In this document: piece by piece, positions 1-64,000 of the stretch
Layout: the number at the start of each line of letters is the position of its first letter
Numbering within the stretch: the first letter of the stretch is position 1
Origin: Methanosarcina barkeri str. Wiesmoor
GTDB taxonomy: Archaea; Halobacteriota; Methanosarcinia; Methanosarcinales; Methanosarcinaceae
NCBI RefSeq assembly: GCF_000969985.1
Contig: NZ_CP009526.1
Span: 3,782,001 to 3,846,000 of the forward strand
Length of the DNA: 64,000 bases
Reading direction: 5' to 3'
Notes under the pieces: generated by a model
The model's database searches: none
The model's input: only the letters and a program-made list of their open reading frames with translations
What the model was told of the DNA's origin: nothing
Program-made: the position numbers and the translations under genes

Positions 1-3000
1 CGGCGCACGGTTGCATCTCTGGACTTGAGGACACTGACCAGCTGGGGGATAGCTTTTTCACAATCAAAAAGGTTCAGGGACCCGGCTGCAAGCCTCCTGA
101 CTTCATCATCCTCGTTATCAAGGGCACTGATCAGGGATTCAAAAGCTCTTTTGCTCCTGCTTTCAGATAGGCTTTGCAGTGCTTTTGCTGTCTCCTTTCG
201 CACAAGTTTATCTTCGTCTTTCAGGGCATTATCAATGAAATCAAAGATTTGGTCCGATATGCAATCAGGAATCCCATAGGGAGTTATCTGGCCAAGGGCT
301 CTTACTGCTCCTTGCCTTGTGAAAGGGTCCTGGGACTTAAAAATCCTGATAAGGGGATCAAGGACTTTTTCGCACTCCAGTTGTCCTAGTGCATTTGCAG
401 CTTCCTTCCTGACAAAGCGGTTTTCATCTCCAAGTGCAAAAAGCAACGGAGCAATGGCTTTTCTGACTTTTATCATTCCCAAGGCTTTTGCGGCTTCCAG
501 TCGGACTAAATGGCTGTTGTCCTGGAGTTTATTTATCAGGGTTTTAGCAGTTTTCTCGGACTTTATTTCTCCAATGGATTCTACGGCTGTCTTTCTTACA
601 AATTCATCCTCATCCGAGAGTGCCGAAACAAGGGGGTCAAGCGTATCCTCGGACCCTACTACTCCAAGGGCTTTTGCGGCTTCTCTTCGGACGAAACGGC
701 TTTTATCTCCAAGCATATTGACGAATGTGCCGGAAGTTTTGTCCGATTTGATTTCTCCAAGTGCTTTTGTAGCGATCCAGCGCACAAATTCATCCTTATC
801 TTCAAGGGCACCTACAAACGGTTCAACAGCTCTTTCCGATCTCATCCGGCCCAGGGCTTCGGCAGCCCCCAGCCGGACAAGCTTGTCTTCTTCCTGAAAT
901 GCCTTTATAAGAGCTTCTGCTGCTTGCCTGGAATTTGTTCTTCCAAGAGCCCCTACAGCCCCAATCCGAACAAAATCATCTTTGGCCCCAAGTGCGGAAA
1001 TAAGGACTTCCAGCGCTTTTTCAGATTCAATCTGCATTAGCGCATTTGCAGCTTCCAGTCGGACAGCCCGATTCTTATCTTTAAATGTGTCTCTGAGCAA
1101 TTCAATTGCTCTTTCGGACCCTATTAAGCCAAGAGACTTTATGGCTTCTATCCGCACAGAATAATCTGCGTCCCCAACTGCAGTCTCAAGCGGAACAAGT
1201 GCCATCTTGGATCTGGTTTCCCCAAGCACTTTCGCAGTTTCTCTTTTTACCCTGATATCTTTATCTTTAAGTGCTCCAGTATTGGCCCTGATCCCACAGG
1301 TTCCTAGCCTTCCAAGGCTCTGAACAGCCTTTACTTTTTCTATAGTATACCTGCTGTCAAGTCTTCTGGCAAGCAAAGCACATAGCTTTCCTTTTGTTTC
1401 GGGGCTGGCTCTCAGAGCACATTTTGAAGCCAGATATAAGTTTCCGCTTGAGATCATCGAATTTACAAGTTCTTCTTCTGATTCGAGCAAATCCGAGGTG
1501 AGCATTATCACATTCTCCCATCTTGGATTCCTGAATGCCTTTGAAATGTCCGTCCCATTTTCAAAGTAAGTTTTCAACTTTAAAGCTGCAAAATATTCCT
1601 GAAAAGCTCGATCTATTCCGAACTTTATTTCTGACCTCTTTCTTATCAGGAGTCCGAGCCCTAAGCAGGCCTGAAGGAGTTTTCTGGCCTTTATCTTACC
1701 CAATCGGCTGTACTCGGTAGTCCTTCCAGACTTGCTGTATTCTATAATTCTTCCAGACTTGTTGCATTCTGCAATCTTTCCAGACTTGCTGTATTCTATA
1801 ATCTTTCCAGACTTGCTGTATTCTATAATCTTTCCAGATCTTCTGGATTCTGTATATGCTTCTGCCACTTCAATTGCATAGCTATACTTACATGAAATCT
1901 TATTTCTGCACTGGAGTTGGAAGGCCAGGTTCATAAGGACATTTTCTATATCTGTTCTTTCGGTATTCAGCTCTTGACTATCTGTTATTCCATTATTTAG
2001 ATCTTGAGAACTTATTATTCCGTTACCGAGATCTTGAGAACTTATTATTCCGTTACTGGGATTTTGAGATCTTATTTTTCCAAAATTTGACTCTTGAAGA
2101 TCTATTTTTCCATTATTCAGTTTTTGAGACTCTGTTATTTCGGCACATGGCGCTTGAGAACCTATTTTTCCATTAGGTGACCATTCCAAACTTATTTTCT
2201 CAAAACTTATTCTTAGAGGCAGCTGGTTTTGGGATCTAAAAAATTCCTTTCCGATCCTGTAATCTTTACAAAGCTCCAAAACAAAAGCCTGATATATTTC
2301 TGCCCGGCTGGAAGGAATAGAATCAAAATGGGTAAAGTGCTGGACATCTTCCTGTTTTCCTCTTGTCCCCATATGCGCAGTTGAAAGTTTGATCCAGAGG
2401 TAAAGCAGCAGAGGATTCTGGAGGATTGGTTTTGACTGAATTTCTTCCAGGATTCTGGCTTTTAATAGCTTTGCCTGTCTTTTATTTGGGACATTCTTTT
2501 CTATAAACAGCCTGATTTTTTCATCGGTCAATTTTTCAAGCTCTGAGAGTGCAAATGTACTTTTTAAGCTATCCGAAGGCTCGGGTCTTGAGGCAATAAC
2601 ATATCTACAGGCTTCATATTCGGAAATAAAGTCAGAGATCTCATCAAAGGGAGAGAAATTCTCTGAAGGCGTGAGCAGGTCAAGCCCATCCAGTAACAGC
2701 AGAGCTTTTCCTTCGAGCAGTTTCTCAAAATCCGTCTCAGAAATACCTTTTTTCGTTACCTGTGCTTTTAAATAATTATAAAAAGAACCTTTTACATAAG
2801 AATCAAGTGCTATATATATTGGCACAAATCCCTCTTTTTTCAGTAGGCGTTTCCTGGCATAGACGGTATTCAGCCACTTAAGGGTGCTTGTTTTTCCCGA
2901 ACCTGCTTCTCCGTAAATTATCAGGTGCCTTTCTTTTTCCACAATTTGTGAGATCTTGAAGTCATAGGCAAGGGAAACCCTTTCTTCGAAAAGCCTGCGT

Positions 3001-3131
3001 GTGATTGGTAGTATTTCTCTGGCAGATAATTCTACGTAGTCACAGACTTCATCCTTATCTTCCAGTATTATGTTTTGCAGGTATGTTCTCAAGTCCCCAT
3101 TTAAGCCGCTTTCAGTTACGGGCTCAGGCAT
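1..3131 (-). CDS. NACHT/STAND NTPase with C-terminal HEAT repeats (3' end outside window)
   Basis: Open on the minus strand from ATG at 3131 (preceded by a GGGGGG run about 4 nt upstream) to the window edge, roughly 1040 codons without a stop. The N-terminus has a P-loop GEAGSGKTS near residues 74-82, a Walker B strand LLLLDGLDLL near 144-153 and a sensor-like IASRPEP near 179-185, the signature of NACHT-type STAND ATPases. The C-terminal part (about 1300 to 1) is a run of roughly 31-residue HEAT/PBS-lyase-like repeats with the recurring form VRxEAAKALG. Between them lie two in-frame minisatellites. STAND proteins with repeat sensors act as signalling switches, and several prokaryotic NACHT proteins are antiviral; here a defence or regulatory role is inference. 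No effector domain is visible in the part seen. It lies 125 bp behind the CLC gene on the same strand, so co-transcription is possible. Confidence 0.85.
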   Translation of the reverse strand, partial: MPEPVTESGLNGDLRTYLQNIILEDKDEVCDYVELSAREILPITRRLFEERVSLAYDFKISQIVEKERHLIIYGEAGSGKTSTLKWLNTVYARKRLLKKEGFVPIYIALDSYVKGSFYNYLKAQVTKKGISETDFEKLLEGKALLLLDGLDLLTPSENFSPFDEISDFISEYEACRYVIASRPEPSDSLKSTFALSELEKLTDEKIRLFIEKNVPNKRQAKLLKARILEEIQSKPILQNPLLLYLWIKLSTAHMGTRGKQEDVQHFTHFDSIPSSRAEIYQAFVLELCKDYRIGKEFFRSQNQLPLRISFEKISLEWSPNGKIGSQAPCAEITESQKLNNGKIDLQESNFGKIRSQNPSNGIISSQDLGNGIISSQDLNNGITDSQELNTERTDIENVLMNLAFQLQCRNKISCKYSYAIEVAEAYTESRRSGKIIEYSKSGKIIEYSKSGKIAECNKSGRIIEYSKSGRTTEYSRLGKIKARKLLQACLGLGLLIRKRSEIKFGIDRAFQEYFAALKLKTYFENGTDISKAFRNPRWENVIMLTSDLLESEEELVNSMISSGNLYLASKCALRASPETKGKLCALLARRLDSRYTIEKVKAVQSLGRLGTCGIRANTGALKDKDIRVKRETAKVLGETRSKMALVPLETAVGDADYSVRIEAIKSLGLIGSERAIELLRDTFKDKNRAVRLEAANALMQIESEKALEVLISALGAKDDFVRIGAVGALGRTNSRQAAEALIKAFQEEDKLVRLGAAEALGRMRSERAVEPFVGALEDKDEFVRWIATKALGEIKSDKTSGTFVNMLGDKSRFVRREAAKALGVVGSEDTLDPLVSALSDEDEFVRKTAVESIGEIKSEKTAKTLINKLQDNSHLVRLEAAKALGMIKVRKAIAPLLFALGDENRFVRKEAANALGQLECEKVLDPLIRIFKSQDPFTRQGAVRALGQITPYGIPDCISDQIFDFIDNALKDEDKLVRKETAKALQSLSESRSKRAFESLISALDNEDDEVRRLAAGSLNLFDCEKAIPQLVSVLKSRDATVR
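1714..1855 (-). repeat. In-frame 27-bp minisatellite in the STAND gene
   Basis: About five tandem 27-bp units encode the nine-residue repeat SGKIIEYSK with variants (SGKIAECNK, SGRIIEYSK, SGRTTEYS). The frame is kept through all units, so the array adds a charged linker between the ATPase and HEAT parts. Confidence 0.85.
1960..2180 (-). repeat. In-frame 30-bp degenerate minisatellite in the STAND gene
   Basis: Six or seven degenerate 30-bp units encode a ten-residue repeat of the type NGIISSQDLG (variants NGKIGSQAPC, FGKIRSQNPS, NNGITDSQEL). The two central units are nearly identical, suggesting recent slippage or recombination. Confidence 0.8.
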
Positions 3132-3194
3132 AATGTCCCCCCACAATCTATAAATGGTGTTTCCTTTCCAGGTTCTACTCTTTTTGTCAGGGAA

Positions 3195-3290
3195 CCTTCT
3201 TTAGGTTTACTGCTTTCAGTATGTATTTTCAGTATGTATTTTTCAGTATGTGTTTTTCAGTATGTGTATTCAGTATGTACCCTGACTTTT
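3195..3290. repeat. Short tandem repeat spanning the 3' end of the CLC gene
   Basis: Five imperfect copies of a 12-14 bp unit of the form TTCAGTATGTAT. The innermost copy encodes the last residues (TEYTY) and the stop of the CLC gene; the others lie just downstream. Confidence 0.75.
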
Positions 3291-5086
3291 TCCACGACTT
3301 TCTTGTTATATGCATTTACGATATCGCTTCGGGTAATAAGACCGAGAAGTCTGGTTTTATCCTCTCTGTCCACGACTGGAAGCCTGCCTATTTGCTTTGA
3401 AGCGAAGCGTTTGAGTACTGCGTCAAGGGTTTCATCGGGGTAGGCAACTTCAAGACGCTGGGTAGCTATATCTTTTACTTTTTTGTCGACATCTCCGGAC
3501 TTTACTTTGCTCCGGAGATCTGAAAGGGTTACTATACCTGAAAGTTTGCCTTTGGAATCAAGGACCGGAAAACCGACGTGGCGGCTTACCTGCATTAGGG
3601 TCGTAAGTGCTTCAACACTCTTATCCTCAGAAACTGTCTGGACATATGTGATCATGGCATCTTTTACAAGCATGGAGCTCATGATATCTACTTCTCTGCC
3701 TTTTCGGATCTTAAACCCTTTCCTGCGTAGACCCTCCGTAAAAATGGACTCCGGATAAAGGGCATTTGACATCACATTGCTGAGGACGCAGGCAAACATG
3801 AGAGGAAGAATCATATTATAATCTCTTGTAATCTCAAACAGGATCAGGATGGCAGTAAGGGGAGCCCTGGCAGTTCCGGCAAAGACCGCGCCCATCCCAA
3901 CCATAGCATATGCTCCTTGATCGGCTACAGCCCCAGGGAAAAACAAGTTTGCGATTGTCCAGAAAGCTCCTCCCAGCATTGCACCTGTAAAAAGGGAAGG
4001 AACAATCGTTCCTCCTGAGCCTCCAGAGCCCAAGCTCAGGGAAAAAGCGAGGACCTTCAAAAAGAGCAGGATTAGCAGGAGCTTGAAAGTAAGCTGGTTG
4101 TTGAGTGCATCCGTTATTACATCATATCCCATTCCGAGAACCCTGGGGTAAAAAAGGCCTATTGCACCTACTGCGAGCCCTCCCAGGGCAGGCTTGAGAA
4201 CGGGATGGAAAGGGATTCCCGAAAAAATATCTTTTATGTAGTAAAGCGTCCTGATCAGTAGTGTAGAGACAAAACCTGCAAGAAGCCCTAGCACAAGGTA
4301 GAGCCCGAGTTCTTTGTAGGGACTTACCAGCTGGTAGAAAGGGATCTCTATGGGTCTAACTCCGAAAAGTGTGCTTGAGACGAGAGTTGCAAAGACCGAG
4401 GAGATAACTATCGGAATAAAGGTCCTGGTTTCAAGTTCCCCGTAAATCACCTCTACCACAAAGACTACTCCCGCAAGAGGGGCGTTAAAGGCAGCCGCAA
4501 TTCCGCCGGCAGCTCCGCAACCTAGAAGTATCTGAAGCTGCCTTTCCGGGCTCTTCAGGATTCTCCCGAGAAAAGCTCCAGTCCCGGCTCCTGCAAGGAT
4601 TCCAGGTGCTTCCTTTCCCAGTGCACCTCCGGAACTGATTGTGATTATTGAAGTAAAAATCTCCAGAAAAACATCCTTGAGATTAAGCCTTGCTCCGCGG
4701 AGGGTTACGGTTTCTATAAGTCCGTCAACGCCGTACTTCTTTTTCATCAGAAAATGGGAGATTATTCCTACCAGCAACCCTCCAAGGGCTGGCACGAATA
4801 ACACATAATAATGTGGGAACTCGTGTAACGGGGATCCTTGCTGCATACCCAGAAAAGTATTGCTGTACTGGAGAGTTTGGTCATAAACTCCTATCACGAA
4901 CCCTGTAAGGAGCCCGATTATAATAGCAATTGAATTGACCCTGGCAGTTTCGGTATCAAACCGGGTAATATACTCTGTTATCCTGGGATGTTTTTTTACA
5001 TTGTGAAATGCCGATATGTGCTCTGGACTAACTTCCAAAAACTCGTGCCTCTTGAATCCTTTTATGTCTTCCCTTTTCTTTAACAA
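3257..5086 (-). CDS. CLC-type chloride channel/antiporter with C-terminal CBS pair
   Basis: The 609-residue protein has the CLC membrane core (about residues 50-450), seen as multiple hydrophobic helices with the anion-pathway motifs: SSGGALGKEAPG near 155, where the Glu of GKEAP is the position of the CLC gating glutamate, and SLGSGGSGGTIVPS near 350, the helix-N chloride-binding loop. Residues about 490-600 form two CBS domains (VKDAMIT..., VKDIATQ...), which usually bind adenosine nucleotides and regulate transport. The glutamate is compatible with either channel or H+/Cl- exchange. The start is weak: TTG at 5086 without a clear ribosome binding site, and no ATG or GTG lies nearby, so a leaderless transcript or a slightly shorter N-terminus is possible. 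The stop lies inside a tandem repeat. Confidence 0.93.
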   Translation of the reverse strand: MLKKREDIKGFKRHEFLEVSPEHISAFHNVKKHPRITEYITRFDTETARVNSIAIIIGLLTGFVIGVYDQTLQYSNTFLGMQQGSPLHEFPHYYVLFVPALGGLLVGIISHFLMKKKYGVDGLIETVTLRGARLNLKDVFLEIFTSIITISSGGALGKEAPGILAGAGTGAFLGRILKSPERQLQILLGCGAAGGIAAAFNAPLAGVVFVVEVIYGELETRTFIPIVISSVFATLVSSTLFGVRPIEIPFYQLVSPYKELGLYLVLGLLAGFVSTLLIRTLYYIKDIFSGIPFHPVLKPALGGLAVGAIGLFYPRVLGMGYDVITDALNNQLTFKLLLILLFLKVLAFSLSLGSGGSGGTIVPSLFTGAMLGGAFWTIANLFFPGAVADQGAYAMVGMGAVFAGTARAPLTAILILFEITRDYNMILPLMFACVLSNVMSNALYPESIFTEGLRRKGFKIRKGREVDIMSSMLVKDAMITYVQTVSEDKSVEALTTLMQVSRHVGFPVLDSKGKLSGIVTLSDLRSKVKSGDVDKKVKDIATQRLEVAYPDETLDAVLKRFASKQIGRLPVVDREDKTRLLGLITRSDIVNAYNKKVVEKVRVHTEYTY

Positions 5087-5103
5087 AAAGGTAAGTTTCA
5101 GGT

Positions 5104-5270
5104 TTATTCTACTTGAATATTTTTATTCTACCTGAATATTTTACACTCGAAGGATTTCAAGCATTTATTTAAATGTATCATTAAATTATATTATATAATG
5201 TATGCCCGTACAGCTGTAAATATTGGGGATTCTTTTTCTTGATTCTTTTTCTTGATTCTTTTTCTTTATT
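5104..5270. repeat. Two small tandem repeats between clc and isf genes
   Basis: A 20-bp direct repeat (TTATTCTACYTGAATATTTT) lies at 5104-5143, upstream of the CLC start. Three copies of GATTCTTTTTCTT lie at about 5229-5268, downstream of the flavoprotein gene, where the T-rich strand may also serve termination. Confidence 0.6.
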
Positions 5271-5332
5271 TTCGGCCTTCCTCTATTTTCATTATCTTTT
5301 GCCTTCTCTATTTACATCTTTTCATTCAGTCT

Positions 5333-5914
5333 TTATCTTTTGTTATTCTGGATAAGTTCCAGAACTTCACAGAGTTTTTTTGCAGTTTCGGAAACGGTCT
5401 GCATACCAATGGAGTCTTCTTCTACAGGGTTCCAGGCTATTCCACCGAAATGAGAATTATCGCCAACTACAATCATGCCGTGAATATGCATCCAGTCATG
5501 GATTGACTGAATGGTTTTTTCCTGACCTCCGTTTCTTGAGCCTCCAACTGAGAGAGCTGCTCCAACTTTGTTTTTAAGTGCAAAGTTATTGCGGCGAAGT
5601 AAGACACTTCTGTCAAATAAGGCTTTAAGCTGGGAAGGATAATTCCCCATATATACCGGTGATGCAACAATTATACCGTCGGCAGCTTTCATTTTCTCAT
5701 AAACTTTCTCCATACTGTCTTCAATAACACAGGAAGATTTTTCTATGCAAGCTCCGCATACTTTACAGGGGGCAATTTCTTCATTTGAGAGAAAAACAGT
5801 CTCGGTTTCAAAACCTCTGTCTTTTGCAATTTCGAGAGCAGCTGCAATCATTTTTTCACAGTTCTGGCCCTTTCGTGGGCTACCTGAAATTCCAAGTATC
5901 TTCATTGAAATCAT
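5333..5914 (-). CDS. Iron-sulfur flavoprotein (Isf-like, flavodoxin fold)
   Basis: The N-terminus KILGISGSPRKGQNCEK is the FMN-phosphate loop of the NADPH-dependent FMN reductase/flavodoxin-like fold, followed by IVASPVYMGNYPSQLKALFD. Residues about 50-62 read CKVCGACIEKSSC, a compact CX2CX2CX5C motif that in Methanosarcina Isf ligates a [4Fe-4S] cluster next to FMN. Isf is a homodimeric electron carrier described from acetate-grown Methanosarcina thermophila, thought to take electrons from ferredoxin and to reduce oxygen or peroxide. The length (193 aa) fits the family. ATG at 5914 and ATG at 5905 are both possible starts; the second gives the usual MKILGISGSP beginning. It is divergent from pta-ack, sharing a 245-bp AT-rich region. 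Confidence 0.88.
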   Translation of the reverse strand: MISMKILGISGSPRKGQNCEKMIAAALEIAKDRGFETETVFLSNEEIAPCKVCGACIEKSSCVIEDSMEKVYEKMKAADGIIVASPVYMGNYPSQLKALFDRSVLLRRNNFALKNKVGAALSVGGSRNGGQEKTIQSIHDWMHIHGMIVVGDNSHFGGIAWNPVEEDSIGMQTVSETAKKLCEVLELIQNNKR

Positions 5915-6059
5915 TCCGGAACTCTTTTATATTAATTTATCATTTATATTCAGTAATATTGTCTTAAGTTTCACAGATCTGATATAAAATTAGTCCAGAT
6001 CGTTACATATCTCAAGATAAAACTTGTATTTTAAAACGATGCTGAGTGTTCTAAATATA

Positions 6060-6151
6060 TATTTTTCATTTTTATATATATCGCTACCCATTTTACGTAA
6101 ATTTATATATTAAGACCCAGCTAACTTAGACTACTCTAATTATATAGGAGG
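6060..6151 (+). promoter_or_regulatory. AT-rich promoter/leader and ribosome binding site of pta
   Basis: TATA-like stretches (TTTATATATAT near 6075 and AAATTTATATATTA near 6101) precede pta. The ribosome binding site AGGAGG at 6146-6151 lies 8 nt before the TTG at 6160 and decides that start. The transcription start itself cannot be placed from sequence. Confidence 0.5.
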
Positions 6152-6159
6152 TTGGTTGA

Positions 6160-7161
<1,002 letters not shown>

Positions 7162-7282
7162 TCTCAAACGTTTCTATATTTACAAACATTTTAGAAAGCT
7201 TTTTATTGACTTTCATATATAAAATATCTTATTGTATATATAAAACGGAAATTAAAAGCAATCTATGAATTGGGGTTTAAAG

Positions 7283-8509
7283 ATGAAGGTATTGGTAATA
7301 AATGCAGGAAGCTCATCGCTGAAATATCAGTTAATTGATATGATCAATGAATCCCCTCTTGCAGTCGGTCTTTGCGAAAGGGTGGGAATCGATAACTCGA
7401 TCATTACTCAGAAGAGGTTCGATGGCAAGAAGCTGGAAAAGCAGGTTGACCTGCCAACCCACAGAGTAGCCCTTGAAGAAGTTGTCAAGGCTCTTACGGA
7501 TCCGGAATTTGGTGTCATCACAGACATGGGTGAAATCAACGCGGTCGGACACAGGGTTGTGCACGGTGGCGAGAAGTTCACAACATCTGCTTTATTTGAT
7601 GCAGGTGTCGAGGAAGCTATTAGAGATTGCTTCGATCTGGCTCCTCTCCACAACCCTCCAAACATGATGGGAATTTCAGCCTGTGCAGAGATCATGCCTG
7701 GAACGCCCATGGTTATTGTTTTTGACACTGCATTCCATCAGACCATGCCTGCGTATGCCTACATGTATGCTTTGCCATATGACCTCTACGAAAAGTATGG
7801 AGTGCGAAAATACGGTTTCCACGGGACTTCCCACAAGTATGTCGCTGGAAGAGCCGCTCTTATGCTTGGAAAGCCTATAGAAGATACAAAGATTATCACC
7901 TGTCACCTCGGAAATGGTTCAAGTATTGCAGCAGTGAAAGGTGGAAAATCTATTGATACCAGCATGGGCTTTACTCCTCTTGAAGGGGTTGCAATGGGTA
8001 CCAGATGCGGTTCCATTGATCCGGCAGTCGTTCCCTTCGTTATGGATAAAGAAAGCCTGTCAAGCAGAGAGGTTGATACTCTCATGAACAAGAAGTCTGG
8101 CGTACTTGGAGTTTCCGGGATAAGCAACGACTTCAGAGACCTTGATGAGGCTGCCTCTCATGGAAACGAGAGAGCTGAGCTTGCCCTTGAGATCTTCGCA
8201 TATAGTGTCAAGAGAGTCATTGGTGAGTATTTAGCCGTGCTCAATGGTGCAGATGCGATTGTCTTTACCGCAGGTATCGGAGAAAACAGCGCAAGCATCA
8301 GAAAGAGAATCCTTACTGGTCTTGAAGGTCTCGGTATAAAAATCGATGAGGAAAAGAACAAGATCAGAGGCCAGGAAATCGACATCAGTACCCCTGATTC
8401 GAGTATAAGGGTTTTTGTCATTCCAACCAATGAAGAACTTGCCATTGCAAGGGAAACAAAGGAAATTGTTGAGACCGAAGCTAAACTACGTAAATCGGTA
8501 CCTGTTTGA
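7283..8509 (+). CDS. ackA: Acetate kinase
   Basis: Phosphorylates acetate with ATP to acetyl phosphate, the first step of acetate use in Methanosarcina. The 408-residue product begins [17 protein letters not shown], the expected N-terminus. Recognisable parts are the acetokinase signature [24 protein letters not shown] with the substrate-site Arg, [10 protein letters not shown] with the active-site His, [22 protein letters not shown] with the catalytic Arg, and [13 protein letters not shown]. An in-frame ATG lies at 7265, but the family start at 7283 has GGGG about 7 nt upstream and gives the normal length, so I chose it. It is last in the pta-ackA operon and is followed by a hairpin terminator. 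Confidence 0.98.
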
Positions 8510-8511
8510 TC

Positions 8512-8545
8512 GTAAAGGAAAAGTCTCCTTTACCTTTTCTATTTT
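8512..8545 (+). terminator. Terminator hairpin after ackA
   Basis: GTAAAGGA at 8512-8519 pairs perfectly with TCCTTTAC at 8526-8533 around a 6-nt loop, followed by a T-rich tract, directly behind the ackA stop. Confidence 0.7.
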
Positions 8546-8594
8546 TAACTTTTAGTATACTCGTAAAAGCTTAAACTGTATTTTTGCTGAAACC

Positions 8595-8730
8595 TGCTTT
8601 ACTGTTATGAGTTTTACTGTTAAGTGTTTTGCTGTTAAGAGTTTTGATGTTAAGTGTTTTGCTGTTAAGAGTTTTGATGTTAATAGTTTTGATGTTAAGG
8701 GTTTGATGTTAAGGGTTTGATGTTATGAAT
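8595..8730. repeat. 15-bp minisatellite downstream of ackA
   Basis: About eight or nine degenerate units of the type TTTTGATGTTAAGTG (variants with GCTGTTAAGA and GATGTTAAGG) in a gene-free stretch. Nothing coding is seen between 8510 and 8911. Confidence 0.75.
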
Positions 8731-8911
8731 TCAATTTCTACCATTTTTGTTTTTCTGCTTTTTTCTGCTTTTCGAAAAATAACTATTCAGCCTTCGAAAA
8801 TTGAAGTTTCTATTGTCACAAAATTGATACTCCCAAAGAATAACTGTCGTTAAGCTATCATATAATTATGAAGCAGATGGATATTGTCCCTCGCACATCT
8901 GGACCAGATAG

Positions 8912-9261
8912 GGTATTGGCAAAACCAGGGTTTTTGAAGCTGCCAGAGCAAAGAACTGGCACATACTGGGCCTTGAAGCTTTTGATATCCTGCAAGCTTA
9001 TGGTATTCCTGTAGTAAAGGCAAAGTTCGCAAAAACTGCAGAAGAAGCAATAATTGCTGCAGAAGAGATCAGTTATCCACTTGTGATGAAATTCGTTTCT
9101 CCACAGATTTCTCATAATACCGCTGAAGTGAAAGCTACCTATGAGGACATAAGGGAAAGTATCTTAAAGAAATTACCTAAAGCCTATAAGGCCGTTTTCG
9201 ACCAAGCCTTTTTTAAAAAGGCTTGCAGTCAATTTTTCAAGTTTTTTTCCCAATTCTTATA
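8912..9261 (+). pseudogene. Fragment of ADP-forming acetyl/acyl-CoA synthetase (ATP-grasp part)
   Basis: The forward frame from about 8912 reads like the start of the ATP-grasp domain of the ADP-forming acyl-CoA synthetase: HILGLEAFDILQAYGIPVV, then KAKFAKTAEEAIIAAEEI and YPLVMKFVSPQISHNT. No start codon precedes it, a stop lies just upstream at 8909, and the similarity ends near 9150; the frame closes at 9259-9261. The whole enzyme is around 700 residues or split into two subunits, so this is a short relic. The intact enzyme makes acetate and ATP from acetyl-CoA, an alternative to the neighbouring Pta-Ack pair. A small unrelated gene sharing the motif is unlikely. Confidence 0.72.
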
Positions 9262-9382
9262 ACTAACTTTTTTCGCCATCAGTTGGCAGTGGTTGCAGAA
9301 TTCTGAGACGTTTCGGGCCTGGTCATACTCAAATTATAACATTTGTTTCGTACATACTGAGAGTAATAAATGAGGTGGTAAG

Positions 9383-10015
9383 ACGACCCAGGAACGAAAA
9401 AGACTCATGCTGGCTGTGGGTATCCTGCTTATTTCGAGCACTGTAGCTATCAATCTCCTACTTGAGGATTCACCAGTGGTAATCCAGCTTGAAGGAGATA
9501 CGTTCAAGGTTGTGGATATCCCGTACGTCTATACTGTAAAAGAGGCGTATATTCTCCTTTTTTCCGGGTTTTTTGGAGGTCTGGCGCTGGCTCAGGTTTT
9601 GCGGTCCATGGGGGTTCAAGGCTCTGAACTTTCAATAACAGGACAGGAAGCACAGGTAGTTGCTCTCAATGTTATCACAGAGAAAGCTCCAGAGAAGATT
9701 TTTGAGGTCTCGCATGAAAATGACCCTGTTGAGGAAACCCTGCCCAGGGATAACATTGACCCCACAGATGTCCTTCTGCGGGCCCTTGAAGGAGATGAAA
9801 GGAAAGCCGTTGAACTTATTGTAGCAAAAGGAGGAAGAATTCTCCAGAATGAACTCGTGAATTCCCTCGACTTTTCCAAGGCCAAAGTTTCTCGAGTTCT
9901 CATGAACCTGGAAAGGAGAGGCATAATAACAAAGAAAAAGTACGGGCTTACAAACTGCATTTCGATAGCTGATGAGCTTAAGGATAACGTCGGGATGAGG
10001 GGTGAAATGAAATGA
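9383..10015 (+). CDS. Membrane protein with C-terminal winged-helix (MarR-like) domain; probable ACG start
   Basis: Two hydrophobic segments (LMLAVGILLISSTVAINLLL and AYILLFSGFFGGLALAQVL) flank a short extracellular loop; a cytoplasmic linker leads to a winged helix of about 65 residues (RKAVELIVAKGGRILQNELV, then FSKAKVSRVLMNLERRGII). Such proteins are archaeal membrane-bound transcription regulators. The first ATG is at 9407 and has no ribosome binding site. A good GAGGTGG sits at 9372-9378, placing the expected start on ACG at 9383 and adding TTQERKRL, a plausible cytoplasmic cap. The stop overlaps the next gene (ATGA), so translation is coupled. Target genes are unknown; the two following exported proteins are obvious candidates. 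Confidence 0.8.
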   Translation, partial: TTQERKRLMLAVGILLISSTVAINLLLEDSPVVIQLEGDTFKVVDIPYVYTVKEAYILLFSGFFGGLALAQVLRSMGVQGSELSITGQEAQVVALNVITEKAPEKIFEVSHENDPVEETLPRDNIDPTDVLLRALEGDERKAVELIVAKGGRILQNELVNSLDFSKAKVSRVLMNLERRGIITKKKYGLTNCISIADELKDNVGMRGEMK

Positions 10016-10860
10016 AGAAAAGTGCTCTTATTTCGATTTCAGTTGTTTTCTTGGTCCTAGTTCTAGGAGGGTCATGGTACTATGGAAATGGGGCCAATGT
10101 AAAAATAGTTGATATTCATGCTTCTCCTTTTGGGGCAGGTGACCTTGGAAAACTGAACATAACGCTTCAAAATAACGGTTTAAAGCCTGTGGATGTGTGG
10201 CTTGAGGTTGAAAACGCTTTTGTGGACGAAAATGGGACGAGCTACTCAACACCAAGGATGATAATTTCCGATAATTCCACAAATCCATGGGATGAAGGAT
10301 CAGTTTCTCTTCAGAAGCCGATAAAGCTTGTTCCAGGAAATAACTCGGTCAAGGTATGGCTTGGGTATAAACTTCCAGGGGAGTACCCTGTAAAGGTTAG
10401 GGTCGTTCAGAATAGCAGGCTTCTGGAAGAAGACACTTATCCTGTAAATATCCCGTCTCCAGAAATTCATCTTAAACTGGAATACGAAATGGAAAGCAAA
10501 AATACTTCTGATGTTTACAGGATCTATGGCTATCTTATCAACAAAGGACTAAGCTATGCAAGGAAAGTGTCAATAAACCTTACAGTAACAAACGAGAGAA
10601 CCGGAGAACTGGTGCTCACATCTTCCGAGTTTTATGATGTGGGAGAAAAAGATAAAAGTCCTCTGTGGACTTGGCCCGACTATCCTTATGCAATTGTGGA
10701 AATTGCACATGGTAAACCTTTAGGAGAATCCTACATGCCTGTCCAGAATGTGGTGATAGGAAGTAACGAGGACAGCTTCAAGGTTAATGTAACGGCCAGA
10801 TGGCAGAACCAGGTGGCTTTTGCCGAATTATTGATTCCACCCAGGGAGGAGACCAGGTGA
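10012..10860 (+). CDS. Secreted, membrane-anchored beta-sandwich protein of unknown function
   Basis: A 282-residue protein with an N-terminal signal anchor (KKSALISISVVFLVLVLGGS) followed by an extracellular region with alternating beta-strand pattern and Asn-X-Ser/Thr sites. Segments such as GDLGKLNITLQNNGLKPVD and EYPVKVRVVQNSR resemble CARDB/DUF11-like adhesion or scaffold folds. No catalytic motif is seen. Its ATG overlaps the stop of the membrane regulator and its TGA overlaps the start of the HEAT lipoprotein, so the three form a tightly coupled operon. It may be the extracellular partner of the regulator, which is inference from position only. Confidence 0.8.
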   Translation: MKKSALISISVVFLVLVLGGSWYYGNGANVKIVDIHASPFGAGDLGKLNITLQNNGLKPVDVWLEVENAFVDENGTSYSTPRMIISDNSTNPWDEGSVSLQKPIKLVPGNNSVKVWLGYKLPGEYPVKVRVVQNSRLLEEDTYPVNIPSPEIHLKLEYEMESKNTSDVYRIYGYLINKGLSYARKVSINLTVTNERTGELVLTSSEFYDVGEKDKSPLWTWPDYPYAIVEIAHGKPLGESYMPVQNVVIGSNEDSFKVNVTARWQNQVAFAELLIPPREETR

Positions 10861-12341
10861 TGCATATGAAAAAGCGAAGTCAATTTTGGAGTTGCAGGTA
10901 CACAAAACTCTTGCTTCTCTTAATTTTACTTTCCAGTATATGTGCTGGGTGCCTTGTCCAGGATCCACTTGAAGCCAGAGCAGAGAAATTAGTTGGAAGC
11001 CTAGGGGATGAAGATAAGGATGTTGCTTCGGCTTCGACTAATGCACTTATCGATATTGGGGGACCTGCAGTTACCCCTCTGATTGAGGCTTTAAAAGATG
11101 AAAATCCGCAGGCACGCAGTTATGCTGCTCTTGCCCTTGGAGAAATAAGAGATAAAAAAGCTGTGGAACCTCTGATAGAAGTCCTTGATGATCCCTCTCC
11201 TGAGGTTCGTATGAATGCAGCTTATTCACTTGGGGAAATTGGAGACTTAAAGGCCGTTGAGCCCCTTATTGAACTATTAAAGGACGAAAACGGGGAAGTA
11301 GTTCGCTTAACCGTGATTGCGCTTGGATTATTGAAAGACCCCAGGGCAACTGAGCCTATTTGTGAGGTTATGGATCGTGATGATGCCAGGATACGCCATG
11401 AGGATAATCCCGATATACGCCAGCAAGCTGTATACGCTCTTGCAGAAATAGGAGATCCGGGCTGTATTGATACTCTTCTAGGTCTGCTGGATGATAAAGA
11501 ACTAGGATATTCGGCGGCCAATACGCTTGGCAACTTTAAAAGTGAAGACATATTTGAAAAAGTAACTAAAAAGCTGCGGAACAGTAACCCCACAGTCCGG
11601 ACTAACGCCATAGCAGTGTTTGAATCTAATCGGGACCCTGCTGTTGTTCCCCTCTTGATTAAAATGCTGGATGATAAGGTTCCAGAGGTTCGAAAGGACG
11701 CCACTTTCACCCTGGGTTTTTTTAAAGAACCTGAACAGGTGGCACAGAGCGAGAAGCCCCTGATTAATGCTCTTGGGGACAGTAATCCCGAGGTGCAGGA
11801 AGGAGCTGCTCGTTCTCTCGGAAGGTTAGGAAGTAAGGAAGCGATACCTTCTCTTGAAGGTCTCCTCCAATCAAAGAACAAGAATCTTCAAGTTGCTGCC
11901 ATTGAGGCTCTGGGAGATATTGGAGATCCTGAGTCTGTAGACGCTCTTATTGCCACCCTTGAAGATGAAGACTGGTTCGTACGAGAAAATATTGTGGATT
12001 CCCTGGTTGAAATAGGAGATTCTCGAGCGATTGAACCTTTGATTTCTTTACTTGAAGATGAAAAATATAAAGTGAGGAGAAGTGCTGCAGAAGGCCTTGG
12101 GAAATTTGGAGATAGGAAAGCTGTTGAACCTCTCCTCAAGGCTCTTGAGACCGAGAGAGAGGAGGAAGTAAGGCGTTCAGAGGTTATGGCTCTGGGAAAA
12201 CTTGGAGGACAACAAGCAATGGAAGGTTTGAGCCGGATCAGTACGGATCCAGATGAGTACAAAAACGTCAGAAGCAATGCAGAGAAAGCATTGGTGATAC
12301 TCAAGGGAGGTGGGACAGTGAATGCCTCCTCTTTTTATTAA
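10860..12341 (+). CDS. HEAT-repeat (PBS-lyase-like) lipoprotein
   Basis: The start ATG at 10860 overlaps the previous stop (TGATG) and follows GGGAGGAG about 9 nt upstream; a second ATG at 10866 is also possible. A hydrophobic stretch (TKLLLLLILLSSICAGC) ends in a lipobox-like SICAGC, so the protein is probably lipid-anchored on the outer face. The rest is around 14 HEAT repeats of 31 residues with the typical EVRMNAAYSLGEIGDLKAVEPLIELL pattern split over successive helices. HEAT solenoids are protein-binding scaffolds; no enzyme signature is present. It is last in the three-gene operon. The HEAT protein at 1-3131 shares only the repeat type. Confidence 0.9.
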   Translation: MHMKKRSQFWSCRYTKLLLLLILLSSICAGCLVQDPLEARAEKLVGSLGDEDKDVASASTNALIDIGGPAVTPLIEALKDENPQARSYAALALGEIRDKKAVEPLIEVLDDPSPEVRMNAAYSLGEIGDLKAVEPLIELLKDENGEVVRLTVIALGLLKDPRATEPICEVMDRDDARIRHEDNPDIRQQAVYALAEIGDPGCIDTLLGLLDDKELGYSAANTLGNFKSEDIFEKVTKKLRNSNPTVRTNAIAVFESNRDPAVVPLLIKMLDDKVPEVRKDATFTLGFFKEPEQVAQSEKPLINALGDSNPEVQEGAARSLGRLGSKEAIPSLEGLLQSKNKNLQVAAIEALGDIGDPESVDALIATLEDEDWFVRENIVDSLVEIGDSRAIEPLISLLEDEKYKVRRSAAEGLGKFGDRKAVEPLLKALETEREEEVRRSEVMALGKLGGQQAMEGLSRISTDPDEYKNVRSNAEKALVILKGGGTVNASSFY

Positions 12342-12425
12342 TTAATATATTTGGATTGTGAAAGTATGGAGTGAATGGAATAAGTTTTGAAGTGGAATCT
12401 TTCAGAATACGGAGGAATCAATAAA

Positions 12426-13943
12426 ATGAAGACATATACAGCAGTTTTGCTGGTCGCTCTCACTCTCTTACTTGCAGTATCAGCAGACACTGCAAATGCA
12501 GCAGACAATACAAGCAGTATATCCAATGTTTGTGATGTAGACGGCACCGATTATAAAAGCGAGAGTTGGTCTAACGAACAATATCCGGTAATCGATTTAT
12601 TTGGAGATAAATATGTTCCGCTGTTTACCGCCAATGGAAACACTGGGAATGTACATGTTAACAAGCTTGCCAAGTTGATTCTTGACAATAATGAAACTTA
12701 CACACTCAAAGATGGTGAAAAAGTCGATCTTAGCAATGGATACGCTTTTGAAGCCAAGCAGATCAATATTGACAATGAGGAAATATGGTTTGAGTTCAGT
12801 AAGGATGGAAAATATATTGCTGATCAAATAGTCTCAGCCAATAATGATGCCAATAGGACATGGACCGTTACCCTTGACAATGTTCAGGGTGAAAATAGTG
12901 TCGTTGTCATGAAAGTTCATATCAAGAATCTATTTGTGGGTGCGGAAACCAGAGTCGTTTGGATTGATGGCATCTGGCTGACTGACTACACAAATGCTAC
13001 AACTCTCAAGGTAGGGGATAAAATAGGAGAATTCACGCTTGATAAAATCGTCAGCGGAGTAAATACCTCTAACATGGGAAGTCTTGTTTTTGAAAATACT
13101 ACGGGGTCTTCAGTAGCTTGTAATGTTGTAGGTACCAATTATAAATGTGACAGCTGGTCTAATGTTACAGCAGACACTGCAAACACAGCAGACACTGCAA
13201 GTACAGTAGATACTACAAATACAGCAGATAATGTAAGCAATATAACCAACATTTGTAATGTTGTTAGTACCGATTATAAATGGGTATCTAATGAACAATA
13301 TCCAGTAATCGATTTATTTGGAGATAAATATATTCCGCTGTTTACCGCCAATGGAAACATTGGGAATATACATGTTAACAAGCTTGCCAAATTGATTCTT
13401 GACAATAATGACACTTACACTCTCAAAGACGGTGAAAAACTCGATCTCAGCAATGGATACGCTCTTGAAGCCAAGCAGATCAATATTGACAATGAGGAAA
13501 TATGGTTTGAGTTCAGTAAGGATGGAAAATATATTGCTGATCAAATAGTCTCAGTCAATACTGATGATAATAGGACATGGACTGTTACCCTTGACAATGT
13601 TCAGGGTGAAAATAATATCGTTGTCATGAAAGTTCATATCAAGAATCTATTTGTGGGTACAGTAGACAAAATCGTTTGGATTGATGGAATCTGGCTTACT
13701 GACTATACAAATGCTACAACCCTTAAAATCGGGGATAAAGTCGGAGAATTCACGCTTGAAAAAATAGTTAGCGGGACAAATTCATCTAACCTGGGAAGTC
13801 TTGCTTTCAAGAAAACTCAAGCTGTTGATTCTTCTTCACCTACATCCGAAGAGGGATCGGTTGTATCCATTAACAAGGGTATAAGCTTATCCACTCCATG
13901 GCATTTGGACTTCTTGAAGTTTATCACAAACAAATTTCGATGA
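12426..13943 (+). CDS. Exported protein with two S-layer duplication domains (DUF1608)
   Basis: The start is ATG at 12426 behind GGAGGA (12411-12416). A signal peptide (KTYTAVLLVALTLLLAVSA, cleavage around AxA in NAADN) is followed by two copies of the Methanosarcina S-layer family domain, each with YPVIDLFGDKYVPLF, GYAxEAKQINIDNEEIWFEF, TWTVTLDNVQGEN and WIDGIWLTDYTNATTLK. The copies are joined by a Thr/Ala/Asp-rich linker of repeated TADTAN units. This domain forms the S-layer lattice in Methanosarcina; the main S-layer protein has two such domains plus a C-terminal anchor. This 505-residue protein ends in STPWHLDFLKFITNKFR without a hydrophobic anchor, so it may be loosely held or secreted. 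Confidence 0.92.
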   Translation: MKTYTAVLLVALTLLLAVSADTANAADNTSSISNVCDVDGTDYKSESWSNEQYPVIDLFGDKYVPLFTANGNTGNVHVNKLAKLILDNNETYTLKDGEKVDLSNGYAFEAKQINIDNEEIWFEFSKDGKYIADQIVSANNDANRTWTVTLDNVQGENSVVVMKVHIKNLFVGAETRVVWIDGIWLTDYTNATTLKVGDKIGEFTLDKIVSGVNTSNMGSLVFENTTGSSVACNVVGTNYKCDSWSNVTADTANTADTASTVDTTNTADNVSNITNICNVVSTDYKWVSNEQYPVIDLFGDKYIPLFTANGNIGNIHVNKLAKLILDNNDTYTLKDGEKLDLSNGYALEAKQINIDNEEIWFEFSKDGKYIADQIVSVNTDDNRTWTVTLDNVQGENNIVVMKVHIKNLFVGTVDKIVWIDGIWLTDYTNATTLKIGDKVGEFTLEKIVSGTNSSNLGSLAFKKTQAVDSSSPTSEEGSVVSINKGISLSTPWHLDFLKFITNKFR

Positions 13944-14355
13944 AGAATAACTCAGCTCTACAAAATCATCAAACGCTACATTCTAAAGAAAAAGTCCACA
14001 GACAATTTCCAGCTTTGTAGAAATCCTCTTTAAGTAGACAGAAACGGATCACCTTAAATTATCGAAAATCCAGTCCACATCTTGAGTCATAGGTATATTA
14101 AGACTACTCCAAGAAGATTTCTACAGAGCTTAATTTCCTTACTTCATGTTTTTATCGGTCTAGCAATAAAAGTTGGGTCTTATCGAAAGACATTATATTG
14201 TTTTCCTAGTTTTTGATCGATAACGGTCAACGATTAGTGGAAACTATGCTAGATTTTGAAGATCCAATAAACTACTACAAAACTGAGTATAGTTAATTCG
14301 CCCTGGACTAATTAAAGCCCAGAGGACGGCTTAACAACCTGCAAGTAGCAGGAAC
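13944..14355. other. Gene-free stretch with a 20-bp imperfect inverted repeat
   Basis: No coding signal. AGCTTTGTAGAAATCCTCTT at 14011-14030 matches the complement of 14111-14130 at 18 of 20 positions, with 80 bp between. This could be a MITE-like element or a long hairpin behind the first DUF1608 gene. A partial third copy (CAGCTCTACAAAATC) lies near 13950. Confidence 0.55.
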
Positions 14356-14371
14356 AAGGAGGAACAGTAAA

Positions 14372-16225
14372 ATGAAAAAATATAAAGTAATTGCACTGGT
14401 TGCTCTTACTCTATTAATTTCAATAACAGCAAACGCCGGAGGTGCAACAGACAATAATTGCAGTAAAGATAATATTTGTAATGTTGTCGGCACCCATTAT
14501 AAATGCAGTACTTGGTCTAGCGAACAATATCCAGTAATTGATTTATTTGGGGAGAAAAATGTTCCATTGCTTGCTAATCACTGTAATATCTGGAATGCAC
14601 ATGTTAACAAGCTTGCCAGGTTGATTCTTGACAATAATGAGACTTATACCCTCAAAGATGGCGAAAAACTCGACCTTGGTCAGGGATATGCTCTTGAAGC
14701 AAAGCAGATTAACATTGATGGAATGAAGGTTTGGCTTGAATTTACCAGGGATGGAAAATATGTTGCTGATCAAATTGTCTCGGTTAATACTGATAGCAAC
14801 AAGACATGGACTGTTGCCCTTGACAATATTCAGGGTGAAAACAATATTGTTGTCATGAAAGTTTATGTCAATCAGCTATTTGCGGGGGCATTAGACAATA
14901 TCGTTCAGATTGAAGGTATCTGGCTAATTGACTATGCAAATGCCAAGACCCTTAACATTGGAGATGAAATCGAAGGATTCACACTTCAGCAAATCATCAA
15001 TGGAACAAATTCGTCTAATCTTGGAAGCCTTATTTTCAAGAATGCTACGGAATCTCCTGTAAGCTATAATGTTGTCAGTACCAGCTATAAATGCAGTAAT
15101 TGGTCTAATGAACGATACCCAGTAATTGATTTGTTTGGAGAGAAGAATGTTCCATTGCTAGCCAATAATGATTCAATCTGGCAATCACATGTTGACAAGC
15201 TTGCAAGGTTAATGGTTGATAGTAATGAGACTTACGCTCTCAAAAACGGTGACAAATTTGACTTTGGCAATGGTTACTCTCTCAAAGTCAGACAGATCGA
15301 CATTGATAGTGAGAAAGTCTGGCTAGAGTTCACTAAAGACGGACAACATATAGCAGATAAAAATCTCTCCGTTAATACTAGTGATGAAAACAAGACATGG
15401 ACTGTTACTCTTGACAACGTTCAGGGTGAAAATAATATTGTTGTCATGAAAGTCCACGTCAAACAGTTATTCGTAGGTGTGGAGAACTGCATCGTTTTTG
15501 TCGACGGTATTTGGCTAATTGACTATGCAAATGCCAGAACCCTTAATATTGGAGATGAAATTGGAGGATTCACACTTCAACAAATCATCAATGGAACAAA
15601 TTCGTCTAACCTTGGGAGCCTTATTTTCAAAAATGCTACGGACTCTCCTGTAAGCTGTAATGTTGTCAGTACCAGTTATGAGTGTAATAGCTGGTCTAAT
15701 GAACGATATCCAGTAATTGATTTTTTTGGGGAGAAGAATGTTCCACTGGTTGCCGATTGCGATCCAATCTGGAAATGTCATGTTGACAAGCTTGCCAGGC
15801 TCGTTCTTGACAGCGGTGACAAATTTACCCTGAAGGCCGGCAGTAAACTTGGTCTCGGCCAGGGCTACAGTATCAAGGCCAAGCAGGTTGACGTTGCCGG
15901 CAAGAAGGTTTGGCTTGAATTCTATAAAAATGGAAAATATGTAGATGATACTATCCTTTCAACTGGTGAAAATTGGACTTGCTATCTTGACAAAATTCAA
16001 GGTGAAGGCAATGTTCCTGTCCTGAAAGTCTATGTTAGGAACGTCTATCAAAGTGGAAACAACAGTGTTGTCCAGATTGACGGGATCTGGCTGATTGACT
16101 ATTCAAATGCCAGAACCCTCAAAATTGGGGATAAAATCGGAGGATTCACACTTGAGGAAATCGTTAGTGGAGTAAATAAATCTAACATGGGAAGCCTTGT
16201 TTTCAGAAAAATCTCAAATAGCTAA
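14372..16225 (+). CDS. Exported protein with three S-layer duplication domains (DUF1608)
   Basis: The start ATG at 14372 follows AAGGAGG (14355-14361). The signal peptide KKYKVIALVALTLLISITANA precedes three DUF1608 copies, each opening with a Cys-containing segment (NVVxTxYKCxxWS) and YPVIDLFGEKNVPLL and closing with IDGIWLIDYANARTLxIGD. Cys residues recur at equivalent places in each copy and could form disulfides. Three copies is unusual, since the lattice-forming S-layer proteins have two. No C-terminal membrane anchor is visible (the end is GSLVFRKISNS). It is a tandem paralogue of the gene at 12426; both probably coat or decorate the cell surface. Confidence 0.92.
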   Translation: MKKYKVIALVALTLLISITANAGGATDNNCSKDNICNVVGTHYKCSTWSSEQYPVIDLFGEKNVPLLANHCNIWNAHVNKLARLILDNNETYTLKDGEKLDLGQGYALEAKQINIDGMKVWLEFTRDGKYVADQIVSVNTDSNKTWTVALDNIQGENNIVVMKVYVNQLFAGALDNIVQIEGIWLIDYANAKTLNIGDEIEGFTLQQIINGTNSSNLGSLIFKNATESPVSYNVVSTSYKCSNWSNERYPVIDLFGEKNVPLLANNDSIWQSHVDKLARLMVDSNETYALKNGDKFDFGNGYSLKVRQIDIDSEKVWLEFTKDGQHIADKNLSVNTSDENKTWTVTLDNVQGENNIVVMKVHVKQLFVGVENCIVFVDGIWLIDYANARTLNIGDEIGGFTLQQIINGTNSSNLGSLIFKNATDSPVSCNVVSTSYECNSWSNERYPVIDFFGEKNVPLVADCDPIWKCHVDKLARLVLDSGDKFTLKAGSKLGLGQGYSIKAKQVDVAGKKVWLEFYKNGKYVDDTILSTGENWTCYLDKIQGEGNVPVLKVYVRNVYQSGNNSVVQIDGIWLIDYSNARTLKIGDKIGGFTLEEIVSGVNKSNMGSLVFRKISNS

Positions 16226-16238
16226 CTACCTGCACCAC

Positions 16239-16367
16239 CCACCTTAAAAAACAAACATTACTCACCTTAAAAACAAACATTACCCACCCTAAAAACAAAC
16301 ATTACTCACCCTAAAAACAAACATTACCCACCCTAAAAACAAACATTACCCACCTTAAAAACAAATT
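16239..16367. repeat. 22-bp minisatellite downstream of the second DUF1608 gene
   Basis: Nearly six tandem copies of a 22-bp unit (CACCCTAAAAACAAACATT plus ACY), with C/T changes at two positions. There are no spacers, so it is not a CRISPR array. Confidence 0.9.
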
Positions 16368-16470
16368 AGCGTATCGATTCCAGAACTAATCCATCATTGG
16401 AAAAAAATTCATTGTTAATGAATAAATTTAAAATTTCAAGTCCGTGAAGGTGTTTTGGAATCGATACACT
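16368..16470. repeat. Inverted repeat flanking a 65-bp AT-rich segment
   Basis: AGCGTATCGATTCCAGAAC at 16368-16386 matches the complement of 16452-16470 at 17 of 19 positions, with 65 bp between. It may be the ends of a small non-autonomous element. The rest of 16471-16740 shows nothing recognisable. Confidence 0.55.
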
Positions 16471-16751
16471 GAAAAACATCATAAAGAGTTACAGCCTGAG
16501 TTCCCAAGTTTCAAGATATAAATTGAATTTCATAAGTCTAATAGTTAGATGATTTGATCCTAAAGTTAGAGCCTGAAGTTTATTTGCTTAAAAAATTAGC
16601 ATAATTCGATATCATGAGAAGTTTATGCGCTTATAAAAGTGGAACTCCGGTTATAGCAGAAGAAGATATGTATATTCATTAAACTACAGCAATTAATTAA
16701 TAATGTTAAGCCACATCACTATCATTAGACAAACGCTGAACGGGGAAAAAG

Positions 16752-18092
16752 ATGAAAAGCAAAGTTATATCAATGATACCGATTTCCACTTTTTCGTTTT
16801 CATCCTCATCTATTGAAATATCTAATAAAGCACGTAGGGGATGTAACATCTTAAAAGCTTTTGGAATAGCGGCACTTACGGTTTTAACACTGGTGAGTGT
16901 CGCAGGTGCATCATCATTCGCATATATTGCAAACTTAGAGAGTAACAGTGTTTCTGTAATTGACACTGCTACAGATACTGTTACAGCTACGGTGAATGTG
17001 GGAATCGAGCCCTCAGGAGCTGCAGTCAGTCCGGACGGAACAAGAGTATATGTGACAAACTGTATGAGCAATAGTGTCTCTGTAATTGACGCAGCCAAAA
17101 ATAAGGTCATAGACACAGTATACGTAGGAAGCTATCCTTAGGGAGTTGCAGTCACTCCAGATGGAACAAAGGTGTATGTTGCAAACGCTGCAAGCAACGA
17201 TATCTCTGTAATTGACACGGCAACAAACAATGTTACAGCCACAGTAAAAGTAGGAAACTTGCCTTACAAAATTACAGTCGCACCGGACGGAAAAAAGGTA
17301 TATGCTGTGAACTCTGGTATTCCTCCTGACTACCAGGGTACTGTTTCTGTAATTGACACAGCAACAAACACTATTACAACGACAGTAAATGTGGAAAAAA
17401 ATCCACATGGAATTGCAGTCACTCCAGATGGAACAAAGGTGTATGTGGTTAACTCCAATAGTTATCCTTACTATAAAGGTACTGTTTCTGTAATTGACAC
17501 GGCAACAAACAATGTTACTGCGACAGTAAATGTTGGAAGCTTGCCACATGGAATTGCAGTCAGTCCGAATGGAACGAGAGCATACGTAACGGTAGATATA
17601 CCTGGTGGATGTTCAGGTAAAGGTAACATTGATTCAACTTCACATACAGGTACTGTTTCTGTAATTGACACAACCAAAAACGAGGTTATAGATAGAGTGA
17701 GTGTCGGAAATTACCCTTACGAAGTTGCAGTCACTCCAGATGGAAATGAGGTTTATGCAGTGAACTATGGGAGTAACACTACTTCTGTAATTGACACCGC
17801 CACAAACAATGTTAATACTACGGTGCCCGTAGGAAGATCCCCTATTGCTGTGGGGATTGGTCCGGTAATAAAATCCAGTTCTACTATTGGATTAGGTGGT
17901 ACTTCTTTCTTAAAGCCTGTAAATCAAACCGAGAACCAGGCAAATGATACCGAGATGACAGCAAATGGAGGAACAGCGGGTAAGCAGAAAAGAGAATCTG
18001 TCACTACTCAGGCATCAATTCCTTTTCTAAGCTCTACTTGGGTACTTGTAGCAGTACTAGGGGCAGTTGCATTTGTTAGAAAGATGAATTAA
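16752..18092 (+). CDS. Seven-bladed YVTN beta-propeller surface protein with in-frame TAG
   Basis: The frame from ATG 16752 (GGGG about 7 nt upstream) to 18092 is open except for a TAG at 17139-17141. Each blade has the YVTN pattern (VYVTN..SVSVIDTATNxVTATVxVG..P.GVAVTPDG). I count seven blades, the usual ring, only if both sides of the TAG are joined; the TAG lies between blades two and three, at the position that is His or Tyr in sister repeats (PHGIAV, PYEVAV). In Methanosarcina UAG can be decoded as pyrrolysine, so the product may be a readthrough protein; otherwise this is a nonsense-mutated pseudogene. An N-terminal membrane segment (residues 36-55) and a C-terminal hydrophobic tail with basic end (WVLVAVLGAVAFVRKMN) indicate surface anchoring. 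Confidence 0.78.
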
Positions 18093-18137
18093 TGATGCGA
18101 TTATGTTGACACATCTTGATTTAACTCAGCAATTCTA

Positions 18138-18175
18138 AGCAAGGAGGATTTTACTTTTCTCTCTTGCTTTTCAAT
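18138..18175 (+). terminator. Hairpin terminator after the YVTN gene
   Basis: AGCAAGGAG at 18138-18146 pairs with CTCTCTTGCT at about 18159-18168 (one bulge), followed by TTTT. The remaining gene-free DNA up to 18461 shows no coding signal. Confidence 0.55.
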
Positions 18176-18461
18176 CAGTCTTGAATTAAACATAAAAAAT
18201 ATCTTTATACATATAAACTCGGGTTATTTGTTATATCGTGCTTCCTACTTTCGGAAATTGAACCAAAACCTTTTAGAAAATTTTTCTAGCTGAAAGCCTG
18301 CTTAGAGGAATCTTTCGACATGACTCGAGTATAAATGGAAGTGATAGATACATTTGAAAATTTATTCCATTAATTTTCAGAAAAAATGCATAATCAGACA
18401 ATATCAAGTAATTTTTGTAACAAAGTTATTTATAAATAAACAAGCTTGGATGGGATTCTAA

Positions 18462-20189
18462 ATGTTAAAAAGTATATTAATTACGATGTTATTATTACTT
18501 TCTACAGGTATAGCATTCGCAAGCCCGGTATCAGAAGATCAAAATTCTAATGTTACACAGCTTAACAATACACAGCTTAACAATACACAGCTTAACAATA
18601 CACAGCTTAAAGTTATGCAGTTTGAAGAAATTCTTCCTAAAGAAGAAGGATTCTCAGTAAGTTATGCATCATGGAGCCCTGATGGACAATACCTGCTGAT
18701 AACCTCTTCCAAATCGATTTCTCTTTCACATAGTATTCACAAGCACTATCTCTTAGACACGAAATCCCGTACATTGGGAGAAATCGATTATGGAGTAAAA
18801 GAGTTTAACAGTTATTCCATACCCGGGGCAGAGTGGTCTCCATCTGGGGACAAGATATATTTTGGAGTTTCAAAGGTTGAACGAACAAACACTGGCTATT
18901 GTTTTGTTATTTGTAATCCCGATGGTACGAATTTAAAATGTATAGGCACCAACTACACGGACCTTTCAAGCATATTAGAAAACATTGGGAATATTGGTTT
19001 TCAGAGAAAGCTTAAATGGAGTCCTGATTCCAGTAAAATCACGTTTGAATGGGAAAACCCAGAAAATCACTCTACTAAAGTGTATACTGCAAGCAGAAAT
19101 GGTACAAATGCCCGTGAACTTTCTTCAGCTACATATCCACAGCCTGTCTGGTATGATTCTGACAAAATCTTCATTACTACAGATGAAGGATCTGTAGATC
19201 TTATCAACGAGAGTGGGGATTTAATTCAGACTTTCCAGCCGGAAGATAATGATGAAAAATACTGTGCTTTTTCACTCAGTCCTGACAGGAAAAAAATACT
19301 CCTGGTTTCTGGACTGCCAGGAAGCTTCGATTTGCAGACCTATATATCTAACACTGACGGTTCGGAATTGAAAGGAAAAATTTCTTATTACGATGGCACC
19401 GAAAAGCGTATCTTAACAAAAGAATACTGGCAGCCAAACGGTTCATGTCTTCTGGTAAATCAGAATGGTAATCTCTATCTCGTAGAGGGAGACGAAAATA
19501 AAAAGTCTCTTTTGTATAAAGGTAATGCAAGCGAACCTCAATGGTTCCCTGATGGGAAGAAAATATTATTCGTTGAAGGTAAAAATAAACTGTATTCGAT
19601 CGATGTCGATGGAACTAACCTGACCTTCATAACCAGTTTCGGACTTACGTCCTCTTATTTCTGGGATTTATTCTGTGACCCTCTCGACGAAGCTAAAAAA
19701 TTTTCGATAAGCCCGTCTGGAGATCTGATAGTGTTCACATCTGCTCTTTACCCTGATACCGGAAAGATCATTGAAAATGAACCAGGCCCTTCAAAATGTC
19801 AAAACATTGCAGCTCCTTTATTCGTTGTCAACTCTGACAGTTCTAATCTCACTCAGATAACACCTACAATAAAAGGTAGACATGACATCTTAAGAGAGTG
19901 GAGCTCTAATGGAGAACGGCTTACTATAAGGTCTATTATGTTTTCTTCGGATAGTGACTGGGAGTATAAAGAAAATTCTCTTGTAGAATTAAATGCGACG
20001 AACTTTTCCTATATCTGGAAAAATATGCCTGTGAAGAAAATTACAGAGAATGAAAAGTCCAATACTGTTGATAATGTCCAGAGTAATAAATCCAGCTCTA
20101 TAAATACCTCAAAGGTTACTGAGAATGAGGAAAAAAGCAAGCAATCTACTTGCTTTTTCTTCTTACATTTTTTGCCTGTATCTGAATGA
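18462..20189 (+). CDS. Exported TolB-like (PD40) beta-propeller protein
   Basis: A signal peptide (MLKSILITMLLLLSTGIAFA) is followed by a Thr/Asn/Gln-rich segment with four NNTQL repeats (15-bp units) and then WD40-like PD40 repeats: ASWSPDGQYLLITSS, AEWSPSGDKIYFGVS, LKWSPDSSKITFEWE, FSLSPDRKKILLVSG, PQWFPDGKKILFVEG. TolB-type propellers are protein-binding; no catalytic domain accompanies it, so a ligand-binding or adhesion role is inferred. The C-terminus is odd: the coding frame runs through a terminator-like hairpin, giving a Cys/Phe-rich tail (KQSTCFFFLHFLPVSE) where sister proteins carry a membrane anchor, so a late frameshift is possible. No ribosome binding site better than TGGGA is seen. 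Confidence 0.82.
   Translation: MLKSILITMLLLLSTGIAFASPVSEDQNSNVTQLNNTQLNNTQLNNTQLKVMQFEEILPKEEGFSVSYASWSPDGQYLLITSSKSISLSHSIHKHYLLDTKSRTLGEIDYGVKEFNSYSIPGAEWSPSGDKIYFGVSKVERTNTGYCFVICNPDGTNLKCIGTNYTDLSSILENIGNIGFQRKLKWSPDSSKITFEWENPENHSTKVYTASRNGTNARELSSATYPQPVWYDSDKIFITTDEGSVDLINESGDLIQTFQPEDNDEKYCAFSLSPDRKKILLVSGLPGSFDLQTYISNTDGSELKGKISYYDGTEKRILTKEYWQPNGSCLLVNQNGNLYLVEGDENKKSLLYKGNASEPQWFPDGKKILFVEGKNKLYSIDVDGTNLTFITSFGLTSSYFWDLFCDPLDEAKKFSISPSGDLIVFTSALYPDTGKIIENEPGPSKCQNIAAPLFVVNSDSSNLTQITPTIKGRHDILREWSSNGERLTIRSIMFSSDSDWEYKENSLVELNATNFSYIWKNMPVKKITENEKSNTVDNVQSNKSSSINTSKVTENEEKSKQSTCFFFLHFLPVSE
20133..20165 (+). terminator. Terminator hairpin inside the 3' end of the TolB-like gene
   Basis: AAAAGCAAG at 20133-20141 pairs perfectly with CTTGCTTTT at 20149-20157 and a pyrimidine-rich tract follows. 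The stop codon of the gene lies 30 nt beyond it. Confidence 0.6.
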
Positions 20190-20285
20190 ACTAACAAGTG
20201 GTATCAGTCCCTAGAATATAATAATAGGGATCTTATCACAGATTTAAACCTGAGCAGCAGAGGATTCTCAGAAGGATTACTCAGC

Positions 20286-20480
20286 TTAATCTTCAATAAG
20301 TTCTATGGCATCTTCCGGGCAGGCTTCCACACACTGGTTGCACTCTATGCAATTTTCCGGGCGGGCTACAACTGCCCTTTTTACTCGATCAATTTCTTCG
20401 ATATCAAAAACGTCTGCAGGGCAAACTTCATAGCAGGCAAGAGCTCCGGTACACTTTTTATAGTCGATTACTGGGTACAT
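20286..20480 (-). CDS. Small ferredoxin with one altered Fe-S site
   Basis: A 64-residue, two-cluster type ferredoxin: an electron carrier of the cytoplasm. The second site is complete (CIECNQCVEACP, CX2CX2CX3CP). The first reads CTGALACYEVCP: the second Cys of the usual CX2CX2CX3CP is Ala, so it could hold a [3Fe-4S] cluster or a cluster with a non-Cys ligand. AAGGTGG lies 7 nt before the ATG. It is a single-gene unit, converging on the TolB-like gene. The redox partner cannot be told from context. Confidence 0.92.
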   Translation of the reverse strand: MYPVIDYKKCTGALACYEVCPADVFDIEEIDRVKRAVVARPENCIECNQCVEACPEDAIELIED

Positions 20481-20514
20481 TTTTCTTCCACCTTATTTTT
20501 TCCAGATTGAAAGT

Positions 20515-20712
20515 TAAATTTGCAGTGCTAATACTAATATCAATAACGATTTTATTATTTCGCCTTTTAGTGCTAATACCAATCTCGGTAACGATTTTAT
20601 TATTTTGTCTTTTTACTGAATTTCAAGTTTACAGTTTCTTACTGAATTTCAAGTTTACAGTTTCGTTTAAAGAATTTCAACGTTTAAGGTCTCTTACTGA
20701 ATTTCAATGTCT
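20515..20712. repeat. Two tandem repeats between ferredoxin and Hsp20-like gene
   Basis: A unit of about 42 bp (GTGCTAATACY followed by a segment ending ACGATTTTATTATTT) occurs twice at 20525-20610. A 27-bp unit (TTACTGAATTTCAAGTTTAC plus AGTTTC) follows in about three copies up to 20712. The last copy is the coding end of the Hsp20-like gene, so its final codons and stop have been copied downstream. Confidence 0.75.
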
Positions 20713-20990
20713 ACAGTCTCTGAACTCTCTCTGTAAGGTACTATGACAAACAGTTTTCCATCACAATATCTGGCGACCGCTTTTTGAGGAACAACCCCGC
20801 AGCAGAATGCATAAGTCCCTGCGTACTCAACCCCGGTCTCTTCTCTTTTCGCTCTTACGAAAAAGCCTTCTTCAACCATCTTTAGTTCAATATTCTCTTT
20901 CTTTACTCCAGGCAGATCGATCTGAATTTCAAGGTTTCCCTTGTCATCAGAACACGAAAATACATCAGGAGACATTTTCACCATGGCCAT
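20694..20990 (-). CDS. Small Hsp20/alpha-crystallin-like protein
   Basis: About 98 residues from ATG 20990, which follows GGGAGGGG by 4-5 nt; a longer frame exists but lacks such a site. The core NLEIQIDLPGVKKENIELKM and the C-terminal LFVIVPYRE fit a minimal alpha-crystallin domain. The N-terminal oligomerisation arm of normal small heat-shock proteins and the C-terminal IXI tail are largely missing, and a Cys pair (FCCG) is present. It may be a holdase-like or scaffold protein. It is much shorter than the full Hsp20 at 25146-25604. Confidence 0.75.
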   Translation of the reverse strand: MAMVKMSPDVFSCSDDKGNLEIQIDLPGVKKENIELKMVEEGFFVRAKREETGVEYAGTYAFCCGVVPQKAVARYCDGKLFVIVPYRESSETVDIEIQ

Positions 20991-21038
20991 ACTACCCCTC
21001 CCAAATAATTTTTTTCTTCGGTAAACTACATAAAACAA

Positions 21039-21491
21039 CTAACTTAGTCCATATATTGCGGAGTTTAGTGTAAGGCGTTAAGGCATCTGTGTTCAGAATT
21101 TCCTTTTTGAATATAGATGCTCCGACATCAGATATTTGAATAATACCTGTTACGGCACAAGATTCGAATCTTAGATGCTACGAGACTGGATATAAGAATC
21201 TTCGATTTACGATATTATATGTCGATTTTTTATTCAAATTCTTGTTCCGAACCGCCACACAAACCCCAATGCTACACAAACCCCAATAATAGAGTAAAAA
21301 TCTCGATATTTATAATTTGTGAATCGATATATCGATTCACAGACCATGTTATTCTAATTTTTAAAGGATAAAACAGACATAACAAAGCTTTATTGCAGAA
21401 TTCTTGAAGTAAAGGTATCTTAATTGGTAATTTTCGGGCTGATCTCTTTTTTATACTCTTTTTGCAATGGTTTATCTGTCATATGAAATGT
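21039..21491. other. Gene-free stretch with a perfect 22-bp palindrome
   Basis: At 21319-21340 GTGAATCGATA is followed directly by its exact complement. It could be an operator or a hairpin. A 12-bp palindrome (AGATTCGAATCT) lies near 21163. No coding signal is seen. Confidence 0.6.
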
Positions 21492-22037
21492 TCAGCTCCA
21501 TAGCTCACGGTTTTTGTCGATGAAAGCACGTTGGATCTCTTTTTTTGAAGAGGTGTAAATCAGGGCTGCAGGATGGTAAAGTTTCAGGATTGTTCTTCCT
21601 TCATGTTCCACAGGGACTCCCCATTCGAGTTTTTTCCCGGGGCAAAAGGACTTCTCGGCTGTATTACCAAGAAGGATTATAATTTTCGGGTTAAGCAGGA
21701 TTATCTGAGAAAGCAGGAAGGGCTTACAGCATTCTATCTCGTTTATACTGGGTCTTCGGTTTTCAGGGGGGTGGCATTTGACTGTATTTGTTACCATCCA
21801 ATCTTCTTCGGAAAGCCCCATGTACTCGATCATTTTATCCAGTTTTTTTCCTGCCCTGCCGTAAAACGGAATTCCGGTTTCATTTTCGCGTTTTCCTGGG
21901 GCTTCTCCTATGAAGAAAACTTTCGGGTTGCAGGACCCTTTTCCTATGACTCTTTTGATTGCACTTTTATGGAGTGGGCATCGGGTGCATTTAAGTATCT
22001 CCTTTGTAACAGTTTCGTATCCGGCTTCCACCATCAT
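21492..22037 (-). CDS. Family 4 (Fe-S) uracil-DNA glycosylase
   Basis: Removes uracil from deaminated DNA. Motif 1 is GEAPGKRENETGIPFYGRAG, motif 2 the C-terminal HPAAL; the Cys residues CTRC near the N-terminus and those in KCHPPENRRP and ECCKPF are positioned to hold the [4Fe-4S] cluster of family 4 enzymes. The length of 181-197 residues fits. The first ATG (22037, ATGATG) has no ribosome binding site. A strong AGGAGGT at 22094-22099 points 8 nt downstream to an in-frame ACG at 22085, adding a charged 16-residue N-terminus. Alternatively the same site translates a 14-codon leader peptide (ATG 22078) whose TGA overlaps the ATGATG, giving coupled translation. It is divergent from pgk. Confidence 0.92.
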   Translation of the reverse strand: MMVEAGYETVTKEILKCTRCPLHKSAIKRVIGKGSCNPKVFFIGEAPGKRENETGIPFYGRAGKKLDKMIEYMGLSEEDWMVTNTVKCHPPENRRPSINEIECCKPFLLSQIILLNPKIIILLGNTAEKSFCPGKKLEWGVPVEHEGRTILKLYHPAALIYTSSKKEIQRAFIDKNRELWS

Positions 22038-22337
22038 TCTGATTCTTTCTTCAAAATCTCTACGGTTATCTTTTTCATATGTCGTCGCCTTCTACCTCCT
22101 TTAATATTTTTTTCTGTAATCCGATATATTATTAAATTGTGGCTAGTTTTTGATTCTGGCTTTTATATAAAATTCGTAATCTCTCTCATGAAGCCTGCAA
22201 ACAAACAAACTTATTTATGGAAAAAATTCCATGACAACATAACCACTATTTAATGATAAAAAATCTCTAAAATTTGCTATTAAATTTTATTCTCCAATAT
22301 CTATATAAAAATATTATTCACAAAGGTGCGCTGAGGT

Positions 22338-23576
22338 ATGACTTCTAGAGACTTTCTTACAATCGATGATTTTGACACGCACGGAAAGACAATTCTTGTA
22401 AGGGTTGACCTGAACTCCCCTATGGATCCACAGGGTAATATTCTGGATGATATGCGGATCCGAAGCCATATTGCCACCTTGAAGGATCTTGAGGACGCAA
22501 AAGTTGTTTTGCTTGCACACCAGAGCAGGCCCGGAAAAAAAGACTTTACTACAATGAAGCCTCATGCCAACCTGATGTCCAAATACCTGGGAAAGCAGGT
22601 TCTTTATGTAGATGATATTTTTGGAACTTATGCAAAGACCAGGATTGCTTCTATGGAAAATGGAGATGTCATCCTGCTCGAAAATGTAAGGTTCTATTCT
22701 GAAGAAAGCCTCGAAAGAACTCCAGCAGAACAGGCAAAAACTTATCCGGTTAAAAAACTGGCACCTTTTGTAGATATCTTCCTTAATGATGCCTTTGCCG
22801 TATCTCACAGGTCTCAACTTTCCGTAGTAGGATTTACAGAGGTTCTCCCTACCGGAGCCGGAAGGGTCATGGAAAAGGAACTCACGTCTTTGGATCGGGG
22901 GATCAAAGGAGGGGAACGGCCAACGATTTTCGTTCTCGGAGGGGCAAAAGTCGATGATTCGCTCCATGTGGCGGAAAATGTGCTTTCAAATGGAGGAGCT
23001 GACCGGGTACTCCTGACCGGAGTAGTAGCAAATGTGGCACTTGCGGCATCCGGTATAGATATCGGAAAAGTAAATCTGGACTTCATCAAATCCCAGGGCT
23101 ACGAAGACCAGATCGAAAAAGCAAAAAGTATACTTACGAAATTCAAAGATAAAGTTGGTCTTCCAAGGGATGTGGCTTTAAACGACAATAAGAAGCGGGT
23201 CGAATTGCCTGTTTCAGAACTTAATTCTAATTCTCTTCCTATAAACGATATTGGGCTTGAAACCATTGTGGACTTTACCAGTGAAATCGCAAGTGCAAAA
23301 ACTGTTATCTTAAACGGCCCTGCGGGGATTTCCGAAGTTGCTGAGTTTGCCCTTGGAACGCACGAGATTATAAAAGCTGCTATTAAATCCGAGTTTTCAA
23401 TCATTGGCGGTGGGCATATTTCGGCAGAAGTTGAGCATCTCGGGCTTGCACACCGTTTCTCTCACATCAGTACAGGTGGCGGGGCACTAATTGATTATCT
23501 CTCAGGAGTAAAGCTGCCTGGTGTAGAGGCCCTGAAATCTGCAGCTAAGAGATATGAAGAAGCTAAGAAAATCTAA
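22338..23576 (+). CDS. pgk: Phosphoglycerate kinase
   Basis: Interconverts 3-phosphoglycerate and 1,3-bisphosphoglycerate, used mainly in the gluconeogenic direction in methanogens. Substrate-site motifs: LVRVDLNSPMD, RIRSHIATL, LLAHQSRPGKKDF, ENVRFYSEE, NDAFAVSHR and, at the nucleotide side, VLGGAKVDDS, LNGPAGISE and STGGGALIDYLSG. At 412 residues it has the archaeal PGK length. GAGGT lies just before the ATG and GGTG 12 nt upstream. Divergent from the uracil-DNA glycosylase gene with a 250-bp AT-rich gap. Confidence 0.97.
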   Translation: MTSRDFLTIDDFDTHGKTILVRVDLNSPMDPQGNILDDMRIRSHIATLKDLEDAKVVLLAHQSRPGKKDFTTMKPHANLMSKYLGKQVLYVDDIFGTYAKTRIASMENGDVILLENVRFYSEESLERTPAEQAKTYPVKKLAPFVDIFLNDAFAVSHRSQLSVVGFTEVLPTGAGRVMEKELTSLDRGIKGGERPTIFVLGGAKVDDSLHVAENVLSNGGADRVLLTGVVANVALAASGIDIGKVNLDFIKSQGYEDQIEKAKSILTKFKDKVGLPRDVALNDNKKRVELPVSELNSNSLPINDIGLETIVDFTSEIASAKTVILNGPAGISEVAEFALGTHEIIKAAIKSEFSIIGGGHISAEVEHLGLAHRFSHISTGGGALIDYLSGVKLPGVEALKSAAKRYEEAKKI

Positions 23577-23619
23577 TTCTTCTGTTTCCTATAAGTTCTG
23601 ACATCTGTGAAAATAAGTT

Positions 23620-23695
23620 ATCTATTGGGAGTTTCCTTCTGGGAGTTTTCTATTGGGAGTTTCCTTCTGGGAATTTCCTTCTGCCAAACTTCCTG
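23620..23695. repeat. Minisatellite behind pgk
   Basis: About five copies of a 14-16 bp unit (TTGGGAGTTTCCTTC with variants) just downstream of the pgk stop. No coding signal. Confidence 0.7.
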
Positions 23696-23849
23696 GCTTT
23701 TCTTTTTTAAAACAATCCATTTCATCTTCCGATTTCTTAAAAGTGAAATTTTGGAGATATACTTTTACCAGCTTCGATAAACATAATGTTATACTAGCTT
23801 CCACTTAAATTATAATACTAACCTTAAGTAGATGCATATCTGGCATTTG

Positions 23850-23998
23850 CAGCTATTACTGGTAGTTGCTGGTAACACTTACAGTTAGTACTGGTAACAC
23901 TTACAGTTAGTACTGGTAATGGTGGAATAGTTAAGTTGATACTGATAATGCTGGTAACACCTACAGTTAGACTGGTAATGATGGTAATAATCACATCT
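23850..23998. repeat. 22-bp tandem repeat upstream of the AMMECR1 gene
   Basis: Units of the form ACTGGTAACACTTACAGTT plus AGT, two perfect and several degenerate. The core GGTAACACTTACAGTT recurs at 25964-25980, upstream of the Hsp20 gene. Confidence 0.75.
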
Positions 23999-24053
23999 AA
24001 TGCTGGTTAAGAGTTACAGTCAAGAATTAAAGATAAAATTGAGGTGTTGGTAT

Positions 24054-24662
24054 ATGCTTACAGATGTTGAAGGCAGGGCTGCAGTCAAACTTGCAAGGAA
24101 AACGATCGAATCGTTCCTATCGGAAGAAAAGCTTCCAGAACCTCAAGAATTGGGTTTTGAGCTTTCGCCGGTTTTCGGGGAGAAAAGGGGAGTTTTTGTC
24201 ACACTTACTGAAAGTGGGCTTCTGAGGGGCTGTATAGGACATCCGTTTCCGGATTCGAGACTTGAGGATGCAATTATGGATTCTGCAATTTCTGCGGCAA
24301 CCAGGGACCCGCGTTTTCCTCCGGTGAGAGAAGATGAGCTGAACAAAATAGTTGTTGAGGTAACAATTCTTACACAGCCTGAAAAGATTAATGCTCCTGC
24401 AGAAGAGCTTCCTGAGCGCATAGAGGTCGGAAAGCATGGACTTATTGTAAAGCAGGGCTACTGTCAGGGACTTTTGCTTCCTCAGGTCGCTCCTGAGTAT
24501 AATATGGATTCTATCGAGTTTTTGGGCCATACCTGCTTGAAAGCTGGCCTTTTGCCTGACGCCTGGCTCAAAGGAGCCGAAGTCTCCTGTTTCGAAGGGC
24601 AGATTTTCAAGGAAAAAGAACCATGTGGCGAGGTCCTCGAGGAAAATTTTTCATGTGAATGA
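24054..24662 (+). CDS. AMMECR1-family protein
   Basis: A 202-residue protein with the diagnostic [10 protein letters not shown] motif (residues about 57-66), [17 protein letters not shown], and [20 protein letters not shown], the typical order of AMMECR1 domains in archaea. The family is widespread but its biochemical activity is unknown; a fold shared with putative metal-dependent enzymes has been noted. The start at 24054 is fixed by GAGGTG 7 nt upstream; an in-frame ATG at 24000 has no such site and lies in repeat DNA. It is a single-gene unit. Confidence 0.93.
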
Positions 24663-24950
24663 GAAATTTGAAGTTTCCTGGATTTCTTAAAACAGCCTGG
24701 ATTTCTTAAAACATTTTAGAATTCTTACGTAGCTTTCAGAGCTTTATGAGTAGGAAAACCTATATTTCAAAGTAAAACATGAATAGTACAATTAAGTTTA
24801 TTGGGAAGGAATATACAGGAAGTAAATAAACAGGAAATTAGTAAATAGGTATCAAATATACTGGAAATTAGTTAATAGAGAGCAAATAAATCGAAAATTA
24901 GTAAATAGGAACTAAATACACAGGAAATGAATAAACAATAGATCGAATTT
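24663..24950. repeat. Tandem repeats behind the AMMECR1 gene
   Basis: A 19-bp unit (AGCCTGGATTTCTTAAAAC) is repeated twice near 24675-24712. Three or four degenerate units of about 34 bp (AAATAAACAGGAAATTAGTA core) follow at about 24820-24945. The rest of 24951-25145 shows only a small GATTGTGGTA triplication near 25070. Confidence 0.65.
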
Positions 24951-25145
24951 CGTTTTACTGCGGGCAGCCTTCAGGCTTTCAGAACCCTATTCCTGAGCCT
25001 GTCCGCAGGTGATTTTTGGAACTTGAGAGTTTTTCAGGCTGAAATCAAGTTGAAATCCAGCTTATTTGGATTGTGGTAGATTGTGGTAGATTGCGGTATC
25101 GGTATTGTGATACGTTGTTTGAGTATTCTTATCCTGAGTGCTGGT

Positions 25146-25604
25146 TTATTCAATCTCGATTCTCTTTCCAGCTACGGATTTTGTTTTCGGTAGGGTGACA
25201 GTTAAGACTCCATTTTTGAGCTGCGCAGTTGTTCCTTCTTCAGTTACGCCGTCGGGAAGAGGAATCTCACGGTAATAGCGCATGAAAGACCGCTCTTTTC
25301 TGAGGTAACCTTCTTTTTCAGCCTCTTCTTCTTTTCCTTTACCTGCACTGATTACCAGAACATTATCCCTTAGATTGAGTTCAACATCTTCTCTGTCAAC
25401 CCCGGGCAGGTCGGTTGTTACAACTACCTTCTCATCTTCTTCCATAACATCAGTCAGCGGAGAGAAAGCTTCGTTTCCGAACCGACTTTCCAGTGCAGGA
25501 AAAGTTCTGAACATATTTTCCATATAATTCTGCATTCTTCTGATCTCGTCAAATGGGTCCCAGCTATACATGTCACGGTCTGTTCTTTTCATTGGAAATT
25601 TCAT
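25146..25604 (-). CDS. Hsp20 family small heat-shock protein
   Basis: A 152-residue ATP-independent chaperone that binds unfolding proteins in the cytoplasm. The N-terminal arm has WDPFDEIRRMQNYMENMF; the alpha-crystallin domain runs from about 48 to 135 with VVTTDLPGVDREDVELNL and the hallmark LKNGVLTVTLPK; the tail ends KRIEIE, the IXI anchor for oligomers. AGGAGG lies 8 nt before the ATG. The long AT-rich region upstream likely holds its heat-responsive promoter, but no operator could be identified. Confidence 0.96.
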   Translation of the reverse strand: MKFPMKRTDRDMYSWDPFDEIRRMQNYMENMFRTFPALESRFGNEAFSPLTDVMEEDEKVVVTTDLPGVDREDVELNLRDNVLVISAGKGKEEEAEKEGYLRKERSFMRYYREIPLPDGVTEEGTTAQLKNGVLTVTLPKTKSVAGKRIEIE

Positions 25605-26263
25605 ATACAGATTCCTCCTTATTCAATTCCAGGTTTCCTTGGTCGCAAGCCTTCCAGATTTCAGACTTTTCGGATTTCAGGATTGCTTTTCTTTCAATTT
25701 TCCTGGGTTTTATTTGTCTTTACATTGATTTTGATCTGTAAAGTTAGTCCTGAACAGTTATTATCCACCTCTCCAGAAAACTGCCTGGATAGTACGGGAA
25801 AGAAATAACGGCGGAGGTCCGTTTTTAATCTTACCCGTTTTTTACAGGCACGATACTGAGAGTTCAAGACTCCCACACTTTTTTAGGAGGTAGGGACAAG
25901 TTCGTTTTTAGAAGGCGGTACCGGTTCGTCTTCGGTCTGTTCGCAGATATCTATTGTAACTGATGGGTAACACTTACAGTTCTTGTTTAATTGTTCTGTA
26001 AGGGTGGTGTTGTTCCCAAGTTACTACCCTATAGATAGTACTTTTAATATTTATAATTTTCGCATATTATGGGTTTAATACGTATAAAATCAGGAATTTA
26101 TCAGGAAAAATTGCAAAATTTTCGGGCAAAACAGATTCTAAAGAAAAAGAGGGCTGGAATATTTTTTAGTTAAATGTATATCGAGATCCGATTAAGTGAC
26201 AATTTCCACTAGAAAATCTCTATCCAGTGAAGGAAAACAAGAAATTTTTAAAACAAGAAACTT
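25605..26263. other. Gene-free region upstream of Hsp20
   Basis: No convincing coding frame on either strand. It contains the dispersed GGTAACACTTACAGTT motif (25964-25980) and an AT-rich tract (26030-26180) that may hold the Hsp20 promoter. Confidence 0.45.
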
Positions 26264-26440
26264 TTACGCTGCTGAACCTCTCACGTCCCTGCAAAGCAGT
26301 TCTGCCTGCTTGAGAATATTCTCAGTAGCAAGTTTTTGTTTATCTGGAGGATATCCATACTTTTTCAGCAATCTTTTTACGTTGACCCTTATTTTTGCCT
26401 GGATATTTTTCCGGAGAGTCCAGTAAACGCCTTCATTTTA
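26264..26440 (-). pseudogene. C-terminal fragment of type I restriction endonuclease subunit HsdR
   Basis: The minus frame ending at TAA 26264-26266 reads YWTLRKNIQAKIRVNVKRLL, then KKYGYPPDKQKLATENILKQ and AELLC. This is the characteristic C-terminus of HsdR proteins (W-T-x-R-x-x-x-x-A-K-x-R-x-x-V-K-R-x-L-x-K-Y-G-Y-P-P-D). A stop lies just upstream and no further HsdR sequence is seen, so only about 55 residues of an enzyme near 1000 residues remain. Confidence 0.75.
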
Positions 26441-26798
26441 CCGAATTCAGTTTTTCTGCCGAGCAAGTTTCATCCATTTAACAGTTTATAAACGCAAGCA
26501 ATTTTTCCGTCAAACCAGAACCCACAACATATATTTTTTAAGTGGTAATGCAATTCAGCATTTCTAAAAACTTGTTAAATCAACGGAGCCGGTAAAAAGA
26601 ATAGATTTGAATTCAAATCCGGCAGGTGGTTTTGAAGAAAAGTTTTTTTGGAACAACGGAAAACCGTATTAGTTGTCTTTAACGTGTCTTGTCACGCTCG
26701 ACGCAGGAGAGCGGCCTTTCCGTAAAATTACAAAACGAATATCACTATTATGATAGTCACAGAAATAGGTACAAAAGAAAAAATGAGATTAAAATCCT
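26441..26798. other. Gene-free stretch between HsdR remnant and GIY-YIG gene
   Basis: No coding frame or RNA gene could be supported. A short palindrome (ATTTGAATTCAAAT) near 26606 is the only structure noted. Confidence 0.4.
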
Positions 26799-27473
26799 TT
26801 ATTCAAGGAATTCATTGATTCCGGCCGCGTGTGACACTAAATTTTTGATTAGCTGCATATCCTCATCAGACAAAGGCTCTTTATATAACTCATTTACCAA
26901 CCAGAGCCCACTTTTGCTTATTTTTTCTTTTGGGGAAAGCAAACCCAGCCAGTTAGAAGAAGGGCTGCATTCATCACATAGGGAAATTGTGGAGATAATT
27001 TTTGATTCAAGTTCGAGCCTTTTTTCCTGGGTTTCGACTTCAATTGCAACAAAGCTGAAATTTGCCTGGATATATTGGCTTACTCTTTTTTCTACTTCTT
27101 TTTGTTTCTCTTTCTGTTTCTCAAAATCAATCAAGGCCAAATGTTTTTCTTTTGTTTCCTTGCTGGTTAAATTTATTTCCCACTGATCAAGAAAAGGATC
27201 TTTATCCCTGTTAAGTAAAGCTCGCCCTATATTCTTCCTGAAAACGCTCAGATCTTTGTTTTCTTTGATAAAATGTTGCTTAAGTCGTGATCTTAATCGG
27301 TTTTTGCCTTTATGAGTCCCTATGCGAACGATTCTATCCATACCGTGGGCAATTTCTCCATTTTCAAACAAAATATAGATTCCATTGTGAGGGATTTTCC
27401 TTTCATCAAATGGGAAATTTATTCTTTCCAGATTATTGAACCATTGATGCAGTTGTTTGCATTTTTCACTCAT
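26799..27473 (-). CDS. GIY-YIG nuclease-fold protein of a type I R-M locus
   Basis: About 224 residues. The N-terminal part has NGIYILFENGE followed by DRIVRIGTHKGKNRLRSRL, a divergent GIY-YIG arrangement (second motif RIG instead of YIG) with the conserved Arg downstream. A Lys/Glu-rich coiled segment (KEKQKEVEKRVSQYI) and a C-terminal domain ending in GLWLVNELY follow. ATG 27473 has GAGGTG 5 nt upstream and overlaps the stop of the DUF6884 frame (ATGAGTGA), so the two were translated together; a longer upstream frame was rejected for this reason. Nuclease activity is inferred from the fold only. It looks intact although its neighbours are decayed. Confidence 0.75.
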   Translation of the reverse strand: MSEKCKQLHQWFNNLERINFPFDERKIPHNGIYILFENGEIAHGMDRIVRIGTHKGKNRLRSRLKQHFIKENKDLSVFRKNIGRALLNRDKDPFLDQWEINLTSKETKEKHLALIDFEKQKEKQKEVEKRVSQYIQANFSFVAIEVETQEKRLELESKIISTISLCDECSPSSNWLGLLSPKEKISKSGLWLVNELYKEPLSDEDMQLIKNLVSHAAGINEFLE

Positions 27474-27887
27474 TTGGACACCTCTTTTTAAAGTACTGGA
27501 GCTGTTCTCCAATTTTCAGTTCCTTAAGGGGAATCTGATAATTTGAAATGTGAGGTAGTAAATATTTTCTGTATTTTACTCCCGCAAGGAAAATAAATTC
27601 ATCTTCTTTCAGGGATGCTTCCTTTTTTATCTGACCTATTACGCAATCTGCCCATTCTCTGATTTTTTTTAGATGGCATATTGTTCTAAAGTTTTATCAT
27701 AAGGTTCAATTTTTCTTTCGAGATATACAAGACCATATTTTGCAGAAAGAACGAAAATTTTGTCAGGGTTCAAAGATTTTGCATATTTAAGGTTGTATTT
27801 GAAAAACGTACTGATGTACAGCTCTTTTGCCTTTGCTTTATAAAGCAATTTCTTAATCACGCAAGATGTCAAAACAATTTTTGCCAT
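27466..27887 (-). pseudogene. DUF6884 protein gene with a frameshift
   Basis: The N-terminal half from ATG 27887 reads MAKIVLTSCVIKKLLYKAKA, then SLNPDKIFVLSAKYGLVYLE and PYDKTL, typical of DUF6884 proteins (YaaA-like set). The frame stops at 27669-27671 next to a run of eight A's; the other half continues in a different frame with IREWADCVIGQIKKE, DEFIFLAGVKYRKYLLPHI and KIGEQLQYFKKRCPNE, closing at 27466. The family often accompanies restriction and DNA-modification genes; its activity is not known to me. The stop of the HsdS fragment overlaps its start region, so the order was hsdS, DUF6884, GIY-YIG. Confidence 0.75.
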
Positions 27888-27888
27888 T

Positions 27889-28235
27889 TTAACGTTCAAC
27901 TCTGATTTTTCCTGACATCAATTTTGGAAGAAGAGAGTCTCGATTTGATCCTAAGACTCTTGATTGTTCTTCATTCACTTGAATTTTCTGATATATGTTA
28001 TTCAAATAAATATCAAAAAGATCCAAAATATCTGTTTCCGGAACAATCATCCTATTCATATAAACCATGTTTCTGTTCAGTCCTGGAACTGCAGAATCAG
28101 CAGCATTTGAGTCAACAACAGCAGAAACCGGAGCATGCTCAATAACAGGGAAACGGATAGCTGATGAAAATAATCTGGAATAGAATCTGAAAAATTTCCT
28201 TAATTTCGCCAGGGTCTTGAAGGGGCATGTTATCC
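27889..28235 (-). pseudogene. Remnant of type I specificity subunit HsdS
   Basis: The minus frame ending at TAA 27889-27891 reads AVPGLNRNMVYMNRMIVPE, then LDLFDIYLNNIYQKIQVNEE and LGSNRDSLLPKLMSGKIRVE. The last part is the near-universal C-terminus of HsdS (RDxLLPKLMSGxIRV). Further upstream another frame has MPLQDPGEIKEIFQIL (about 28228 to 28181), which resembles a conserved HsdS segment, suggesting an internal deletion or frameshift. No target recognition domain remains. Confidence 0.75.
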
Positions 28236-28536
28236 ATAAGGATAAGAATAATTAGCCAAAGATTTTTATTTGTAGAAGCTACAAATATTAATCTGTTTAA
28301 TTGTATCTAATTAGTGAGATAAAATATTTCTGAAAAACTTGGAACATTTAGACAAAGTCATTCCATATTAAGAATTACGCAGTTGAACTAAAAATTGGTA
28401 GCATGGAACACTAAACTGCCTAAAGCATAATTCTCTTGGCAAGCTCTCATGTGCTTGGTTTTATATTTCAAATGCGTAACTCCTACGTATATTGCGAATT
28501 GTATCCAGCTAAGATACGAAAATTCCATAATAATTC
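28236..28536 (+). promoter_or_regulatory. Start of the long leader of the first surface gene
   Basis: From about 28240 the sequence (GGATAAGAATAATTAGCC and AAGATTTTTAT) matches the beginnings of the leader modules at 35450 and 45760. It is AT-rich and non-coding and probably carries the promoter of the leader transcript; the exact start cannot be placed. Confidence 0.5.
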
Positions 28537-28652
28537 GGTTGGTCTGACGCTTCAAAAAGGTCCGAAACCTGATTCGATAGCCTCACCATACAAAAAATAA
28601 GGCCCGATTCTTTCGCCCAGAACAACCGCCAACCCCATAAAAACATAGGAGG
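28537..28652 (+). promoter_or_regulatory. Structured RNA motif, copy A (first of a tandem pair)
   Basis: Closing helix GGTTGGTCTG (28537-28546) with CAGAACAACC (28618-28627); hairpin AGGT-CCGAA-ACCT (28558-28570); conserved CTTCAAAAAGGTCCGAA; then AACCCC and a short hairpin region ending CATAGGAGG. No open frame follows directly; the second copy lies 300 nt downstream. Confidence 0.8.
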
Positions 28653-28830
28653 ATCTCAAAAAAGAAACTAAAAGCACTTATTTTCTATACACGGCTCTTG
28701 CCTGAAATTTGTTTTAAACGAACTGAAATTCAGGTATGACCTTCAACAAAGATCTTGACAAGTATTGAAGCATTTTTGCTTAAAGGGCGAATTTTAATTC
28801 GAGCTGTGTTTTTCATATTCGGCATTTTTC

Positions 28831-28925
28831 CGGATTTTGAAATACTATCATCATCTGTTAGGTCACCGAAACTTTCTACAGCTAAGTGGTTCAGAACCGG
28901 CTGATCCCAGAAATTTCAAAATCCG
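28831..28925 (+). promoter_or_regulatory. Middle leader domain closed by a 13-bp perfect helix
   Basis: CGGATTTTGAAAT (28831-28843) is perfectly complementary to ATTTCAAAATCCG (28913-28925). The enclosed part contains CACCGAAAC and CCGGCTGATCCC. An equivalent domain sits between the motif copies of the two other leaders. Confidence 0.65.
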
Positions 28926-28953
28926 TGAGAATAAAAAACAGAATAACAAAATT

Positions 28954-29091
28954 CAGTCGCTTCCTGCTTTCTTCAAAGGTCCGAAAATCCTTGAACCAAA
29001 AAATTTCCTGCCCGAGCAAACCGATTACCAAATCTTCAGGGGTCCGGAAATTTCCGCGCAGGTAGACTGAACCCCCTATGAAAAATAGGAG
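28954..29091 (+). promoter_or_regulatory. Structured RNA motif, copy B, next to the start of the first surface gene
   Basis: Closing helix CAGTC/GACTG plus CCTGC/GCAGG (28954-28967 with 29058-29069); small hairpin AAGG-TCCGAAAAT-CCTT; conserved TTCCGC; then CCCTATGAAAAATAGG, a hairpin whose 3' arm leads into the AGGAG ribosome binding site for ATG 29102. Confidence 0.8.
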
Positions 29092-29101
29092 AAACGAAAA
29101 T

Positions 29102-31264
29102 ATGAACAAACATACATTGAAAATATTTCTAATTTGTGTGACATTGCTCCTGGTGGCGGCTGCTCAGCCGGCACTGGGATCCGACTGGGCTCAGTTCCAG
29201 AAAGAGATTCACAACACTGGTGTAACTGCGGACAGAGCCCCTATATCTGACCCGACGAACTGCTCGCTTTCCTGGAATTACAGTATGGGAGGGAATATCG
29301 ATGTGACTCCGGTAGTAGCCGGGGACATAACGTATGTTGTGGCGAGTAACAACCACCTCTGTGCCTTTAACAGAACCACAGGTACTCTATTATGGGAAGA
29401 ATCCACAAGTGGAGGCGGATTCCTGCTGGGAAATTTGGCGGTTGGAAATGGCATCATCTTTGTGCCAACCGTCAACGGGAAGATTTTTGCTTTTGACGCA
29501 GAAACAGGAAGTCCGAAGTGGAATAAAACCCTGAGCAGTAAACAGCTCGATACTCCTATTACTTATTCTGATGGCAAAATCTACTTCGGAGAAGCGATGG
29601 GTGGACGCAAGTATTACTGCCTGGATGAGGCCGGCAACGAAGTCTGGAATCGTACAGCAACGACCCAGAACAGTGGGCAGGGGTCCTACTACTGGGCAGG
29701 AGCTGCCGTAATTGGAGACAGCCTCGTATATGGAGATGATGACGGGCACCTGGTTTCCGTGAATAAGGATACAGGAACTAACATTGCCGAAATCAATGTT
29801 TCTGAAGAGTTCGGGATAACCTGTAAAGAAATAAGGTCCTCGGTCCTCTATGTCGAAGAACTGAACAGGATATACTTCACATCCAAAGGCGGATACTGCT
29901 ATGCTCTTGGTTTCAACGTGACAGATGGGACTTTTAACACCTCTGATAAACACATAGCAAATATCGGATATTCTACCTCAACTCCCGCTTATTACAATGG
30001 GCGAGTTTACGTGGGTGCAGGTGGAATGTATGGAGGAGGAAGCGGAATTTCCTGTCTTGATGCCAACCTTACTGACGAGATCTGGCACTACGCTGCAGGT
30101 GCGGTTCAGTCTTCCCCTGCAATCTCTACATACTACGACGATGGGGATGGAGAGGTCTATATCTATTTCACAGTAAACAGTGCTACAGGTGGTGTGTTCT
30201 GTCTCAAAGACTACACAGGCTGCACAAACCCGGAGCTTGCCTGGAGTTATGCAGATGCCAGCAAAACAGCTTATACCCTTGCAGGAGCCGTAATCTCAGA
30301 TGGGTGGATATACTATGGGACCGACAAAAGGTACCTTTTCGGGTTCACAACCGAGGAAGAACAAACCCCCTCAATTCCCGTAGCTAACTTCAGTGCAAAC
30401 CCGCTTTCCGGTAGTGCTCCTCTAACAGTCCAGTTCACGGACCTATCCTCAGGCTATGGAATAACTTCCTGGGCCTGGGACTTTGATTCAGACGGAACCG
30501 TGGACTCAAACGAGACAAACCCGAGCCATATCTATAACAGCACAGGAACTTACACCGTCAGCCTGACGGTCACAGGTGACGGGGGTTCCGACACCGAAAC
30601 AAAAACCAACTATATTACGGTAAGCGAAACGGTTACTGAATCCGGATGGTCTCAGTTCCAGAAAGACAGCTCTCATACCGGATACACATTCAATTCTGTC
30701 CCAACCCAGGACCCGGAACTCCTCTGGCAGAATCTGACTTCTTCGGAGCAGGAACCCTGCGGGAGCGGAGGCATAAATGTCCCGCCAGTGATTTCCGGAA
30801 ATACGGTTTTCGTAACTGCCGGAAACGCTTCTGTCTGGGCATTTAACAAAGAGACCGGAGACCTTATCTGGTCAAAGGAACTTGGCGGAGACCTGACACA
30901 AACCTCGACCCCCGCCATCGGGAACGGAACACTGTTTGTCCCTACCATGGAAGGAAATCTCTACGCTTTTGACCAGGAAAACGGAAACGAGCTCTGGAAA
31001 GCACACGTAACCGACGGCAACCTGGAGTGTCCAATCACATATTCTGACCACAAACTCTACATCGGAGACGGGCTTGAAGGAGGAACCGGAACCAAATACT
31101 ACTACTGCTACGACGACAGCGGAAACCTTGTCTGGAAGCATGAAAACAATAACATGTCAGGTTTTCTCTGGAGCGGGGCAGTAGTTGTCGGAAATTACCT
31201 GGTCTACCCGGTCTTCGAAGGTAAAATGGTCTGCCTCGAAAAAGATACAGGTACACGTAGATGA
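29102..31264 (+). CDS. Giant PQQ/PKD surface protein, N-terminal part before a frameshift
   Basis: ATG 29102 follows TAGGAG. A signal peptide (MNKHTLKIFLICVTLLLVAA) precedes a PQQ-type beta-propeller (repeats such as LCAFNRTTGTLLWEE, IFAFDAETGSPKWNK), a PKD domain near residue 430 (SWAWDFDSDGTVDSNETNP) and the first half of a second propeller. The frame ends in a TGA at 31262, but comparison with the paralogue at 38646 shows a 2-nt deletion near 31250 and a further 1-nt deletion near 31336; together they restore the original frame, which continues to 35209. So this and the next entry are one gene of about 2035 codons, either recently broken or affected by sequence errors. Its role is probably extracellular adhesion or matrix. 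Confidence 0.85.
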   Translation: MNKHTLKIFLICVTLLLVAAAQPALGSDWAQFQKEIHNTGVTADRAPISDPTNCSLSWNYSMGGNIDVTPVVAGDITYVVASNNHLCAFNRTTGTLLWEESTSGGGFLLGNLAVGNGIIFVPTVNGKIFAFDAETGSPKWNKTLSSKQLDTPITYSDGKIYFGEAMGGRKYYCLDEAGNEVWNRTATTQNSGQGSYYWAGAAVIGDSLVYGDDDGHLVSVNKDTGTNIAEINVSEEFGITCKEIRSSVLYVEELNRIYFTSKGGYCYALGFNVTDGTFNTSDKHIANIGYSTSTPAYYNGRVYVGAGGMYGGGSGISCLDANLTDEIWHYAAGAVQSSPAISTYYDDGDGEVYIYFTVNSATGGVFCLKDYTGCTNPELAWSYADASKTAYTLAGAVISDGWIYYGTDKRYLFGFTTEEEQTPSIPVANFSANPLSGSAPLTVQFTDLSSGYGITSWAWDFDSDGTVDSNETNPSHIYNSTGTYTVSLTVTGDGGSDTETKTNYITVSETVTESGWSQFQKDSSHTGYTFNSVPTQDPELLWQNLTSSEQEPCGSGGINVPPVISGNTVFVTAGNASVWAFNKETGDLIWSKELGGDLTQTSTPAIGNGTLFVPTMEGNLYAFDQENGNELWKAHVTDGNLECPITYSDHKLYIGDGLEGGTGTKYYYCYDDSGNLVWKHENNNMSGFLWSGAVVVGNYLVYPVFEGKMVCLEKDTGTRR

Positions 31265-31338
31265 GGTTGACTTCAGCAAGAGTTCCGACATCTCTTTTGC
31301 ACTTTCCGACCCTGGAATGTTCCGAAGCTCCGTAACTA

Positions 31339-34300
31339 CGCTGAAGGTGCCCTGTACACCTCTTCGGAAAGAGGACAGGAAACAGGTTACTGCTTCAAAG
31401 TAGGGTTTAACCCTGATACAGGGCAGTTCCTTGATAGTGGATGGGCAACCTCAATTGGCTTTTCGACATCTACCCCTGTTGTGTATGATGGAAGAGTTTA
31501 TGTGGGACATGGAGAACACGGCGAGACCGGGTCAATGTTCTGCCTGAACGATTCCGATGGAACTGTAATCTGGGAAACTCCGATTAGCGGAGGAGTAAAG
31601 TCTTCACCTGTTCTTTCGGTAGAGAATGGCGATCCGTACATCTATTTCACAGAAGCCATAGTTGACGGCTCGATTTACTGCCTGAACCCTGACGGGACCC
31701 TTGCATGGCACTACAACCCACCGGAGGATTCTGCATACACCCTGCAGGGTGCAGCTCTTTCCGACGGAAAGGTCTACTACGGAACAGATAATGGATACCT
31801 GTACTGCATCGGACAGGGCGAGGCTCTTCCTCCAGAAGCAAACTTCAGTTCGGACAAACAGACAGGTTCTTTTCCTCTGACTGTTTCATTCAAAGACAGA
31901 TCCTTTAACGCCAACAAATTCCTCTGGGACTTTGGGGACGGAAACACTTCAACTGAAGTAAACCCGGTCCATACCTATACTGCAGAAGGTACTTACACAG
32001 TGACCCTTACCGTCCAGAACGAACACGGGACGGATAAAAAAGTTGCCGAAGACTACATTTACGCAGTCAAAGTTCCAACTACCTGGCCGGTTAAAAGAGG
32101 GGAGTCTATCCAGGCAGCTATTAATTCAGCCGATTCCGGAGACATCATCAAGGTATATCCCGGGGAGTATCACGAAGTCCTGACCATCGACAAGAATCTG
32201 ACTCTAAAAGGCATCAAGGACCCTGTCCTGAACGCTTCGGGTTTCATAGACTCTTCAGGCGTAACCATAAGTGCTGACGGCGTTGAGTTCAGCGGCTTTG
32301 AAATTACAGGGACCGAAGAGATGTGCTTTGCAATTAACGTCAATGCAAAGAACGTACTGATAGAAGACAACCTTATAGATGACTGCGCCGAAGGGGTATG
32401 GTTACAGGGAACTGAAAACACTCTCCGGCAGAATAATATTTCCAACTGCTGGGACTTTGCAGCCGTGCTCGATAACACAGGAGACAACCGGATCTATAAG
32501 AACACCTTCATCAACAACAATGGCAGGAAGATGAGTGGTTCGAGTGACCATATTTCAGGAGGGGCAGGCTCATTCTTCCAGAGCTCCGAACCAGTAGAAT
32601 ATGTCTGGAATGGAACAAAACTGACAGGGTATATAGGTAATTACTACGATGACTACGCAGGAAGCGACTCAAACGGGGACGGTATAGGGGATACGGCTTA
32701 CACTGCTGATGCAGGAACTGATAAGTACCCTCTGGTCCTTCCCTACTCAAATTATGTTGAAGAGCAGAAAAACGAGTCCATTCCTGAGAATTCCTGGTAC
32801 CAGTTCCATGGAAAGGTTGACCACCTTGGCTACTCAGAAAGCGGGCCCAAGACCAATCAGACCGAGTGGATAAGTGAGGACATTGATGCAATCAGCAGTT
32901 CCTCCCCTGTTGCGGCCGGAGGAAAAGTCTTTGTGATATGCGGGACCGCAGGAATGGAAGAGAGCACGGAGGATATTCCCCAGTTAGTAGCCTTGGACGA
33001 ATTTAGTGGAGATATTCTGTGGAACGTCAGCATTCCGAAAGCCGTATACGGTTCGTGGGCTTCCCCTGCTTATGATGACGGCATGGTCTTTACGGCCACT
33101 GGCCCCGAACTTGGCTGTTACGACGCAGAAACCGGAGAAAAAATCTGGTGTTTCAATGATACTGTGGGAAGTCAGGGTGCGGTTAATAGTGGACCTGCTA
33201 TTGCGGATGGTATGGTAATCTTTAGCGATTGGGATGGAAGCCATTATTACTGTCTTGACGAATACACCGGATACTTGCTCTGGAGTTTTGAAGTCGTCGG
33301 AGATGCTCAGTCCGTCCCTGCATACGCGGACGGAAAGTTCTACCTGACAAGCTGGGGATATGGGACTTCTTATGCAGGCCATGCTTACTGCGTGGACGCA
33401 GTAACAGGAGATCAGGTATGGCACATTAATAATATAGAACAGAATTTCTGTGGATCCCCTGCTTATAAAGACGGGGTCCTCTACCTGACAACCTACAACT
33501 TCTACGGAGACGGAGACCTTCTTGCCCTGGACGCTGTTGACGGGAGCATAATCTGGCAGCAAAATATCGAAAGGACAGACTCAACTCCTGCATTTGCCTA
33601 CGGAAATGTCTATGTTTGTGGAGGCTGCTCTGGTTTTTCCAATGTGCAGACCTACTGCTTCAACGCAAGTACGGGAGAAAAAGTCTGGGAAACCCCTTCC
33701 CTGACAGGAGAGAACGGGGGAATAGGAGGCTGGACATGTTCTGTTGCGGTAGCTGACGGGCTTGTCTACGTCGGAACCGAAGGCAACGGATACTTCGGTT
33801 ACAATGACCTCTATGCTCTGGACGCCTTTACGGGAGAAGTAGCCTGGCACACTCCACATGCAGGATCTACCCCAGCACTTTCGGACGGTATGCTTTTCAG
33901 TATCGGAGCGGATCAGAAAGTCTATGCCTTCAAGGACTCTCTCTCTTCGCCTGTTGCTGACTTCTCTGCAGACATAACATCAGGTAATGCGCCATTGACA
34001 GTCAATTTCACCGACCAGTCCACAGGCACCGTTTCGTCCTATTCGTGGGACTTTAATAACGACGGAACTGTGGACTCAACTGAGCAGAACCCCTCGTATA
34101 CATATACTTCAGCCGGTACTTTCACTGTCAACCTTACGGTTGCAAATGCAAACGGGACCGATTCCGAGGTAAAGACTGATTACATCACTGTATCTTCTAC
34201 ACCTGTAGAACCTGAGCCCGTTGCTGCATTCATAGCTGATGTGACCAGTGGTACTGTGCCTCTCATTGTCAACTTTATGGATCAGTCGACTAGCTCACCT

Positions 34301-35209
34301 ACATCCTGGCTCTGGGACTTCGGGGATGGTACTAACGCTACCGAACAGAATCCAGTCCACACATACACGGCAACCGGTACCTACACTGTTAACCTTACGG
34401 TTTCCAACGAGGATGGAAGTGATTCTGAGGTGAAAACTGGGTACATTAAGGTCTCCAGTCAATCTTCAGCAAAGCCAGTAGCTGCATTTACTGCGTCGCC
34501 TACTTCAGGAAAAACGCCATTAAAGGTTAAATTTACTGACACAAGCACTGGCTCTCCAACTTCCTGGTTCTGGAAATTTGGAGATGGTTCAAAGTCATTC
34601 CTACAGAATCCGATTCATAAGTATTCAAAGGCAGGAACATATACTGTTAACTTGACAGTAAAGAATGCTAAAGGCAAGAACACGGTAACAAAAACAGAAT
34701 ATATAAAAGTGATTACAAAACCTGTGGCAAACTTTTCTGCGAATCCAACATCAGGAAAAGCACCATTAAAGGTTAAATTTACTGACACAAGCACAGGAAC
34801 ACCTGCTAAATGGATATGGGACTTTGGAGACGGATCAAAGTCATTCCACCAGAATCCTGTTCACAAGTATTCAAAGGCAGGAACATATACTGTTAACTTG
34901 ACAGTAAAGAATGCTAAAGGCAAGAACACGGTAACAAAAACAGAATATATAAAAGTGATTACAAAACCGGTTGCAAACTTTTCTGCAAGTCCAACATCAG
35001 GAAAAGCACCATTAAAGGTTACTTTTACTGACACAAGCACAGGAATACCTGCTAAATGGAGATGGGACTTTGGAGATGGATCAAAGTCATTCCACCAGAA
35101 TCCGATTCACAAGTATTCCAAGGCAGGAACATATACTGTTAACTTGACAGTAAAGAATGCTAAAGGCAGCAACACGGTAACAAAAACAGAGTATATAAAA
35201 ATTACATAA
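31339..35209 (+). CDS. Giant PQQ/PKD/beta-helix surface protein, C-terminal part after a frameshift
   Basis: Open in the original frame from about 31339 (first internal ATG at 31481), with no start signal of its own. Domain order: rest of the second PQQ propeller, PKD (LWDFGDGNTSTEVNPVHTY), right-handed parallel beta-helix of the NosD type (SIQAAINSADSGDIIKVYPG, then NISNCWDFAAVLDNTGDNRI), a third PQQ propeller starting PENSWYQFHGKVDHLGY, and five C-terminal PKD domains. The last three PKD units are nearly identical at DNA level to those of the genes ending at 45515 and 52660. There is no membrane anchor or sorting signal at the C-terminus (TKTEYIKIT). Without the upstream part it would not be exported. 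Confidence 0.82.
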
Positions 35210-35348
35210 AATTGTAACAAAAATAGTTGCTTAAAGGAAAAAGGAATGTATGGGAAAAGGAACGAAAGAACCAAGGAAAATAGAGAAAAACTTTCTCATA
35301 TCGGCTGATTATGCAGGATCTGGGAATAAAAAAGGACAATAACCTTCT

Positions 35349-35392
35349 GGGAGGAGGCAGCCGAATAAGGCTGTTTTCCTCCTTTCTTTTTT
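35349..35392 (+). terminator. Strong terminator after the first giant surface gene
   Basis: GGGAGGAGGCAGCC (35349-35362) pairs with GGCTGTTTTCCTCC (35369-35382), followed by TTTCTTTTTT. An equivalent lies at 45660-45703. Confidence 0.85.
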
Positions 35393-35449
35393 GAAAATTA
35401 AATTTCAAAATTTATACTAAAAGAGATAGGAGAGAAATTGTTAGTCAAC

Positions 35450-35469
35450 TGGCTAAGAATAATTAGCCA
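35450..35469 (+). promoter_or_regulatory. Palindrome at the head of the second leader
   Basis: TGGCTAA and TTAGCCA flank GAATAA, followed by AAGATTTTTAT. The same sequence heads the third leader (45760-45779), and a one-mismatch version heads the first. It is either an operator or a hairpin at the start of the leader transcript. Confidence 0.5.
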
Positions 35470-35496
35470 AAGATTTTTATCTATAGAACTCCAAAA

Positions 35497-35598
35497 TAAT
35501 CAATTAGTTCAATCAGATACAATTAGTTCAATCAGATACAATTAGTTCAATCAGATACAATTAGTTCAATCAGATACAATTAGTTCAATCAGATACAT
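35497..35598. repeat. 19-bp minisatellite in the second leader
   Basis: Five tandem copies of CAATTAGTTCAATCAGATA. The otherwise nearly identical leader at 45.8 kb has two copies, so the array varies in number between paralogous sites. Confidence 0.92.
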
Positions 35599-35654
35599 TT
35601 CAGGAAATATCAAAATTTCCGCAGCATATCTTCCAGATAAACTTTTAAAACTCC

Positions 35655-35770
35655 AGTTGTTCTGACACTTCAAAAAGGTCCGAAACCTTATCTGACTGCA
35701 ATATGAAATTCAAAATGCAGACAGACTCTTCCGCTCAGACCAACTGACAACCCTATGAAAATACAGGAGG
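35655..35770 (+). promoter_or_regulatory. Structured RNA motif, copy C (first of a tandem pair)
   Basis: Closing helix AGTTGTTCTGA (35655-35665) with TCAGACCAACT (35735-35745); small hairpin AGGT-CCGAA-ACCT; variable hairpin CTGCA/TGCAG (35696-35700 and 35716-35720); CCGC; then AACCCTATGAAAATACAGGAGG. Confidence 0.82.
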
Positions 35771-35956
35771 TCTTCAAAAAGATAAGAAATTGAATACTTA
35801 TTTTTCTTTACACGGTTCTATGCCTGAATTTGTTCCATAAACTGGAAAGTCAGATGCGTTCTTCAGCAAAAATAGTCATCAGTAATCTATAATTTTTGCA
35901 TAAAGAGTATTTTTAATTTTTAATTAGAGTCGTGTTTTATCAGATCAGCATTTTTC

Positions 35957-36042
35957 CGGATTTTGAAACGCTGTATCTTCTGCATGATCCCCGGAATTTC
36001 CAAAAACAATTACTATAAAGCCGGTTGATCCCCAAAAATCCG
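35957..36042 (+). promoter_or_regulatory. Middle leader domain of the second leader
   Basis: CGGATTTT (35957-35964) pairs with AAAATCCG (36035-36042); the enclosed part keeps GCCGGTTGATCCCC as in the first leader. The helix is shorter than the 13-bp one at 28831. Confidence 0.55.
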
Positions 36043-36067
36043 TAAGACTCAAAAACAGGAAAAAATC

Positions 36068-36216
36068 CAGCCTTTCCTGCTTTCTTCAAAAGTCCGAAAA
36101 ATCCCTAAACCAAAAAATTCCCCCGTCCGATCAAACCTCCCTTTGAACATTCGGGAGACAGGATATTTCCGCGCAGGCAAGCTGAAACCCACTAAAAGTC
36201 CCAGAAAAATAGGAGA
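36068..36216 (+). promoter_or_regulatory. Structured RNA motif, copy D, next to the start of the 36.2-kb gene
   Basis: Closing helix CAGC/GCTG plus CCTGC/GCAGG (36068-36080 with 36173-36184); TCTTCAAAAGTCCGAA; TTCCGCGCAGG; then AATAGGAG, the ribosome binding site for ATG 36226. Confidence 0.8.
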
Positions 36217-36225
36217 AATAAAACT

Positions 36226-38106
36226 ATGAGTAAATTGAAAATATTAATGGTTTGTTTAACCTTGCTCCTGGTGGCGGCTGTTCTGCCGGCGCTGGGTTCA
36301 GACTGGCCTCAGTTCCAGAAAGACCAAGTACACAGTGGAATTACAGGAGACAGTGCTCCAATAACCGCCCCGAACTTGACTATATCCTGGGTGAATGATA
36401 CCGTTATTCCTGCAGACAGGATGGCCGGAATTGACGCGAGTCCAATTGTGTATAATGGCTCTGTTTATGCGGTTACATCAGAAGGTAAGCTTTTCAAATA
36501 CTCTCTGGATGGAACGGCAGCCGGAGGAAACTGGCCGGTTAGCTTTGTCACTAACCCTAATGATTGGGATTTCCAGCTTGCTACACCGGCAGCATGCAAC
36601 GGTTATATCTATGTGTTGGATTCCGGGTCCCCGTATCGGACAGTTCCTCATGACGACCTCTATGCTATCAATGCAGATACAGGAGTAATTGTTGATAGGG
36701 TGAATATAACTGACTATAACTACACTCAGTTTAATACCCCAATTACTTGTAGCTGCGATGGCAAACACATTCTCTTCGGTTCTATGAACATTACCACAAA
36801 TTATACGACCTGGGTCACGAGCTACCTTGATGGAGATTACTACTGTTACAATATCACTGACGTCAGTAATATTATACCGAGTTGGAGCCCCCATCATTCT
36901 TCAAACGGGTATTACTGGGCAGGTGCAGCAGTTATCGGGGATTATGCAGTATTTGGAAATGAATCCGGTGGACTTGTTTCGATAAACTATACAGGCTCAG
37001 TGGTCGATGAAGTCGATGCTTCAGATGTCTATGGCTTTGACGTGGGATCAATCCGTTCCTCTGTGACTTACAGCAATGAGACTGTGATTTCCGACGATGA
37101 GACCGGCAGGATCTATTTCACTTCTTATAATTCCTCTGTGAATGGAAGTTGCTATGCGCTAGGCTTCAATGCCACTACGGGTCATTTTATCACAGCTGAC
37201 AACTGCAGCAGATTCATCGGATACAGCACCTCCACTCCCGCATATTACAACGGCAGGATCTATGTGGGCTCAAGTAACGGGCTCTATTGCTTGAACGCGA
37301 CGACTCTACTTCCGATCTGGCCTACTCCCACTTCTGTAGGCGTTGTTCAGAGCTCTCCCGCAATATCAACCTTCTATGGTCTGGGCAACGAGTATATTTA
37401 TGTCACCACAAACTCTCTACTCGGTGGCATCTATTGTGTGAACAGTAGTGGTGATGTAGTCTGGAATGGAACCTCCACCTATTACGACAACGACGAGTAT
37501 GCAAGTCTAAGTCTGGCTGGAGCTGCCATTTCAGGTGGCAGGGTCTTCTATGGAAACGACGAGGGAGTTCTCCACGGCCGTGCCAACTATACTCTCTATG
37601 ACTTTAGTGTTGGAGCTAGTGTGGATAAATGGGCTTACAAGTACCAAGTGAATCCTAATCCGCCCAACACTAACGTTGAACCAAATATAGAGTTCACCAC
37701 CGGAGAATATGCAAACATTGCGGCAGATGACGGAATCTACGCATCTCATGAAACAACTACTGAGAATTATTCCGCTGCACATCGGTTTGTATTCAAGATT
37801 GATGACAATGAGAAGCCATGGATCACCGCTATCAATGTGGCATGGAATGGTAAGGCATGGCATGATACTGGAGATCCAGGTGCCACGCTGTACATCTGGA
37901 ACGGCACAGGATATGAAGAACTGGATGATGATGCAAACAGTCAAGATGAATTTTGGTTGATTGGTGAAAAAACATCAAACATTAGTAATTACATTGACAG
38001 TTCGAACAATGTAACTATACTGGTTGTGCAGAACGATAAGGATGATGGAGAAGATGAACGTTCACACATTTGGACAGATTATGTTAAATTGGTGGCAACA
38101 CCATAA
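36226..38106 (+). CDS. Exported PQQ-type beta-propeller protein
   Basis: The 626-residue protein has a signal peptide (SKLKILMVCLTLLLVAAVLPAL) and starts its mature part with SDWPQFQKDQVHSGITGDSA, as do the giant paralogues. Residues about 40-450 form a PQQ-like propeller (LFKYSLDGTAAGGNWP, YCYNITDVS, GLVSINYTG, LYCLNATTLLPIW, GIYCVNSSGDVVW). The C-terminal domain (about 460-626: HRFVFKIDDNEKPWITAI, GATLYIWNGTGYEELDDD, HIWTDYVKLVATP) is a beta-rich unit also found in the 46.5-kb paralogue. PQQ-binding or dehydrogenase residues are not evident, so a structural or adhesive role is more likely. Many Asn-X-Ser/Thr sites suggest glycosylation. Preceded by the tandem RNA leader. Confidence 0.9.
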   Translation: MSKLKILMVCLTLLLVAAVLPALGSDWPQFQKDQVHSGITGDSAPITAPNLTISWVNDTVIPADRMAGIDASPIVYNGSVYAVTSEGKLFKYSLDGTAAGGNWPVSFVTNPNDWDFQLATPAACNGYIYVLDSGSPYRTVPHDDLYAINADTGVIVDRVNITDYNYTQFNTPITCSCDGKHILFGSMNITTNYTTWVTSYLDGDYYCYNITDVSNIIPSWSPHHSSNGYYWAGAAVIGDYAVFGNESGGLVSINYTGSVVDEVDASDVYGFDVGSIRSSVTYSNETVISDDETGRIYFTSYNSSVNGSCYALGFNATTGHFITADNCSRFIGYSTSTPAYYNGRIYVGSSNGLYCLNATTLLPIWPTPTSVGVVQSSPAISTFYGLGNEYIYVTTNSLLGGIYCVNSSGDVVWNGTSTYYDNDEYASLSLAGAAISGGRVFYGNDEGVLHGRANYTLYDFSVGASVDKWAYKYQVNPNPPNTNVEPNIEFTTGEYANIAADDGIYASHETTTENYSAAHRFVFKIDDNEKPWITAINVAWNGKAWHDTGDPGATLYIWNGTGYEELDDDANSQDEFWLIGEKTSNISNYIDSSNNVTILVVQNDKDDGEDERSHIWTDYVKLVATP

Positions 38107-38645
38107 CATAATCCACTTTTCTTTTTTGGGAGTTCATTCTCCTTTGTAAATTTGCTGGCACTATTGCTTAATGCTACAGACTCTATTAGAATACGAGCTT
38201 TAAATTATTATTCATTGGTCATCGGTTAAGGAATTTTCTTGCCTGAAAGCTATCGATTTTGCATTAGAAGCCAGACTTAAATTTTGGCCTGTTTACATGA
38301 AATCGATACCCTGTTACAGCTCGTAATTTATTAAAATATTTGACAAATGTTGAGGAAATTGACGTAATTGTCACGATTCCTCACTTAACCGAAGACGCAT
38401 AAATTATTATTCAGGGCTTTCAAAGATGTGCGAAGAATACGTCTGTTGATAACGAAAATCCGTAGTACCTAATAAAATATAGCGATTTTAAAAACAAAAA
38501 AATATTAAAGTTCGATAATATCGCTATCACACGGGCCATTTTTTTAATCAAAACAGGAACTGTACAGTCTATTGTTAGTGTTTTTTCACGATCCTTGAAA
38601 TATGAGTTATTGAATATTCAACATTGAAAAACAGAAGGTGGTAAT
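38107..38645. other. Gene-free stretch containing one copy of a 145-bp repeat
   Basis: Positions 38253-38402 are almost identical to 57718-57866. Inside it TGAGGAA (38351-38357) and TTCCTCA (38377-38383) bracket a nested TGAC/GTCA, forming a stem-loop. Another possible hairpin (ATAGCGAT with ATATCGCTAT) lies near 38475-38525. No RNA motif of the leader type is present before the gene at 38646. Confidence 0.65.
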
Positions 38646-41600
38646 ACGAAAAATATATTTTATTCTATTTTGATAATTGCATTATTAAGTGCAATAATGG
38701 TAATGTCACCGGCGTCGGCGAAGACCTGGAATGTAGACACATCGCAGGAAATCTTGGATGCCCTGAATAATTGTGCGGACGGAGATACTATCTTTGTCAT
38801 GAATGGGGTATACGAAATAGGTGCTAATAAAAATATTCATGCACCGAATGTAACATTCATGGGTGAGAGCAGAGATGGAGTGATTATTAAGTCCAATAAC
38901 CAGATATTAAGTGTAGGGGGAAATAGTGGGGCAGCACCAAATTGTGTGATAGAAAATTTCACAGGAATGGTACTAACGCAAATGTCCAATGGAATTTCAA
39001 TCTCCTCTAATAGTCCGGGTTGTATAGTTCAAAATGTGGAAATTAACGTTCCAATCAACCCAATACGCATCGAAAGCAGTGAATGTATCGTCCGGAATTG
39101 TATTTTTGATGGTTGCTATAATACTGGTTGTCTTATTAAAGGAAAAAACGTAACTTTGAAGAATAATACAATTTCAAATACAACTTCAACTTATGCTCTA
39201 TATCTCTATACAGACGCAACGGCTGTTATTGAGGATAATATTTTCAAGGACAATAATTGCAGAACACTTTACATAAGAGGAGAAAACTCCGCAGTTGCAA
39301 ACAACACTTTTCTAAACAACCAGGGAGAAATAATTAGGTTTTATAAGTCAACTGCCACGAATAATACTATAACAAGAAACAATATAGCTTCAAATGAAGT
39401 TATTATAAATTTCAAGGATGCAGGTAATGGCAATAAAATATTCCTGAATAATTTCGTGAACAATTCTGGTGGTATGTCCGGTACACTTCCATCCGTAACT
39501 TACTGGAACTCCACCGAACCCATAGAATACACCTATAACGGTACAACTTACACCGGATACCTGGGCAACTTCTGGGGCACCGCCTATGATGAATCTGACG
39601 GTGACGGAAACGGAATCGGTGACTCCTCCTATACTGTACCTTCCAGTTTTGGTACTGACTACTCTCCCCTGATGTCTCCAAAAGAGAACTACGGGACTTC
39701 AGAAACGAACGGTTCTTCCTCAGCTCCATCTGCAGATTTTTCAGCAACTCCAACTTCTGGAACCGCCCCGCTTGCGGTTAACTTCACTGATCAATCTACA
39801 GGCACACCGACATCCTGGAAATGGGATTTCGGCGACGGTGCCGACTCTACCGAGCAGAATGTCTCACACACTTATACTTCAGACGGGACTTACACTGTCA
39901 ACCTTAAAGTTTCCAATTCAGCCGGGAACGACATCGAAATAAAGAACAACTATATCACGGTAAACAACGAATCCGAGTGGCTTGAATTCCAGAAAGACAG
40001 CTCCCACACCGGATACACTTTCAGCTCTGCCCCAATCAAAGACCCAAAAGTCCTCTGGCAAAACCTGACTTCTTCGGAGCAGGAACCCTGCGGGAGCGGA
40101 GGCATCAATGTTCCTCCAGTGATTTCCGGAAATACGGTTTTCGTAACTGCCGGCAACGCCTCTATCTGGGCCTTTGATAAAGATACCGGCGCTCATATCT
40201 GGTCAAAAGAGCTGGGCGGCAGTTTAACACAGACAGCAACTCCTGCCCTTGGAGACGGAAAACTCTTTGTCCCTACCCTTGGAGGAGACCTCTACGCACT
40301 TGACCCTGAAAACGGAAGTGAGTTATGGAACACACATGTAACCGACAGCAGCTTTGAGTGTCCCCTTACTTATTCAGACCACAAGCTCTACATCGGAGAC
40401 GGGCTTGAAGGAGGAAACGGAACCAAATACTACTACTGCTACGATGACAATGGTAGCTTCGTCTGGAAACACGAAAACACAAACACTGCAGGCTTTATCT
40501 GGAGCGGGAGCGTAGTTGTCGGAAATTACATGGTTTACCCGGTTTTCGAAGGTAAATTGGTCTGTCTCGATAAGGATACAGGAACCTTTGTAGATCAGGT
40601 TGATTTCAGTAACAGTTCCGATGTCTCCTTTGCACTAACCGATCCGGGCATGTTCCGAAGTTCAGTAACATACGCTAACGGCGCCCTGTACACATCCTCG
40701 GAAAGAGGACAGGAAACCGGTTACTGCTTCAAAGTCGGTTTTGATCCAGATACAGGCCAGTTCCTGGACAGCGGCTGGGCAGCTTCAATAGGTTTCTCGA
40801 CCTCGACCCCGACCGTTTATGACGGCAGGGTCTATGTAGGACACGGAGAACACGGCGAAACCGGATCCATGTTCTGCCTGAATGATTCTGACGGATCGGT
40901 AATCTGGAAGACTCCGGTTAGCGGAGGAGTCAAATCTTCACCTGTCATTTCTATTGAAAACAACGAGCCCTACATCTACTTCACCGAAGCTATCTCTGAC
41001 GGCTCAATTTACTGCCTGAACCCTGACGGAACCCTTGCCTGGCACTACAACCCACCTGAGGATGATGCATATACTCTGCAAGGGGCAGCCCTTTCCGAGG
41101 ACAAGGTTTACTACGGAACCGATAGCGGATACCTCTACTGCATCGGCCAGGGCGAAGCCCTCTCTCCAACAGCCAATTTCAGTTCGAACAAACAGACAGG
41201 TTCTTTCCCCCTAACGGTCTCCTTCAAAGACAGGTCTTTTAACGCCAACAAATTCCTTTGGGATTTCGGGGATGGAAATACTTCAACCGAAGTAAACCCT
41301 GTCCATACCTACTCTGCTGCAGGCACCTATACCGTGACCCTTACCGTTCAAAACGAGCATGGGACGGACAAGAAAATTGCTGATGACTACATTTACGCAG
41401 TAAGAACCCCGGTTACCTGGCCTGTCAAAAGCGGGGAGTCAATCCAGACAGCAATTAATGCAGCAAGTTCAGGAGACATAATCAAGGTATATCCAGGGGA
41501 ATATCACGAAGTCGTGACCATTAACAAGACCCTGACTCTCAAAGGCGTAAGAGACCCTATCCTTAACGCTTCGGGTTTCACAGGCACTTCAGGCGTAACC

Positions 41601-44600
41601 ATCAGTGCTGACGATGTTGAGTTCAACGGATTTAAAGTTACGGGAACCGGAGAAAAATGTTTTGGAATCAGTGTGTCCGCAAACAATTCTTCGATAGAAG
41701 ATAACATCATAGATAACTGTGCCGAAGGGGTGGCGTTCATGGGGACCGGAAACATCCTTCAAGGAAACACTATTTCCAACTGTTGGGACTCTGCTGCCAT
41801 GCTCGATAACACCGGAGGTAACAGACTCTACCAGAATACTTTCATCAACAACAGCGGAAAGAAGACTGGAGGTTCAAACAATCACATCTCCGGTGGTTCA
41901 GGTTCCTTCTTCCAGAGTTCCGAGCAAGTAGAATACCTGTGGAACGGACAAAAACTGACAGGATACATAGGCAATTACTATGACGACTACACCGGAAACG
42001 ATTCAAACGGGGACGGAATCGGGGATTCGGCTTACGCTGCTGATAAAGGAACCGATCAGTACCCTCTGGTGCTCCCTTACTCAAACTACGTTGAGCAGGA
42101 AAACAGCTCTATCCCTGAAAACTCCTGGTTCCAGTTCCATGGAAAGATTGACCACCTTGGTTACTCCGAAAAAGGGCCCAAGACCAACCGGATCGCATGG
42201 GTAAGTAAGGACGTTAGTGATGCTACCCTCAGTTCCTCGCCAGTGGTTGCCAAAGGTAAAGTCTTTGTGATCTCCGGTGGAGCAGGAATGGAAGAAGAGA
42301 CGACAGGTGTTGTTCAGTTAGTAGCCCTGAACGAGTCTACCGGAGACACAGTCTGGCATACCAGTATCCCGAAGACCGTACTTGGTTCCTGGGCTTCTCC
42401 TGCCTATGACAATGGCAGGGTCTTTACGGCCACCGGCCATGAACTTGGCTGTTATGATGCCGAAAACGGAGAAAAACTCTGGTGCTTCAATGATACTGTG
42501 GGAGCGGGTGCAGTTAATAGCGGACCTGCTATTGCGGACGGTATGGTGATCTTTAGCGACTGGGACGGAAGCCATTATTACTGTCTTGACGAGTATACCG
42601 GAGATTTACTCTGGAGTTTTGTAGTGGAAGGAGATGCACAGTCCGTACCTGCTTATGCCGATGGGAAATTCTACCTGACAAGCTGGGATTCCGGGGCCTC
42701 CAGACAGGGTCATGCTTACTGTGTGGATGCAGTAACCGGGAAACAGATCTGGCACATTGATGTCGAACAGAACTTCTGCGGGTCTCCTGCCTACAAGGAC
42801 GGAGTCCTTTACCTGACAACCTACAACTTCTACGGGGCAGGAGATCTTTTTGCCCTGAAAGCAAGTGACGGCAGCGTAATCTGGCAGCAAGTTATCCCAA
42901 GGACAGATTCAACTCCTGCTCTTGCCTATGGAAATGTCTACATTTCCGGAGGTTATGTCCAAGGGGGAACCCTCTGTTTCAATGCGACTACAGGCGATTC
43001 TGTCTGGTCAAACCCCCCATACATAGGAGACTGGCCTTGGTCGGTAGCTGTTGCCGATGGGCTCGCTTACGTTGGAGGTTATGCTTTTGATGCTTTCACA
43101 GGTGAAATTGTTTGGTCTACTCCTTCTGGTGGCTCTACTCCTGCGCTTTCGGATGGTATGCTTTTCATTATAGGAGACGACAAGAAAGTCTATGCCTTTA
43201 AGGACTCCTCCGTTTCACCTGTTGCCAATTTCATTGCAGATGTGACGGTCGGCGAAGCGCCGCTAGCAGTACAGTTCACCGATACTTCATCAGGTTCTCC
43301 TGCTTCCTGGGCCTGGGACTTTGAGAACGACGGCACTGTGGACTCAACTGAGCAGAACCCCTCGTATACCTATAATGCAGCTGGTAACTACACTGTCAAC
43401 CTTACGGTTATAAATGCAAACGGGACAGATTCCGAGGCCAAGACAGATTATATCACCGTATCGTCTACACCTGTAGAACCTGAACCCATTGCTGCGTTCA
43501 CTGCTGATGTGACCAGGGGTACTGTTCCTCTTACTGTCAATTTTACGGACCAATCCACAGGTACACCGACCTCCTGGCTCTGGGACTTCGGAGACGGTAC
43601 CAATGCTACCGAGCAGAATGTTTCACACACGTACATATCAGCCGGTAACTATACTGTCAATCTCACGGTTGCAAATGCTGACGGTAACGATTCTGAAGTA
43701 AAGACTGATTACGTTGTGGTAAGTGAACCACTGCCTGGAGCTCCGGTTGCAAACTTTACTGCAAATGTAACAACCGGTACAGCACCACTGACCGTAGAAT
43801 TCACAGATATCTCGACTGGCTCACCGACGGGCTGGCAGTGGGATTTCAACGATGATGGGATAATTGACAGTACTGAGCAGAATCCAGTTTACACGTATTC
43901 AACAGTAGGTAACTATACCGTCAACCTTACTGTTGTCAATGCTGACGGTAACGATTCTGAAGTAAAGACTGAATACATTGTGGTAAGTGAACCATTGCCT
44001 GGAGCTCCGGTTGCAAACTTTACTGCAACTCCGACGTCTGGTAATGCTCCTCTCACTGTCAACTTTACGGATCAGTCAACTGGCAATATCTCATCCTATG
44101 CATGGGACTTTGATAACGATGGAACAGTTGACAGCACTGAGCAGAATCCGATATACACGTATTCTGTAGCCGGTACTTACACTGTCAACCTTACGGTTTC
44201 CAATGAGGATGGAAACGATTCTGAGGTAAAAACTGAGTACATTATCGTAAGTGAACTACTTCCTGGCGCTCCGGTTGCAAACTTTACAGTCAATAAGACC
44301 AGTGGAAAGGCTCCACTTGACGTTCAGTTTACAGACGCTTCAACTGGTAATATCTCATCCTATGCATGGGACTTTGATAATGATGGAACTATAGACAGTA
44401 ACGAACAGAGTCCTTTGTATACCTACGCTTCAGCCGGTACCTACACTGTCAATCTTACGGTTGCAAATGCTAACGGTAACGATTCGGAGGTAAAAACCGG
44501 GTATATTAAGGTCTCCAGTCAATCTTCAGTAAAGCCAGTAGCTGAATTTTCTGCGTCGCCTACTTCAGGAAAAACACCATTAAAGGTTAAATTTACCGAC

Positions 44601-45515
44601 ACAAGCACTGGCTCTCCAACTTCCTGGTTCTGGAAATTTGGAGATGGATCAAAGTCATTCCACCAGAATCCTGTTCACAAGTATTCAAAGGCAGGAACAT
44701 ATACTGTGAACTTGACAGTAAAGAATGCTAAAGGCAAGAACACGGTAACAAAAACAGAATATATAAAAGTGATAACAAAACCGGTTGCAAACTTTTCTGC
44801 GAATCCAACCTCAGGAAAAACACCATTAAAGGTTAAATTTACTGACACAAGCACAGGAATACCTGCTAAATGGAGATGGGACTTTGGAGATGGAGCAAAG
44901 TCATTCCTTCAGACTCCGGTTCACAAGTATTCTAAGGCAGGAACATATACTGTTAACTTGACAGTAAAGAATGCTAAAGGCAAGAACACGGTAACAAAAA
45001 CACAATATATAAAAGTGATAACAAAACCAGCTGCAAACTTCACCAGCAGCGTTACATCAGGAAAAACGCCATTAAAGGTTAAATTTACTGACACAAGTAC
45101 AGGAATACCTGCTAAATGGAGATGGGACTTTGGAGACGGATCAGATTCATTCCACCAGAACCCGGTTCACAAGTATTCAAAGGCAGGAACATATACGGTT
45201 AACTTGACAGTAAAGAATGCTAAAGGCAAGAACACGGTAACAAAAACACAATATATAAAAGTGATAACAAAACCTGTGGCAAACTTCACCAGCAGTGTTA
45301 CATCAGGAAAAACGCCATTAAAGGTTAAATTTACTGACACAAGCACAGGAATACCTGCTAAATGGAGATGGGACTTTGGAGATGGATCAAAATCATTCCA
45401 TCAGAATCCGATTCATAAGTATTCAAAGGCAGGAACATATACTGTTAACTTGACAGTAAAGAATGCTAAAGGCAAGAACACGGTAACAAAAACACAATAT
45501 ATAAAAGTTATATAA
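38646..45515 (+). CDS. Giant beta-helix/PQQ/PKD surface protein; probable ACG start
   Basis: About 2290 residues. Domain order: NosD-type beta-helix (about 25-345), PKD, PQQ propeller (435-835), PKD, second beta-helix (920-1145), second PQQ propeller (1155-1515) and nine C-terminal PKD domains, eleven in all, each with WxWDFGDG or WDFDNDG and a TYTVNLTV strand. Probably an extracellular filament or adhesin. The start is unusual: the first standard start in frame is TTG 38670, which would cut off the charged head of the signal peptide. AAGGTGG lies 4-5 nt before an in-frame ACG at 38646, giving (M)KNIFYSILIIALLSAIMVM, a normal signal peptide. No C-terminal anchor is seen. Last PKD units are nearly identical to those of the two other giant genes. 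Confidence 0.88.
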   Translation, partial: TKNIFYSILIIALLSAIMVMSPASAKTWNVDTSQEILDALNNCADGDTIFVMNGVYEIGANKNIHAPNVTFMGESRDGVIIKSNNQILSVGGNSGAAPNCVIENFTGMVLTQMSNGISISSNSPGCIVQNVEINVPINPIRIESSECIVRNCIFDGCYNTGCLIKGKNVTLKNNTISNTTSTYALYLYTDATAVIEDNIFKDNNCRTLYIRGENSAVANNTFLNNQGEIIRFYKSTATNNTITRNNIASNEVIINFKDAGNGNKIFLNNFVNNSGGMSGTLPSVTYWNSTEPIEYTYNGTTYTGYLGNFWGTAYDESDGDGNGIGDSSYTVPSSFGTDYSPLMSPKENYGTSETNGSSSAPSADFSATPTSGTAPLAVNFTDQSTGTPTSWKWDFGDGADSTEQNVSHTYTSDGTYTVNLKVSNSAGNDIEIKNNYITVNNESEWLEFQKDSSHTGYTFSSAPIKDPKVLWQNLTSSEQEPCGSGGINVPPVISGNTVFVTAGNASIWAFDKDTGAHIWSKELGGSLTQTATPALGDGKLFVPTLGGDLYALDPENGSELWNTHVTDSSFECPLTYSDHKLYIGDGLEGGNGTKYYYCYDDNGSFVWKHENTNTAGFIWSGSVVVGNYMVYPVFEGKLVCLDKDTGTFVDQVDFSNSSDVSFALTDPGMFRSSVTYANGALYTSSERGQETGYCFKVGFDPDTGQFLDSGWAASIGFSTSTPTVYDGRVYVGHGEHGETGSMFCLNDSDGSVIWKTPVSGGVKSSPVISIENNEPYIYFTEAISDGSIYCLNPDGTLAWHYNPPEDDAYTLQGAALSEDKVYYGTDSGYLYCIGQGEALSPTANFSSNKQTGSFPLTVSFKDRSFNANKFLWDFGDGNTSTEVNPVHTYSAAGTYTVTLTVQNEHGTDKKIADDYIYAVRTPVTWPVKSGESIQTAINAASSGDIIKVYPGEYHEVVTINKTLTLKGVRDPILNASGFTGTSGVTISADDVEFNGFKVTGTGEKCFGISVSANNSSIEDNIIDNCAEGVAFMGTGNILQGNTISNCWDSAAMLDNTGGNRLYQNTFINNSGKKTGGSNNHISGGSGSFFQSSEQVEYLWNGQKLTGYIGNYYDDYTGNDSNGDGIGDSAYAADKGTDQYPLVLPYSNYVEQENSSIPENSWFQFHGKIDHLGYSEKGPKTNRIAWVSKDVSDATLSSSPVVAKGKVFVISGGAGMEEETTGVVQLVALNESTGDTVWHTSIPKTVLGSWASPAYDNGRVFTATGHELGCYDAENGEKLWCFNDTVGAGAVNSGPAIADGMVIFSDWDGSHYYCLDEYTGDLLWSFVVEGDAQSVPAYADGKFYLTSWDSGASRQGHAYCVDAVTGKQIWHIDVEQNFCGSPAYKDGVLYLTTYNFYGAGDLFALKASDGSVIWQQVIPRTDSTPALAYGNVYISGGYVQGGTLCFNATTGDSVWSNPPYIGDWPWSVAVADGLAYVGGYAFDAFTGEIVWSTPSGGSTPALSDGMLFIIGDDKKVYAFKDSSVSPVANFIADVTVGEAPLAVQFTDTSSGSPASWAWDFENDGTVDSTEQNPSYTYNAAGNYTVNLTVINANGTDSEAKTDYITVSSTPVEPEPIAAFTADVTRGTVPLTVNFTDQSTGTPTSWLWDFGDGTNATEQNVSHTYISAGNYTVNLTVANADGNDSEVKTDYVVVSEPLPGAPVANFTANVTTGTAPLTVEFTDISTGSPTGWQWDFNDDGIIDSTEQNPVYTYSTVGNYTVNLTVVNADGNDSEVKTEYIVVSEPLPGAPVANFTATPTSGNAPLTVNFTDQSTGNISSYAWDFDNDGTVDSTEQNPIYTYSVAGTYTVNLTVSNEDGNDSEVKTEYIIVSELLPGAPVANFTVNKTSGKAPLDVQFTDASTGNISSYAWDFDNDGTIDSNEQSPLYTYASAGTYTVNLTVANANGNDSEVKTGYIKVSSQSSVKPVAEFSASPTSGKTPLKVKFTDTSTGSPTSWFWKFGDGSKSFHQNPVHKYSKAGTYTVNLTVKNAKGKNTVTKTEYIKVITKPVANFSANPTSGKTPLKVKFTDTSTGIPAKWRWDFGDGAKSFLQTPVHKYSKAGTYTVNLTVKNAKGKNTVTKTQYIKVITKPAANFTSSVTSGKTPLKVKFTDTSTGIPAKWRWDFGDGSDSFHQNPVHKYSKAGTYTVNLTVKNAKGKNTVTKTQYIKVITKPVANFTSSVTSGKTPLKVKFTDTSTGIPAKWRWDFGDGSKSFHQNPIHKYSKAGTYTVNLTVKNAKGKNTVTKTQYIKVI

Positions 45516-45659
45516 AAATTGTAATAAAACCAGTTGCTTAAAGGAAAAAAAGGAATGTATGGGAAAAGGAACGAAAGAACGAAGGAAAATAGAGAAAAAC
45601 TTTCTCATATCCAGCTGATTATGCTGGTTCCGGAAACAAAAAAAGGATGATAACCTCTA

Positions 45660-45703
45660 GGAGGAGGCGGCTAAATAAGGCTGTTTTCCTCCTTTCTTTT
45701 TTG
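45660..45703 (+). terminator. Terminator after the second giant surface gene
   Basis: GGAGGAGGCGGCT pairs with GGCTGTTTTCCTCC around TAAATAA (wobble pairs included), followed by TTTCTTTTTT; the counterpart of the terminator at 35349. Confidence 0.82.
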
Positions 45704-45759
45704 AAAATTAAATTTCAAGATTTATACTAAAAGAGATAGGAGAGAAATTGTTAGTTAAC

Positions 45760-45779
45760 TGGCTAAGAATAATTAGCCA
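45760..45779 (+). promoter_or_regulatory. Palindrome at the head of the third leader
   Basis: Same TGGCTAA-GAATAA-TTAGCCA sequence as at 35450. Two copies of the 19-bp CAATTAGTTCAATCAGATA repeat follow at about 45810-45848. Confidence 0.5.
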
Positions 45780-45907
45780 AAGATTTTTATCTATAGAACT
45801 CAAAAATAATCAATTAGTTCAATCAGATACAATTAGTTCAATCAGATACATTTCAGGAAATATCAAAATTTCCGCAGCATATGTTCCAGATAAATTTTTA
45901 AAACTCC

Positions 45908-46023
45908 AGTTGTTCTGGCACTTCAAAAAGGTCCGAAACCTTATCTGACTGCAATATGAAATTCAAAATGCAGACAGGCTCTTCCGCTCAGACCAACTGA
46001 CAACCCTATGAAAATACAGGAGG
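45908..46023 (+). promoter_or_regulatory. Structured RNA motif, copy E (first of a tandem pair)
   Basis: Nearly identical to copy C: AGTTGTTCTG (45908-45917) with CAGACCAACT (45989-45998), TCCGAA-loop hairpin, CTGCA/TGCAG hairpin, and AACCCTATGAAAATACAGGAGG. Confidence 0.82.
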
Positions 46024-46321
46024 TCTTCAAAAAGATAAGAAATTGAGTACTTATTTTTCTTTACACGGTTCTATGCCTGAATTTGTTCCATAAACTGGAA
46101 AGTCAGGTGCGTTCTTCAGCAAAAAATATTCATTAGTAATCTATAATTTTTGCCTAAAGAGTATTTTTAATTTTTAATTAGAGTCGTGTTTTATCAGATC
46201 AGCATTTTTCCGGATTTTGAAACGCTGTATCTTCTGCATGATCCCCGGAATTTCCAAAAACAATTACTATAAAGCCGGTTGATCCCCAAAAATCCGTAAG
46301 ACTCAAAAACAGGAAAAAATC

Positions 46322-46468
46322 CAGCCTTTCCTGCTTTCTTCAAAAGTCCGAAAAATCCCTAAACCAAAAAATTCCCCCATCCGATCAAACCTCCCTTTGA
46401 ACATTCGGGAGACCCGATATTTCCGCGCAGGCAAGCTGAAACCATTAAAAGTCCCAGAAAAATAGGAG
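46322..46468 (+). promoter_or_regulatory. Structured RNA motif, copy F, next to the start of the 46.5-kb gene
   Basis: Nearly identical to copy D: CAGC/GCTG plus CCTGC/GCAGG, TTCCGC, and AATAGGAG before ATG 46479. The middle domain also recurs at about 46205-46300. Confidence 0.8.
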
Positions 46469-46478
46469 AAATAAAACT

Positions 46479-48386
46479 ATGAATAAATTGAAAATATTAA
46501 TGGTTTGTTTAACCTTGCTCCTGGTGGCGGCTGTTCTGCCGGCGCTGGGTTCAGACTGGCCTCAGTTCCAAAAAGACAAAGTACACAGCGGAGTTACAGG
46601 CGACAGCGCTCCGATAGCCGACCCTAACTCAACTATATCCTGGCAACATGATCACCCTGTTCCTTCCGGAGGTATGGGCGGGATTGACGAGAGTCCAATT
46701 GTGTATAATGGCTCCGTATATGCCGTTATAGCAGGAGGCAATCTTACTAAATATTCTCTGGATGGAACGGCAGCCGGAGGAAACTGGCCGGTTAGCTTTG
46801 TCACCAACCCTGATGATCTTGATTTTCAGCTTGCTACACCGGCAGCTAGTAATGGGCATATTTTTGTGGTAGATACCGGATACAACAGGTCTCTAGATTA
46901 TGACCTCTATGCTATCGATGCAACTACCGGAAGTGTATCTGGAAGGGTGCATGTAAATAACTCTACAGGCATTCAGTTTCTTACCCCAGTTACCTATGTA
47001 GAAGCCAGCAATGGGAGTAAATACGTTTTATTCGGTTCGGGGAACATGAGTGGCTGGACAATGCATGAAGGAGAGTACTACTGTTACAATGTCACTGACC
47101 CCGCCAATATGGAGATATGTTGGAATTATTCATCCCCAACAGGGCATTACTGGGCAGGTGCAGCAGTCATTGGAGATTATGCGGTTTTTGGAGATGATGC
47201 CGGCAATCTTGTTTCGATAAACTATAAGACGGGCGCGACTGTCAATGTAATCGACGCTTCAACGGTTTATGGCTTTGATGTGGGAAAAATCCGCTCGTCT
47301 GTGACTTACAGCGATGATGAGACCGCGATATTCAACAATGAGACCGGCAGGATATATTTCACTTCTTTTAATTCCACTGTTAATGGAAGTTGCTATGCGC
47401 TAGGCTTTAATGCCAGCACCGGTTCGTTCGTCGAAGACGACAATTGGAGTTCTTACATAGGATGCAGCACTTCCACTCCCGCATATTACAATGGCAGGAT
47501 CTATGTGTGTAACTATACCATCGATTACTCTATTCCTATTTATGAAGGTAATCTCTGGTGCCTTAACGAGTCCAATGGACATGATGATATCTGGAGTAAT
47601 CCCGCTTCTGTAGGCCCTGTTCAGAGCTCTCCAGCGGTATCAACTTTCTATGGTCCGGGAAACGAGTATATCTATGTCACCACAAACTATCCAACCGGCG
47701 GCATCTCCTGTGTGGATAGCGACGGAACTGAAGTCTGGAACGAAACTTCATCAGGAAGCAATCTCTACAGTCTGGCTGGAGCAGCCATTTCAGGCGGCTG
47801 GGTCTTCTACGGAAATGACAATGGATATCTCCACGGTCTTGCCAACTATACCCGCTACGACTTTAACGGAAGTACGGATATGTGGGCTTACAAGTACCAG
47901 GTGGATACCAAGCCTCCCAGCACTGCTACGGACCCGGCTATAGAGTTCTCGTCTGCCGAATATAATGCCATCAAAACGGATGACGATACTACTTACGCAT
48001 CTAGCCAAACAACTACTGATAGTTATTATGCTGCGCATCGGTTCGTGTTTAAGATTGATGACAATGAGGAACCGTGGATCATATCCAACAATGGTTCTAT
48101 CAATGTGACTTGGAACGGTAAAGCGTATTATAGTGTTGGTGGTACAAACGGTGCCACGCTGTACATATGGAACGGCACGGCATACGAATCTCTAGATGAC
48201 GACGCAAATGGTGTGAACGAATTTTCGTTGATTGGTGGAGTTACATCGAACATCGGCAACTACATTGATGGTTCAGGAAATGTGACCGTGCTGGTTGTAC
48301 AGAAGGATGAACAATCAAGCACTCCACCACCAGCAAAAGTATCACATATTAAGACAGATTATGTTAAACTGGTGGCAACACCATAA
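46479..48386 (+). CDS. Exported PQQ-type beta-propeller protein (paralogue of 36.2-kb gene)
   Basis: The 635-residue paralogue of the gene at 36226 has the same signal peptide (NKLKILMVCLTLLLVAAVLPAL), the mature start SDWPQFQKDKVHSGVTGDSA, a propeller with LTKYSLDGTAAGGNWP, YYCYNVTDPAN, NLVSINYKTGA and ISCVDSDGTEVW, and the same C-terminal beta-rich domain (HRFVFKIDDNEEPWI, GATLYIWNGTAYESLDDDAN, IKTDYVKLVATP). Both genes end with an identical VKLVATP and stop. The loops differ more than the strands, as expected for surface proteins diverging after a segmental duplication. It is preceded by the third tandem RNA leader and followed by another giant gene, repeating the arrangement of the 36-45-kb unit. 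Confidence 0.9.
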   Translation: MNKLKILMVCLTLLLVAAVLPALGSDWPQFQKDKVHSGVTGDSAPIADPNSTISWQHDHPVPSGGMGGIDESPIVYNGSVYAVIAGGNLTKYSLDGTAAGGNWPVSFVTNPDDLDFQLATPAASNGHIFVVDTGYNRSLDYDLYAIDATTGSVSGRVHVNNSTGIQFLTPVTYVEASNGSKYVLFGSGNMSGWTMHEGEYYCYNVTDPANMEICWNYSSPTGHYWAGAAVIGDYAVFGDDAGNLVSINYKTGATVNVIDASTVYGFDVGKIRSSVTYSDDETAIFNNETGRIYFTSFNSTVNGSCYALGFNASTGSFVEDDNWSSYIGCSTSTPAYYNGRIYVCNYTIDYSIPIYEGNLWCLNESNGHDDIWSNPASVGPVQSSPAVSTFYGPGNEYIYVTTNYPTGGISCVDSDGTEVWNETSSGSNLYSLAGAAISGGWVFYGNDNGYLHGLANYTRYDFNGSTDMWAYKYQVDTKPPSTATDPAIEFSSAEYNAIKTDDDTTYASSQTTTDSYYAAHRFVFKIDDNEEPWIISNNGSINVTWNGKAYYSVGGTNGATLYIWNGTAYESLDDDANGVNEFSLIGGVTSNIGNYIDGSGNVTVLVVQKDEQSSTPPPAKVSHIKTDYVKLVATP

Positions 48387-48410
48387 CATAATCTTTTTTC
48401 TTTTTCCCCG

Positions 48411-48521
48411 ACTTTCCGCAGGTGTGACAAGAAGCTATGGTGTGAATTGCAGAAACGCTACCTTTTCCATTTGAGGTAATCCTATTGTGACATGCATAAA
48501 TGGTAACTTTTGTGTGGTGAA
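48411..48521. repeat. 111-bp repeat, inverted copy at 54141-54254
   Basis: Begins ACTTTCCGCAGGTG and contains CTACCTTTTCCATTTGAG and GTGACATGCATAAA. The complement of 54141-54254 follows it closely. Both copies lie just behind the stop of a surface-protein gene and point away from it. The rest of 48522-48757 is AT-rich leader of the next gene. Confidence 0.75.
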
Positions 48522-48757
48522 GTTGAATAAGCAAAATTGCCCAAAAGATCCCTTCTGGAAATATATCCTATATTCGACATGTCGACATAATAATTTAAAC
48601 ATTTTTCTTGATTCTGTTTTTGAATTAATAATCTCTAACTGAAATCAGTTGATAACGTTTACATATACTTGAAATTTTGGCTATACCAGCAACCAATATG
48701 CTGGGACTCGTACCAAATTATATGATGCTAGAAGAAATAAAAGTGAGGAAGTAAGGT

Positions 48758-51700
48758 ATGAAAAAAATACATTATGTTTGTATGGTTGCACTGTTGAGCA
48801 CAATGATGCTGGCGGTTGCACCGGCATCGGCAACGACCTGGGATGTAAGCACGGTTTCTGAATTGCAGAATGCAGCGGCAAATGCAGGTGAAGGTGACAC
48901 AATTTTTGTGCATAATGGAAACTATACGCTTACAAGCACCCTTTATCTTTACAAGTCAAATATCACATTCACAGGAGAGAGCAAAGAAGGAGTAGTCCTC
49001 CTTAGAGACAATGATTTCATTACTATAGGTAGCAATGGTGGACCAGCACCCGGATGCATAGTTGAGAATATGACCTTACTAGGCGATATAACATCTACTA
49101 GTGGTGTGTTTGGTATCAGTGTGCGTTCTCCTGACTGTACATTAAGAAACTTAATTTTACGCGATATTCGCGATTGTGCAGTTATATCCTCTAACTCCGA
49201 AGATTGTAGTGGCCTTATTATAAGCAACTGCACATTTGACAACTCCGGGACCGAAAATTTTGCAATCAGTATTCTAGCCACCAATTCGATCATCGAGAAT
49301 AATGTTATAAAAAATAATCAGTATGCTTATGGCCCCCTTTGTGTTCAAGCTCAAAACGTAACGGTTTCAAACAACCTTTTCATGAATAATCCATATGCCT
49401 TTTATCTGGTTTACGCAGATAACTCATTAGTCTCTGGAAATAACATGGTGTCAACTGGAAATATTCTCATATATGACCCCGGGGAAGCTATAGTATGGCA
49501 GCTCAATAATTTCAGTGAAAGTATTGTGTCAAACGAATGGGCCGGGCCATTACCATCCGTAACTTACTGGAACTCCACCGAGCCAGTAGAGTACACCTAC
49601 AACGGTGCGACCTACACCGGTTACCCGGGCAACTACTGGGGTGCTGCTTACACAGGCACCGACGCTGATGGCAACGGGATAGGAGATACGCCTTACGAAG
49701 TACCCGGCGGTTTAGGCACTGACTATTCCCCACTAATATCTCCAAAAGAGAACTACGAGATCCTGGAACCCCCTGTCGCCAACTTCAATGCAGCCCCACT
49801 TTCCGGAAATGTACCTCTCGCAGTCCAGTTCACAGACCAGTCCACAGGCAGTGGGATTTCAAGCTGGACCTGGGACTTTGACGGGGACGGAAACGTGGAC
49901 TCAACCGAGCAGAACCCGAGCCACACCTACAACAGCACAGGGACTTACACAGTCAACCTGACGGTCACAGGCCAACTGGGTTCGGACAGCAAAACAAAGG
50001 CTGACTGTATCACCGTAAGAGAACCGGCAGAACCTCCCATCGCTGACTTCAGTGCAGACCCCCTTTCCGGACCTATACCCCTGGAAGTCCAGTTCACTGA
50101 CCTTTCCACAGGCGAAGGGATAGACAGCTGGAGCTGGGACTTTGATTCCAACGGAACTGTGGATTCCACAGAGCAGAACCCCACCTTTACTTACAGTGAA
50201 ATCGGCAACTACACCGTAACCCTGAACGTTACCGGAACAGGCGGAAGCGACAGCAAAGTAAAGGCGGATTACATCGTAAGCGAAGAAGCCGAACCCGCAT
50301 TCCCGACTGCAGGCTTTTCGGCCAGCGCCAGAGACGGGGCAGTACCTTTCACGGTCAAATTCACCGACAGTTCAGAAAACACCATTGACTGGGCCTGGGA
50401 CTTTGACGGGGACGGAAACGTGGACTCAACCGAGCAGAACCCGCTTTACACCTACTACACGGAAGGCAACTACACCGTCAAATTGACCGCAAGCAACGGA
50501 AACGGCAGTGATGTCCTGGAAATTCCGGACATGATCACGGTTGCTTCGGAAAGGCCCGCACCTCCTGATGACTCCTGGTACCAGTTCCACGGAAAGGTTG
50601 ACCACCTCGGTTACTCCGAAAACGGACCCAAGACCAACCGGACCGAGTGGATAAGTGAGAGTGTTACTGATGCTATCGGCAGTTCTTCTCCTGTTGTGGC
50701 TGAAGGGAAGATCTTTGTGATCTGCGGCGGAGCAGAAATAGAAGAAGAAACGACAGGCATCGTTCAGTTAGTAGCCCTGAACGAGTCTACAGGAGACATA
50801 GCCTGGAATACCAGTATCCCGGAAACCGTATACGGTTCGTGGGCTTCCCCTGCTTATGATGACGGCATGGTCTTTACAGCAACCGGCCCTGAACTTGGCT
50901 GTTACAACGCCGAAACAGGAGAAAAAATCTGGTGCTTCAATGATACTGTGGGAACTCTGGGTGCGGTTAATGGCGGGCCTGCTATCGCGGACGGGATGGT
51001 GATCTTCAGTGACTGGGACGGGCACCATTATTACTGTCTTGACGAGTACACCGGATACCTGCTATGGAGTTTTGTAGTGGTAGGAGACGCTCAGTCCGTA
51101 CCTGCCTATGCAGACGGGAAGTTCTACCTGACAGGCTGGACTTACACGCAGGGGTATGCTTACTGCGTGGACGCGACAACCGGGGAACAGCTCTGGACAA
51201 TTAATGTCGAACGCAGCTTCTGCGGGTCCCCTGCCTATAAAGACGGGGTCCTCTACCTGACAACCTACAACTTCTCTGGAGACGGTGACCTCTTTGCCCT
51301 GAACGCTACGGACGGGAGCATAATCTGGCAGCAGACCGTCCAGAGGACGGACTCGACCCCGGCTCTTGCCTATGGAAATGTTTATGTTAGCGGAGGGTGC
51401 AGTGGTTTTAGCGACAAGGAAACCTACTGTTTTAATGCGACTACAGGCGAACCTGTCTGGTCAATCCCCTCAATCGGAGACTGGACCTGGTCGGTAGCTG
51501 TCGCCGATGGGCTCGCTTATGTGGGAGGTTATGCTCTGGATGCCTTTACAGGGGATGTCGTCTGGAATTCTCCTTATGGCGGCGGTACTCCGGCACTTTC
51601 AGACGGTATGTTTTTCAGTATAGGGAGCAGTAAGAAAGTCTATGCCTTCAAGGACTCACTCTCTTCACCTATTGCCAACTTCTCTGCAGACATGACATCA

Positions 51701-52660
51701 GGCAATGCACCATTGACAGTCAATTTCACCGACCAATCCACAGGTACACCGACCTCCTGGCTCTGGGACTTCGGGGATGGTACTAACGTTACCGAGCAGA
51801 ACCCTGCTCACACTTACACTGCAACCGGTACCTACACTGTCAACCTTACGGTTTCCAACGAGGATGGAAGCGATTCGGAGGTAAAAACTGGGTACATTAA
51901 GGTCTCCAGTCAATCTTCAGCAAAGCCAGTAGCTGCATTTTCTGCATCTCCTACTTCAGGAAAAACACCATTAAACGTTACCTTTACTGACACAAGCACT
52001 GGATCCCCAACTTCCTGGTTCTGGAACTTTGGAGACGGGTCAAAGTCATTCCTACAGAATCCGGTTCACAAGTATTCTAAGGCAGGAACATATACTGTTA
52101 ACTTGACAGTAAAGAATGCTAAAGGCAAGAACACGGTAACAAAAACACAATATATAAAAGTGATAACAAAACCTGTGGCAAACTTTTCTGCGAGTCCAAC
52201 ATCAGGAAAAGCACCATTAAAGGTTACTTTTACTGACACAAGCACAGGAATACCTGCTAAATGGAGATGGGACTTTGGAGACGGAGCAAAGTCATTCCAA
52301 CAGAATCCGATTCATAAGTATTCTAAGGCAGGAACATATACTGTTAACTTGACAGTAAAGAATGCTAAAGGCAAGAACACGGTAACAAAAACAGAATATA
52401 TAAAAGTGATAACAAAACCTGTGGCAAACTTTTCTGCGAGTCCAACATCAGGAAAAGCACCATTAAAGGTTACTTTTACTGACACAAGCACAGGAATACC
52501 TGCTAAATGGAGATGGGACTTTGGAGATGGATCAGATTCATTCCACCAGAACCCGATTCACAAGTATTCAAAGGCAGGAACATATACTGTTAACTTAACA
52601 GTAAAGAATGTTAAAGGCAGCAACACGGTAACAAAAACAGAATATATAAAAATTACATAA
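48758..52660 (+). CDS. Giant beta-helix/PKD/PQQ surface protein
   Basis: A 1300-residue protein with signal peptide (KKIHYVCMVALLSTMMLAVA, cleavage after ATT or ASA), beta-helix (about 25-330; CTLRNLILRDIRDCAVIS, NSIIENNVIKNNQYA), three PKD domains (340-605), one PQQ propeller (615-965; starts DDSWYQFHGKVDHLGYSE) and four C-terminal PKD domains. It is a shortened relative of the gene at 38646, lacking the first propeller and second beta-helix. AAGTAAGG lies before the ATG. The last PKD units match those at 34.5-35.2 and 44.5-45.5 kb almost exactly in DNA. No C-terminal anchor is present. A degenerate PKD fragment follows 60 bp downstream. Confidence 0.92.
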   Translation: MKKIHYVCMVALLSTMMLAVAPASATTWDVSTVSELQNAAANAGEGDTIFVHNGNYTLTSTLYLYKSNITFTGESKEGVVLLRDNDFITIGSNGGPAPGCIVENMTLLGDITSTSGVFGISVRSPDCTLRNLILRDIRDCAVISSNSEDCSGLIISNCTFDNSGTENFAISILATNSIIENNVIKNNQYAYGPLCVQAQNVTVSNNLFMNNPYAFYLVYADNSLVSGNNMVSTGNILIYDPGEAIVWQLNNFSESIVSNEWAGPLPSVTYWNSTEPVEYTYNGATYTGYPGNYWGAAYTGTDADGNGIGDTPYEVPGGLGTDYSPLISPKENYEILEPPVANFNAAPLSGNVPLAVQFTDQSTGSGISSWTWDFDGDGNVDSTEQNPSHTYNSTGTYTVNLTVTGQLGSDSKTKADCITVREPAEPPIADFSADPLSGPIPLEVQFTDLSTGEGIDSWSWDFDSNGTVDSTEQNPTFTYSEIGNYTVTLNVTGTGGSDSKVKADYIVSEEAEPAFPTAGFSASARDGAVPFTVKFTDSSENTIDWAWDFDGDGNVDSTEQNPLYTYYTEGNYTVKLTASNGNGSDVLEIPDMITVASERPAPPDDSWYQFHGKVDHLGYSENGPKTNRTEWISESVTDAIGSSSPVVAEGKIFVICGGAEIEEETTGIVQLVALNESTGDIAWNTSIPETVYGSWASPAYDDGMVFTATGPELGCYNAETGEKIWCFNDTVGTLGAVNGGPAIADGMVIFSDWDGHHYYCLDEYTGYLLWSFVVVGDAQSVPAYADGKFYLTGWTYTQGYAYCVDATTGEQLWTINVERSFCGSPAYKDGVLYLTTYNFSGDGDLFALNATDGSIIWQQTVQRTDSTPALAYGNVYVSGGCSGFSDKETYCFNATTGEPVWSIPSIGDWTWSVAVADGLAYVGGYALDAFTGDVVWNSPYGGGTPALSDGMFFSIGSSKKVYAFKDSLSSPIANFSADMTSGNAPLTVNFTDQSTGTPTSWLWDFGDGTNVTEQNPAHTYTATGTYTVNLTVSNEDGSDSEVKTGYIKVSSQSSAKPVAAFSASPTSGKTPLNVTFTDTSTGSPTSWFWNFGDGSKSFLQNPVHKYSKAGTYTVNLTVKNAKGKNTVTKTQYIKVITKPVANFSASPTSGKAPLKVTFTDTSTGIPAKWRWDFGDGAKSFQQNPIHKYSKAGTYTVNLTVKNAKGKNTVTKTEYIKVITKPVANFSASPTSGKAPLKVTFTDTSTGIPAKWRWDFGDGSDSFHQNPIHKYSKAGTYTVNLTVKNVKGSNTVTKTEYIKIT

Positions 52661-52721
52661 AATTGTAACAAAAACAGTTGCTTAATTCTCTGCAACTCAA
52701 ACATCTAAAAAACTTCATAAG

Positions 52722-52880
52722 CGATAGGATTTGCTGACAAAAGTACAGGCTCACCAACTTCCTAGAAATGGAGTTTTTTAGATGGAACAACTTCAATAGA
52801 AAAAAATCCAGAACGTCAGTACTTGAAGGGAGGAAACTATAAGAAATGAATAAACCTTAGATTAAAAAAGAGAAAAAATC
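52722..52880 (+). pseudogene. Remnant of a PKD domain
   Basis: The forward frame reads IGFADKSTGSPTS, then a TAG where the PKD consensus has Trp, then KWSFLDGTTSIEKNPERQYL and KGGNYKK before a stop. It resembles a PKD domain (TDxSTGxPTSWxWxFGDG...NPxHTY) and its sequence is not one of the recently homogenised units, so it is the tail of a different, lost surface gene. Confidence 0.7.
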
Positions 52881-53034
52881 AAGGCTAAAGGGTTGAGAGA
52901 TCATTGGCAAAGTCTGACAAAACAATTCTTTGGCCCTGTTGACCAGAGTTGAAGGCCAACTTTGGAATGAAAATAAGAACTCTTTGCCCAACTCTCAATT
53001 ATTCTCTGCATTTTCTTCAATTATCTAGAATAAC

Positions 53035-53140
53035 GGTTAGCCTGCCACTTCAAGGAGTCCGAATTCCTTTCCTGGGTACACCACTTATGGGTACACAGGT
53101 TCCGCACAGGCTAACCTAACCCCTATGAAAACATAGGAGG
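53035..53140 (+). promoter_or_regulatory. Structured RNA motif, copy G (orphan)
   Basis: Closing helix GGTTAGCCTG (53035-53044) perfectly complementary to CAGGCTAACC (53107-53116); hairpin AAGGA-loop TCCGAA-TCCTT; hairpin CCTG/CAGG with GTAC pairs; TTCCGC; perfect hairpin CCTATG-AAAA-CATAGG followed by AGG. Only an ACG and then TAG follow in frame, so no gene is attached any more. Confidence 0.8.
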
Positions 53141-53229
53141 ATTTATATAACGAAATAGAGAAATATATCTTTTTCGGTAACTACAGTAGTCCGATTGAGG
53201 ATCTCAAATTAGCTTTTAAAACTCTAATT

Positions 53230-53775
53230 TAATAGATATCGAGAAAAAGTACCTTTACTTGTTCCAGAATAAGTTTAGCTCCATCTCGATCTTGAATATT
53301 CGCTGAATGAACTATAACTATCAACAATAGTCCTATTGTATCCACCAGAATATGGCGCTTCCTTCCTTTAATTTTCTTGGCGGCATCATAGCGCCACGTA
53401 TTCCTGGAGTTTCTGTAGTTTTAACGAATTGACTATATAAAATAGCTGTACTAGGTTCTGATTCTTTGCCATATGTAATTCTCAGTTCAGTTCTCAGTGC
53501 AGCATTCATACGTTCCTAAAATCCAGTAAGTCGCTAAAAACGGAAATAGTGGTACATAGTTTTCCACGGTGGAAATTCGTGGGATAGCATTCGCCAGGCA
53601 CAACCAAACGTAACAAATAAAATACGGCATTCAAGACTTCGCGATAAGGATGAAAGCGTTTTCTACCTTTGTTCGTCCTAGAATTATGGAAATAAAGTTT
53701 GATTAATTCCCATTCTAGATCAAATAAATCACTAGGATAAGGAATTCTTTTAGTTTGTTCAGATCCTAGTGTCAT
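53230..53775 (-). pseudogene. Decayed IS5-type (IS427 group) transposase
   Basis: Minus strand. The N-terminal part from ATG 53775 (IPYPSDLFDLEWELIKLYF, HPYREVLNAVFYLLR) is the DUF4096 region of IS427-group transposases. A later segment in other frames has MNAALRTELRITYGKESEPS, then [20 protein letters not shown] and [16 protein letters not shown], the DDE-domain start of the same family. At least two frameshifts and an internal gap separate them, and the catalytic C-terminus is missing. Terminal inverted repeats were not identified. Confidence 0.8.
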
Positions 53776-54304
53776 GGCAACTTAATTATGATACGTTAAT
53801 ACATAGACAACACCTCATTCGTAGCCCTTTTCTTAAATATAATGATTCATAACTAAATTCCTTAGACACTAGCGAACAATATGATTACGTGTAGTATTTA
53901 ATTTTAAGACGGCCTTTTAGAAGCCATCTATAAACCGAGAATCATATGTCCATTTGCTATAATGTCCGCAGACCCACTATGTCCTGATTCTGAACCTTTT
54001 GGTTTAAGCGTGCCAACCTGCTTTCGCTTATTCGACTTCACAATTCTTATGATGGTTCGTTCACTTTACGTTCTTCATAGTATTCTTATCCTAACCAATT
54101 ATCAAAGCCAGGTTCCTTGAGTCCTTGATATTGTCGTGTGAGCTTTACACAAACGTTACCATTTTATGCATGTCACAGTAAGATTATCTCAAATGGAAAA
54201 GGTAGCGTGGAAACGTAATTCATATTATAGCTCCTTGTAGCACCTGCGGAAAGTGAGTTACAAGACCACTCACCTGTTAGCTTGTAACAAGTACTGGTCC
54301 TTCA
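53776..54304. other. Gene-free stretch with inverted copy of the 111-bp repeat
   Basis: Contains the second copy of the 48.4-kb repeat (54141-54254, opposite orientation) and a perfect 8-bp hairpin GTTACAAG/CTTGTAAC at about 54257-54288, which could end the transcript of the minus gene that stops at 54305. No coding frame is supported. Confidence 0.55.
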
Positions 54305-55522
54305 TCAAATCCCTCTCCTTTTTAAAATGGTAGCAGAAACTGTAAATCCTACACCGACAAAAAAAGTGCAAAATCCGGGACTGGCTTTTGCATCTTTATC
54401 TTCTTCGTTTTCACTTTCAGGAGAAGACTTAGTCTGTATGTCTTGAGAATTGGATTCCACATCATCTGCTTTGTTGATTTTGGTTGAAGATTCGATAGTC
54501 TCCCCGGTTATCGCAAATGAAGAGAAACCGGAGGTTTTTGCTTCAAAATAAAAATATTCATCTCCTTCACGTACTCTGGCGCTTGAAAGTGAGTTCCATG
54601 TATCATCTACAAAGTGTTGAAGAGCGATTGAATCCACATCAATGTTGTTTTCTTTGACCCATGATTTACTTACCCTGAAACCTACAACTGAATTGTCAAT
54701 ATTTTCCTGGGTTGCAAAACCTCCGTTTCCTACCCAAATATTCAGGTAATGATAAATATTTCCTTCAGGTTCGGTTGTAGTTAGCGTTGATTTTTCTTTC
54801 AGTTCTTCAACAATAGTGGTGATTTTTCCTGCACTCTTTTTAGCATCAAATTCTACATAAGTAACTGGAGTAGCTTCCTCAGGAAACTTAAATTCAATAT
54901 GATTTCCATTTGTAACGAACTGTTGGGAAAGTTCCTTGTTCTTAACATTACTAGCAGGTTCGGGAGAACCTCCACCTCCACCAGAAGACGAGCCATGGGA
55001 AGAGCCACCAGAGACACCAGAGTCATCAGAGCCGTCAGAGCCGTCAGAGCCGTCAGAGCCGTCAGAACCATCAGAGCCATCAGAGACACCAGAGACACCA
55101 GAGCTCCCGGAAGAATCGTTGGAAGTGAAACTAACCACATTTATATGGACCGGAACTCTTATTCCTGTCATCACTTCGGTTCCGGACGTTGGCTGAACCA
55201 AAATTTTACAGTCCACATCGGTTTCTGCAGAAGAAGGTACAGTAACTGTTACTTTTACCTCCTTGTTTTCCCCTGACTGCAGGCTGAAAGAAGAGGAGGG
55301 CATAGAGAACCAGCTTTCATATGTAGAATTATCGATATTGATCTCATAACTTGCAGTTTCACTGCCAGTATTAATCACGTATAACAGTTGTTCTTCCTGA
55401 GCCCCGGGATTAAGCTCGAAACTCATCTTTCCGGGACTGACTCCAATCCCGATATCTGCTGCAGATGCAGCTTGTAACGATATGAGAAATATGGTCATGA
55501 GTACTGCTATTTTTTTGAGCAT
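54305..55522 (-). CDS. PGF-pre-PGF domain surface protein
   Basis: ATG 55522 is preceded by GAGGT 8-9 nt upstream; a longer frame lacks this. The protein has a signal peptide (KKIAVLMTIFLISLQAASA), a beta-sandwich of about 110 residues with NEW3/COG1470-like features (SPGKMSFELNPGAQEEQLL, FSLQSGENKEVKVTVTVP), a Ser/Asp/Gly-rich linker with SDG repeated (9-bp units), a PGF-pre-PGF domain (IEFKFPEEATPVTYVEFD, then VGFRVSKSWVKENNIDVDSI, FFYFE-like strand) and a C-terminal SPGF motif with a hydrophobic stretch and KRR. PGF-CTERM proteins are processed by archaeosortase A and lipid-anchored at the S-layer. It follows the PQQ gene by 78 bp on the same strand, so the two likely form an operon. Confidence 0.9.
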   Translation of the reverse strand: MLKKIAVLMTIFLISLQAASAADIGIGVSPGKMSFELNPGAQEEQLLYVINTGSETASYEINIDNSTYESWFSMPSSSFSLQSGENKEVKVTVTVPSSAETDVDCKILVQPTSGTEVMTGIRVPVHINVVSFTSNDSSGSSGVSGVSDGSDGSDGSDGSDGSDGSDDSGVSGGSSHGSSSGGGGGSPEPASNVKNKELSQQFVTNGNHIEFKFPEEATPVTYVEFDAKKSAGKITTIVEELKEKSTLTTTEPEGNIYHYLNIWVGNGGFATQENIDNSVVGFRVSKSWVKENNIDVDSIALQHFVDDTWNSLSSARVREGDEYFYFEAKTSGFSSFAITGETIESSTKINKADDVESNSQDIQTKSSPESENEEDKDAKASPGFCTFFVGVGFTVSATILKRRGI

Positions 55523-55600
55523 TTTATGTACCTCAAAGTGTTTTTTATCTAACATTTCATACTTTTTCCACAACTTAAATATGGAAAGAGGACAGGTATT

Positions 55601-57094
55601 TTATACAGACTCCCCCCAGAAAATCAAATTTCCTTTTTCTTTATTCAGCTCTCCTTCGTATCCATCAGGCACATCCAGCACGAGTTTCAGTTCTTCCGTC
55701 TTTTGGCTTGAGATCAGCTTTGAATACTGGTTCCAGAAAGTGGAGCCGAAAAAGAGCGTATCATTGTATAATTGGGTATTGCCTTCTTCAGGTTCGGCTG
55801 AAATAGTTACATTAGAGCTCCCGGCATTCGTGATATTCAGGTGTAAAATACTTTTATTTCCAGAAGCCAGAGTTCCAAAGTCAAGACTGGACGTATTACA
55901 CTTGATAGAAACAGCTGGCAAAACTTCCTCAGAATCAGCAAAGGCATAAACTCTTCCATCAGCTCCAATTGTGAAAACTATCCCGTCGGAAATTGCAGGT
56001 GAAGAGCCTCCGTGGGGATAACTCCAGATTACATCCCCTGTATGAGCATCGAGAGCATATGTGCCGGCGTATCCGAAGTAATCATCTTCGGCGTATTTTC
56101 CTACAAAGACCATATCATCTGCAACAGCAACTGATGTGGTCCAGCCTCCTATCTTATCTTCGGCAGAAGTATTCCAGACCAGTTCATGAGTTGTTGCGTT
56201 GAAGCAGTAGGTTTCAATTGTGCTAAATCCGGGACATCCACCCGAAATGTAGATATTACCATAAGCAATTGCCGGGGTAGATGAAACATCGGTACTTGGA
56301 ACAGTTGCATTCCAGAGGATTGACCCGTCTTCGGCATCCAGCGCGTAAAGCTTTCCATCGTAAGTAGTTGCATAGACAACACCCTCAGAGACAGCAGGAG
56401 ACCCACCTGCCTCGTAAGGGAGTGTCTGGTTCCAGATCTCGTTCCCACTATCGGGATCGATACAGTAAACGTGTCCCGGAGAACTAAAGAGCGGTCCGCT
56501 TGTTAGGTAAACCTTACCTCCATAATATGCCGGTGTGCCGATTGCAACTCCGGTAACTGTAAAGTTCCAGAGTTCTTCTTCAGTTTCTGCATCAGTACAG
56601 CAATAATGGTGAGAGAAACCATCACTGTCAAATACTTTCCCATCTGCAACCATTGCCCCACCATTGAGAGCTTCCGCCTGTCCATACCATATCTTTCCAT
56701 TTTCATAACAGAGAGATCCCCATCCGGGTGAAACCAGACCTATTTCATCGGAAGAAATTACATTTCCCGTAAATTCATCAATGGTCACTATCCTTAATTC
56801 ATCGGGATTTGTTGACATCGAATCGGGAGCGTGATCTACTCCACACTTGATAAAAACCTTCCCATCCGCAATTACAGGTGAAGAGCTGGGAATCGCCCAG
56901 ATAGGGTCGCTTACCCAGAGCAGTTTTTCAGTATCCGGAGCTCCCCCTGAGGAGAAGCCGGCGTTTGCAGTGTCTTTATGGAACTGGCTCCAAGTATCAG
57001 TATTATTGGAAGCCATGGTTGTTGAGGAAAGTAATAAAATGGACAGAAAAAACAGAATAACTGGAATAAATCTTATTTTTATATTCTTATTCAT
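55601..57094 (-). CDS. Exported PQQ-type beta-propeller with C-terminal Ig-like domain
   Basis: A 497-residue protein: signal peptide (KIRFIPVILFFLSILLLSS), then a single PQQ-like propeller (TWSQFHKDTANAGFSSGGA; VYCIDPDSGNEIWNQ; LYALDAEDGSILWNA; TYALDAHTGDVIWSY) closely related in strand pattern to the third propeller of the giant proteins, and a C-terminal immunoglobulin-like domain of about 90 residues (SLDFGTLASGNKSILHLNIT). It lacks PKD domains and an anchor; its operon partner downstream carries the anchor, so they may act together on the surface. GGGA precedes the ATG. The leader lacks the RNA motif found before the plus-strand paralogues. Confidence 0.88.
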   Translation of the reverse strand: MNKNIKIRFIPVILFFLSILLLSSTTMASNNTDTWSQFHKDTANAGFSSGGAPDTEKLLWVSDPIWAIPSSSPVIADGKVFIKCGVDHAPDSMSTNPDELRIVTIDEFTGNVISSDEIGLVSPGWGSLCYENGKIWYGQAEALNGGAMVADGKVFDSDGFSHHYCCTDAETEEELWNFTVTGVAIGTPAYYGGKVYLTSGPLFSSPGHVYCIDPDSGNEIWNQTLPYEAGGSPAVSEGVVYATTYDGKLYALDAEDGSILWNATVPSTDVSSTPAIAYGNIYISGGCPGFSTIETYCFNATTHELVWNTSAEDKIGGWTTSVAVADDMVFVGKYAEDDYFGYAGTYALDAHTGDVIWSYPHGGSSPAISDGIVFTIGADGRVYAFADSEEVLPAVSIKCNTSSLDFGTLASGNKSILHLNITNAGSSNVTISAEPEEGNTQLYNDTLFFGSTFWNQYSKLISSQKTEELKLVLDVPDGYEGELNKEKGNLIFWGESV

Positions 57095-57977
57095 ATCCCT
57101 GAGCCTTCCCTATTATAATTGATTTTTTAACAATTTACAAAATTATCCATACAATATCTATAGTTTGAATACAAAATATTCAGAACCTTATGACTAAAAT
57201 TTCCGGAAAGTGAGATGTAAAAAATACCTGCAGAGATATCCGTCATTATGTTCTGAAACAGGAGAGATCCTGACAAACTTCCCGGAAAGATCATTTTTCC
57301 ATCATTAAACCTCTACTTAATTCTCAGCCTTTTGATCGAATTTCAATATAGTGTATTTTAAAAAGAAGAAGTTTGAAATTTAATATTCATTTTAATACAA
57401 ACTTGATATAGGATCTCATTTGAATAACAAGTGTTAGCTTTCAGAATAATAGTTTGCTCAATTTTTCCTTAGTTGAGGTTTTGTCATTTTCTTTAAAATT
57501 ACTTATTTTTCAATAATATTCAATAAAAAATCTTATTTTGTCAAAAATTTTCTTTTAAGGAACAGAACCCTTCGCCTCCACAGGCAGTGTTTGTCCGATA
57601 GTGTAGCGCACTCCATACAACTTTAGGATATTGTAGAGACCATGTCGAAGGTTAACCCCACTCCGGTTATCGGAACACTGGAATTGGGTCCAATCCGAAG
57701 CCGAAGTCTGCGATACCATTTTGCATTAGAAGCCAGACTTAAATTTTGGCCTGTTTACATGAAATCGATACCCTGTTACAGCTCGTAATTTATTAAAATA
57801 TTTGACAAATGTTGAGGAAATTGATGTAATTTGTCACGATTCCTCACTTAACCAAAGACGTATGAATCAGTATTCTATAAACTAAAAATCCTTGTCAAGA
57901 AGCCTAAAAATACTCTTTTTTTCTATCATGGGAGTATGAATCTGAAAAAAAATGGAATCTGACCTTTCGGTCTAAGG
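57095..57977. other. Gene-free region with second copy of the 145-bp repeat
   Basis: 57718-57866 repeats 38253-38402, including the TGAGGAA/TTCCTCA hairpin (57813-57846). At 57545-57715 the minus strand holds a short open stretch (LRHGLYNILKLYGVRYTIGQ) ending near 57550 that I cannot assign; it may be the tail of a lost mobile element. The AT-rich part near 57130-57540 probably holds the promoter of the minus operon. Confidence 0.5.
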
Positions 57978-60900
57978 TCAGATTTTCTTCTTCCTTAATC
58001 CAAGATAGATTGCAGTGACACTTACAAATACAAAGACGATTCCCACGATATCGGCTCCTGAAAAAGATATTCCCGAAGAGGGACTTTCGTTCTTGGTGGA
58101 TTCTTTTTGCATCTCATATCCTTCCACATAATTGGAGTCCTCCGTTTTCTGTGCATCCGGCTTGCTTGTGTCCATGCCATATCCTCCATCTGAAATCTCT
58201 GCTTGCGTCTGGTTTCCTGAGTCTGAAACAACCTCGGCTTTCCCCGTACTACTGCTGGAATGGGATGTCTTTTCCTCTTCCTTGGGTGTTGTAAAATTTT
58301 TGTCATCGAGTTCACTGGATTTTGTGGCCTTTTCCATTGCTTGACTGAAGCCGGGTACAGAAACAAAACCTTCCACAAATTCGGTGAGAAGAACATTTCC
58401 GCAGGTGTGGTGACAGCAGGTTGCCCCGTTTTCTGCAACTGATTTTTCATATGCTGTTGCAAGACTTTCAAGAGTCTCTGAGTCACAATCCCAGTAGCCT
58501 TTGCGGGCGGCTTCCAGCATCCTTCCAGTGATAGATTGGAATGTTGCAGGGCTGTTGTCATCAAACCATTTCTGCATCTCAGGGTCATCGATATATGTCC
58601 CATAGATGTTTTCCCAAACATCGTCGCTGATGAGGTCAGTGGTCACATCCCAGCCCCAGACATTATCTACAAACTCAGAAAACATGGAAGCACCAGAGTA
58701 CCCTGATCCCATCATACCTTCGATCCACTTGTCGTTAAAGTAAGTAGAGCGCAGGTTCTTGTTTAGATATTCTTGAAGGGTAACCATTTCAGCAGAATCC
58801 GCGTCCCTTGTGTCCGAGACATACATCTCGGGATATTCTCCCGTCAGATAATAGACTGCCAAGTTCAGACCTCCAAAATACTGGAAGAAATCATCATTAT
58901 CAAAAGCATCGTAGAGATTTGATGTAGAGGAATGGACGCTAGCGTCCACATCCGCAAGGTTCTGAGCAAAGATCTCCGAACTCTTGTAACCCCATATCTC
59001 GCTTCCGTAAGCATACCCCATGGTGTTCATGTAAAGTTCCGCAATCTCCTCCTCATTGTCCCAGTTTCCGCTGGCCTCTACCAGATTGGATACCCCGAGT
59101 TCATAGGTCCCGTCTTTCACAGCATAACAGCGCATTGTGGAAAGATTTTCTGCAAGGGCGGCAGCCGCCGTAGCGTTTCCGGTCTCATTTAAGTATTCTT
59201 CATATAGTTTGTCGTAGAATACCTGTGTGCTTTCATTTACATAGTTAGAATAGTTACCGTCTGGGGCGAGGTTTGCAAGTTTTACTGCATCATCAATCAT
59301 TTCGATTTTATCCGGAAAAGCGTCCCTCATCCCGGCAGTTACGTAAACAATGTCTATCCGCGGTCTTCCGGGATTTGAAGAATCGTAGCTAGGCAAAAGT
59401 TCTTCTTCCGGAATCAGTTCCACTCCCTGGACTATACCATTATCATCCCAGACAGGCTTTACTCCCAGCAGGTAGAGAATTTCGGCTTCAAGGGTCCCGT
59501 GGTCCTGAATGAAGTCCACCCCAAATCTGGAGAATGCGACCTTGTGCGGATAATCTCCATATTTCTCATAATAATCTGCAAGCAGCTCCTGAGCCAGGAG
59601 TTTTCCCATCTTCCAGGTAGCTTCCGATGGGTAGAGCTCCGGGTTTATTCCATAGAAGTTTCGACCGGTGGGTACGGCATCCGTTCTGGATACAGGATCA
59701 TTTCCTGGTCCCGGTGGAATATAGCAGCCGTCAAGAGCAGAAAGAATACGGTCCAGTTCCACATTCGAATTCAGAAGTCTCTGTTTGTACTCAAGCCCGG
59801 TAAGCAGGTCCTCGCTTATAGTGTCGTTTGTGGTTCCATAGATGTCTAGCTCTGCTTCTTCGGGAGTGGAATTCATGACAACAACTTCCCTGATCATCCT
59901 GTCAACTTTGGTGTCGGTCAGGGGAATACCCAGCGGATACTCCGTGGTATTCGAATAGAAAGCTGCTTCGACCCGGGATTCAAAAGAGCTCCCGAGCATT
60001 GAACGCACCATGTATACCAGTTCATCCCAGTGTGGATAAAGGATCTGGTCTTTGTAATCAGCCCCGTAATCGAGATCTGCTGTTACCGAGGAATTGTTCC
60101 AGCCATATACCTGATTCTGGGCTTCTTCAGAGTCTACATTTTCACAAACCACTTTCCAGAGAAGATCATCAGGTTTTGTATCGTTTTCAGGGATTCCATC
60201 TGGGTATTCAGTGGTATTTGAATAAAAATCGGTTTTGAGATCAGCTTTGAGTTCTTCTCCCACGATTCGCTTGATAAGAGAGAACAGTTCCGAGTCATCG
60301 GGCTCAAGTACCAAATCCAGATATCCGAGTCCTTGTTCAAGGTCTGAACTTATAAGGGGATCACTCTGACCATAGACCATCTCCTGAGCTTCATGAACGT
60401 CCGTTCCATTACGTATTACTTCCCAGATCAGATTATTGACCTTCGTATCATTTTCAGGGATCCCTTCCGGGTACTCCTGATAAAAGGCATTTGTCAAGTT
60501 TACCTCAAAGTCGCTACCCAGCAGGGCTCTGACAACATCAGTAAGTTCGTCCTCCTGTGGGTCAAGGCTGTTACAGGAAGGGACTTCGGATAGGACGTGC
60601 AGACCGTAAGCAATGGAATCTCCTTCGATATCTTCAATGTACTCGTGCAGAACGTCCCTTACGAAGAGATCAAACTCTGTGGTATTATAGGCAAGCAGTT
60701 CGGTTGCGTTGATCCCTAATTCTTCATCAAGGGACAGGCTTTCCATTTCTTCAATAATCTCCGCCTGGTAGGCAACCTTGGTCTGTGTGTTCATCTCGAG
60801 CCCGTAATATTCCTGCATGAGCCGTGTGAGGTTTTCCAGTTCCGCGTATGCTCCTGCTCTTTCCATAGTAGGAGTAAGGTGGTCGATAATAAGGGCATTT

Positions 60901-63900
60901 CCACGATATTCTGCAGTCTGCCCTTCTCCCACATTAGCCACGATATATGGGTAGATATTGGGAATGTCTCCGAGCAAAATAGGGGACCATTCGCTCGTCC
61001 TGTTCATCCCGCAAGACTGTCCCGGCAGCCATTCATGGGTGCCATGGGTTCCCATATGGATTATTGCATCAGGTTTAAACTCATTATTTAACCACATGTA
61101 AAAAGCAATATACTGATGGGTGGGGGGCGTCTCACTGCTATGGTACAGAGCTTTTTCATCTTGGAAAAATCCTCTTGCGGGCTGAGCCATAAGCCATACG
61201 CTTCCGCACCTGACAGCAGGGAGTACAACATATCTTCCACTGCTGTTTTCCCATATCATGGGGCTAGAGGCTATATCTTCTGATTCGTTCCAGGGCTCTC
61301 CCCATTTTTCGATTACAGATGTTTGAAGCTCTTCTGGAAGGGTTTCGAACCATTTGTGATAAGTCTCTATGGGAACAAGCTCGACACCCCAGTCCGTCCT
61401 GTTTACCACAAGGTCATCGAGCATACCTTCGGCCCAAGACCCTGCGTTGTAGCCCTGGAGCATTAAACGGTCCAGAAGTTCATCAGAATCTTCAGGAACA
61501 TAATCTATATCATAGCCGTTCTCCTGCATAACCTCAAGAAGCTTACATAAACTTTTTACGCCGTCAAGATAGCTTGCAGTTGCGACATTATCTTTGCCTG
61601 ACGGATAGTTGTAATAGATTACAGCGACGTTCTTCTCTGAATTATTTTTTAGCTTGAGTTCGGCCCATTTGATGGAGCGATTCGTAATCCAGTCAACCTG
61701 ATTAGGCATCGGGACGTATTCATAATAACCGGTAGTACTGTTTTTTTCACTTTTGCCAACAACAATATATTCGAAGATTCCGTCCAGGTCAGGGCTGATA
61801 GTTTTGCGGACGACCTGATCAGTGGGAATCCCACGGCTGCTGTCTGCAGCGTCCACATATTCAGATTCCTCAGCCACTATGCCTCTCAGGACCGAAACAT
61901 TGAGATTTTTAAGTTCTTCAATTCCCTGTTCGGGGTTGTTGTAATTTAGCCTGAAAGATTTAAGGGAAATCATGCACTGAACCAGGGGAGTCCCGTTTTC
62001 ATCACAGTAATACTCCGTGATGTTATCGAAAGTGTCAAAACCTGCAATCACATTACAGTCCTTGTCTTCAAGATTCCGGATTATGGCATCCACAACCCCG
62101 GTATATCCGTTTTGCAAGTCTGTCCTGTGGAACCAGATCCCTATAGTGGGCTTGTTGGGGTCATAGCTCCTGTAGCTTTCAGAACCACGTTTGTACCAGG
62201 CAAGGTATGTTGGTGTGTCCTCAAAATAAAATGATTCATTGTCAGAGCCTGGATAATAGATCCCCACCATAGGGATGCTGCTGCCGGAACTTTCAATATA
62301 TGACCAGTCTCCTGTAAAGTTCTGTTTATTGCTGTATATTTTGGAAAGATAGATCATGAGGTTCTCGGCGTTTTCTATTCCCTCATCGGTTTCTGCACTC
62401 ATATTGAGGAAATAACTGCAAAAGGTAGTATTCTCCGAACCATTGTAAGCATAATCCACATATTCAGGAGCAAGGGAAGGCGGGTCAAATGAATTGATGT
62501 CTATGATTGTCGTCCCGTTTGTATGTGCTTTTTCAAAATATTCCCCCAGGGCTTCATAGATATCACTGCTTAACATATTACATACAATAACGTCCTGCAT
62601 TTCCATAAGCCCGGATTTTCCGGCAACTACTGCTTCATCACCTGAGTTTGAACTGTTATTATATGCATTAAGGTTCAAAAGTTCGATATTAGAACTATAA
62701 GGGTTTGACTGACCTGCAAGTTCAAGAGCAGAGTTTGCCCCGTAGCCCAGGTACATTACACGAACAAGCTCCCAGTTATTTGTTATCTCTGGACGGTTGG
62801 CGTAGTTTTCCGCAAGATAGTGTAGCAGGTATTCTGCATTTTTCTGTCTGACCTTCCCATCGGTGCCCATGTAGCGATAGAAATTGCAAATAGGATCGTC
62901 TGTAAAGCCATCGGAGGCATAGTCAAAATAAGAAGGGGTACCTGAGGAATTGAAGCTTGCAAAAACTGTCCCCTTTGTATGTGCTTGCCAGAAACTATCA
63001 TTCAGGGCTTCATATATTGAAGATGAAAAACGGTCACAGAATATAAGGTTCTGTTCTTCGACCTGTCCGCTTTCTACTGCTTCCATCAGTTCGTCACTGG
63101 GGTCTCCGTTACTGTCGTATGCCTTGATGTTGGTAAACTCAATCTGACTGCTGTAGCGGCTGTTGCTGGCTGCCAGCTCAAGGGCATCGTTTGGCTCCGG
63201 ACCCAAGTACATAATTTTTATTTTGTCAAGGTCTTCAAGAGTCCAGTCCTCTGTTAATATGGGGCGGAAGCCATATTCTATGGAAAGATAGATTAACAGG
63301 TTTTCTGCATTCTTTTTTTCTTCTTCTGTATCGGTGCCCATATTGTCATAGTAATAGCCTATTGCGGTATCATAGTCTACAGGTCCCCCAAACTCCCCGG
63401 AAGTTGTTTCGTTGGTTTCATAAGCATACACATAATTAAAAAAATTTTTCCAGGTCAATGACTGACCCTGAGGCTGAATATTTACAATATAAACTCCGGC
63501 ATTACAGATATCAGAAAACAGGTTTGAATCGTAATTGTAAATTGAACTGGAAAGATTATCACAGATCAGGATATCCTGATCTTCCAGAAGCCCACTCGCA
63601 GCTGCAGTTTTCAAATCGTCACTAGGTCCGTCTCCTGCTTCGTTGTAAGCTTCAAGGACCTGGAATTTGATATCATCACTATAATGATTTGTTTGGTTTG
63701 CCAGTTCCAGAGCAGGACAACCGTTGTGCCCCAGATAAAGGATTTTTATTTTTGCCCAGTCCGCCTGACTAATGAGGCTTACGTTCCATTCAGCGGTGAT
63801 ATCCGACCGGTTTGCATACTCCTTTGCAAGGCAGATAAGCAATTTTTCTGCATAATCAAGGCCTATTCCACTGCCTCCCATTCGGTCATAATAGTAGCGA

Positions 63901-64000
63901 ACAGGGTTTTTTCGCGAGTCTCTGTATACATAATCAAAAAATTTGGGCTCATTTTCAGACCGGATATCCACAAAAACGGTTCCGTTATCATGGGCTCTTT
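57978..64000 (-). CDS. Extracellular CobN-like (magnesium/cobalt chelatase large subunit) protein, N-terminus outside window
   Basis: Open through the right edge; more than 2000 residues are visible. The N-terminal region has at least four tandem repeats of about 170 residues (pattern KIKILYLGHNGCPALELA, ILICDNLSSSIY, AHTxGTxFxxxNS, FDYxxxG, YYYDRMG, AENLLIYLA). The CobN/BchH core follows from about NKPTIGIWFHRTDLQNGYTG to the C-terminus, with the hallmark HMGTHGTHEWLPGQSCG and SRFGVDFIQDHGTLEAEILY. Three insert repeats of about 80 residues (FYSNTTEYPxGIPENDTK) sit in the middle. A CCHHTCGN motif could bind metal. A Ser/Thr-rich stalk and one C-terminal membrane helix with KKK, plus many Asn-X-Ser/Thr sites, place it outside the cell. 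Chelation or tetrapyrrole/corrinoid capture is inferred. Confidence 0.9.
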   Translation of the reverse strand, partial: RAHDNGTVFVDIRSENEPKFFDYVYRDSRKNPVRYYYDRMGGSGIGLDYAEKLLICLAKEYANRSDITAEWNVSLISQADWAKIKILYLGHNGCPALELANQTNHYSDDIKFQVLEAYNEAGDGPSDDLKTAAASGLLEDQDILICDNLSSSIYNYDSNLFSDICNAGVYIVNIQPQGQSLTWKNFFNYVYAYETNETTSGEFGGPVDYDTAIGYYYDNMGTDTEEEKKNAENLLIYLSIEYGFRPILTEDWTLEDLDKIKIMYLGPEPNDALELAASNSRYSSQIEFTNIKAYDSNGDPSDELMEAVESGQVEEQNLIFCDRFSSSIYEALNDSFWQAHTKGTVFASFNSSGTPSYFDYASDGFTDDPICNFYRYMGTDGKVRQKNAEYLLHYLAENYANRPEITNNWELVRVMYLGYGANSALELAGQSNPYSSNIELLNLNAYNNSSNSGDEAVVAGKSGLMEMQDVIVCNMLSSDIYEALGEYFEKAHTNGTTIIDINSFDPPSLAPEYVDYAYNGSENTTFCSYFLNMSAETDEGIENAENLMIYLSKIYSNKQNFTGDWSYIESSGSSIPMVGIYYPGSDNESFYFEDTPTYLAWYKRGSESYRSYDPNKPTIGIWFHRTDLQNGYTGVVDAIIRNLEDKDCNVIAGFDTFDNITEYYCDENGTPLVQCMISLKSFRLNYNNPEQGIEELKNLNVSVLRGIVAEESEYVDAADSSRGIPTDQVVRKTISPDLDGIFEYIVVGKSEKNSTTGYYEYVPMPNQVDWITNRSIKWAELKLKNNSEKNVAVIYYNYPSGKDNVATASYLDGVKSLCKLLEVMQENGYDIDYVPEDSDELLDRLMLQGYNAGSWAEGMLDDLVVNRTDWGVELVPIETYHKWFETLPEELQTSVIEKWGEPWNESEDIASSPMIWENSSGRYVVLPAVRCGSVWLMAQPARGFFQDEKALYHSSETPPTHQYIAFYMWLNNEFKPDAIIHMGTHGTHEWLPGQSCGMNRTSEWSPILLGDIPNIYPYIVANVGEGQTAEYRGNALIIDHLTPTMERAGAYAELENLTRLMQEYYGLEMNTQTKVAYQAEIIEEMESLSLDEELGINATELLAYNTTEFDLFVRDVLHEYIEDIEGDSIAYGLHVLSEVPSCNSLDPQEDELTDVVRALLGSDFEVNLTNAFYQEYPEGIPENDTKVNNLIWEVIRNGTDVHEAQEMVYGQSDPLISSDLEQGLGYLDLVLEPDDSELFSLIKRIVGEELKADLKTDFYSNTTEYPDGIPENDTKPDDLLWKVVCENVDSEEAQNQVYGWNNSSVTADLDYGADYKDQILYPHWDELVYMVRSMLGSSFESRVEAAFYSNTTEYPLGIPLTDTKVDRMIREVVVMNSTPEEAELDIYGTTNDTISEDLLTGLEYKQRLLNSNVELDRILSALDGCYIPPGPGNDPVSRTDAVPTGRNFYGINPELYPSEATWKMGKLLAQELLADYYEKYGDYPHKVAFSRFGVDFIQDHGTLEAEILYLLGVKPVWDDNGIVQGVELIPEEELLPSYDSSNPGRPRIDIVYVTAGMRDAFPDKIEMIDDAVKLANLAPDGNYSNYVNESTQVFYDKLYEEYLNETGNATAAAALAENLSTMRCYAVKDGTYELGVSNLVEASGNWDNEEEIAELYMNTMGYAYGSEIWGYKSSEIFAQNLADVDASVHSSTSNLYDAFDNDDFFQYFGGLNLAVYYLTGEYPEMYVSDTRDADSAEMVTLQEYLNKNLRSTYFNDKWIEGMMGSGYSGASMFSEFVDNVWGWDVTTDLISDDVWENIYGTYIDDPEMQKWFDDNSPATFQSITGRMLEAARKGYWDCDSETLESLATAYEKSVAENGATCCHHTCGNVLLTEFVEGFVSVPGFSQAMEKATKSSELDDKNFTTPKEEEKTSHSSSSTGKAEVVSDSGNQTQAEISDGGYGMDTSKPDAQKTEDSNYVEGYEMQKESTKNESPSSGISFSGADIVGIVFVFVSVTAIYLGLRKKKI

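Follow-up and report, generated by a model that had tools for sequence, protein, structure and literature searches.

Results

A propeller gene carrying one in-frame amber codon

The window (the whole 64,000-nucleotide stretch analyzed) contains a gene for a YVTN-repeat protein that is interrupted by a single in-frame TAG at codon 130, as counted from the ATG at 16752 (Table 1). Past the TAG, the frame continues for 316 further codons up to its TAA (18090-18092), with neither a second stop nor a frameshift. End-to-end alignment with orthologues revealed that the coding sequence is conserved on either side of the TAG, with identities over the whole length of 91% (G003), 88% (G030), and 74% (G014), and with 77% identity across residues 1-390 of the G012 orthologue. 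Sister genomes each carry the orthologue as one uninterrupted frame, so the continuity of the frame across the TAG is not due to chance. The first-pass annotation of this DNA had placed both flanks of the TAG in one frame of an otherwise intact gene, and the G003 orthologue, an open frame that aligns to it without gaps, confirms this.

Table 1. Features of the propeller gene, in positions of the window
Feature	Position	Strand	Description	Evidence
Read-through frame	16752..18092	+	446 aa plus TAA; signal-like N-terminus, 7-bladed YVTN beta-propeller, C-terminal membrane helix	Translation with TAG as a residue; orthologues open at full length; AlphaFold model
ORF terminated by TAG	16752..17141	+	129 aa: N-terminus, blade 1, most of blade 2	
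In-frame TAG	17139..17141	+	Codon 130; TGG in the closest orthologue; seen in this genome only	
YVTN blade 1	16917..17045	+	aa 56-98	Sequence repeats, model strands
YVTN blade 2	17046..17171	+	aa 99-140; TAG at start of fourth strand	Repeats, model strands
YVTN blade 3	17172..17297	+	aa 141-182; GTG 17172 at its start is the earliest possible restart past the TAG	Model strands
YVTN blade 4	17298..17438	+	aa 183-229	Repeats, model strands
YVTN blade 5	17439..17579	+	aa 230-276	Repeats, model strands
YVTN blade 6	17580..17750	+	aa 277-333	Repeats, model strands
YVTN blade 7	17751..17864	+	aa 334-371	Repeats, model strands
C-terminal hydrophobic helix, probable membrane anchor	18033..18086	+	aa 428-445, after a low-confidence linker	Sequence; model helix H428-445, low confidence

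The read-through protein matched TIGR02276 (YVTN repeat) in seven stretches, at 296.9 bits against a cut-off of 27.85. Its AlphaFold model, which was built from an alignment of two sequences, has 28 strands, i.e., seven blades of four, at a pLDDT of ~95; the N- and C-terminal extensions are of low confidence, and a C-terminal helix is present. PDB 1L0Q, a YVTN propeller from an archaeal surface-layer protein, was the top match by sequence as well as by fold (for the read-through model, Foldseek E = 2e-33 and 52% identity). Both are YVTN propellers, and 1L0Q is an archaeal surface protein that carries a PKD domain, whereas the protein encoded here has a linker and a C-terminal helix instead, plus the amber codon. 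The gene product is probably a membrane-anchored, seven-bladed YVTN propeller, presumably located at the cell surface.

Within this fold, the TAG adjoins the residue that opens strand four of blade 2 (motif VGxxP-x-GVAVxPDG). Termination there would leave the N-terminus, blade 1, and the first three blade 2 strands, and the earlier claim that seven blades are reached only by read-through holds. Expression in two pieces, with a restart at GTG 17172 and a second piece that either assembles with the first or acts alone, is very improbable. Although this GTG lies 30 bases past the TAG and at the border of blade 3, it has no preceding Shine-Dalgarno-like sequence, and within 600 bases past the TAG there is no in-frame ATG. 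The resulting 306-aa product (from codon 141) would lack an N-terminal signal, and the sister genomes carry one continuous gene.

Surroundings of the propeller gene

Between the propeller gene and an S-layer gene (14372-16225) sits a tandem array (16237-16365) of 5.8 copies of the 22-base unit ACCCACCCTAAAAACAAACATT, with a 93% match. A perfect 15-base tandem repeat of 3.8 copies (18554-18610), which encodes a repeated five-residue QLNNT, falls early in the following gene (18462-20189). The S-layer genes at 12387-16225 contain many mutually similar pieces in G000 (the host genome), G003, and G030, with several matches per stretch, which is what repeated duplication or gene conversion would produce. 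At the nucleotide level, the window ceases to resemble the syntenic G003 and G030 stretches at ~26.1-26.2 kb; the remainder (26200-64000) contains several ORFs of great length (up to 2281 aa), and short repeats were all that this remainder shared with the compared G003 and G030 stretches.

Codon 130 in orthologues and in other blades

TAG was found at codon 130 in one of the 11 aligned genes, that of G000. The orthologue comparison that the first-pass annotation had called for therefore gave a sense codon in every other aligned gene and a TAG private to the host genome: the codon is TGG in G003, TTA in G030, ACA in G014, and GAG in G012, with CAT or CAA in more distant homologues. A wider contig scan for homologues added one further record, apparently from the same MAG as G014. 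The TGG of G003 is one transition from TAG, and the GAG of G012, locally the most similar sequence, is one transversion away; these alignments point to Trp or Glu as the precursor residue. TAC, TAT, and CAG, from which the TAG had been proposed to differ by one change, were seen in none of the orthologues (W, L, T, E, H, or Q), and that proposal is set aside.

The equivalent position in the other six blades is occupied by S88, Y172, H219, H266, Y323, and I365. A previously noted correspondence to His or Tyr is accordingly correct for four of the six (Y172, H219, H266, and Y323) and incorrect for S88 and I365. As judged from the aligned sequences, the site is variable and its residue unconstrained. 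That the TAG reflects a sequencing or assembly error is highly implausible: the species is represented by one genome in the comparison, but the change is a substitution rather than a homopolymer indel, in a 4.9-Mb genome of two contigs with 99.95% completeness.

Capacity of the host genome to decode UAG

A tRNA-Pyl gene was identified in the host genome by an exact match over 68 bases to what we take to be the M. barkeri pylT sequence, and ARAGORN agreed. PylB was found as well, with ORFs alongside that were named pylS, pylC, and pylD by reading them; pylTSBCD lie in one cluster, adjoining a ramA-like gene and mtmB. Three mtmB copies and mttB each contain exactly one in-frame TAG. With pylTSBCD present, together with amber-containing mtmB and mttB, decoding of UAG as pyrrolysine is therefore available to this genome. 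The pyl and mtm genes, together with orthologues from Methanosarcina, place the host genome in that genus. An archaeal sRNA154 (Rfam RF02906, 122 bits) was also observed close to one mtmB copy, at L048 3197-3329.

An M. acetivorans reporter with an introduced UAG yielded mostly terminated product, with 20-30% pyrrolysine-containing full-length protein, and PYLIS is dispensable (PMC2933860). For methyltransferase genes, read-through of up to 97% has been reported (cited in PMC8211752).

RNA signals and selection around the TAG

An Rfam search around the propeller gene returned zero matches, PYLIS included, whereas a comparable search, used as a positive control, detected PYLIS_1 in each of the three mtmB genes (104-110 bits). 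The RNA 3' of the TAG folded no better than shuffled sequences (z = -0.46).

Changes were assigned to branches by parsimony using G003 and G030. After the TAG, the G000 branch accumulated 26 nonsynonymous and 14 synonymous changes (P = 0.20 against neutrality), compared with one nonsynonymous and four synonymous changes before it (before versus after, Fisher P = 0.14). The G003 branch had 13 nonsynonymous and 10 synonymous changes after the TAG (G000 versus G003, P = 0.59). The post-TAG changes on the G000 branch are not distinguishable from neutral, and the difference before versus after is not significant; the pattern leans towards relaxed constraint without establishing it, and the TAG is probably younger than the branch. 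Only about one further stop is predicted for the entire G000 branch under full neutrality, so that the clean frame past the TAG is weak evidence of constraint. The uneven divergence before and after the TAG suggests mosaic descent of the gene, by gene conversion or recombination, and because of this possibility the substitution counts are to be read with caution.

These observations bear on whether the propeller is a functional pyrrolysine protein, in which the UAG would be efficiently read and the full propeller would be the normal product, tied to pyrrolysine supply (methylamine growth). We consider this unlikely. The complete pyl system and accepted amber genes of the host, the intact downstream frame, the G directly after the TAG (likewise found in mtmB), and a site so variable among homologues that pyrrolysine could be tolerated are all consistent with it, but the TAG occurs in one genome only, its residue is not conserved, no PYLIS element was recognized, and there is no clear constraint past the TAG. 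Functional pyrrolysine sites on record are conserved and catalytic. The pyrrolysine read-through put forward in the first-pass annotation is thus upheld as biochemically possible, given pylTSBCD and the amber mtmB and mttB genes, but nothing marks the UAG as an evolved pyrrolysine site: the codon is unconserved and its residue unconstrained, PYLIS was not found, and clear downstream purifying selection is lacking.

Internal stops in the propeller family and across the genome

The propeller family has 24 matches in the host genome. Among the homologues listed from 31 genomes, five have internal stops, namely, the propeller gene described here, with TAG, and four others in which the stop is TAA or TGA, and the family therefore loses members by any stop codon. 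As a background, the window and ~740 kb of synteny blocks outside it were compared with 780 kb of G003, which gave 296 orthologous ORFs. The propeller gene was the only G000 ORF of at least 150 aa with a clean mid-gene stop in the compared stretches. This single clean case indicates that in-frame UAG does not accumulate freely, in contrast to what a fully accepted sense codon would do, in a sample with too few clean mid-gene stops for a test of TAG excess over TAA and TGA.

Two G003 genes with mid-gene TAGs, a NapH-like ferredoxin gene (W to TAG) and a membrane-protein gene (E to TAG), were rejected as candidates, as they also contain frameshifts and look decayed; the apparent mid-gene TAGs inspected in G003 all fall in genes that have frameshifts or additional stops. 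The first of these, a NapH-like polyferredoxin gene on the minus strand (L075 about 12813-13801; G003:C2 about 4072813-4073801), has its Trp to TAG change in GRG(W)CGWICFFGW and at least two frameshifts; the frame of its G000 counterpart (C2 about 495309-496469) is uninterrupted.

The family background is also relevant to a plain pseudogene, in which the gene would be silent or would yield just the 129-aa fragment, with read-through irrelevant. This is a stricter form of the explanation that we prefer below and overlaps it, and we regard it as possible, if somewhat doubtful. Truncation costs five whole blades and the anchor, the genome holds many homologues, and other members in the genus have TAA or TGA stops, all of which accord with a pseudogene. 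Yet the gene has a single disablement, and if it is transcribed, some read-through of its UAG would be expected in this genus (PMC2933860).

Discussion

The TAG in the propeller gene is, with high probability, a recent nonsense mutation that is neutral or mildly harmful and buffered by UAG suppression, and not a selected pyrrolysine site. Relatives are open, the stop is private to this genome and one substitution away from the TGG of the closest orthologue, the site is variable, and the remaining frame is intact, in agreement with the fresh nonsense mutation that had been named as one of two initial readings.

Under this explanation, a one-base substitution, at its simplest TGG (Trp) to TAG, would have arisen recently in one Methanosarcina lineage. 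A majority of ribosomes would halt at codon 130 and release a 129-aa fragment that neither closes the propeller nor carries the anchor. During expression of the pyl genes, with charged tRNA-Pyl present, a minority may insert pyrrolysine and make the complete protein; we infer both shares. With all of pylTSBCD in the genome, such minority read-through is to be expected, and it would proceed by general amber suppression, with no dedicated mRNA signal. A nonsense mutation and partial pyrrolysine read-through are compatible, as ribosomes in this genus would be expected to read a nonsense UAG some of the time. The propeller gene itself is most likely dispensable, there being many homologues in the genome.

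Several known systems resemble the one described here. In Thg1 of Methanosarcina acetivorans, as in the propeller, an amber codon occurs in one species with a sense codon in homologues, in a pyl host. Translation of that codon as pyrrolysine was shown by experiment, the residue is not essential, and neutral evolution was invoked (Heinemann et al. 2009, reviewed in PMC2933860), whereas for the propeller amber such translation is a prediction from sequence. The drift candidates reported in PMC3639795 are likewise recent single mutations to in-frame UAG that are not conserved elsewhere, although that screen was based on clusters of UAG homologues and the propeller is a single gene.

The genes for MtmB, MtbB, and MttB are likewise intact apart from one in-frame UAG, and lie in Methanosarcina genomes with pylTSBCD. 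Their UAG, however, is conserved, catalytic, and efficiently read, and mtmB has a PYLIS element, none of which was found for the propeller. It is quite unlikely that the propeller is a genuine cell-surface pyrrolysine protein, with efficient read-through on methylamine and a full-length product only when pyrrolysine is made.

As one case, the propeller gene leaves knowledge of pyrrolysine coding unchanged, and it is a warning that not every in-frame TAG in Methanosarcina is a functional pyrrolysine site. Read as a recent nonsense mutation, it provides a natural test case for the fate of a fresh amber mutation under amber suppression, be it termination, partial pyrrolysine insertion, or both, and it would be one more example, with Thg1 as precedent, of a neutral route by which pyrrolysine may enter proteins.

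Follow-up and report, generated by a model that had tools for sequence, protein, structure and literature searches.

A folded RNA family of Methanosarcina and a probably displaced copy of its G subtype in Methanosarcina barkeri str. Wiesmoor

Tandem riboswitches and structured leaders exist as a general kind of regulatory element. Among RNAs that are made separately from the messages concerned, EutX/Rli55 of Enterococcus faecalis and Listeria is a noncoding RNA described as sequestering EutV (PMC5821096), and a small RNA, sRNA162, is described from Methanosarcina mazei (PMC3510493). The element considered here lies in a 64,000-nt stretch of Methanosarcina barkeri str. Wiesmoor DNA (contig NZ_CP009526.1, positions 3,782,001 to 3,846,000; hereafter the window). 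A preliminary description made from the letters of this stretch had seen in it an orphan RNA motif in front of a surface gene lost through insertion-sequence activity or, alternatively, a small RNA acting in trans. The motif is indeed an orphan with mobile DNA close by, but no reading frame of at least 25 codons follows any of the eight copies of its subtype, and comparison of the loci indicates that a displaced 3′ fragment of a G-type RNA gene is more likely than a leader whose protein gene was lost.

The fold of copy G and its RNA family

The window copy, which we call copy G, has the following parts:

53024-53176, plus strand: conserved G unit, the stretch common to other G copies (its ends differ by copy)
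53035-53116, plus strand: three-way-junction fold, from the window fold and family covariation
53035-53044 paired with 53107-53116: helix P1, 10 bp, GGTTAGCCTG with CAGGCTAACC
53052-53058 paired with 53063-53069: helix P2, with the GTCCGAA loop region
within 53071-53099: helix P3; joining bases CTTCAA and TTCCGC
53120-53140, plus strand: hairpin CCTATG-AAAA-CATAGG, overlapping the SD-like AGGAGG at 53135-53140
53150-53158, plus strand: ACG-AAA-TAG (ACG at 53150-53152), at the site of the ATG in B copies; no gene
53170-53174, plus strand: U5 tract, terminator-like

The position of the motif, its P1 helix and its perfect hairpin with AGGAGG were all confirmed. The fold reaches -44.1 kcal/mol with a z of -4.52 and none of 200 shuffles as good, while the z values of the other six copies in the window range from -1.04 to -2.56, making copy G the best folded of the seven; CCTATGAAAACATAGG occurs exactly once in the 64-kb window, starting at 53122. 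From P1 to P1′ the predicted energy (-33.4 kcal/mol) is that of the most stable of the eight G copies. However, a helix alone is weak proof, since lone perfect 10-bp helices with loops of 40-90 nt are common in the window (25, where 20 first-order simulations averaged 4.95), and the argument therefore rests on comparison and covariation.

The covariance model, R2, was built from 24 copies (six G and 18 A) with its structure set by hand. Because the window copy is among these 24, it fits the model by construction (53031-53143, 87.8 bits, E 8.1e-18); its resemblance in DNA to the other seven G copies does not depend on R2. The stretch 53024-53176 shares 92% identity with the second G copy of the same genome (G000b; G000 being the genome of the window), and 53030-53176 shares 93% with the G copy of genome G003. 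At E <=0.001, matches to R2 were found in six of 30 Methanosarcina genomes. Across the order, with filters stricter than those of the genus search, the same six of 185 genomes and one of 27 genera had matches, and across a sample of the phylum, again with the stricter filters, five of 392 genomes and one of 136 genera. Within the genomes searched, the family is confined to one genus, Methanosarcina.

When the threshold was set at E <=0.1, 70 matches were obtained from six Methanosarcina genomes (24 sources, namely the window and 23 fetched loci). Among these 70, 24 of the 28 pairs had changed on both sides, including all 10 pairs of P1, with 191 double-change cells observed against 74.1 in shuffles and 82.0% of cells pairing against 73.6%, in an alignment that was fitted to the model and leans towards structure. 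Sliding the partners by 1-3 columns brought pairing down to 28-44%. Within the G copies alone the covariation is slight (two pairs, and three further pair types against 5.0 in shuffles). On this comparative evidence the element in the window is a genuine folded RNA, restricted to some Methanosarcina. In A copies the GTCCGAA loop has a G-C closing pair; we take it to resemble the tRNA T-loop, a likeness that would favour a compact tertiary fold.

A search of the whole window against Rfam 15 gave a group II intron elsewhere as its sole match and none on copy G; seven loci with other copies gave none, and the four weak matches returned for 52900-53300 at E <=10 had E values of at least 4.9 and were all far below the gathering scores. 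Among the titles listed in literature searches, none names this RNA element. A virus-borne element was also considered: 23 viral stretches fit a loose pattern and four of them reach 22.8 bits with the model, but we took these as chance since the two examined sit inside long open frames.

Leader copies and noncoding G units

By a rule of our own, based on length and the P1 string, the 70 rows fall into 39 A, 23 B and eight G copies, the window copy being a G. Among the 39 A rows are a partial match of 64 nt (G001:5300442) and a weak one (G000:3848072, 19.2 bits) which is probably a decayed B, and a B-like match seen by eye in locus L034 near 10828 stands outside the 70. The B copies are found directly ahead of the ATG of a surface gene in all 23 cases, and the A copies are mostly upstream of B. 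Three A-B pairs of this kind lie in the window, each ahead of a gene (29102, 36226 and 46479):

28533-28655, plus strand: sister copy, A subtype (R2 match)
28951-29095, plus strand: sister copy, B subtype, before ATG 29102 (R2 match)
35651-35773, plus strand: sister copy, A subtype (R2 match)
36065-36219, plus strand: sister copy, B subtype, before ATG 36226 (R2 match)
45904-46026, plus strand: sister copy, A subtype (R2 match)
46319-46472, plus strand: sister copy, B subtype, before ATG 46479 (R2 match)

A frame of at least 25 codons opens after every B copy (23/23) and after none of the 39 A or eight G copies, although an SD-like site is retained in A and G despite there being no gene. As to the marks of a riboswitch, the family has a covarying fold and B has the leader position (23/23), while G, the window copy included, leads no gene (0/8). 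In copy G itself no frame of at least 25 codons starts 3-16 nt past the SD-like site, and the earlier reading of ACG followed by an in-frame TAG, with nothing encoded, was upheld. Since the A members in the window are likewise without an ORF, copy G is not exceptional in having none. The same ACG-then-stop is found at the same position in four of the eight G copies, and a fifth copy has ACG and a frame open for 21 codons, so the lack of coding predates the insertion of mobile DNA.

By eye, the sequence that follows AGGAGG in the three A copies of the window, which have no ORF, is loosely like a signal peptide without a start. A leader peptide after A was set aside, the frame shifting from copy to copy (by eye).

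Downstream of the hairpin, a run of at least four T occurs within the next 60 nt in all eight G copies, in 38 of 39 A and in six of 23 B, compared with 45% of 418 background windows. Two such runs within 70 nt are present in six of the eight G copies; the window copy and one copy of G001 each have a single run. Archaeal terminator signals have been reported to be tracts of four to seven U, as shown in Methanococcus maripaludis (PMC8716108).

Upstream, a conserved TATA-like block with the core CAAACTTATTATCnTTTTTGTTAGATTTATATC was found 366-1167 nt before seven of the eight G copies. The block has matches in eight of 30 genomes elsewhere in the genus, and at several other places it stands upstream of a 122-aa ORF, there reading TTTATATAAA; its placement before that ORF points to a promoter-like role, and the block may mark a wider set of co-regulated genes. 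The 122-aa ORF (L094, L096 and L097; genomes G029, G003 and G000) begins MAKVEKVLLLL and in L097 lies within a 145-aa frame. The A copies have a block of their own, TAAGAATAATTAGCCAAAGATTTTTAT, which differs from the G block and, with up to six mismatches and within 1,600 nt, stands before 33 of 39 A copies and none of the eight G. An A copy is located within 1.3 kb downstream of G on the same strand in five of eight cases, and in all five the A block sits between the two.

When we compared distant G loci, the conserved portions stood out from their surroundings. For G003 against G004, identity is 85-88% in the G block, in the 290 nt that follow it and in the core, 60% in the 390 nt outside the block, and 73% in the 150 nt before the core, a value that ranges over 70-74% across the four distant pairs. 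The other three distant pairs are similar (core 81-95%, outside 56-60%), but in the two that involve G027 the 290 nt after the block are just 72-74% identical. In the close pairs, G000b-G003 and G004-G027, the core is no better conserved than the flanks. The interval from the upstream block to G was searched for a conserved ORF, and none of at least 60 aa lies wholly inside it except a 67-aa frame in one G001 copy; the short frames differ. The preliminary description had proposed a comparison with related strains, with a sister locus lacking a coding gene after the motif as one part of what would speak against it. G003 and G004 fit that part, since no coding gene directly follows the motif there and the next ORF is convergent, although these are other G loci and not the window locus.

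The features expected of a stand-alone gene, as inferred from sequence, are the block in seven of eight G copies, the lack of a frame of at least 25 codons in all eight and a U-tract in all eight. The G units look like stand-alone noncoding RNA genes that carry the fold of the leaders, and we read G as a noncoding RNA gene, presumably transcribed, of about 0.5-0.6 kb in most copies.

The window copy beside mobile DNA

Downstream of copy G, the window contains a succession of mobile-element debris:

53195-53233, unstranded: fragment with three further occurrences in the genome, probably the end of a mobile element
53506-53775, minus strand: IS4/5-type transposase remnant, 89 aa (Pfam DUF4096, 30 bits, E 6.4e-7)
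53917-54265, unstranded: group II intron remnant (RF02012, 35.5 bits; match at 54056-54204, minus strand)

Mobile DNA starts about 20 nt past the conserved unit and about 55 nt past the hairpin, with the 53195 fragment, alongside which a transposase-like frame is seen by eye at two of its three other places. The DUF4096 score of 30 bits is below the curated cut-off of 34.3, and we counted this feature as a remnant and no intact insertion sequence; similar remnants occur elsewhere in the genome. The claim that an IS5-type remnant follows within 100 bp holds only if the debris from 53195 is counted, but the transposase remnant itself is about 370 nt away from the hairpin. The group II intron remnant is 89% identical to G000:C2:3942187-3942531.

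Several observations concern the surroundings. In comparison with locus L098, the IS4/5 remnant is interrupted by a piece of about 107 bp (53766-53872) whose inverted ends are 33 nt long and 73% complementary, and a related piece is present in L101. An inverted pair of group II intron-like stretches, 48411-48515 and 54147-54254 (83% identical), flanks a 1300-aa PKD gene together with copy G, and similar sequences are found next to this genome's second G locus. Past the stop of the 1300-aa gene there is a degenerate PKD-like repeat (52661-52843), followed by a stretch (52853-52965) that is conserved downstream of PKD genes in other genomes.

Comparison of the window copy with the seven other G copies found no colinear similarity beyond -19 to +167 of 53031. 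The syntenic group G000b, G003, G004 and G027 aligns mutually over about 1.5 kb upstream. The G block is absent within 1,600 nt upstream of the window copy and from the whole window, which makes this copy the sole G of eight without it, and no separate A(-B) array lies within 1.3 kb downstream, where five of the eight have an A. In G001, three genes on the minus strand, for a protein of about 400 aa, a PQQ-repeat protein of 497 aa and a protein named CobN-like by similarity, come before G, A, B and a gene. Here the same three neighbours come before A, a weak B-like match and the gene, whereas G is found on the opposite side of them, at 12.6 kb from that A. The diverged A and weak B-like match before a surface gene (G000:C2:3847658-3848189; L070:1658-2189) lie just past the window end, upstream of the window's CobN-like gene and in opposite orientation to it.

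From this neighbour order it would appear that G moved or is an extra copy, with its would-be gene array still present. Thus we replaced the notion of a lost gene by that of a displaced element. The intact fold speaks against a copy long dead, being unlike the outcome of prolonged decay, and a recent move explains the copy most easily. The window copy is probably silent, or made solely by read-through from the gene ending at 52660.

A different reading would treat G, A and B as one long leader running from the G block, its U-tracts serving as attenuators, and the window copy as a stub from which A, B and the gene were lost. We think this possible but rather doubtful: the position of A on the same strand after five of the eight G copies, the fold and hairpin common to all three subtypes, and U-tracts that could equally be read as attenuators or as ends all agree with it, but a separate upstream block intervenes between G and A in each of the five, G003 and G004 keep G in front of a convergent ORF, and the syntenic A and gene are still in this genome some 12.6 kb off.

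For the family, the preliminary alternative of a trans-acting small RNA is a better fit than the lost gene, but it probably does not hold for the window copy. That this copy is itself a working trans-acting RNA is improbable: it has the most stable fold among the eight and has kept its U5 tract, but the presumed promoter is absent in it alone, its flank is without homology and the second U-tract is missing. Antisense pairing between G and the leaders was rejected, no duplex signal being found with 18 B leaders of G000 and G001 (z 0.24, from 60 mononucleotide shuffles, a weak control). Finally, it is very improbable that a surface gene started right after the window element and was removed by insertion sequences, since although mobile debris begins at 53195 and B copies do directly precede surface genes, none of the eight G copies in six genomes (nor any of the 39 A) opens a 25-codon frame, the ACG-stop is common to four of the eight and the sequence is of another subtype than B; an insertion sequence would thus not be the cause of the missing gene.

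A proposed decoy and its relation to known systems

We favour a joint reading in which the window copy is a displaced, truncated G, the intact G is a self-contained noncoding unit and its RNA is a decoy for a factor that binds the leaders; we would give the whole about even chances of being right. In such a unit, of which G would be the 3′ part, a TATA-like block of its own would be followed by several hundred noncoding nt, the junction fold, a hairpin masking AGGAGG, and U-tracts. In the leaders, the B hairpin, which overlaps the ribosome-binding site and would mask it, may set the translation start of surface genes, A may set transcription read-through into them, and both could respond to a shared putative binding factor or ligand. 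A separately made G RNA carrying the same site would titrate this factor and so act as a decoy. The window copy would have lost its upstream block and downstream flank via rearrangement and mobile DNA.

A bolder version, which we regard as unlikely, is an archaeal circuit in which many surface-gene leaders share an aptamer-like fold and one or two stand-alone RNA genes per genome supply the decoy, an independent counterpart of EutX, with the window copy as a stranded relic. Given its size, its covariation, its separate stand-alone and leader forms and its absence from Rfam, the family would offer a workable way into the post-transcriptional control of the cell surface in archaea. The copy in the window is a more ordinary find, a displaced element beside mobile DNA.

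Like tandem riboswitches, the A-B leaders are arranged in tandem and have a conserved junction fold in 5′ leaders, with a ribosome-binding site in the adjoining hairpin; however, they are tied to surface genes and not to metabolism, their ligand is putative, and they occur in one genus among the 185 genomes of the order. With sRNA162 of Methanosarcina mazei, G would share being a small RNA of the same genus, but sRNA162 is described as acting on cis- and trans-encoded mRNAs (PMC3510493), whereas G gave no sign of pairing with the 18 B leaders. Among systems known to work, EutX/Rli55 comes closest, a separately made RNA with the binding site of its target leaders, which is what we propose for G. 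As described, EutX joins an AdoCbl riboswitch to the EutV site (PMC5821096), whereas G is archaeal, its transcript, ligand and protein partner are putative, and it has no Rfam relation.
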